DNA from: a virus
Virus record (IMG/VR): IMGVR_UViG_3300037011_001005
Location: 1 to 28,367 of that record
Direction: 5' to 3' (one strand)
Length of the DNA: 28,367 nucleotides
In this document: in pieces, positions 1 through 28,367 of the stretch
Numbering within the stretch: position 1 is the stretch's first letter
Layout: every line of letters begins with the position of its first letter
Position numbers and translations under genes: made by a program
Notes under the pieces: generated by a model
Told to the model about the DNA's origin: nothing
The model's database searches: none
What the model saw: the letters and a program-made list of their open reading frames with translations, nothing else

Positions 1-2
1 AT

Positions 3-1505
3 ATAGGTATGGGTGGTACTTTGCTTATAACTGCCCCATTCGTGGCTTTGACTGGTTGGCTTGCCAAAACTATGAGTGATTTTGAACAATTAACAGTTTC
101 CTTTGAAACGATGCTTGGTTCTGCAGAAAAAGGTGCAAAATTAGTCGATGAAATGCTACAATTTGCTGCAAAAACGCCTTTTGAGATTAAGGAAATAGGT
201 CCAGCTGTTAAACAATTATTGGCCATGGGCTCATCTGCTGATGTTGTATTAGAAGAATTAAAAATGTTGGGTGACGTAGCAGCTGGGTTAAATATTCCTA
301 TAACAAGACTTGGTTTAAATTTTGGTCAAGTGCGCACTATTGGTAAATTAACAGGAAGGGAATTGAGGGATTTTGCAACGGCAGGTGTTCCTGTTTTAGA
401 TGAACTTGCTAAAAATTTAAAGGTGCCAAAATCAGAAATTGCTGAAATGGTAGAAAAAGGAAAAATAAGTTTTGATATGGTTTCTGATGCCTTTAAAAGT
501 ATGACCACCGGTAGTGGAAAATTTGCAAATCTTATGATTAAACAATCAGCCACACTTGGAGGTATTTGGTCAAATTTTAAAGATATGATAACCTTAACAG
601 CAATGAGTATGTCTACATATTTACTTCCAGCATTTAAAAAATTTGTTTCTATTTTACTTTATTTACAAGGAGTGTTTAAAAATAAACTTTCTCCTGAATT
701 AAAAGTAATATTATTTTGGTTCATGGCCATAGCTGCTATAATACCACCACTTTTAATAGGTTTATCCGCCTTTATAGGGATAGGTTTAATGATATCAAAA
801 GTATGGGCCATACTAACTATAGCTGCCACTGCCCACAATGTAGCAGTGAGTGCTATCCTTCTTAAATATGCCCTTTTAGCTGCTGGCTTTATAGCCATAA
901 TTGCTTTAATAATTCTTTTAACTGAAGATTTTTTATTGTATACCAAAGGACAAGATACCATGTTTGGAAAAATACTCCCACCATGGAAGTTCTTAAAAGA
1001 AGAGTTATTAACAGTGGTTGATGATGTCAAACTTTTGTGGAAAACTTTTAAAATGTTTTTTGAGGATATGAATAATTGGATTGATGATAGTTTTATAGGG
1101 CTTTTAAAATATTTTGATTTAGCAAAGAATTTTATATTGGGTATTGGAAAGTTTAAAAAAGGTGGTTCATCTTTAGAAAGTATGTTTGAATCACCAACAA
1201 TGGGCAGTGAATTACCTTTTGGTGCAAAAGAAAGTACAGGCAGGTTTAATCCCTTTAAAGTACCTGACACTATAACTCCTGAACTACCAGTTGGTGCCTT
1301 AAATAGAGCAAGTGAAACTGGTTATTATAACCCGTCAAATGTTATTAAACAAATAAATGTAAATAGTAATATAAATACTTATGTGCCTGTAGGTACACCA
1401 GCAGTACAAATGGAAGCATTAAACAAACAAGCAAAACTATCAGTCAAAGAAACATTTAATATGGAACTTAGAAACATATTACGAGTGTCGCCAGAGGTTG
1501 AATAA
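3..1505 (+). CDS. Phage tail tape measure protein (5' partial)
   Basis: Tape measure proteins set tail length and sit in the tail tube lumen. The visible part is about 500 residues. It begins with a hydrophobic stretch followed by SDFEQ and a helical segment typical of the conserved tape-measure N-terminal domain (roughly residues 20-210, including FAAKTPFEI and GRELRDFATAGVPVLDELA). Several hydrophobic, membrane-like helices follow at about residues 233-310, then a polar, Gly/Pro-rich C-terminal part. The reading frame is open to the left edge, and the Met at base 9 falls just before the hydrophobic segment, where homologues already have upstream sequence. The true start is therefore probably outside the window. 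It is the first of the tail genes read here and is followed directly by baseplate genes, the usual order in contractile-tailed phages. Family assignment is firm; the complete length is unknown. Confidence 0.85.
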   Translation: MGMGGTLLITAPFVALTGWLAKTMSDFEQLTVSFETMLGSAEKGAKLVDEMLQFAAKTPFEIKEIGPAVKQLLAMGSSADVVLEELKMLGDVAAGLNIPITRLGLNFGQVRTIGKLTGRELRDFATAGVPVLDELAKNLKVPKSEIAEMVEKGKISFDMVSDAFKSMTTGSGKFANLMIKQSATLGGIWSNFKDMITLTAMSMSTYLLPAFKKFVSILLYLQGVFKNKLSPELKVILFWFMAIAAIIPPLLIGLSAFIGIGLMISKVWAILTIAATAHNVAVSAILLKYALLAAGFIAIIALIILLTEDFLLYTKGQDTMFGKILPPWKFLKEELLTVVDDVKLLWKTFKMFFEDMNNWIDDSFIGLLKYFDLAKNFILGIGKFKKGGSSLESMFESPTMGSELPFGAKESTGRFNPFKVPDTITPELPVGALNRASETGYYNPSNVIKQINVNSNINTYVPVGTPAVQMEALNKQAKLSVKETFNMELRNILRVSPEVE

Positions 1506-1506
1506 T

Positions 1507-2142
1507 ATGATTAGTATAATAGCAGGAAAAAAATCACCAACCTTTATAGATGGAATAGATATAGATGCCACCCTAAGTGAAGGGCATGATTATTCTAACA
1601 CCATAACATCATATCCTATAGAGAAGGGGTCTGACATTACAGACCACGTTAAACAAAGTCCAGAGGAGTACAGTATAGAAGCTATTACCTCTAATACACC
1701 TGTCAAATTCATAAGTGAATCTATTAGGGGAGTAATTTCTAATGTAGATTTAGATAAAAGGAAACAAAATACATTTGCTACTCTTTTAGGTTATGCTGGG
1801 TATTCATTGCCAAAACAAAAAGGTGTAGAACTAAATAAAATATCAGATCCAGTTTTATTAACTATAGTTACAGGTTTAAGGGTATACAATGATATGATTA
1901 TTTCCTCTATATCCTTTCCTATAGGAATAAATACAGGTGATGCCCTTAACTATACAATAAAGTTTAAAAAGGTTACTTTTTTAACGGTTGGTATAACATA
2001 TACTACAAAAGTAAATACGGCAAATGGAAAAGCCCCAAATGTAAAAAATCAGGCACAGAAAACAGAAAAAACAGGAAAGCAGGAAACTAAAACAACAACA
2101 AGTATTCTACAAAAAAGTTTAAACTATATTTTAGGAAAATAA
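1507..2142 (+). CDS. Dit-like phage tail/baseplate protein
   Basis: The protein has 211 residues. The first two thirds contain the pattern seen in Dit-like N-terminal domains of myovirus baseplate proteins: an opening strand with a Y-P-I-E block followed by ITDHV and a Pro-containing strand (about residues 35-60). A Lys/Thr/Gln-rich tail of about 45 residues follows (from KVNTANGKAPN onward), probably disordered. Such proteins connect the tail tube or tape-measure end to the baseplate hub. The frame also has a TTG at 1498, but the ATG at 1507 is preceded by AGAGG at a good distance, so I use the ATG. It follows the tape measure gene with no gap. The assignment rests on motif pattern and gene order; it could also be called a hub-associated protein of unknown detail. 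Confidence 0.6.
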   Translation: MISIIAGKKSPTFIDGIDIDATLSEGHDYSNTITSYPIEKGSDITDHVKQSPEEYSIEAITSNTPVKFISESIRGVISNVDLDKRKQNTFATLLGYAGYSLPKQKGVELNKISDPVLLTIVTGLRVYNDMIISSISFPIGINTGDALNYTIKFKKVTFLTVGITYTTKVNTANGKAPNVKNQAQKTEKTGKQETKTTTSILQKSLNYILGK

Positions 2143-2143
2143 T

Positions 2144-2461
2144 ATGTTAGAAATACCCTTTAAAAATTTTTCGTCGTTTACAGAAGATATTACCCTTGAT
2201 GGTAAGCCCTACATTTTTGAATTTAATTTTAATTCAAGAGGAGATTTCTGGACATTGTCTTTATACGATAGAGAACAACACCCTTTATTAGAAGGAAGAA
2301 AAATTGTATTAAATTATGAATTAATAAAACAATTCACTGATGAAAGAATGCCACCAAATTTTCTTTTTTCTATTGATTCATCACTAACCAATTTTAGTGA
2401 TTTAGTGCAAGATGATTTTTTAAATGGACGTGCATTTTTAATTTACAATGGAGAAACATAA
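2144..2461 (+). CDS. Phage baseplate plug protein (Pam3 gp18-like)
   Basis: A 105-residue protein with the pattern of the small baseplate plug family seen in cyanophage Pam3 and many myoviruses: an N-terminal EIPF, a beta strand pair around GKPYIFEFNFNSRGDFWTLSLYD (cut here: key residues are F-N-x-R-x-D-F-W), and a C-terminal strand ending in AFLIYNGE. These proteins fill the centre of the hub next to the tube. The gene begins one base after the upstream stop and its last base overlaps the ATG of the next gene (hub protein), so the pair is probably translationally coupled. The family is known for low sequence identity, so the call rests on length, motif and position between the Dit-like and hub genes. 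Confidence 0.65.
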   Translation: MLEIPFKNFSSFTEDITLDGKPYIFEFNFNSRGDFWTLSLYDREQHPLLEGRKIVLNYELIKQFTDERMPPNFLFSIDSSLTNFSDLVQDDFLNGRAFLIYNGET

Positions 2462-3351
2462 TGCCCCAGTTATTTAAAAGAGTGATAGAAGCATCTTTTT
2501 TAAAGTATAACAATCAAGTTATGTCTGGGCCCTTTGTCACAAATGAAATAGTTACAATAAAAAATTTTAGAATGTCTTTTGATATTAAAAAAACTTCATC
2601 AACTGATCCAAATACCTGTACCTTTACTGCCTATAATCTTTCTAATAATACAACACAAAAATTAAATGATGATAAAGGTTTATTGACAATAAAGGCGGGT
2701 TATGAAAAAGCTAACAATATAGAAACAATATTTATTGGAAATGTTTCATTAACAAAAATAATTAAAGATTCCACAGAAACCATAGTCACTATAGAAGCAA
2801 GAGATGGTGAATTACCTTTATTGATCACAAGAGATTCTATATCATTTAAAGAAGGTATCACTGTAAAACAAATATTAAAATCAATAATAAAAAAATTTGG
2901 AATTGCCATTAAAACAAACATCGAGGAAGTAAATTTTATTAATAAAAATTACTCAAGTGGCTTTGCTTATATGGGTGAATTAAAAGGGCTTTTAGATAAG
3001 TTAGCAAAAGATGCTGGACTATCCTGGTCAATACAAAATAACGAATTAAAAATATACAACAAAAACAGTACAGATAAATCAACACAAATAATAGTTAATC
3101 AAAATACTGGCTTAATAGGGGCACCTGAAAAAATAAAGTTTAAAAAAACAAGTGTAACAAATGAGATTGAAGTAAATGGCTATATTGTAAATTTCTTACT
3201 TCAGCCTAAAGCAGAACCAGGAGGAAGTATGCTTTTATCAAGTCAAAATGTTGGAGATAACAAAGAATTTAAAATAGAAACAGTGGCTCATGTGGGTGAT
3301 AATTTTGATGGTGACTTTAAAACAACAGCAGAGGTAACAGAAATTGGCTAA
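2461..3351 (+). CDS. Baseplate hub protein (gpD/gp44-like)
   Basis: A 296-residue beta-rich protein resembling hub proteins of Mu, P2 and E217 type, which form the trimer that holds the central spike. Visible blocks are an N-terminal beta domain with repeated strand patterns (FRMSFDIKKTSS, then NTCTFTAYNLSNNT), a barrel-like middle segment (IETIFIGNVS, IVTIEARDGE), and a LysM-like or swapped helix-strand part (GITVKQILKSIIKKFGI, then LKGLLDKLAKDAGLSWSI). The last portion contains KFKKTSVTNEIEVNGYIVNF and the sequence VAHVGDNFDGDF, typical of the hub C-terminus where the peptide-swap loop sits. It overlaps the plug gene by one base and the spike gene by eight. Assignment is strong from both sequence pattern and order. 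Confidence 0.75.
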   Translation: MPQLFKRVIEASFLKYNNQVMSGPFVTNEIVTIKNFRMSFDIKKTSSTDPNTCTFTAYNLSNNTTQKLNDDKGLLTIKAGYEKANNIETIFIGNVSLTKIIKDSTETIVTIEARDGELPLLITRDSISFKEGITVKQILKSIIKKFGIAIKTNIEEVNFINKNYSSGFAYMGELKGLLDKLAKDAGLSWSIQNNELKIYNKNSTDKSTQIIVNQNTGLIGAPEKIKFKKTSVTNEIEVNGYIVNFLLQPKAEPGGSMLLSSQNVGDNKEFKIETVAHVGDNFDGDFKTTAEVTEIG

Positions 3352-4060
3352 TAACAATTCAACACCAACTTTAGCTGAAGCATTGAAAGTATTTTTTGAT
3401 TCCAGATTGGCAGAGGTATTACACACCTGTCTACCTGGCAAGATAAAGGAGTATGATGCCAAAAAAAGGAAAGCAACAGTCATGCCTTTACTTAAAAGAA
3501 AATACCTGGATGGCAAAATAATAGAATTTAAACCAATTGATTCTGTACCCGTTATATTTTATGGGGCAGGTACTGCTCTTTTAAGATTACCTGAAAGCCA
3601 ATTAAAAAATCAATCTTGTTTATTGTTATTTACAGAAAGGGCTATTGATAGTTGGCTTTCAAAGGGAGAGATAACAGAACCTGGCTGTACCCGGAAATTT
3701 GATTTAAGTGATGCGGTTGCTATAGTGGGATTAAATTCTTTTAATCCTAAAGATAAGGATGTGGGTGGTGATGATTTAACTTTACAATATAATAACTCTT
3801 TTGTAAAAATAAAAAAGAATGGTAATATTGAAATGGGAATAAGCACCTTTAAAAAGTTGTTAACAGAGGAAGTAAAAAATATTTTTAATAATCATGTTCA
3901 CAATTTTATAGCAGCACCCAGTGGGTCATTTTCAACATCTACACCAGCCAGTGTCACACCTACTATATTACCTCCTCCAGCTCCTCCAGGTGGAGCTATA
4001 GCACTATTTGGAAGTGCTATAACAGATTTGGATATGACTTCCATAGTAAAGGCGGAATAA
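3344..4060 (+). CDS. Baseplate central spike protein (Gp138/gp45-like)
   Basis: A 238-residue protein with the Gp138-type OB-fold N-terminal region: GKIKEYDAKKRKATVMPL, then DGKIIEFKPIDSVPVIF, LRLPESQLKNQSCLLLFTER and a block RKFDLSDAVAIVG. A beta stretch follows, then NNHVHNF, an H-x-H pair of the kind that binds iron at the tip of several contractile-tail spikes, then a Pro/Ser/Thr-rich tail. The trimer pierces the outer membrane or cell surface at contraction. The start is a TTG at 3344; it is preceded by GAGG nine bases upstream and lies inside the end of the hub gene, so coupling is likely. The iron-binding role of the H-x-H here is inferred, and its position relative to the tip is not certain. 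Confidence 0.75.
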   Translation: MANNNSTPTLAEALKVFFDSRLAEVLHTCLPGKIKEYDAKKRKATVMPLLKRKYLDGKIIEFKPIDSVPVIFYGAGTALLRLPESQLKNQSCLLLFTERAIDSWLSKGEITEPGCTRKFDLSDAVAIVGLNSFNPKDKDVGGDDLTLQYNNSFVKIKKNGNIEMGISTFKKLLTEEVKNIFNNHVHNFIAAPSGSFSTSTPASVTPTILPPPAPPGGAIALFGSAITDLDMTSIVKAE

Positions 4061-4062
4061 AT

Positions 4063-4422
4063 ATGAAAGATTTAAAATTAGAAATAGAAAGCCATGATTT
4101 ATTTTTTAATAGTAAAGGTGATATTGTTTTTATAGAGGATGATGAATATATACAACAGAAATTAAAAATAAAACTAAGATTCTTTTTTAAAGAGTGGTTT
4201 TTAGATTCTACAAAAGGTGTTGATTTTTATCAAACTATATTTAAGAAGGGCACTCCTTTAGAAACTATTGATACACTTATAAAAGCAACAATCGCTGAGG
4301 TGGAAGAAGTAATTGAAATATTGTCATACTCTTCTTATTTTGTAAATAGAAAATTCTCTGTTGTTTTTAATATAAAAACGATATATGGCCAAATAACTTT
4401 AAACGAGGAATTTAATATATGA
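4063..4422 (+). CDS. gp25-like baseplate wedge protein
   Basis: A 119-residue protein of the gp25/GpW-like wedge family (also seen as DUF2634), which forms part of the sheath initiator and wedge core. Features are a GDIVFIEDDEYIQQKLKIKL segment (Asp-Ile strand followed by the helix), RFFFKEWFLDSTKGVDFYQTIF (the strongly conserved Trp-Phe-Leu-D-x-x-x-G-V-D-Y block) and a C-terminal beta pair ending in TLNEEF. Length is normal for the family. The stop codon overlaps the start of the baseplate J gene in an ATGA arrangement, and the two proteins contact each other in known baseplates. Confidence 0.85.
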   Translation: MKDLKLEIESHDLFFNSKGDIVFIEDDEYIQQKLKIKLRFFFKEWFLDSTKGVDFYQTIFKKGTPLETIDTLIKATIAEVEEVIEILSYSSYFVNRKFSVVFNIKTIYGQITLNEEFNI

Positions 4423-5855
4423 CATTCGGCATAACTCCAAATGGTTTTTCTATAAAAAGATTACCTAATATTGTAGATGATATTAATGCTCAATTAAAAG
4501 ATAAATTTGGGCAGATAGATACCTCTCCCGAATCCGTTACAGGGCAATTTGTTGGTATAGTCAGTCAATTATATACTGATTTATGGGAACAAATGGGTGT
4601 CATTTATAGTTCACAACATCCATCTGAGGCAGCAAAAATTCAGTTAGATTACATTGGAGAATTTAATGGATTGACAAGACTTCCAGCTATTAGTTCAAAA
4701 GTAGAAGTTGGATGTAATGGTTCTATAGGAACTATTGTGTCTATTGGTACTCAAGCCAAATCAGCAATGACTGGTGATTTTTTTCAAGTAATAACAATAG
4801 GAACTATAACAAATAAGGAAGTTATAAAAACATATATCCGTGTTGATTTAGTTGTAGATTTAACAGACTATCTTATTACTATAGGGACTGAAGATTATAT
4901 TTTTAATTCTGGTGTAAGTGCAACCAATGCTATAATTGCTCAGGGATTAAAGGCAATTATAGATGCTGATGTATCATCTGTTGTTGAGGTTAGTTATATG
5001 GGTGATGGTGATTTAATGTTAGAATCAAAAACAGCAAATGTTTTTGATTTTCTTATAGGAGATAATCTTTTATTTTTTACTCCAATTTTATTTGAGTCTA
5101 TAGAGCAGGGTCAAATATTGGTAAATGAAGATACTATAAATATTATAGAAACGCCATTAGGCGGTCTGGATGAAATAAACAATTTTCAGGAAGGTTCTAA
5201 GGGGAGAGCATTAGAAAGTGATGCTGAGTATAGAATAAGGAGGTTACAATCATTTCAAAAAGCTGGGGCTGGGAACTTAGAGGCAATAGTATCAAGAATG
5301 AAAAATGATATTGATGGGGTGGTCCAAGTGAAAGGTTTTGAAAATAGAAATGATGTTGTTGATGGTGATGGCAGACCACCCCACTCTATTGAAATTATTG
5401 TTGATGGTGGTTCTATTTCTGATATTGCTAATTTACTTTGGTTAATAAAAGGTGGTGGAATAAGAACACATTCATCTTCTGGCACTTATTATGATATTGT
5501 AGATAGTAATGGAGATTTACAAAGAATGTTTTTTTCAAGACCTATTCCAATGTATGCCTGGTTAAAAGTGACAGTGTCCCTATATGATGAAGAATTATTT
5601 CCTATAGATGGTATAAATCAAATTAAAAATAATCTTTTGGCTTATGGTAATAAATCAGACATTGGTCTTGATATTATACCACAAAGATTTTTTAGTTCTA
5701 TTTACATAGTGCCAGGTATTCTTGTACCAACAGTACAAGTGGCTATAACTGTCAACCCAGGAGGAATACCTGTTTATCAAACTACTCCAATTCCTATAAA
5801 TGATAATTGGATTGCAATTTTTAATTTGTCAAGAATACAAGTAACAGTTATTTAA
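4419..5855 (+). CDS. Baseplate J-like protein
   Basis: A 478-residue wedge protein of the baseplate J/gp6/gp47 family, which forms the ring around the hub. The N-terminal part has the usual helix-rich opening with FGQIDTSPESVTGQFVGIVS and QLDYIGEFNGLTRLPA (the L-D-x-x-G-x-x-x-G-x-x-R block at about residues 75-90). The middle has the G-R-x-x-E-S-D-x-x-Y-R-x-R segment (about residues 264-275) followed by a Gly/Ala-rich helix start AGAGNLEAIVSRM. The C-terminal domain is beta-rich and repeats Pro-Gly turns. It begins inside the end of the gp25-like gene. Family assignment is strong. Confidence 0.85.
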   Translation: MTFGITPNGFSIKRLPNIVDDINAQLKDKFGQIDTSPESVTGQFVGIVSQLYTDLWEQMGVIYSSQHPSEAAKIQLDYIGEFNGLTRLPAISSKVEVGCNGSIGTIVSIGTQAKSAMTGDFFQVITIGTITNKEVIKTYIRVDLVVDLTDYLITIGTEDYIFNSGVSATNAIIAQGLKAIIDADVSSVVEVSYMGDGDLMLESKTANVFDFLIGDNLLFFTPILFESIEQGQILVNEDTINIIETPLGGLDEINNFQEGSKGRALESDAEYRIRRLQSFQKAGAGNLEAIVSRMKNDIDGVVQVKGFENRNDVVDGDGRPPHSIEIIVDGGSISDIANLLWLIKGGGIRTHSSSGTYYDIVDSNGDLQRMFFSRPIPMYAWLKVTVSLYDEELFPIDGINQIKNNLLAYGNKSDIGLDIIPQRFFSSIYIVPGILVPTVQVAITVNPGGIPVYQTTPIPINDNWIAIFNLSRIQVTVI

Positions 5856-5867
5856 GGAGATTAAAAT

Positions 5868-6959
5868 ATGCCAAATGTAAAAAGAAGATGGTCGGGAAGC
5901 ACTTCATTTGGGGCAGTTCCAAATAGTGTCACTGTAGGGATTGATGATAATTGGGATTTAACAAAAACATTTTTAGTATTTTCAATTTCTACTCCAACAA
6001 ATGCAAACTATTATGAAGCGGCAGTTGTTTCTGGAAAAATTGTGCAAGGTTCGGGAACAAAAAACTTAGTTTTTGAACGTGCCTCAACAGGCGTTTATAT
6101 AGTCGTAAGTATAGAGTACACGGTGATAGAAATGGATGAAGCTATAGTGGTACATGGCTCATCAACCTTTACAAATAGTCAGACTGTAAAAACTATAACA
6201 ATAACTTCTGTTGATTTAACAAAAACATTTGTTATTACTTCTGGAAGGATTGCTGATAATGTCAGTGCAAATCCACAGCATTTTTTAATAACAGCAGTAT
6301 TAACAAATGCCACAACCTTGACATTAACAAGAGGTACAGCCCTTGGTGCACTATCTATAGAATATCAGATAATAACTATATCTGATATTAAATCTTTACA
6401 AACCAAGAGTGGTTCTATAACAAGTTCTGGGTCCAATATAACAGATGTGGCTATTACTTCTATAGATTTAAATAAAACTATTACTTTTTCCTATTTTTAT
6501 ACAACTTGTGCTACATTTCAAAGTAAACATAATAGAGAAGGGCATTTAACAAGTGATATAAATCTACGATTAGAAGCATATACTAATATTGCCACTAATA
6601 CTCTTTATTATTATGTTTACATTATTGAATTTGCATCCTCAAATGTATATAGAGGACGTACATCCATGCCATCTGGAAACACTGTGGTAACAGTAAATAT
6701 TGGTGGTACAGTTGATTTGACAAAAACTTTAGCAAAATTATGTGGTTCATATTGTTGTTGGACGGAAGCGAATGCCAGTGCTCAAGATAGTGGTGATTCA
6801 CCTTTTAGAACTTCCATGTACTTATCTACAACAGTTTTAAATGCCACAAGAGGAAAAACTGGTATTGCTGGATATTTTGCCTGGGAGGTAATTGAATTTA
6901 CAAAAATATCAGTACCTGTGTTCAGAAGAAGAAGATTTATTGCTTTTACACGTAAATAA
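5868..6959 (+). CDS. Virion protein with four tandem ~85-residue beta repeats
   Basis: A 363-residue protein that I do not recognise as a named family. It consists almost entirely of four tandem repeats of 83-86 residues. Each repeat has a D-L-(T/N)-K-T motif (starting at residues 30, 116, 200 and 283) preceded by alternating hydrophobic and Thr residues, and each closes with an aromatic strand containing Y-x-(V/I) and often E-F or E-Y (residues 77-87, 161-170, 246-255, 336-344). The last ~15 residues are basic (FRRRRF). No signal peptide is seen. A strong AAGGAG site precedes the ATG. Sitting between baseplate J and a fibre gene, it is probably an exposed baseplate or fibre component, possibly receptor binding. 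That role is inferred from context and repeat architecture only. Confidence 0.6.
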   Translation: MPNVKRRWSGSTSFGAVPNSVTVGIDDNWDLTKTFLVFSISTPTNANYYEAAVVSGKIVQGSGTKNLVFERASTGVYIVVSIEYTVIEMDEAIVVHGSSTFTNSQTVKTITITSVDLTKTFVITSGRIADNVSANPQHFLITAVLTNATTLTLTRGTALGALSIEYQIITISDIKSLQTKSGSITSSGSNITDVAITSIDLNKTITFSYFYTTCATFQSKHNREGHLTSDINLRLEAYTNIATNTLYYYVYIIEFASSNVYRGRTSMPSGNTVVTVNIGGTVDLTKTLAKLCGSYCCWTEANASAQDSGDSPFRTSMYLSTTVLNATRGKTGIAGYFAWEVIEFTKISVPVFRRRRFIAFTRK

Positions 6960-6975
6960 AAGATAGGAGATTTTT

Positions 6976-9270
6976 ATGCCTTTACAATTTTCAAGAAAAT
7001 ATGCCGAATCATGTCTGATCAATTTTATGCTTTTTAAAATTGATGGGATTGATTTAAAATCAGATGCCACCTTTGCCACCGGAGATATAAAAATATCAAA
7101 GGATGAAGGGGCAGAAGTAAACACAACTAATTTACCTGTTGACAACGGGCAAGGGTATTCTTTGACATTAACAGGTGCCGAAATAACGGCAAAAAGAATA
7201 ACTCTTTACATTGTAGACCAAGGAACAAAGGTGTGGCTTGATGAATTTTTTGTCATAGAAACTTATGGTCATACCTCAGCCATGCACTGTTTTAATATGG
7301 ACTATGATTTTTCAGACCATATAGAACAATTAAAAATTAAATCTTTGTCATTAATAGCAGTAGATGAACCTGCCTTAACTGTAAAGTCAACATCTATTGT
7401 TGCAGGTTCAAAACCAGCTATTGATATATTGGGAGTTAATAACAGCCCTGGAATTTTAATAACAGGTGGAGTGACAGGTAATGGAATAGAATTTAAAGGT
7501 GGTGCCACTTCTGGTGATGGAGTAAAAATAGATGCTCCTCAAGGACATGGATTACATATTGTAAATAACAAAGATGTTCCAGTTGTTAAAATTTTAGGGG
7601 CAGGAGAAGGTTTAAATATAGCTGGGGTTGATGATAATCCAGCAGTTCATCTTATTGGAAATGGTATGGCGCCTGGTATGTTAATTAAGGGTGGTGATGG
7701 ACAAGGTGGTCATGGACTTTCTTTACAAGGAGGAACTGATTTGAGTTATGAAACTGCTGGTTTACATTGTGAAAGTGGCGGTGAAAATGCAATAGGTGTT
7801 ATGATAGAGGATGGGGTGAAAATAATAGCAAATAATGATATCGGCGTAATTGTTGGATCAGATGGTGTTGGTCTTATGATTGCTGGCATAGCAAATTCAG
7901 CAGTACAATTGTTTAGTACAGAAGGAGAAAATACAAATCCTGTTGTTAAAATAAGTTGTGGTAATAATGGTACAGTTCCGGGTCTTGAGATAAATGGTGG
8001 TGCTGAATCACCAGCTGTAAAATTAAATGGTGGCTTACCTCTCTCCCCCGAAGGTGTCAGTGGTCCTGGCCTATTTATAGAAGCTGGAAATATTATGGGC
8101 AGTGGTGATGCCCCTGGTTTCTTAGTAAGGGGCTTTAAAAACGGAAGTGCTGTAGAATTAGTGCCAGGTCTTTTAGGAGATGGAATATCAATAGAAGGTG
8201 GCCAGACAAGTGGTGATGGAATTAATATAGTGACTACATTAGGGCATGGTGTTTCTATTACTGCTGATGGGGAAAATAAAAATGGCATTGATGTACAGGC
8301 AGAAGGAAGTGGCAGCATAGGCTTAAAAGCCACAGGAATAACAAGTGACATAAGTGTAAAGGAGATAGGGCCATCTTTTGATATAGATGAAGTAACAAAT
8401 GCTGGTGTATTAGATGTTCTTAAAAAAATTGTTGATGACAGTGGTGGTGATACATATAATGCTGAAACAGATAGTTTGCACAATATGTTATCAGCATATA
8501 ATATTGGTTCTGGCGTGGCAAGAGAAAGTTCAGTACTTGCTATACAAAATAATACCAGACTTTCTACTTCTATACCATCAATATTCTTTATTCCTTTTGC
8601 TGGTTATGATGTGTATGAAATAATCATTAATTTTTATGACACAGACGGCAATATGGAGGACCCAGATTTTGAGGAATTTGCAATTTCAATGCAAACAGTA
8701 CAGGCCATAAATAAGAATGCTTTACTGTTTAAGGATAAACTTTTATTAAACCCACTTGACAATGCCACTGTTTTTACAGGGTATAAGAAAATGGAAAGAT
8801 TGTCTGTTGGAAGATTTTTCTGTTTTGTAATGATTGGTTTTGAGGAGCCAGAAACACAATTAAATTATGATTTTGCTTGTGGTGAAAATGATGTTGAATT
8901 ACACTATGGTAGATCAAATTTAATTTCAGAAAAATCGAAAGAAACAGTGGAGTTATCAGACACAGATACAAATAAACAAATTATTGCCACTTCTATAAAA
9001 GACCAGGATGTATCAAGTGTCACTCCTATATTTGGAAGTATACACACTGATATTATATCTAATTTTGCTACTATTCCAGCAGATGTAATGGAAAGTTTAA
9101 TAGATGGCATATCATTAACCACTGTAATGGAACTTGCTTTAGCAATGGTAAATGGCAGAATAAGAAAGGATTATCCAGAGGTTGGTGATTTAACTTTTTA
9201 TAAAAGAGATAATGCCACTATATTAACTGTAACCCATACTACCGCCTCAGAAAGAATAAGAAATGTCTAA
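6976..9270 (+). CDS. Large tail fibre-like protein with beta-solenoid repeats
   Basis: A 764-residue protein. Residues 1-110 form an N-terminal domain starting PLQFSRKYAE and containing TATGDIKISKDEG-like and DQGTKVWLDEFFVIETYG segments, a pattern seen in N-terminal parts of other phage structural proteins. Residues about 120-470 are a long run of irregular Gly-rich units such as GNGIEFKGGATSGDGVKI and GDGISIEGGQTSGDGINI, with a hydrophobic-x-hydrophobic strand every 10-18 residues, which indicates a parallel beta-solenoid. The last ~280 residues are a non-repetitive mixed domain ending in MELALAMVNGRIRKDYPEVG and a Thr-rich strand. It has a GGAG site upstream and overlaps the next gene by eight bases. 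It is most likely a fibre or tailspike-like protein; no enzymatic motif is evident. Confidence 0.65.
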   Translation: MPLQFSRKYAESCLINFMLFKIDGIDLKSDATFATGDIKISKDEGAEVNTTNLPVDNGQGYSLTLTGAEITAKRITLYIVDQGTKVWLDEFFVIETYGHTSAMHCFNMDYDFSDHIEQLKIKSLSLIAVDEPALTVKSTSIVAGSKPAIDILGVNNSPGILITGGVTGNGIEFKGGATSGDGVKIDAPQGHGLHIVNNKDVPVVKILGAGEGLNIAGVDDNPAVHLIGNGMAPGMLIKGGDGQGGHGLSLQGGTDLSYETAGLHCESGGENAIGVMIEDGVKIIANNDIGVIVGSDGVGLMIAGIANSAVQLFSTEGENTNPVVKISCGNNGTVPGLEINGGAESPAVKLNGGLPLSPEGVSGPGLFIEAGNIMGSGDAPGFLVRGFKNGSAVELVPGLLGDGISIEGGQTSGDGINIVTTLGHGVSITADGENKNGIDVQAEGSGSIGLKATGITSDISVKEIGPSFDIDEVTNAGVLDVLKKIVDDSGGDTYNAETDSLHNMLSAYNIGSGVARESSVLAIQNNTRLSTSIPSIFFIPFAGYDVYEIIINFYDTDGNMEDPDFEEFAISMQTVQAINKNALLFKDKLLLNPLDNATVFTGYKKMERLSVGRFFCFVMIGFEEPETQLNYDFACGENDVELHYGRSNLISEKSKETVELSDTDTNKQIIATSIKDQDVSSVTPIFGSIHTDIISNFATIPADVMESLIDGISLTTVMELALAMVNGRIRKDYPEVGDLTFYKRDNATILTVTHTTASERIRNV

Positions 9271-9967
9271 TCTATTTAAAATAAGTATTTTTGGACAAAA
9301 CCACCCTTTAAAAACTTCAAGGGTGGCAAGTTTTGGTTATTTTGATTTTGATGAACCAAGTGATCCAACAATAACTGATTTACCAAAGAGAATGCTCGAT
9401 TTATTGGTGGAACAATTTGAGAAGTCAGATAATCTATTAAGTTTTTATGGCATACTTTTAAATCCAGGCCAAGATATAGAAAATACTCTTGGTGATATTA
9501 ATAAATTAAAAAATATATCTAATGCCGCTGGTGATCAGCTTGACTTGGCAGGGGCTTTAATAGGTGAAAATAGATCAAGTAAAGGTGATGTTGAATATAG
9601 ATCATCTATATACTCTAAAATACACCTTAACAATTCCTCAGGTTCACCTGAAATAATTATCCAAACTTTAAAAATGCTTACAAAATCTTTCAGGGTTATT
9701 TATTTGGAGATATATCCAGCTGGCATACTTTTGACTTTTTACACACCTTATATTATTCCACCCTTACTTAAAAAAAATATTGAGAGAGTAGCATTGGCTG
9801 GAGTGAAAATAACTTTACAATATATAAATTCAGAGGATAGACTTTTTGGATTTGAAAGTGAGGCAGGTATTATATTACAAGAATACACTTTAGGCTTTAG
9901 TGAAGATAGTTATAAAGAATCAGGAAAAGAAATCGGTGGAATTATTTCAGAATTATTAGATCAATAA
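9263..9967 (+). CDS. DUF2612-type phage tail protein
   Basis: A 234-residue protein resembling the DUF2612 family, a tail protein that takes the place of tail protein I (gpI) downstream of baseplate J in many myoviruses. Recognisable features are the helical part LPKRMLDLLVEQF, a second helix with DIENTLGDINKLKNISNAAG, the conserved G-x-Q-L-D-x-x-G-x-x-I-G-E-x-R block (AAGDQLDLAGALIGENR, about residues 88-104), followed by VEYRSSIYSKIHLNNSSG. The C-terminal part contains a beta strand pair around FRVIYLEIYPAGILLTF. The start ATG overlaps the preceding fibre gene by eight bases. It probably attaches fibres to the baseplate wedge. Confidence 0.7.
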   Translation: MSNLFKISIFGQNHPLKTSRVASFGYFDFDEPSDPTITDLPKRMLDLLVEQFEKSDNLLSFYGILLNPGQDIENTLGDINKLKNISNAAGDQLDLAGALIGENRSSKGDVEYRSSIYSKIHLNNSSGSPEIIIQTLKMLTKSFRVIYLEIYPAGILLTFYTPYIIPPLLKKNIERVALAGVKITLQYINSEDRLFGFESEAGIILQEYTLGFSEDSYKESGKEIGGIISELLDQ

Positions 9968-9983
9968 CAAAGGAGAATTTAAA

Positions 9984-10631
9984 ATGGCAAAGCCAACAAC
10001 TATACCTGTATTTTCAGAATTAGATCAAACTGACCCAACATCAATGCAGCTAAATACTAAAGAACCTATACCTTCATACATAGATTATGGGTGGCCATTT
10101 AAGTCTTTTCCAAATAGGCAAAACATGAATTATTTATTCAGGTGGATTTCAAGATGGCTCACATGGATAAATAATAATAATCTTAGTGGAACAATACCAA
10201 TGAAGTTATTTTTAATAGATAGAAATTTCACTTCAGCTTATGGTGGAATATTAGACACTGGGGCTATTAATTTTAATCTCCACTGGGAGCGATCTGGAAA
10301 TGTAGTAACCTGCCACTTTATAAGTAGTGTCAAAGTTGAAATACGTGGAACGTTAGATGCTGGTGTTCCAGAATTAAATTTGGAAATAACACCCCAAGCT
10401 GGTTACACTTACCCCGATGCTTTTATAAAAAGTTATTTTGACAATATATCCTTTTTAGTAAGAGCTGATGGTATTGTAGTGCCAGGTATATTACAAATAG
10501 CTCCTATGGCACATGGAAGTACTATAAAATGGTATATACAAGGTTTGCCAGTTATGATGTTTGGAAGTGATACGGTAAGTGACAATGGAATTGCTTGTTC
10601 TTCTTTTTCTTTTATAGTAAATGAGTTATAA
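9984..10631 (+). CDS. Small fibre-like structural protein, last gene of the tail operon
   Basis: A 215-residue protein. The N-terminal ~65 residues contain YIDYGWPFKSFPNRQNMNYL and RWISRWLTWINNN, matching the pattern at the N-terminus of several phage tail fibres and fibre-associated proteins, where a Pro/Asn-containing loop precedes a Trp-rich helix (compare 'P-x-R-Q-x-x-N-x-L'). The rest (residues 70-215) is beta-rich with no motif I can name and may be a head domain for receptor binding or trimerisation. A strong AAAGGAG site precedes the ATG. The gene is followed by the operon terminator at 10661-10697. Its role is inferred from the N-terminal pattern and position. Confidence 0.5.
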   Translation: MAKPTTIPVFSELDQTDPTSMQLNTKEPIPSYIDYGWPFKSFPNRQNMNYLFRWISRWLTWINNNNLSGTIPMKLFLIDRNFTSAYGGILDTGAINFNLHWERSGNVVTCHFISSVKVEIRGTLDAGVPELNLEITPQAGYTYPDAFIKSYFDNISFLVRADGIVVPGILQIAPMAHGSTIKWYIQGLPVMMFGSDTVSDNGIACSSFSFIVNEL

Positions 10632-10660
10632 AAATATTACCCGTAGTCACCTCCGTTTGA

Positions 10661-10697
10661 GGGAATGGCCATGTTGTTTTGTGGTCATTTCCTTTTT
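10661..10697 (+). terminator. Intrinsic terminator at the end of the tail operon
   Basis: An 11-bp stem (10661-10671 with 10682-10692, including two G-T wobbles) with a 10-base loop, followed directly by five T residues at 10693-10697. It lies 30 bases after the last tail gene. The T-run covers the stop codon (10696-10698) of the convergent helicase gene, so the two opposing operons share these bases. No comparable T-run follows the stem on the minus strand, so it should act mainly on rightward transcription. Confidence 0.75.
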
Positions 10698-12162
10698 AAA
10701 AAAAGGATGCCCAATTTGAAGTGGTTATCAGGTCACTTAAATTCTTCTTTACCTTTAGGGCTTGTAATATTTTTTCATCAATGGTCCCTTGTGCAATCAT
10801 ATCTATATATGTTACACTTTCAGTTTGTCCTATTCTATGAGCTCTATCCTCTGACTGATTTCTTTTTTCGGCGTCAAAACTATTAGAGTAGTATATAACT
10901 GTTGTTGCCGCTGTTAAATCAAGCCCATATCCGGCCGTTTGGGGATTACCTATAAGGAATCTAACTATAGAATCTTTACCTCTTTTAAAAGTCACCCTGG
11001 CGATATCCCGCATGGCTTGAGGCGTGTCCCCGTAATAGCTTAATACCTTATCATTTCCATATTCCTTCTTTAAATGAACCTCAATTTCTTCTATAGATGC
11101 CCTATAGTTCGCCCATATTATCACCTTACCTTCTATCTCCTCTAATAAAGAGGATAAAGAAGATAGTCTATTATGAGGTATAGAGTGAATATTTTTATTA
11201 TCATCTTTCAGATGCCCACAAACTAATTGGTGTAATCTTAGTAATTTAGTAAGAACTATTTTTGTAGTGACTAAAGATGTTTCCGATAATTGTGTAAATG
11301 ATTCTTTTTTTAGTCTATCATAGTGATATTGTTGTTCCACTGTTAATTCTACAAAACATTTTTGGTATATTTTAGGTGGCAGGTCAAGGCAGTCTTTTTT
11401 CTTTACTATGAAAGAATATTTTTCTATAGCCTTTTTAAGATTATCCAAATTTTTATAACCAACTATAGTATTAAATTGTCTTAATACTCCATTACTTTTT
11501 ACTTTCATTTCTTCTAAAATTGCATACTCTGCTTTAAAAGAATAAAATGAAGTATGCCCAAGACACCCATTTGATAGAAATTGAAATTGTGCCCAAATAT
11601 CCAATGGTCTGTTATCGACAGCACTGCCCGTTAAAATTCTCCTTGCTTTGGCAACCTTACCTATATCCCAGGCTGCTTTTGTCCTGGCCGCTTTGGGGTT
11701 CTTTATGGTTGTAGATTCATCAATCACGGCCAAGGTACTATGCCCTGAAGTAAACTTTAAAGCAAGGTTTTTACTTCTTTTAAATGCCAATGCTTCTATG
11801 TTCATTATAAGAATCTTTAGGGTAAATTTATTTGTGTTGAACAAATTTAATATTTTACTCATTTCTGTTGTACTTGCATTTGCACTCCATACTCCTATTT
11901 CATATCCTATATGATTTGGAATATGCTCCTTTATTTGGTCAATCCAGTTTGTATACATTCCTTTTAAACCAAAAATTATCACAGCATTAATCCAACCTTG
12001 ATCATACATAAAGGCGGCAGTGTCTATAAGTAGTTTACTTTTACCTGTCCCCATCTCCATTAAAAAAGCAAAATATTTATGATTATTGGTTCTATTCCAG
12101 GCGTCTAATTGATGTTTAAATGGTGTTGTTTTAAATTTGTATTCTATAGTTTTTTTATTCAT
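10696..12162 (-). CDS. SNF2-like superfamily 2 helicase/ATPase
   Basis: A 488-residue helicase-type ATPase of the SNF2 group. Visible motifs are FKHQLDAW (Q-type motif, residues 15-22), Walker A G-T-G-K-S (38-42), DEST in place of DEAH (148-151), RILTGS (motif III, 175-180), and the C-terminal QSEDRAHRIGQT motif VI (436-447), the classic SNF2 Q-x-x-x-R-x-x-R-I-G-Q form. These proteins translocate on double-stranded DNA; phage versions are linked to replication restart or remodelling of protein-DNA complexes. AAAGGAG precedes the ATG. It is the last gene of the leftward replication operon, 14 bases after the UvrD-like gene, and its stop codon lies in the shared terminator. Confidence 0.88.
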   Translation of the reverse strand: MNKKTIEYKFKTTPFKHQLDAWNRTNNHKYFAFLMEMGTGKSKLLIDTAAFMYDQGWINAVIIFGLKGMYTNWIDQIKEHIPNHIGYEIGVWSANASTTEMSKILNLFNTNKFTLKILIMNIEALAFKRSKNLALKFTSGHSTLAVIDESTTIKNPKAARTKAAWDIGKVAKARRILTGSAVDNRPLDIWAQFQFLSNGCLGHTSFYSFKAEYAILEEMKVKSNGVLRQFNTIVGYKNLDNLKKAIEKYSFIVKKKDCLDLPPKIYQKCFVELTVEQQYHYDRLKKESFTQLSETSLVTTKIVLTKLLRLHQLVCGHLKDDNKNIHSIPHNRLSSLSSLLEEIEGKVIIWANYRASIEEIEVHLKKEYGNDKVLSYYGDTPQAMRDIARVTFKRGKDSIVRFLIGNPQTAGYGLDLTAATTVIYYSNSFDAEKRNQSEDRAHRIGQTESVTYIDMIAQGTIDEKILQALKVKKNLSDLITTSNWASFF

Positions 12163-12176
12163 ATATCTTTACTCCT

Positions 12177-13682
12177 TTATATAGTAAAATAGTTTGGTGT
12201 CTGTGGCTGTATTATAAAAAGATTTTTTAAAGTCCTTGTTATTCCAACATAAAATACTCTTGCTTCATCATCATAATTATTCATCATTGCATCATAAGTT
12301 CTTTTTGATATATCTGTGTAAAGAATAACATTTTCACTTTCTCCACCTTTTGCCCCATGAATGGTTGATATTTTTATACGTGGATTTTTTAAAAGACTTT
12401 CTCCCATTCTCCTGGCTGCTATGTAATATTCTCTATCATCTATTGCCATTAAATCTAATGCTTCATGCCATATCTTATTTTGGCAGGTTATTTCAACTAA
12501 GTTATTTAAAGTTGTAAAAGTTAAAAAATCATTTTCATTGTCTTTAAGGGCTTTACTTATAGAACCTTTTAAATTATTTTTAGACATAAAAGAACACATT
12601 AATTTAATGTCACTTACTGAAGCTGTCTTTCCTGCTCTCAAATTTTCCCAAATGAACGCTGCTTTTAAACTATCATTTTTTGTTGGCTTGTCAAGAATAC
12701 TCTCATACAAATAACCTATTGATCGAAGATAGTCCATAATCTCTTCTATCATATAGATATTTCTTACTAAAATTAACCAAATACCTTTACTCATATTTAT
12801 TTCATTTATGTTTGTTATATAATTAACTTCCCCTTTTTCATCCCTGGCTTTAAATTCTTTTTTTATTCTTTTAGAGATTCTTTCTATTATTTCTATAGAG
12901 AGATTATACACATTTTTTGGTAGTCTATAACTTTTATGTAAAACAACAGCTTTACATTTTGAGGTTAAATTAATAAAAAATTCTATTTCAGCCCCAGACC
13001 ACCTAAATATTGCCTGATCATCATCCCCTGCTATAAATGTTTTCTCTGAATTATTTGCCAATTGTTCTACAATTTTCCACTGAAGTAAGCACAAATCTTG
13101 TGCCTCATCTACAAATAATACTTTTAATTTTGGCTTATATCCTTCATTATAATATTTTGTTAACATATCTGTAAAGTCATAAAGCAATTTTGTTTTTTTA
13201 TAGTTTACAAAAGTTCTTGTAAATAAATCAAATTCATCCCAAGAAAAATCTGGGTTTGTTTGATCATACATATCCTTATATGATTTACAGCACAACCTGG
13301 CCAAAGATTCTAAAAATACAAGTTGGTCACCTTTACTAAGTTCATATATTTGTTGCTCATCTCTTCTTACCCCTGTTATTTTTAGACCTGCTATAGAACC
13401 AAGTTCTGTATAATTTTTTCTATTCATTACATCACTTGTTGACATTCCCAATTGTCTAAAAGCCAAGGCATGAATTGTTCTAAAATAATAGAACCAGTCA
13501 GATTCTTTTTTAAATCTAAGTGATGCCCTTTCTTTTGCCTCATTTACACTCTTTTTTGTAAAGGATATAAACCCAATACTATTTGGTTCAGTTCCATTTT
13601 TTAAATATTTGTCAATTAAATTCAAAAGAGTATTTGTCTTTCCCGTTCCTGGTGGTCCGAATATTAGTGTTGCATCTTTCAT
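12177..13682 (-). CDS. UvrD/Rep-like superfamily 1 helicase
   Basis: A 501-residue SF1A helicase. Motifs are GPPGTGKT (Walker A, residues 9-16), FISFTKKSV (motif Ia region), FRTIHALAFRQLG (Ib region), VDEAQD (Walker B, 191-196), GDDDQAIFRWSGA (motif III, 219-231), KSYRLPKNV (motif IV), STIHGAKGGESENVIL (motif V) and RVFYVGITR (motif VI). At 501 residues it is clearly shorter than cellular UvrD (about 700), so the 2B and C-terminal parts are reduced, as in other phage versions. It unwinds DNA 3' to 5' in the family. The start overlaps the primase stop in ATGA form, suggesting translational coupling of primase and helicase. Confidence 0.88.
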   Translation of the reverse strand: MKDATLIFGPPGTGKTNTLLNLIDKYLKNGTEPNSIGFISFTKKSVNEAKERASLRFKKESDWFYYFRTIHALAFRQLGMSTSDVMNRKNYTELGSIAGLKITGVRRDEQQIYELSKGDQLVFLESLARLCCKSYKDMYDQTNPDFSWDEFDLFTRTFVNYKKTKLLYDFTDMLTKYYNEGYKPKLKVLFVDEAQDLCLLQWKIVEQLANNSEKTFIAGDDDQAIFRWSGAEIEFFINLTSKCKAVVLHKSYRLPKNVYNLSIEIIERISKRIKKEFKARDEKGEVNYITNINEINMSKGIWLILVRNIYMIEEIMDYLRSIGYLYESILDKPTKNDSLKAAFIWENLRAGKTASVSDIKLMCSFMSKNNLKGSISKALKDNENDFLTFTTLNNLVEITCQNKIWHEALDLMAIDDREYYIAARRMGESLLKNPRIKISTIHGAKGGESENVILYTDISKRTYDAMMNNYDDEARVFYVGITRTLKNLFIIQPQTPNYFTI

Positions 13683-15193
13683 AAGACTTCATTTTCATCC
13701 ATTTTTGGTTCATTAAAAGGTTCATTTTGTATTTTAAATTTTGGCATTTTCCATGTATTTACTCCCTTACCTTTTAATTTAAAAAAGCATGTTTCCCCGC
13801 CTGCCTCTTTAAACATAGAGCAAATTTTGTGCACTTTAAATTCAGTGAATCTTTGCCTTTCTAAATAGGAGATAAAATCAATAATTCTAAAATAGTGAAA
13901 ATTTTCATCAGTCCATGGCTTGCCTAAAAGTAGTTCATCTTTGTTATTTGCTTGAGCTCTTGAAGTACAAAATCTCTCAAGATAATCAAATAATAATCCT
14001 TTAGGAGAAGCGTCAGCTGGTGCTTCTATTAAGGTTACATTTTCAAGTAGTGTTTGTAAAATTGATTGCCAAATATTAGTTTTAACTAAGGGTGGCATTT
14101 GATTTAGAGATTCCATACATCTTTTTTGAAATTTTTGTTGGCTTTGTAGTTCCTCCGTTGATAACTCTATTCTGCCATCATCGTTTACATCCAGAAACCA
14201 TATTGGTGGTCTTGAGTCATACTTAGTTAGACTGTTTAATAAAGGCATACCTGTTATTTGACCCACTCCGAATTGCCTTGAGCGGCATAAACTAATGTTA
14301 CAATATGACTTTATTGGTGGTTTATCACATGTGTAGTTATACTCCTTTCTCTTTACACTTCTAACTATATCCGTTACTTCTGAAGAAGTTAAATGGGGTG
14401 CCATGTATTTATCATTAAAGTCATCTAATAAACTTGTCCAATTGTCAGGGCTGGATTTTTTTAGGTATATTGCTACATTAAAAAGACCATCATTTCTTAC
14501 CCCAGGTGTAAATCCTTTTGTTATTAGATATTGTAAACAAGGTGGCCCATCTTCTAAAGTTGACAATACATTTATGGTAAAGGAATAAAATTCTTTTTCT
14601 GACAAAATTAATTCAGATACTTTTTTTAAAAAATCTTCAGCACTTATTTTTTCTTCCTTGTTATTATAGCAATATCTATCTGTTTCAATGGCATTAAAAT
14701 ATGGCATATTAATCCATTGGCCTAAATCACCACGTTCTGATAATACTTCACTTTGTTTTGGAAATATTTCAGCTTCACCATGACCTACTGCTGCGGCAAA
14801 AGTTGACAATTTTTCTTTCATATCCTTTGCAGGGACAGGTTCTTTTAAAAATAAATACAAGTGCATTCCACCACTTTTTGACCGACATGGAAGTAAGGGT
14901 AAACCCATTGTTGAGATTTCTTTTAAAATAGCCTTTACATCCAAATTATTATAAACATCAATATCAATAGCTCCAAAATAGCAAGTTGAATTATCTAAAA
15001 TAGGTATGATACCTATGCCACTTCTTCCTTCAAGATGATCCTTCCAAATTTGATAAGTCACATTTTTATGTACTGTTGTTGGTTTTCCAATTACTTTATC
15101 ATTTTCAATTGTCTGACGTGTTAAACTATATACACCATAAGCCCTATCCAAGCCCTTAAAAATTTTCATAAAATCAGTAATTATATTTTTCAA
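13679..15193 (-). CDS. Archaeo-eukaryotic-type primase (AEP/TOTE-like)
   Basis: A protein of about 504 residues whose first half is an AEP primase domain. The acidic motif I is AIDIDVY (D80-x-D82 when counted from a GTG at 15202), motif II is SKSGGMHLYLF (S-G-G-M-H, 110-114), and a downstream block GEAEIFPKQ followed by GDLGQWINMPYF completes the pattern known from TOTE-type and phage AEP primases. The second half contains a helical region and a Cys-containing segment (about residues 300-325), probably the PriCT or zinc-binding part. It should make primers, and may also extend DNA. Start choice: a GTG at 15202 has no usable spacing to a binding site, while the TTG at 15193 has AAAGG eight bases upstream; an ATG at 15169 is also possible. 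Confidence 0.8.
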   Translation of the reverse strand: MKNIITDFMKIFKGLDRAYGVYSLTRQTIENDKVIGKPTTVHKNVTYQIWKDHLEGRSGIGIIPILDNSTCYFGAIDIDVYNNLDVKAILKEISTMGLPLLPCRSKSGGMHLYLFLKEPVPAKDMKEKLSTFAAAVGHGEAEIFPKQSEVLSERGDLGQWINMPYFNAIETDRYCYNNKEEKISAEDFLKKVSELILSEKEFYSFTINVLSTLEDGPPCLQYLITKGFTPGVRNDGLFNVAIYLKKSSPDNWTSLLDDFNDKYMAPHLTSSEVTDIVRSVKRKEYNYTCDKPPIKSYCNISLCRSRQFGVGQITGMPLLNSLTKYDSRPPIWFLDVNDDGRIELSTEELQSQQKFQKRCMESLNQMPPLVKTNIWQSILQTLLENVTLIEAPADASPKGLLFDYLERFCTSRAQANNKDELLLGKPWTDENFHYFRIIDFISYLERQRFTEFKVHKICSMFKEAGGETCFFKLKGKGVNTWKMPKFKIQNEPFNEPKMDENEVL

Positions 15194-15220
15194 GTTGTGC
15201 ACCTTTACGTCAAGATATTT

Positions 15221-15246
15221 AAAAGTGCCTTATTAGTAAAGGCACT
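15221..15246 (-). terminator. Strong hairpin between primase and upstream gene
   Basis: On the minus strand an 8-bp perfect stem AGTGCCTT/AAGGCACT with a 7-base loop (15224-15246) is followed by only three T residues, then AAAT. It lies in the only gap of more than 70 bases inside the operon, 33 bases after the stop of the 287-residue gene and upstream of the primase. It could be a weak or partial terminator, or an RNA processing/stability element, lowering expression of the downstream helicase-primase genes. Confidence 0.5.
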
Positions 15247-15278
15247 GTTGTTTAGAATAATTTCATAAAAGGCAATGT

Positions 15279-16142
15279 TTAAAAAACTTCTGATTCGGTA
15301 TCTATTCCCTCCTCATTTTTTTGTGAATTTTCAAAATCTCTATTGTTGACATGTTCTGTAAGATTTGGCTGTATAGCAGTTTTCACTATCCCTTTTGTAA
15401 CATCATCATGGAATTTTTTAGCCAATGTATAGAGATTTATATCACCTATAGGTTGTGGTGAAGAAATATCCCAACCTGCCCATGAACCTTGGTCATTTCT
15501 TTCCTCTATAGTCACTGCTTTATAAATATGAGAAAACATTGGTGGTGTAATAATACCAAAAGGTGTGTTTATTTGTAAAGCCATCATTTGACTATTCCAT
15601 CTTCTACTTTTTTTAAGTTGTGTAGAAGTAAGAGCAACTACAACACGCTCAATGTTTCCTAAATGTAAAAGAATACAATAATGATAAGCCGTTGTAACTA
15701 TTATGTTGCCACTTTTTAACATATCCTGATTTTTATCATTTTTAATACACTTATCTAAAATAGATATATCAGAATATTGTCTTATAAATCCACCACCTTT
15801 TTCACGCGGTGACCATTCCACCCAGGCTTTATTAAAGGCACAAGGTATTAATTGTATTTGTTCACCATAAACAAAATTAGTTACAGTGTTATAAAAATCT
15901 CCTTCATTTGCTCCTTCTATCCGATTATCACCACGAATTTGTGGGCTTAAAGCCTGGAGGACAAGGATGAATGGAATTGCTATGTCAGCTGCCGTCATAG
16001 TTTCAAAGCCTGAATTTTCATGTGAATCTTTTAATATTATTTTTGAAAGTTCGGAAGTGACAATTTCTTTTGACTGCTGCTGAATAGGCATAATTTGTTT
16101 TTCATTGTGTTTTTCTTTTTGCACCACTGGTTTTTTAATCAT
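15279..16142 (-). CDS. Conserved phage replication-module protein, possible ssDNA-binding protein
   Basis: A 287-residue protein. Residues 1-35 are polar and Gln/Lys-rich. The core (about 40-240) begins with MTAADIAIPFILVLQALSPQI and contains NKAWVEWSPREKGGG, a beta-strand pair NIIVTTAYHYCILL and VVVALTSTQLKKSRRWN, a pattern I recall from conserved proteins in replication modules of many phages and that is sometimes suggested to be single-stranded DNA binding. The C-terminal ~30 residues are acidic and Asn/Glu-rich (ending in EEGIDTESEVF), which is also a feature of SSBs. AGGAGA precedes the ATG. Functional assignment is weak and rests on position next to the primase, beta-rich core and acidic tail. 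Confidence 0.4.
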   Translation of the reverse strand: MIKKPVVQKEKHNEKQIMPIQQQSKEIVTSELSKIILKDSHENSGFETMTAADIAIPFILVLQALSPQIRGDNRIEGANEGDFYNTVTNFVYGEQIQLIPCAFNKAWVEWSPREKGGGFIRQYSDISILDKCIKNDKNQDMLKSGNIIVTTAYHYCILLHLGNIERVVVALTSTQLKKSRRWNSQMMALQINTPFGIITPPMFSHIYKAVTIEERNDQGSWAGWDISSPQPIGDINLYTLAKKFHDDVTKGIVKTAIQPNLTEHVNNRDFENSQKNEEGIDTESEVF

Positions 16143-16183
16143 AAATCAAATCTCCTAAAGGTTTAAATTGTTAGTTTATTTTA

Positions 16184-16774
16184 TTACAATATTTTTGCTA
16201 TTCTTAAAGGGAACACTTTAAAAAGTTCTGCTGGAAATTTCGTTTCACTATTAGACATTTGCTCCTTTACAAATGCTATTAAAGTTTGTGGATGAACATA
16301 TTCTTTATTCTTAAAAGACACTTGTAGTTTTTTAAGAACTTCCAATAATTTTTTAAGTTGCTTTTCCTCTCCTTTCTTTATAGTAGTTTTTATGTCATGT
16401 TTTATTATACTCTCGTGGCCATTATCTATTAACCACTTAAAACAAGCCTGGGCATTCTCCTCAGTAATAGAAGGCAAAAACTTTCTTTCTATTGTTATTG
16501 TTATTCCATTACTAAGTGATAATTTTGATAAATTTAATTGGTCAAAAAAATCAGGAATTATGCCAGTCTTTAGTTGATTAAATTCATCTGAGTATCTTGC
16601 TATCTCATCTGATAGGTTTGATATTTTTTCATTTAACTGATAATATCTCTCAACATACTTTGACAAAGTGGACAAATTTTCTTCACTTGGTAGTTTGTCG
16701 GTTTCTTGCTTTTTTGCATCATCAGCAAATAACTGTGACAAATCTACCTTCCTTTTTTTTACTAAATCAGCCAT
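16184..16774 (-). CDS. Conserved phage protein with N-terminal coiled coil
   Basis: A 196-residue protein I do not assign to a named family. Residues 30-75 are a predicted coiled coil (heptad-like LSKYVERYYQLNEKISNLSD and following). A segment LSLSNGITITIERKFLPSI looks like a beta hairpin, followed by helix AQACFKWLIDNGHESII. Near the end YVHPQTLIAFVKEQM matches a pattern I have seen in conserved proteins of podovirus and myovirus replication modules. AAGGAG precedes the ATG. It overlaps the upstream gene by eight bases. No catalytic residue set is visible; a structural or accessory role in replication is possible. Confidence 0.55.
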   Translation of the reverse strand: MADLVKKRKVDLSQLFADDAKKQETDKLPSEENLSTLSKYVERYYQLNEKISNLSDEIARYSDEFNQLKTGIIPDFFDQLNLSKLSLSNGITITIERKFLPSITEENAQACFKWLIDNGHESIIKHDIKTTIKKGEEKQLKKLLEVLKKLQVSFKNKEYVHPQTLIAFVKEQMSNSETKFPAELFKVFPLRIAKIL

Positions 16775-17129
16775 TTAAATCTCCTTCCATTTGGGTTGTA
16801 AAACTTTCCTTGTGAACATTTTTAAATTCATAAAGATTTATTTCTATAGGATAATAAACATGTTCTTGTTTGTCCCACTTTAATACTTTTACTTTTCCAT
16901 TATTCCATTGAAATGCTACACCCATAGCAATCCCTATGGCAATTGGGTCACCTATCAAAAGTAAATAATCAGCATCATTGAAATTTGATAAATCAGTGTA
17001 TAACTTATTTGCCACTTGACCTGCCGAAAATGTAACTTGTAAACCAGGAGGAAGTAATATTTTAAAATCACCAAATTTTTTGGCTGATAAAATATTTTTC
17101 CCAGTTTGTTCCTGAATGACATATACCAT
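16767..17129 (-). CDS. Conserved phage hypothetical protein (YVIQE family)
   Basis: A 120-residue protein with an ordered set of conserved-looking blocks: YVIQEQTGKNILSAKKFG at the N-terminus, KILLPPG, DADYLLLIGDPIAIGIAM, then a Trp-Asn-Asn-Gly turn and KVKVLKWDKQEHVYYPIEI. This arrangement recurs in phage replication modules next to polymerase genes; no function is known to me. The frame can also start at a GTG (17135), but the ATG at 17129 is preceded by a GGGG-type site at good spacing, so I use it. It is eight bases overlapped with the coiled-coil gene and ten bases downstream of the VRR-NUC gene. Confidence 0.55.
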   Translation of the reverse strand: MVYVIQEQTGKNILSAKKFGDFKILLPPGLQVTFSAGQVANKLYTDLSNFNDADYLLLIGDPIAIGIAMGVAFQWNNGKVKVLKWDKQEHVYYPIEINLYEFKNVHKESFTTQMEGDLNG

Positions 17130-17139
17130 AAACACCCCT

Positions 17140-17526
17140 TTATAAATAAGTAGTTAAGAAAGTGGTAAAATCAGCCCAGGAATATTTATTTTTATTTCTT
17201 GGGTCAGTGTAAATTAATTCATATTCCAATTCTTTACAAAATTTCACAATGTATATTTTTATTTCTTCTTTATGTTTTACAATTACAAAAATTAAACTTC
17301 CAGCATTCACCCTTCTCGTGTGCCAAGAAAGTTGTGAAGGTTCATGAAGTTCTTTTACATTGCACAATTTTTTTTGACATATTTTTAATTCAATCCAATA
17401 GTCATTACCTTCATAACAGGCATTTATATCCGGCATTCCACTTTCGGCAATATTTTCAATTCTATCATAAACACCAGGCAAATGGTCTTTAATTAAATTC
17501 CACAATTTTTGTTCTGGCTTTTTCAT
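17140..17526 (-). CDS. VRR-NUC type nuclease
   Basis: A 128-residue PD-(D/E)xK-fold nuclease of the VRR-NUC group. Visible catalytic set: GMPD (D33), W-I-E-L-K (E46, K48), then PSQLSWHTRRVNAG (Gln65, conserved Trp and Arg, with the Ala-Gly that gives the family its pattern). Stand-alone phage VRR-NUC proteins act as structure-specific nucleases in replication or recombination, for example on branched DNA. GAGGAG precedes the ATG. The start overlaps the end of the polymerase gene by four bases, indicating coupling. Family assignment is strong; substrate is inferred. Confidence 0.85.
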   Translation of the reverse strand: MKKPEQKLWNLIKDHLPGVYDRIENIAESGMPDINACYEGNDYWIELKICQKKLCNVKELHEPSQLSWHTRRVNAGSLIFVIVKHKEEIKIYIVKFCKELEYELIYTDPRNKNKYSWADFTTFLTTYL

Positions 17527-19481
17527 ATTTTTAACTCCTCTAATTCACCCCAATTTTTACCTATTTCTGGGATAACAACCAATGGTACTGTTAATTTTAT
17601 ACAATTTAACATAATATTTTTTATTTCCTTAATTTGTTTTTTTGAGGTTATGTTGCAAAAATCAAGTTCATCATGGACTGTTAAACAAGGTACATACCCT
17701 ATTTTATAACAATCAACCATTGCCTTTTTAATCATATCAGCAGAACCACCCTGAACAAGTCTATTTAATGCCTTATGAAGAAAATAACGCTGGACTGGTC
17801 GGCCAAATTCCTCTATAGCTTCTTCATAAGATTTTGGAACTATGCCCTTATTCCATTTAGCTGGGCCCCATAAATTAAATCTTTGCTTTCTCCCAAGTAA
17901 AGTCTTTATATAGCCTCTTTGATTTGCCACTCTTTTAATGTGGTCACCTAAAAGTTTTATAAAGGGAACTGATTTATGAAAAGCATCAAATATTTCTTCT
18001 GCTTCTTGGAATGACATCCCTAATGTTTCCGCCAATCTTGTTTTTCCCATACCATAAGCCAATCCCAAATTTAAATCTTTGGCCACTCTTCTCTTTATTT
18101 CAACCCCCGCCATTTCTAATACCATATCAGCCACTAACTGATGATAATCGGTATCAGGGTTCTTTATATACCTTTCTCTTGCTATATCAGCACCTGGCAG
18201 GTTTAAAAGGGCCGCGTAGTGAACTAGCACCCTTGGTTCTTGTTGTGAATAATCAAGTTTAACCCATTGTTTTCCTTCTTCTGCTATTAATAAAGAACGT
18301 ACCTGTTTTGCTATGACTTCATTTCTTGCTGGGAATTGTTGCGCATTTGGATTACTTGAGGAGAATCTACCAGATGCCGTTCCATATCTCTCTGTTTTAA
18401 CTTGCCAAAATTGAGGATGTATTCTATTTCCAACAGCTAAATCAAGTATCTTTTTTTCTATAAAAATACTTCCTGATCGTTCCAATTGGCGTGCTTCTAA
18501 AAGTAAAGTAAAAAATACATTACTTTGTTCTTTTAACCATTTTGCCTCAAATGATGGATTACCTTTTTCTGTGTATGGAAATTTTAAACCAAGTTTACCA
18601 CAGGCTTTTACTATATCTTCTTGTGACCAAATGTCAGGTTTAAACCCAACTCTTCTACTTATTTTTTTAATAACACCATCATATTCAGATTGAAGTTTGT
18701 CCCGAACTTCCTCCCCTTTTTTAATATCCACTGGGACACCTCTGACCCACATTTCTAATAATAAATCAATCAATGGTGTTTCTGTTTCTTCAAATAATTC
18801 CCACAAACCTTCTTCCTTTAATTTTTTGGATTGTTCTTTAAATATCCTTATTGGAAGTTCAACATCACTTTCTCCATATTCTCCAATGTAACGCGCTGGC
18901 AATCTCCAAATATTACCTTTTACTTGAGAGATAATATCTTCATCTATCTCCTCTTGTGATTTTCCCTTACCTTTAAAGCCAAGTAAAAGTTTTCCGGCAT
19001 CTAATAAAAGGTTCTCTTTTTTGCCTATTTTTAAATAACTTTTGGATAAGGAATCAAGTGTGTAATGTAGCCTATTGTCATCAAGTAAAGGTTCTGCAAC
19101 TTGTATATCATATTTTTTTCCACCAACATTTATTCCTAAATCACATTTTAACCAAATCAAATCATATAGGATATTAGCCCCTAATTTATCAACAGAACCT
19201 TCCAATTGGTCTTTTAACCATCTTATAGCATTTTTTGGATTATCTAAGTTATCACCACCTTCATGTTTTATAGGGTAATAACACTTAAAGCCATCGTCTG
19301 TCGCTACAGAGAACCCTACTATATAGCCATCACCTCTTAAGGCGCCGGGGCCATTCTCCTTTAGATTAGGGTCATAGGTTTCTACATCTATGGAAATTAT
19401 TTTCGCCCTTCCTTCTAATTTTGGAAAAATTTCCTTTGGGCGCCAGTCTGATTTTACTAAATTACTTAAACTATCATTCAT
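17523..19481 (-). CDS. polA: DNA polymerase, family A, with 3'-5' exonuclease
   Basis: About 652 residues from the ATG at 19481, which has GAGG at a good distance; the ATG five codons upstream has none. The N-terminal exonuclease is present: ISIDVETYD (Exo I, D32/E34), GANILYDLIW (Exo II) and YGESDVELP (Exo III). Polymerase motifs are DYSQQEPR (motif A, residues 410-417), RRVAKDLNLGLAYG (motif B) and TVHDELD (motif C, 603-605). The residue matching E. coli Pol I Phe762 is Leu (residue 472). No 5'-3' exonuclease domain is present. It is the main replicative polymerase candidate of the phage. Confidence 0.95.
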   Translation of the reverse strand: MNDSLSNLVKSDWRPKEIFPKLEGRAKIISIDVETYDPNLKENGPGALRGDGYIVGFSVATDDGFKCYYPIKHEGGDNLDNPKNAIRWLKDQLEGSVDKLGANILYDLIWLKCDLGINVGGKKYDIQVAEPLLDDNRLHYTLDSLSKSYLKIGKKENLLLDAGKLLLGFKGKGKSQEEIDEDIISQVKGNIWRLPARYIGEYGESDVELPIRIFKEQSKKLKEEGLWELFEETETPLIDLLLEMWVRGVPVDIKKGEEVRDKLQSEYDGVIKKISRRVGFKPDIWSQEDIVKACGKLGLKFPYTEKGNPSFEAKWLKEQSNVFFTLLLEARQLERSGSIFIEKKILDLAVGNRIHPQFWQVKTERYGTASGRFSSSNPNAQQFPARNEVIAKQVRSLLIAEEGKQWVKLDYSQQEPRVLVHYAALLNLPGADIARERYIKNPDTDYHQLVADMVLEMAGVEIKRRVAKDLNLGLAYGMGKTRLAETLGMSFQEAEEIFDAFHKSVPFIKLLGDHIKRVANQRGYIKTLLGRKQRFNLWGPAKWNKGIVPKSYEEAIEEFGRPVQRYFLHKALNRLVQGGSADMIKKAMVDCYKIGYVPCLTVHDELDFCNITSKKQIKEIKNIMLNCIKLTVPLVVIPEIGKNWGELEELKI

Positions 19482-19517
19482 AATATTTTTCCTCATTATT
19501 TTTGCGTACGTATACTG

Positions 19518-19991
19518 CTAAAATGGAACGGCATCTGTTATATTCAATAAAAAAGGAGATAATTCCACTTTATTAAATTTTAATTTTGTAAAAGCAAAAA
19601 CATCTTTTTCTATTAATTCATTTTTATAATCATAAAGATAAAATAAATCAACAGCTGATGTATTTAAAATCATTTTATAACAAGTTGGGCAGGGTATATT
19701 AGTACAGTACACTGTGGCTATTTTGAAATTATCTTTACATTGTATAATAGCATTTTGCTCTGCATGAACTGCTAAACATTCATCAAGTTTTTCACCACTT
19801 TTTTTTCTGGTGCATGTTAATGAATCACAACAATTTGTAATTTCACGAGGTGCCCCATTATAACCAGTACTTAAAACATGGCCATTGGCATCTATAAAAA
19901 TACAACCAACCTTTCTATGTAAACAAGTTGATCGTAAACTTGCCATTATAGCAAGTGACATAAAATATTCCTCTTTACTTATCCTTTTCAT
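19518..19991 (-). CDS. dCMP deaminase
   Basis: A 157-residue zinc-dependent deoxycytidylate deaminase that converts dCMP to dUMP. The catalytic set is VHAEQNA (His76, Glu78) and PCPTC (Cys101, Cys104). The region STGYNGAP and the Cys-rich insertion between residues 54 and 60 also fit the family, and the length is normal. GAGG precedes the ATG. Its start overlaps the end of the ThyA-like gene by 17 bases. dUMP made here can feed the ThyX enzyme encoded upstream in the same operon; it also competes for the dCMP that the ThyA-like enzyme may use. Confidence 0.92.
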   Translation of the reverse strand: MKRISKEEYFMSLAIMASLRSTCLHRKVGCIFIDANGHVLSTGYNGAPREITNCCDSLTCTRKKSGEKLDECLAVHAEQNAIIQCKDNFKIATVYCTNIPCPTCYKMILNTSAVDLFYLYDYKNELIEKDVFAFTKLKFNKVELSPFLLNITDAVPF

Positions 19992-20859
19992 TTTTTACCT
20001 CTTTATCATTCCAGATTGGTATAAGTTCTTTTAACCAAGATATTTCACTAAGACACATTTTGTTTTTTACTAAGCAATTAAGATGTTTTATTAGATCACT
20101 TGGTTTTTCAAATTGTGATAATACTATAGGTTCATATTTAAATAATTCTTGGCTTTCACTTGAATATTCATCCTCAGTTAATAAATTTTTTATTATTGGC
20201 AAAGTATAACCAAATGAATTTATATACAAGTGTTGACTTCCAGTCATTATTGTTAAATCACCTAAAAGTAATTCTATTTTAAGTATTGCCTTTAGATAAA
20301 TAGCTAAGTATGCCCCTAACATGGAGAATGTAAACCAATCATAAGGTATGCCAAGCCAAGCATCAGATGAGCGCATATAATTTATAATATCTAATTCCAA
20401 ATAATTATATTGATTTGGCCTGAGCAGAAATTGAACAGAAATAGTGCAGGGAATGTCAGATGATTCTGGTGGCTTTAATCTCCACAAAGACATCACGGCC
20501 CTTCTGGTAAATAAGTCTTTTTTAAAAGCCCTTCCTATGTATTCTATTTGGTCAACTATTGGTGGTCCATAGGCACCAAAGAAAGTTATACCATCATCTG
20601 AAAACTTCTCTATAATTTTTGAATAAGGCTTTAATGTCTCAACTTTATTGTCACCTTGTAACACCCAGGCCGCTTCTGCCAAAGCAAACTTATAACCCAA
20701 GTTCCTTCCTTTTAAAGTTATTAGAGGTTGGTTCATTGGTATTGTAGTTTTGTTTCCTATTAATTCCAATGATTTATGATTTCTACAAATCTGCTCTCTG
20801 CCATTAGAAATGATTGTGTTTAATAATTCAAGATAACAAATATTTGTTACATTTTCCAT
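19975..20859 (-). CDS. Thymidylate synthase-fold enzyme, probable dCMP hydroxymethylase (or methylase)
   Basis: A 294-residue member of the ThyA/hydroxymethylase superfamily, which adds a one-carbon unit to C5 of a pyrimidine nucleotide using methylene-tetrahydrofolate. The catalytic Cys is C138 in IPCTI. The phosphate/base region reads MRSSDAWLGIPYDWFTFS (162-179). At the position of the Asn that selects uracil in thymidylate synthase (E. coli N177) it has Asp174, as does T4 dCMP hydroxymethylase. The block GSQHLYINS (207-215) matches the D-x-H-x-Y segment of the family. Together with a separate ThyX gene this points to dCMP, not dUMP, as substrate. Whether the product is hydroxymethyl- or methyl-dCMP cannot be told. 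A strong AAGGAGG precedes the ATG. Confidence 0.7.
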   Translation of the reverse strand: MENVTNICYLELLNTIISNGREQICRNHKSLELIGNKTTIPMNQPLITLKGRNLGYKFALAEAAWVLQGDNKVETLKPYSKIIEKFSDDGITFFGAYGPPIVDQIEYIGRAFKKDLFTRRAVMSLWRLKPPESSDIPCTISVQFLLRPNQYNYLELDIINYMRSSDAWLGIPYDWFTFSMLGAYLAIYLKAILKIELLLGDLTIMTGSQHLYINSFGYTLPIIKNLLTEDEYSSESQELFKYEPIVLSQFEKPSDLIKHLNCLVKNKMCLSEISWLKELIPIWNDKEVKNEKDK

Positions 20860-21452
20860 ATTTCCTCCTTATTCTGTTTCATTGCCACTATTTCACAAAA
20901 ATTGTCAATATTTTTCCAATCACTATCAAAATAAATAAGGGAATTTTTATTTATGTGTACAAAGCCCTTTCTTATTATTTTTTCCAAACCCTTATTTCTT
21001 TCCGAACATTTTAAAACTTTGTTTCCACAAACAAAGTCTATATAGAGATCATTTACTTGGGTCATTTTATTTAAATACATCTCCTTTCTATCACTACACA
21101 GGGTTGTGAATCTTTCTTCATAATCAGTGTTTAAAGAGATACAAAAAATATAGAGGCAACCCATATTTTTTAGTATTTTGTCAAAAATAGTACCAATAAA
21201 TGGCCACTTACTTCCTTCTCTGTAAACCTCTGAATAGATCAATTCTGAAATCCACAACCTGTCAATAATAGTTGGTAAATTAGTTTTTTTTGTCAGTAAT
21301 AATGCCTTGTATATTTTTTTCGTAAAATAAGAAGGCATATTCCAATCCTTATTATAAGAACAGTGTACATAATTCCAACTAAACATTTCTTGAAGTCTTT
21401 TAGCAAGTGTAGTTTTTCCAGTACCATCAGCTCCTTCCAATATTATAAACAT
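20847..21452 (-). CDS. Thymidylate kinase-like dNMP kinase
   Basis: A 201-residue P-loop kinase. Walker A is GADGTGKT (residues 7-14) in the context FIILEGADGTGKTTLAK, which is the thymidylate kinase pattern, and the DR-type motif follows as TIIDRLWISELIYSEVYR (D64, R65). The C-terminal third is less typical and may determine the nucleotide bound. In T4 a dNMP kinase (gp1) phosphorylates hydroxymethyl-dCMP; this gene lies directly upstream of the ThyA-like gene and overlaps it by 13 bases, which fits a similar role. Specificity for dTMP or another dNMP is not visible. Confidence 0.75.
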   Translation of the reverse strand: MFIILEGADGTGKTTLAKRLQEMFSWNYVHCSYNKDWNMPSYFTKKIYKALLLTKKTNLPTIIDRLWISELIYSEVYREGSKWPFIGTIFDKILKNMGCLYIFCISLNTDYEERFTTLCSDRKEMYLNKMTQVNDLYIDFVCGNKVLKCSERNKGLEKIIRKGFVHINKNSLIYFDSDWKNIDNFCEIVAMKQNKEEIWKM

Positions 21453-21453
21453 A

Positions 21454-21747
21454 TCAATCCCTCTTTCCTATGAACTTTATATATTGACAATCAAAATTGC
21501 TACACCATTCATACTTGTCATCTTCAAGAAGTCTAAAAATTTCTTTTCCATGATTTGGGCAACACCTGGTTGTCCAGTCATGTAGCGATTGTAAACCAAC
21601 GGGCTTTATGATTATTTTATCAACATTTAATTTTATAGTGATATTTGCAACTATATTATATTGTGTTAATAAAATTGACAAGTCTTGAATAAAATCGGGA
21701 ATAAGTAAACTTCTCTCAAAATCTAAATTAACTTTTTCCTTTTTCAT
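21454..21747 (-). CDS. Small protein with possible zinc-binding Cys/His cluster
   Basis: A 97-residue protein I do not recognise. The N-terminal ~55 residues look mixed helix and strand (IPDFIQDLSILL, then ANITIKLNVDKIIIKP). The C-terminal part contains RCCPNHGKEIF and EWCSNFDCQYI, giving Cys-Cys-x3-His and Cys-x4-Cys, a plausible zinc site. A GGGG-type binding site precedes the ATG. It is packed between the GT-B-like gene (two bases) and the kinase gene (one base), so it is made together with the presumed modification enzymes, but no function can be assigned. Confidence 0.55.
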   Translation of the reverse strand: MKKEKVNLDFERSLLIPDFIQDLSILLTQYNIVANITIKLNVDKIIIKPVGLQSLHDWTTRCCPNHGKEIFRLLEDDKYEWCSNFDCQYIKFIGKRD

Positions 21748-21749
21748 AA

Positions 21750-22835
21750 CTATCCCCTTACTACTGTGTTAACAATTTTTAAAATTTGATTTTTTAAAAA
21801 ATCATTGGTTGTCAAATATGAAAGTGTTTCATGTGCTTGAGTATTTGCCAATGATTCTAATTCCAGTTCATTAAATTTTTCTATAAACCCTTTATTTAGG
21901 TTATGACCTGATAAAGGTACATCACCTGGTTCTGAGTAAATAATCGATTTACAATTTGCAGAATATAAATACCGGGTCCGGAACCAACCAGAGCTAAGAT
22001 AAGTATATGGTGGTGATAATATACCCCATCTTTTTGCATATTCATTTTGTAAATCAATCTCTGTTTTTAATTTAGAACCTCCATATATCTTTATTAAACC
22101 TGTAGACCCAAAAATATCAATTGTCCAACTATCAGAAACAGATGATAATTTACTTATCCATTTTTGATATTCCTTGTTTACGATTGTTCCAAGACCCCAT
22201 CTTTTTTCTTTTTTTAAAGGTTTGTATTTTATTAATTTTACTTGGGAGGAAGGATCAAATGGAATTAATGGACAACCTTTTGGTATCATTTTTTCAACCA
22301 CTTCTTCATCTCCCCATGTAAAGGCAGGATATGTATTTACTCTTTGATATCCCAAATCAGACCATTCCAAATCAGACCAATCCATATTGGCAAAATTACC
22401 AGCAGTTGAGACAATACTCAAAAGCACTTTTTTATCTACAAAATCAACAAATCTATATAAATAAGAACCTGATATTTTTTTAAAAATTTGCCTTTCTTTC
22501 CATGCCGCAAATGATCGTGCATGCTGGAGTGTTTGATTAATTTTCCAATCATCCCAGAATAATATTGTTGGAATTTTTTTAAACGACATTGCCCAAAAAG
22601 CGCCTAAAGTACAAGGAGCATTAAAGGAAAGACAACCCGCCAAATTTACCCAAATCAAATCATATCTTTTATCCAGACGTTCACCTGGCACTGTTTCTCT
22701 CCAATCAACAAGTATTGTTTTATCTAATTCCTCCAATTTTTTCTTTATTATTTCAGGCACACTCATTCTTGACATTGATCTACTTGATTTATTGCCACAT
22801 TGTAAACCAGAAAAACCAGTCATTAAAATTTTCAT
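21750..22835 (-). CDS. GT-B fold glycosyltransferase-like protein, possible DNA glycosyltransferase
   Basis: A 361-residue protein with a two-domain layout like T4 beta-glucosyltransferase. It starts with a Rossmann strand MKILMTGFSG. Residues 59-115 contain DLIWVNLAGC and TILFWDDWKINQ, resembling the position of the T4 enzyme's YYLFTDIRLP segment. The second half contains SWTIDIFGSTG (about 236-246) and GWFRTRYLYSANCKSIIY (283-300) followed by EPGD, resembling the donor-binding T4 region with R-x-W-E. These likenesses are by eye. In the family, UDP-sugar is transferred to an acceptor such as a hydroxymethylated base. It lies between the C5-MTase homologue and the dNMP kinase/ThyA-like genes. 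The acceptor could also be a protein or a surface sugar. Confidence 0.5.
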   Translation of the reverse strand: MKILMTGFSGLQCGNKSSRSMSRMSVPEIIKKKLEELDKTILVDWRETVPGERLDKRYDLIWVNLAGCLSFNAPCTLGAFWAMSFKKIPTILFWDDWKINQTLQHARSFAAWKERQIFKKISGSYLYRFVDFVDKKVLLSIVSTAGNFANMDWSDLEWSDLGYQRVNTYPAFTWGDEEVVEKMIPKGCPLIPFDPSSQVKLIKYKPLKKEKRWGLGTIVNKEYQKWISKLSSVSDSWTIDIFGSTGLIKIYGGSKLKTEIDLQNEYAKRWGILSPPYTYLSSGWFRTRYLYSANCKSIIYSEPGDVPLSGHNLNKGFIEKFNELELESLANTQAHETLSYLTTNDFLKNQILKIVNTVVRG

Positions 22836-22858
22836 AAAAAATCCTTTTGTTAATTAGG

Positions 22859-24037
22859 TTAAAAACACTCTTCATTTAATGTAGCAATATTTACTATATT
22901 ACTACTTCTTAGGGATAACTTAGGAACTTGGCTTGTCATTTGGGTTATGTCCCCATTTACTATATGATAACTTTTTTGATTTGCCCAGCCATTTAGCCCA
23001 TTTATTATCTCTACATATGGGGTACCTACTGATATTTTATCCTTTAAAGTCAGTTTGACTGTACCTCCAAGCCAAAAACCAACCTTACTACTTACTCCCC
23101 TGGCTATGTAGCTATTTGACCTGACTGCCCTGGGAAAGTTATAGTCAAGTGGAAAATCACCCAATAATTGATACTCTTTTAGAGTTAAAAATCGTTGATG
23201 ATAAGGATGGACCAAAGGATAACCAACAATAACTGATGAAAGTTTATCTGGGTGAAGTTTAACTATTCCAAATGTTGGTCTGCCTTTCACCTGTCCTTTA
23301 CTATTAATTATCCTATCTTCTATGGGAGTTAATCTATTAAAGGTTGCTGCCATTCTTTCTCCTGGCTTTATTTCTTTTAGTAAATTAACCAACTTTGAAT
23401 GAACGGGAAAAAGATAGTTTTTTTCAGGAGGGATTTCTTTCAATTCATTATCGAAAGAATTAAAAAGTGTACCAGTGGATACTATAGGGGCAGGTAAATA
23501 AGCCTTGAATTTAATCTTAAAGGGAGAAGCTATAAGCAAAATACGTGGCCTATTTTGGGCTGATCCGAAATAACAGGCATTGTTTAAAAAGATTGTTACT
23601 CCAAATCCAATGTTTATAAGTTTCTTTGACATTTCCATAAGAAAATCAGGGGCTTTAGAATAGGCTTGAATTGTTGTTTCTATAATAATAATTTTTGGCC
23701 TATTCAATATTCCCCAATTTATTATTCTATCCCAACAAGATAGTCTTTTATCGTTTTTCCAACCTCCATTAAAGGAATTGGTATTTGCATTTGAGAAAGG
23801 GGCACATGGCGGGTTGGTAAAAAATAAATCAATATCAGGACAATTTTTCCACTTAGTATTATATGGTATTATAGGCATATTATTCCAATATCTTTGCCTA
23901 TTCATATTTATTACTTCTTCGCCGTACGGTTTTTCATCTTCAAAATGGGCTATGACATCAATCCCACTCCTCTTTACTCCAAGTGAAAAACCACCAGCAT
24001 AAACATTTGCAGCTATAGCTTTAAGTTCTTTATTCAT
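22859..24037 (-). CDS. C5-cytosine DNA methyltransferase homologue
   Basis: About 392 residues from the ATG at 24037. A GTG at 24085 would add 16 residues and overlap the upstream gene; motif I starts right after the ATG, so the ATG is preferred. Motif I is ANVYAGGFSLGVKRSG. Motif IV is FFTNPPCAPFSNAN with catalytic Cys78, but with Pro-Cys-Ala in place of Pro-Cys-Gln. Motif VI has IIIETTIQAY with the conserved Glu (E120) but not ENV. Motif VIII is FGSAQNRPRILLIA. The C-terminal motif X region reads SNSYIARGVSSKVGF in place of the usual GNSV form. The family transfers a methyl group to C5 of cytosine. The changes suggest a divergent enzyme that may still be active; no matching restriction gene is present. 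Confidence 0.75.
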   Translation of the reverse strand: MNKELKAIAANVYAGGFSLGVKRSGIDVIAHFEDEKPYGEEVINMNRQRYWNNMPIIPYNTKWKNCPDIDLFFTNPPCAPFSNANTNSFNGGWKNDKRLSCWDRIINWGILNRPKIIIIETTIQAYSKAPDFLMEMSKKLINIGFGVTIFLNNACYFGSAQNRPRILLIASPFKIKFKAYLPAPIVSTGTLFNSFDNELKEIPPEKNYLFPVHSKLVNLLKEIKPGERMAATFNRLTPIEDRIINSKGQVKGRPTFGIVKLHPDKLSSVIVGYPLVHPYHQRFLTLKEYQLLGDFPLDYNFPRAVRSNSYIARGVSSKVGFWLGGTVKLTLKDKISVGTPYVEIINGLNGWANQKSYHIVNGDITQMTSQVPKLSLRSSNIVNIATLNEECF

Positions 24038-24071
24038 TATTTGTTCTACTTTCTTGTAAAATTTATTAGAT

Positions 24072-24620
24072 TTAGAGCTCTTCACATGCTTTACATTTTA
24101 AGGAAAGATAGGATTGTTTATCGCTACCACAGTCTTTGCATGGACCAAAAAAACCTTCAACTAAATCACTTAAGTTTGGTGGTGTCCACCCTTCTGGTTT
24201 TTTCAAATCCATTTCATGTCCTCTCTTAGTTCTCACCCCAACTTCTTTTTTTAAATTTGCCTCAAATACTCTTCTCCATGCTTCTTCAAAAAAAGTTATC
24301 TTTATCTGGGAGTAACAATTATCTTTCTTTTCATACTCCCTTAAAAAGCCCATTAGATATGCCGTACCTAACAATACCACAGTCATATCTATTAAACCAT
24401 CTAAAATTCCAATGGCACTAACTTCTTCCTCATTATTAGGTTCAAATTGGCATGATGTTTCATCAAACATAAACCCAGCACTATTTGCCGTTTCAATTAA
24501 CTCTTCTAAAAGAAAATTTAATCTCATGGCCATAAGCCCTTCATTAATCATTTGCGGCTTTGAAGGTTCTGGGAATTGAAATTTTTTATATAATATTACT
24601 TGGTCCCGAATCATACTCAT
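24072..24620 (-). CDS. MazG-like all-alpha NTP pyrophosphohydrolase with C-terminal zinc ribbon
   Basis: A 182-residue protein. The helical core has the metal-binding acidic set: LLEELIE (E39, E40, E43) and D74-x-x-x-D78 (in LDGLIDMT), followed by VVLLGTAYLMG, as in phage MazG/HisE-type enzymes that hydrolyse (d)NTPs to monophosphate and pyrophosphate. After AWRRVFEANLKKEVG, a typical phage segment, comes KKPEGWTPPNL, then a zinc ribbon with Cys161, Cys164, Cys176 and Cys179. It overlaps ThyX by four bases. It could supply dNMPs (for example dUMP or dCMP) to the downstream enzymes, or remove an unwanted dNTP. Substrate is not visible. Confidence 0.75.
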   Translation of the reverse strand: MSMIRDQVILYKKFQFPEPSKPQMINEGLMAMRLNFLLEELIETANSAGFMFDETSCQFEPNNEEEVSAIGILDGLIDMTVVLLGTAYLMGFLREYEKKDNCYSQIKITFFEEAWRRVFEANLKKEVGVRTKRGHEMDLKKPEGWTPPNLSDLVEGFFGPCKDCGSDKQSYLSLKCKACEEL

Positions 24621-25339
24621 ATTTCTACTCCTTTTATAAGGTTAAATTTTAAGGATATATCATCAAAAACCAATGGCACTTTTTCCTGGGCTATTGAAAA
24701 CATTAATCTTGCAACCTCTATCATTTGTGGATGGGCAGCAAAAGCAAGGCGAAGGTTAAAAAAGTGCCTCAATTCACGTAAGTTCATCGTTAAATTAATC
24801 TCAGTCTTTAGACTATTAGGGAGGACAGAACGTGCTTCCTGTGGTGCCAAGCCATTATTTAACATATCAATATAACAGGTCTCTATTTGTAGCATACTTG
24901 ATACCCATAATAAAGAGTTATACCATATAATATTTTGTTCACCATCGAAGTTGGGATTGGAATTACTATAAGAAGTAATTTCTTTTAAACTATGAAATTC
25001 ACCTAAAGGAAGTTCTTTGAAAAATAAAGGCTTTATAAAAGTAAGATTATTTCTATACCGGCAATATCTTGTACTTTCCTGGTGGAAAGTGGCTATTCTA
25101 TGCCTTACTAATTCATGAGATATTCCTCTATCACAGACAACCTTAAATGTCATTGTAACGTGTTCTAATAAGGTTTCATGATGTAAATCTATGGCATATT
25201 TCTGTACAAAATTCTTTGCCGAACCTGGTTCTATTTTATTTTCAGTTTTATGGCATACTCTCCCTATCTCCTCTATTGATTCTAAAGGATTATTTGAAGA
25301 TATGTTAATTAATTTGGCAGATGGTAATATTATAATCAC
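24617..25339 (-). CDS. thyX: Flavin-dependent thymidylate synthase ThyX
   Basis: A 240-residue ThyX, which makes dTMP from dUMP with FAD, methylene-tetrahydrofolate and NADPH. The signature is R79-H-R-I-A-T-F-H-Q-E-S-T-R-Y (79-92), the phage-type variant of the classic RHRxxSxNEQSxRY motif. RSVLPNSLKTE and FFNLR further on are also typical. The start is GTG at 25339 with GGAGG five bases upstream, inside the GTGA overlap with the preceding small gene. Its presence beside a ThyA-superfamily gene is informative: dTMP supply is already covered by this enzyme. Confidence 0.92.
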   Translation of the reverse strand: MIIILPSAKLINISSNNPLESIEEIGRVCHKTENKIEPGSAKNFVQKYAIDLHHETLLEHVTMTFKVVCDRGISHELVRHRIATFHQESTRYCRYRNNLTFIKPLFFKELPLGEFHSLKEITSYSNSNPNFDGEQNIIWYNSLLWVSSMLQIETCYIDMLNNGLAPQEARSVLPNSLKTEINLTMNLRELRHFFNLRLAFAAHPQMIEVARLMFSIAQEKVPLVFDDISLKFNLIKGVEI

Positions 25340-25527
25340 TTTTTCCTCCTATTTAATAAATTTAAATTAGTGGTGAATATTTTATTTTTACCCAATCCTT
25401 TTGTGATTTGATAAGTGTATAGACTTCCCTTCTTTTTTATTTTTATATCTACCAAAAACACTCTATTGGATATAAATCCTGATTTTACTGATTTTATCAC
25501 CTCTTTTGGCAATTTTTCAATTTTCAT
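25336..25527 (-). CDS. Small hypothetical basic protein
   Basis: A 63-residue Lys-rich protein without a recognisable family. It has an N-terminal MKIEKLPKEVIKS segment, then a possible beta pair (FISNRVFLVDIKIKKKG, then YTYQITKGLG) and a basic end. A strong AAGGAAGGA binding site precedes the ATG, and its stop overlaps the ThyX start by four bases. No motif identifies its job. Coupling suggests it is expressed with ThyX. Confidence 0.65.
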   Translation of the reverse strand: MKIEKLPKEVIKSVKSGFISNRVFLVDIKIKKKGSLYTYQITKGLGKNKIFTTNLNLLNRRKK

Positions 25528-25555
25528 TTTTCCTTCCTTCTTTCTTTTAAATAAT

Positions 25556-25735
25556 TTAAACTAAGTCAAAGGTAGTGTCAGTATCTTCCAAATCTCTTAA
25601 GTAAATATCAAAGCATATCATTTCTTCTGGAATTATTTCGGCCATATCTAAATCATAGCCACAATCATCACCTTGAAGATACGTTACGGCATTACCATAA
25701 ACAGTTTCATATACACCTGATTTTTTATCTTTCAT
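25556..25735 (-). CDS. Small acidic protein, first gene of the leftward operon
   Basis: A 59-residue frame beginning MKDKKSGVYETVYG, with LDMAEIIPEEM and ending in DTDTTFDLV. It is acidic (many Asp and Glu) and contains no known motif. The ATG is preceded by GGAGG at five bases, one of the best ribosome binding sites in the window, and a sigma70-like promoter lies 23 bases upstream of the start. It is short enough to be missed by size cut-offs. Good translation signals and operon-leading position support it as a real gene. Confidence 0.65.
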   Translation of the reverse strand: MKDKKSGVYETVYGNAVTYLQGDDCGYDLDMAEIIPEEMICFDIYLRDLEDTDTTFDLV

Positions 25736-25757
25736 TTCTTCCTCCTTTCTATTATTT

Positions 25758-25786
25758 AATATACTATAAGAACCTAAAAAAGTAAA
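25758..25786 (-). promoter_or_regulatory. Sigma70-like promoter for the leftward replication operon
   Basis: On the minus strand TTTACT (25781-25786) and TATATT (25758-25763) are separated by 17 bases. The -10 box matches five of six consensus bases, the -35 four of six. It lies directly upstream of the first small gene and its strong binding site, and no other good promoter is seen before the operon. Confidence 0.55.
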
Positions 25787-25984
25787 GAATTTAGTTTATA
25801 TTTAATTTACTTTGGAACAGTAGATTATTTTCTATTAAAAATACTTCCCTCTTCTCTTCTCTTTTAAAATAGCCTATAAAAAAGCCTTAAAGGAACACTC
25901 TGGATTAGTAGAATAAAGGAAGGGAGGAAAGGGTAAGGAGGAATAAAAAAACACCTAAAATGACTTTGTAGAAGGGGAGAAAAT
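25787..25984 (-). other. Non-coding spacer between terminator and operon promoter
   Basis: About 200 bases without a supported gene on either strand. It has a strongly purine-rich stretch on the plus strand (about 25914-25985: repeated GGAGG, GGAAGGG, GGGAGA), complementary pyrimidines on the minus strand, and AT-rich flanks. I see no convincing RNA structure or origin-like iteron set. With the promoter and terminator it makes the only gene-free stretch of about 300 bases in the window (25736-26036). Confidence 0.4.
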
Positions 25985-26012
25985 AAAAAAGCCCACCATA
26001 TTAGTGGGCTTT
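25985..26012 (-). terminator. Intrinsic terminator after the repeat-rich basic/acidic gene
   Basis: A 9-bp perfect stem AAAGCCCAC/GTGGGCTTT (26004-26012 with 25988-25996) with a 7-base loop and a T-run of six on the minus strand (25990-25985). It lies 25 bases after the stop of the 263-residue gene and separates that gene from the downstream promoter. Confidence 0.85.
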
Positions 26013-26036
26013 AAATTTAATGAAAAATTAAGCAGT

Positions 26037-26828
26037 TTACTTATTAACGATAATTGCATTCTCACTCTTCAGAAATCTGCTCCACCAGCTAAAGACGCCT
26101 TTATTACTCTGGCCAACTTTTAACCAATCATAATTGCCCATTGTCTTTGCAACATCAACTATCCTTTCGGCAGTGGCAGTGGGTGCAATTTTTGAGAGGG
26201 AGATAATGGCCATTTTCATATCTCTCAGCACAGCATGGTCATTCTCCTTGTCAATTTTCACCTTACCATTAAGAACATATTCCCTGTCTGCTCTCTCTGC
26301 TTTTTCTGCTTTGGCAACCTTGGCAACCGGGAGAGGAGTAGATTTTTTGGCAACCGGGAGAGGAGTAGATTTTTTGGCAACCGGGAGAGGAGCAGGCGCT
26401 TTTGTACCTTTTTTGGCAACCGGGAGAGGAGTAGATTTTTTATTTTTTGCTGCCACTGGGATCACATGTGTTGCAACCTCATCCTCTGAATCCTCCTCAT
26501 CGTCATTATCCTCCTCCTCTGCTTTTGAATCATCCTTTGCCATCGCATTTTTGGCAACCGGGGGAGGAGTAGGTATTTTTGATGGTGACACTTCTCCGTA
26601 TGCTTTTATTTCCATCGCATCCATCAATTTTTGACAGGCTTGTAATTTAGGAGTACCAGCCTCAAACTTTGCCCCTAAATAGAGCTCTGCCAGCTTATTT
26701 AACTGGGTAAGGGTGGCAATCTTTCCCAAAGTCTCTGCTGAATTTACAACTTTACCTCCTGGCTGTCCCTTTCCTGACCTGGTGATCGAAAAATTGGTGA
26801 AATTGATGGAAACGGCTTTATTAGACAT
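26037..26828 (-). CDS. Lys/Ala/Pro-repeat protein with acidic centre, possible DNA-binding protein
   Basis: A 263-residue protein. Residues ~30-80 are a helical domain, ~100-120 a strongly acidic run (EEEDNDDEEDSEDE), ~125-180 a low-complexity, H1-tail-like region of STPLPVAKK nonapeptides and AKAEKAERADR, and the last ~85 residues a compact helical domain with SWWSRFLK near the end. The basic Ala/Lys/Pro repeats suggest binding to nucleic acid or acidic partners. It has a near-consensus promoter, a strong AGGAG site and its own terminator, so it is probably a separately and strongly expressed gene. The ATG at 26828 fits the binding site better than the GTG at 26834. GC content is visibly higher than in neighbours. 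Function unknown. Confidence 0.6.
   Translation of the reverse strand: MSNKAVSINFTNFSITRSGKGQPGGKVVNSAETLGKIATLTQLNKLAELYLGAKFEAGTPKLQACQKLMDAMEIKAYGEVSPSKIPTPPPVAKNAMAKDDSKAEEEDNDDEEDSEDEVATHVIPVAAKNKKSTPLPVAKKGTKAPAPLPVAKKSTPLPVAKKSTPLPVAKVAKAEKAERADREYVLNGKVKIDKENDHAVLRDMKMAIISLSKIAPTATAERIVDVAKTMGNYDWLKVGQSNKGVFSWWSRFLKSENAIIVNK
26322..26431 (-). repeat. 27-bp coding minisatellite
   Basis: Four near-identical copies of a unit containing GGCAACCGGGAGAGGAG begin at 26322, 26349, 26376 and 26415, the first three exactly 27 bases apart and the fourth 39. A fifth, slightly changed copy lies at 26553. They encode the STPLPVAKK nonapeptide in the H1-like gene. The pattern is a slippage- or recombination-prone array that can change protein length in nine-residue steps. 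Confidence 0.85.
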
Positions 26829-26882
26829 AAACACTCCTTTGAAAAGTTTAAAAAATTTGACCTACCTGGTCTTGACTATTTA

Positions 26883-26911
26883 ATTATACAACTTATTTTT
26901 ACTTTTGTCCA
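26883..26911 (-). promoter_or_regulatory. Near-consensus sigma70 promoter for the repeat-rich gene
   Basis: On the minus strand TGGACA (26906-26911), 17 bases, TATAAT (26883-26888). The -10 box is a perfect match and the -35 differs by one base. It lies 54 bases upstream of the ATG at 26828. A short dyad GACC-5-GGTC (26859-26871) lies in the leader and could be an operator, but it is too short to call. Confidence 0.8.
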
Positions 26912-26914
26912 GCT

Positions 26915-27061
26915 TTATTTTAAAATTTTTTCTATCTCCCTAATTGTTATGATGACTTTATAGCCCTTATCTATTAACATAGAGATTGTTTTTTTGGTGT
27001 CCTTTATAGGCCTATACACTATAAGGGTCATATTCCCATTTGATGCTGTTATTCTGTTCAT
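26915..27061 (-). CDS. Small hypothetical protein (48 residues)
   Basis: An ATG-started frame reading MNRITASNGNMTLIVYRP and ending REIEKILK, with a Lys-rich middle and a possible strand-helix-strand fold. It is preceded by a GAAGAAA-rich binding site and its own promoter at 27087-27115, and it stops three bases before the next promoter's -35 box. It resembles the neighbouring small genes in arrangement. Not assigned to a family. Confidence 0.5.
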   Translation of the reverse strand: MNRITASNGNMTLIVYRPIKDTKKTISMLIDKGYKVIITIREIEKILK

Positions 27062-27086
27062 TATTTTCTTCTTTCTTCTTTCTTTA

Positions 27087-27115
27087 AATATATTTCTTAT
27101 TCTTGCTTTTGTCCA
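27087..27115 (-). promoter_or_regulatory. Promoter cassette for the 48-residue gene
   Basis: On the minus strand TGGACA (27110-27115), 17 bases, TATATT (27087-27092). The -35 and most of the spacer (AAAGCAAGAATAAG) are nearly the same as those of the promoter at 26883-26911. The -35 box overlaps the 3' end of the upstream 82-residue gene. Confidence 0.7.
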
Positions 27116-27345
27116 GTTATTTTTTCAATAAAAGTTATTAAAACTTTTTCTATTACTTTTTTAGCTTCTAAAGGAGTGCTAAAATGTGTATTTATTTTAA
27201 ATCCAGGGATATAAAGAAGCACTTTATAGGGCGTATCTTCTTTTTCTTTTGATCTTCCACTATCCCATTCAATGGAAGCTATTTTTATTTGGCTTATAGA
27301 ACCTATTTCCTCGTATTGATATTTTTTATAGATTATTTCTTTCAT
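27097..27345 (-). CDS. Small hypothetical protein (82 residues)
   Basis: A small protein starting MKEIIYKKYQYEEIGS. It has a beta-rich first half (SQIKIASIEWDSG, KVLLYIPGFKINTHF) and a helical end (EAKKVIEKVLITFIEKIT). GAAGGAA precedes the ATG, and the promoter-like cassette at 27365-27392 lies upstream. No known motif. The last codons overlap the next promoter's -35 region, showing how tightly these small units are packed. Confidence 0.6.
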   Translation of the reverse strand: MKEIIYKKYQYEEIGSISQIKIASIEWDSGRSKEKEDTPYKVLLYIPGFKINTHFSTPLEAKKVIEKVLITFIEKITGQKQE

Positions 27346-27364
27346 TGTTTCCTTCTTTCTTTTA

Positions 27365-27392
27365 AATATACTCTTATTTTTGCTTTTGCCCT
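27365..27392 (-). promoter_or_regulatory. Promoter cassette for the 82-residue gene
   Basis: On the minus strand AGGGCA (27387-27392) and TATATT (27365-27370) with a 16-base spacer containing AAAGCAAAAATAAG, the same core as the promoters at 26883 and 27087. The -35 box is weaker (three of six). Downstream the sequence TTTAAAAGAAAGAAGGAA also recurs upstream of other small genes. Confidence 0.5.
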
Positions 27393-27411
27393 TGTTATTT
27401 TTTAAAATTAT

Positions 27412-28367
27412 TTATACTAAATTTTTATTTCCATCCCTCCATTTTATATAATCTAAATCACCCAGCCATAATTTTATATAACCTAAATCATCCAGCCATA
27501 ATTTTAAAAGGCTGATCTCCTTTTTTTCTGTTATCTTTTTTCTTTCCAACTCTTCATAAACTTCAATTAAATTATCTTCTATTCTCTCCTTTTTTAAAGA
27601 CTCTTTTATTATTTGCACAATGTCTTCATTAATATTGTACATTCTTTCCTCTTGCCTATAATCGTCTAATAGATCATGCCTGTTTCTATCCTGAAAACCA
27701 ACAGAGTTTACGCAAGCTATATCATAGCCGTTTTTAAAAGCTATTACAAGAGCTATATAGCCTCTTAAAATGTCACTAAATCTAAAAGAAACAGTAGAAG
27801 GCAGGTATAATAGAGGGAATAGTTTTTCTTCACTCCAGAGTGTTAGTTGTGAGTTAATAGGTATGTAATTATCTTTTGATATTACTATTTTTCTAAATTG
27901 TTTTGGCTCTATGGAATATTCTGGATTTTGTAGTCTAAATGATGCACTTAAATCCGGCTCACCATCTAAAATACCCTGCCAAATGCCTATGTTTGTTTTA
28001 AAATTGGTTTTTAAAAAGCCCATTGGAATATTGTTTATATCCCTTAAAGGCAACCCACGTGGGAGAGGTATAAAATTTTCTCCTTTTTTATTAAATATAG
28101 AATAATATGCTGGGAAAAGATTTAAAAAACCTTCATTACTACAAATTGGATGCTCTAAATCTTGACAATTTGCATACCTCTCTATAAGTAACTTAGTACT
28201 GCCTTTTTCTATGTAGGGATAATTGTCATCATCTATATCTAAAATAGATGTTGGTTTTCTTCTTATAGCTTCTAAATAGCCAACATTTTTTCTGGAATAA
28301 TGATTTATAGGCAGGGCTTTTGCTAATAAAAAATCTCCCTTTAGTTGCTCTTCTATATCTATATATA
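27412..28367 (-). CDS. STELLO/DUF288-like glycosyltransferase (5' partial)
   Basis: The frame is open to the right edge of the window, about 318 residues visible, start outside; the TTG at 28053 is inside the gene. The visible part contains the STELLO/DUF288 pattern: LPINHYSRKNVGYLEAI, then a D-D-D-N acidic motif (codons at 28222-28233), IPLPRGLPLRDIN, NIGIWQGILDGEPDLSASFR, and NSQLTLW ... LYLPSTVSFRFSDILRGYIA. Eukaryotic STELLO proteins are Golgi glycosyltransferase-related; homologues occur in viruses, and the D-x-D-type motif fits a GT-A fold using a nucleotide sugar. The C-terminal ~30 residues include a 10-residue duplication. It may modify DNA, a protein or a surface sugar; which one is not visible. 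Confidence 0.7.
   Translation of the reverse strand, partial: YIDIEEQLKGDFLLAKALPINHYSRKNVGYLEAIRRKPTSILDIDDDNYPYIEKGSTKLLIERYANCQDLEHPICSNEGFLNLFPAYYSIFNKKGENFIPLPRGLPLRDINNIPMGFLKTNFKTNIGIWQGILDGEPDLSASFRLQNPEYSIEPKQFRKIVISKDNYIPINSQLTLWSEEKLFPLLYLPSTVSFRFSDILRGYIALVIAFKNGYDIACVNSVGFQDRNRHDLLDDYRQEERMYNINEDIVQIIKESLKKERIEDNLIEVYEELERKKITEKKEISLLKLWLDDLGYIKLWLGDLDYIKWRDGNKNLV
27441..27500 (-). repeat. 30-bp tandem duplication inside the STELLO-like gene
   Basis: Two adjoining 30-base copies (27441-27470 and 27471-27500) differ at two positions, and a third partial copy begins at 27501. They encode the duplicated decapeptide K-L-W-L-(D/G)-D-L-(G/D)-Y-I near the C-terminus. Confidence 0.85.

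Follow-up and report, generated by a model that had tools for sequence, protein, structure and literature searches.

Gene content, active-site residues and recurrent gene linkage indicate that a compact viral operon very probably swaps cytosine for 5-hydroxymethylcytosine (hmC) in phage DNA and adds a sugar to it. A divergent family related to C5-methyltransferases (C5-MTases), one member of which is encoded in the operon, suggests a second way of processing hmC. Cytosine hypermodification is a main defence of phages against both restriction and CRISPR, and the enzymes involved now serve as tools for 5hmC sequencing or labelling. The window analyzed here is the whole IMG/VR virus record IMGVR_UViG_3300037011_001005 (28,367 bases), which is probably a fragment. 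Homologies, active-site residues and gene linkage were read from the sequence, and from these we infer all enzyme activities, the sugar, and the whole of the C5-MTase-like step.

Operon organization and recurrence

The operon occupies positions 25339 to 19518 on the minus strand and encodes, in order, ThyX, a MazG-like protein, a C5-MTase-like enzyme, a GT-B-like glycosyltransferase (GT), a Cys-rich protein, a kinase, a ThyA-like enzyme and dCMP deaminase, followed on the same strand by a DNA polymerase I-like polymerase (PolA; 17523..19496; phrog_17, 3.2e-103). A 63-aa open reading frame, p63 (25336..25527, minus strand), overlaps thyX by 4 nt. The intergenic spacing from p63 to dCMP deaminase is −4, −4, −14, 23, 2, 1, −13 and −17 nt, with a further 21 nt to PolA, and this spacing from p63 to PolA fits one operon. 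The eight genes lie where the first-pass annotation had placed them, with the same coordinates, strand and order. That annotation had called for the gene set to be sought in related phages, and the complete order is repeated in a sister contig, L002 (GT 83% identical), which also contains p63 and the Cys-rich protein. Looser versions of the set turn up in many other contigs. Because the complete order recurs in L002 and looser versions are so frequent, the gene set is not a chance assembly. The 97-aa Cys-rich protein (21454..21747) is zinc-ribbon-like and had no family match in Pfam and PHROG profile searches.

A predicted route to glycosylated hmC

The T4 logic consists of a hydroxymethylase, a kinase for the modified monophosphate, removal of the normal triphosphate, and a DNA glycosyltransferase. 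The first-pass annotation had proposed a candidate for each of these roles; all four are supported by homology, and the ThyA-like residue set and the GT-B fold strengthen the two that were weakest.

The ThyA-superfamily enzyme (19975..20859; PF00303, 3.6e-19) carries the full dCMP hydroxymethylase residue set: the catalytic E62 and C138, together with R119, S164, D174, H210 and Y212. The dCMP-type Asp recognized earlier is D174, which replaces Asn177 at the cytosine base, while R119 and S164 are the deoxyribose-favouring pair. The closest solved relative is the CMP hydroxymethylase MilA (2.5e-13), which has Lys and Ala at these two positions. Within the superfamily, the Arg/Ser positions choose dCMP over CMP and the Asp chooses cytosine over uracil (PMC5175136, PMC6400193). 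We therefore predict that the enzyme is a dCMP hydroxymethylase of the T4 gp42 type, whose reaction would finish with water instead of hydride and whose product would be hydroxymethylated rather than methylated. ThyX, a flavin-dependent thymidylate synthase (24617..25339; PF02511, 2.1e-42), would supply dTMP, and therefore the ThyA-like enzyme need not make it.

The MazG-like protein (24072..24620) has the all-alpha NTP pyrophosphohydrolase homology of T4 gp56-type dCTPases (phrog_671, 1.2e-13) and is a candidate dCTPase for clearing normal dCTP. PF01503 proteins occupy the same position adjoining the C5-MTase-like gene in loci L168, L174 and L180 and lie close by in L157. The P-loop dNMP kinase (20847..21452; phrog_761 thymidylate kinase, 6.5e-13) is a candidate hmdCMP kinase, and its relatives adjoin ThyA in many loci. 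The dCMP deaminase (19518..19991) was assigned by PF00383 (9.9e-20) and phrog_174 (3.2e-34).

The GT (21750..22835) matched a single profile, phrog_14998 (6e-5), which has no assigned function. It has 68 relatives, and annotated members of the family are named “hypothetical protein” or plain “glycosyltransferase.” It had been guessed to be GT-B-like, and its predicted structure (pLDDT 76, pTM 0.77) bears this out, with the two Rossmann-like domains of the GT-B fold. In a fold search with the model, the best PDB matches were nearly all GT-B enzymes, and T4 beta-glucosyltransferase (BGT) ranked 3 and 10; the model aligned at TM 0.4 to 0.5 with high rmsd. The likeness to T4 BGT is at the fold level only, as the GT had no Pfam match and no PDB sequence match to the T4 BGT or AGT families. 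GT-B enzymes use a wide range of acceptors. In all 23 related loci with enough flanking room, the GT has a ThyA-like gene no more than 10 kb away, and a C5-MTase-like gene is linked to the GT in 36 of 38 GT loci. On the basis of the modelled fold and this linkage, we consider the GT a candidate hmC-DNA glycosyltransferase, with hmC as its presumed acceptor and a sugar as the presumed addition. When 84,980 bacterial and archaeal genomes were scanned with alignments of the GT and of the MTase-like protein, no relative of either was found. A STELLO-like protein (27412-28365) was also weighed as an additional DNA GT but not retained; relatives of this protein come from a huge phage and from cyanophages, where they neighbour phosphoheptose isomerase, and none was found in the other GT loci or in L002, which ends near that point.

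In the proposed pathway, the MazG-like enzyme and dCMP deaminase would deplete normal dCTP and dCMP, and the dUMP formed from dCMP would feed the synthesis of dTMP by ThyX. The ThyA-like enzyme would hydroxymethylate dCMP, the kinase would take hmdCMP towards hmdCTP, and PolA, which would need to accept hmdCTP, would incorporate it into DNA. The GT-B enzyme would then transfer a sugar from a nucleotide-sugar onto hmC in DNA. Finally, the C5-MTase-like enzyme would flip hmC (or leftover C) out of the DNA for attack on C6 by C94, and may either alter the flipped base further or ready it for a tailoring enzyme. Were cytosine wholly replaced, an ordinary C5-MTase would be without substrate; the case for this last step is therefore one of association and residue changes.

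A divergent C5-MTase-like family tied to dCMP-type ThyA

PF00145 homology (1e-16) spans most of the C5-MTase-like protein (22859..24085), which was placed by alignments and a tree. The enzyme retains the nucleophile C94 and E136, R179 and R181 but lacks the motif I FxG and the ENV Asn. The same pattern was found throughout 43 non-redundant family members. The PC nucleophile, the motif VI Glu and both Arg of RxR are conserved in 43/43, while the G of AdoMet motif I is lost in 43/43, the F in at least 42/43, and the motif VI ENV Asn in 42/43. In control C5-MTases (n = 23), F and N are each present in 23/23 and the motif I G in 22/23. A basic residue in motif X (GK/AR for GN) was dropped as a diagnostic, since GR occurs there in many controls. 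The structure model (pLDDT 53) is too weak for reading the cofactor pocket, and its fold matches are C5-MTases.

Of 40 contigs with the family, 39 have a ThyA-like gene; such a gene is present in none of 30 contigs that carry ordinary C5-MTases and in 2 of 39 viral contigs picked at random. The counts stem from related viruses, many of them close relatives, and are not independent. All 16 additional intact ThyA genes read from such contigs are of the dCMP type. Judged by residues and linkage, the window enzyme is a member of a divergent viral family tied to predicted dCMP hydroxymethylases, not an ordinary methyltransferase present by chance. The first-pass annotation had noted that the mixture with a C5-MTase homologue departs from the T4 arrangement and “may be a different route,” which was apt but understated. 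The reading we favour, and regard as reasonably probable, is that hmC replaces C and is glycosylated and that the C5-MTase-like enzyme works on hmC.

The most serious competing explanation is plain T4-type hmC glycosylation, with the C5-MTase homologue serving as an ordinary 5mC methyltransferase on residual C, for instance at the start of infection or on the host's DNA, with no role in hmC processing. The extensive PF00145 homology and intact Cys-Glu-Arg-Arg set agree with this, as does retention of the motif II Glu and motif VIII Gln in the window copy. The near-universal loss of the motif I and ENV residues and the split in ThyA co-occurrence between the two kinds of record argue against it, and we consider it rather unlikely. 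Alternatively, the protein could be noncatalytic, reading hmC or flipping bases so as to bring in the GT or another tailoring enzyme, given that its gene directly adjoins the GT gene in the window, that it is fused to a class-I methyltransferase in L074, and that the AdoMet motif is changed. A mere reader would not need a nucleophilic Cys and catalytic Glu and Arg that are invariant in the family, which makes this role improbable.

Joint inheritance of a cassette among related phages, rather than a common pathway, could also produce the association. Many of the contigs are closely related, and the C5-MTase-like and ThyA-like genes are at most 300 nt apart in 17 loci. However, the two genes co-occur in several arrangements, and both are kept where they are unlinked, at about 77 kb and 102 kb in Gordonia phage Forza and about 37 kb and 51 kb in Micrococcus phage Kurnik. 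ThyA is also found without the C5-MTase-like gene, while the opposite case is hardly seen, and we give this explanation little weight. Least likely is that the ThyA-like enzyme methylates dCMP to 5-methyl-dCMP, as in phage XP12, and that the GT modifies another acceptor, such as a host surface glycan or protein: Asn-to-Asp alone converts thymidylate synthase to a dCMP methylase (as cited in PMC8670742) and the GT family is without a proven acceptor, but the nearest solved relative, MilA, is a hydroxymethylase, the GT and dCMP-type ThyA occur together across diverged phages, even about 20 kb apart in Gordonia phages, and a T4-AGT-like gene adjoins the MTase-like gene in L159.

Relation to known systems and implications

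The window shares its roles with the T4 hmC/glucosyl-hmC pathway (gp42, gp1 kinase, gp56 dCTPase and alpha/beta-GT), and dCMP deaminase as well. It differs in having ThyX and the C5-MTase-like enzyme in addition, a GT of another family without a Pfam match, a PolA-type polymerase and a compact operon. In MetaGPA, Asp-type ThyA contigs with PF01503, PF00383 and PF14437 neighbours were selected experimentally as cytosine-modified (PMC8670742). The window and its relatives resemble these contigs and their 5-carbamoyloxymethylcytosine pathway in the ThyA and neighbour families, but the window has the GT and C5-MTase-like enzyme in place of a carbamoyltransferase. The carbamoyl route was set aside, as PF02543 is absent from this probably fragmentary record, and so was a TET route (5mC, then hmC), as the record contains no Tet/JBP domain; among 15 relatives, there were two weak sub-threshold Tet/JBP matches, both in one relative.

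DNA of Stenotrophomonas phage AXL3 is left uncut by 35 of 37 restriction enzymes, and the two that cut have A/T-only sites (PMC7504290). AXL3 resembles the window in having a dCMP-type ThyA (about 37-40% identical), kinase, NTP-PPase, dCMP deaminase and ThyX, but it has a class-I MTase and its record has no C5-MTase-like family member. Gordonia phages Forza, GMA2, Sixama and GodonK, Actinomycetia phage DSL-LC01 and Kurnik carry divergent C5-MTase-like, dCMP-type ThyA and GT genes like those of the window; they differ in that the genes lie in separate regions, there are more GTs, and the motif II Glu and motif VIII Gln are lost. DSL-LC01 also encodes UDP-galactopyranose mutase.

Canonical C5-MTases (M.HhaI and M.HaeIII) and the C5-carboxymethyltransferase 8yf3 have the fold, PC nucleophile, Glu and RxR in common with the family; the family differs from canonical C5-MTases in the lost FxG and ENV Asn and in its tie to hmC genes. 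By its PDB entry title, 8yf3 indicates that the fold can take another cofactor. Ordinary C5-MTases do react with hmC in vitro: an engineered M.SssI joins thiols to 5hmC (PMC7176277), while M.MpeI binds it covalently and gives apparent dehydroxymethylation (PMC11347137). We tentatively raise the possibility that viruses have repurposed one branch of the C5-MTase fold from cytosine methylation to the processing of hmC in DNA, with the Cys attacking C6 of hmC, the hydroxymethyl becoming activated as an exocyclic methylene, and a nucleophile or other cofactor group being added or formaldehyde released. Such an enzyme would provide a natural DNA-modification step with varied partners, which across the family are the phrog_14998 GT, the T4-AGT-like GT of L159 and the fused class-I methyltransferase of L074.

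The GT family may serve to flag hmC glycosylation in actinophage-like contigs from fresh water. The C5-MTase-like family almost never occurs without a predicted dCMP hydroxymethylase, which points to an hmC-processing reaction that we did not find described in the literature searched. As the family occurs in sequenced isolates (Gordonia phages Forza, GMA2 and GodonK and Micrococcus phage Kurnik), the reaction can be tested there.

Organization of the gene cluster

The IMG/VR record of the window, probably a genome fragment, comprises 28,367 bases at 32% GC, with tape-measure and baseplate genes running rightward and replication genes leftward. The cluster occupies 25339-19518 on the minus strand, its ORFs overlapping or lying no more than 23 bases apart, and the PolA gene starts 21 bases past it. 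Upstream of the cluster, direct reading of the sequence showed a hairpin at about 26010-25980 that resembles a terminator, with a run of T residues, and divides the cluster from the preceding gene. The first-pass annotation had listed ThyX, a MazG-like protein, a C5-methyltransferase (C5-MTase) homologue, a glycosyltransferase (GT), a Cys-rich protein, a kinase, a ThyA-like enzyme, and dCMP deaminase; we recovered the same order, all on the minus strand, and a search of related viruses found the identical full order in a sister contig, L002. That contig also encodes the 265-amino-acid protein found in the window at 26037-26834 (minus strand), which contains repeated TPLPVAKK-like units and has no clear family match. 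A STELLO-type glycosyltransferase domain (PF03385, 1.2e-9) is encoded at 27412-28365 (minus strand) by a gene that extends past the window end. Its relatives occur in a metagenomic phage of 735 kb (32%) and, adjoining phosphoheptose isomerase, in Synechococcus phages.

A predicted dCMP hydroxymethylase

The closest solved structure to the ThyA-like enzyme is MilA, a CMP hydroxymethylase. According to published structures, cytosine is selected by an Asp that replaces Asn, and the deoxynucleotide by Arg and Ser, which are Lys and Ala in MilA (PMC5175136; PMC6400193). The window enzyme carries E62, R119, C138, S164, D174, H210, and Y212 and therefore reads as dCMP-type, the Asp reported earlier being D174 within this full set. 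Alignment identified the same residues in ThyA-like proteins of actinophages, Gordonia phages, and Actinomycetia phage DSL-LC01, and in the short Kurnik gene, where the Glu position was left unaligned. Because ThyX next door supplies dTMP, the ThyA-like enzyme would be free for another job. In a metagenomic selection experiment, Asp-type ThyA genes were located on cytosine-modified phage contigs, accompanied by PF01503, PF00383, and PF14437 (PMC8670742). Phage AXL3 has a ThyX as well as a single run of genes for a dCMP-type ThyA, a kinase, an NTP-PPase, and a deaminase; of 37 restriction enzymes tried on its DNA, just two cut it, and the sites of both consist of A/T alone (PMC7504290). On the basis of the residues, the accompanying ThyX, the modified contigs, and the AXL3 gene set and restriction resistance, it is likely that dCTP is drained, dCMP is hydroxymethylated, and the product is incorporated via the kinase and PolA. 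Together with transfer of a sugar to 5-hydroxymethylcytosine (hmC) by the GT, these steps would run by T4 logic.

The glycosyltransferase and exchangeable partners

The GT had no family match in Pfam. Its structure was predicted from 24 sequences (window and IMG/VR; pLDDT 76), and the best PDB neighbours were GT-B enzymes; T4 BGT came third and tenth in the ranking. TM-scores were 0.4-0.5, so the model upholds the earlier GT-B-like assignment as a fold and does not extend to the acceptor. The closest viral-library neighbours are uncharacterised viral proteins, including one of Gordonia phage Phendrix, and the only annotated phages matching by sequence are DSL-LC01, six Gordonia phages, and phage C48C1. 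A scan found 68 related loci; where there was room, a ThyA-like gene lay upstream of the GT in 23/23 and a C5-MTase-like gene downstream in 36/38. In DSL-LC01, UDP-galactopyranose mutase (L071, 11031-12128) directly behind the GT hints that the donor may be a furanose sugar. A tandem arrangement common in the actinophage group pairs the GT with a protein of similar N-terminus (MSRVLITGMSAPQ; 10001-11212 and 11209-12234 in L066), which could possibly add a second sugar.

MTase and ThyA genes are adjacent in 17 loci, preceded in those examined by a PF01503 protein. Loci L157 and L158 carry the window's gene set, including a ThyX-like gene, without a window-type GT; in L159, a T4-AGT-like gene (match below the family cut-off) adjoins the MTase; and in L074 (7022-9031) a single reading frame joins a C5-MTase-like domain with a class-I methyltransferase (Methyltransf_23), relatives of the latter adjoining dCMP-type ThyA in AXL3, MW202510, and MW202621. 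The tailoring enzyme changes across loci while the C5-MTase-like enzyme is constant.

The divergent C5-MTase-like family and its association with ThyA

The window C5-MTase homologue, for which the structure model was poor, shares ~21% identity with actinophage proteins. Aligned with canonical enzymes, both have lost the F and G of motif I, and in place of ENV they carry E-[SCT]-V-Q-Q-A-[YF] or something close to it. After thinning, 43 divergent members separated cleanly from 23 canonical C5-MTases in a tree (0.999), the window protein clustering with those of L074, L157, and L159 (0.997 and 0.993), and C94 (the nucleophile), E136, R179, and R181 were invariant among the 43. Motif counts are partly circular, since some members were found by patterns including motif I, IV, or VI; members found by GT linkage or full-length tblastn are unaffected. 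The nucleophile motif is PRC rather than PPC in L161, L167, and L174-L181, and the annotated methyltransferase start of Gordonia phage Forza gene 122 (L076, 15491-15530) seems 13 codons late, with motif I upstream.

The main rival explanation is that these proteins perform ordinary methylation of residual cytosine. Loss of AdoMet motif residues with the nucleophile kept is compatible with an hmC-directed enzyme, and we propose that the C5-MTase-like enzyme would act on hmC as a fifth step. Engineered M.SssI couples thiols to hmC in vitro (PMC7176277), M.MpeI forms covalent complexes with hmC in vitro and seems to remove its hydroxymethyl group (PMC11347137), and a C5-carboxymethyltransferase with carboxy-SAM (PDB 8yf3) illustrates that the fold accepts another cofactor.

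A ThyA-like gene was present in 39/40 records with the divergent family, compared to 2/39 random viral records (positive control excluded) and 0/30 records with canonical C5-MTases, which are shorter on average. The sole record lacking it, L164, has a near-identical sibling on a longer contig, L165, that contains the gene. The Fisher value of 5.6e-19 is not a true probability because the records are related. ThyA was not used to find any divergent member except L074. A further 16 ThyA genes from divergent-family records were read, and every one was dCMP-type, as were intact ThyA genes adjoining the MTase, the exceptions being the MilA reference, the broken L068 frame, and the unaligned Kurnik Glu. 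The dependence is one-sided: dCMP-type ThyA occurs without the divergent family in five phages (MW202510, MW202621, HTVC119P, HTVC200P, and AXL3), the pattern expected of an MTase-like enzyme that works downstream on hmC and does not produce it. In Pelagibacter phages HTVC119P (L085, 4941-5789) and HTVC200P (L086, 4965-5783), the annotated thymidylate synthases carry the full dCMP-type residue set, and these phages may therefore be hmC producers too.
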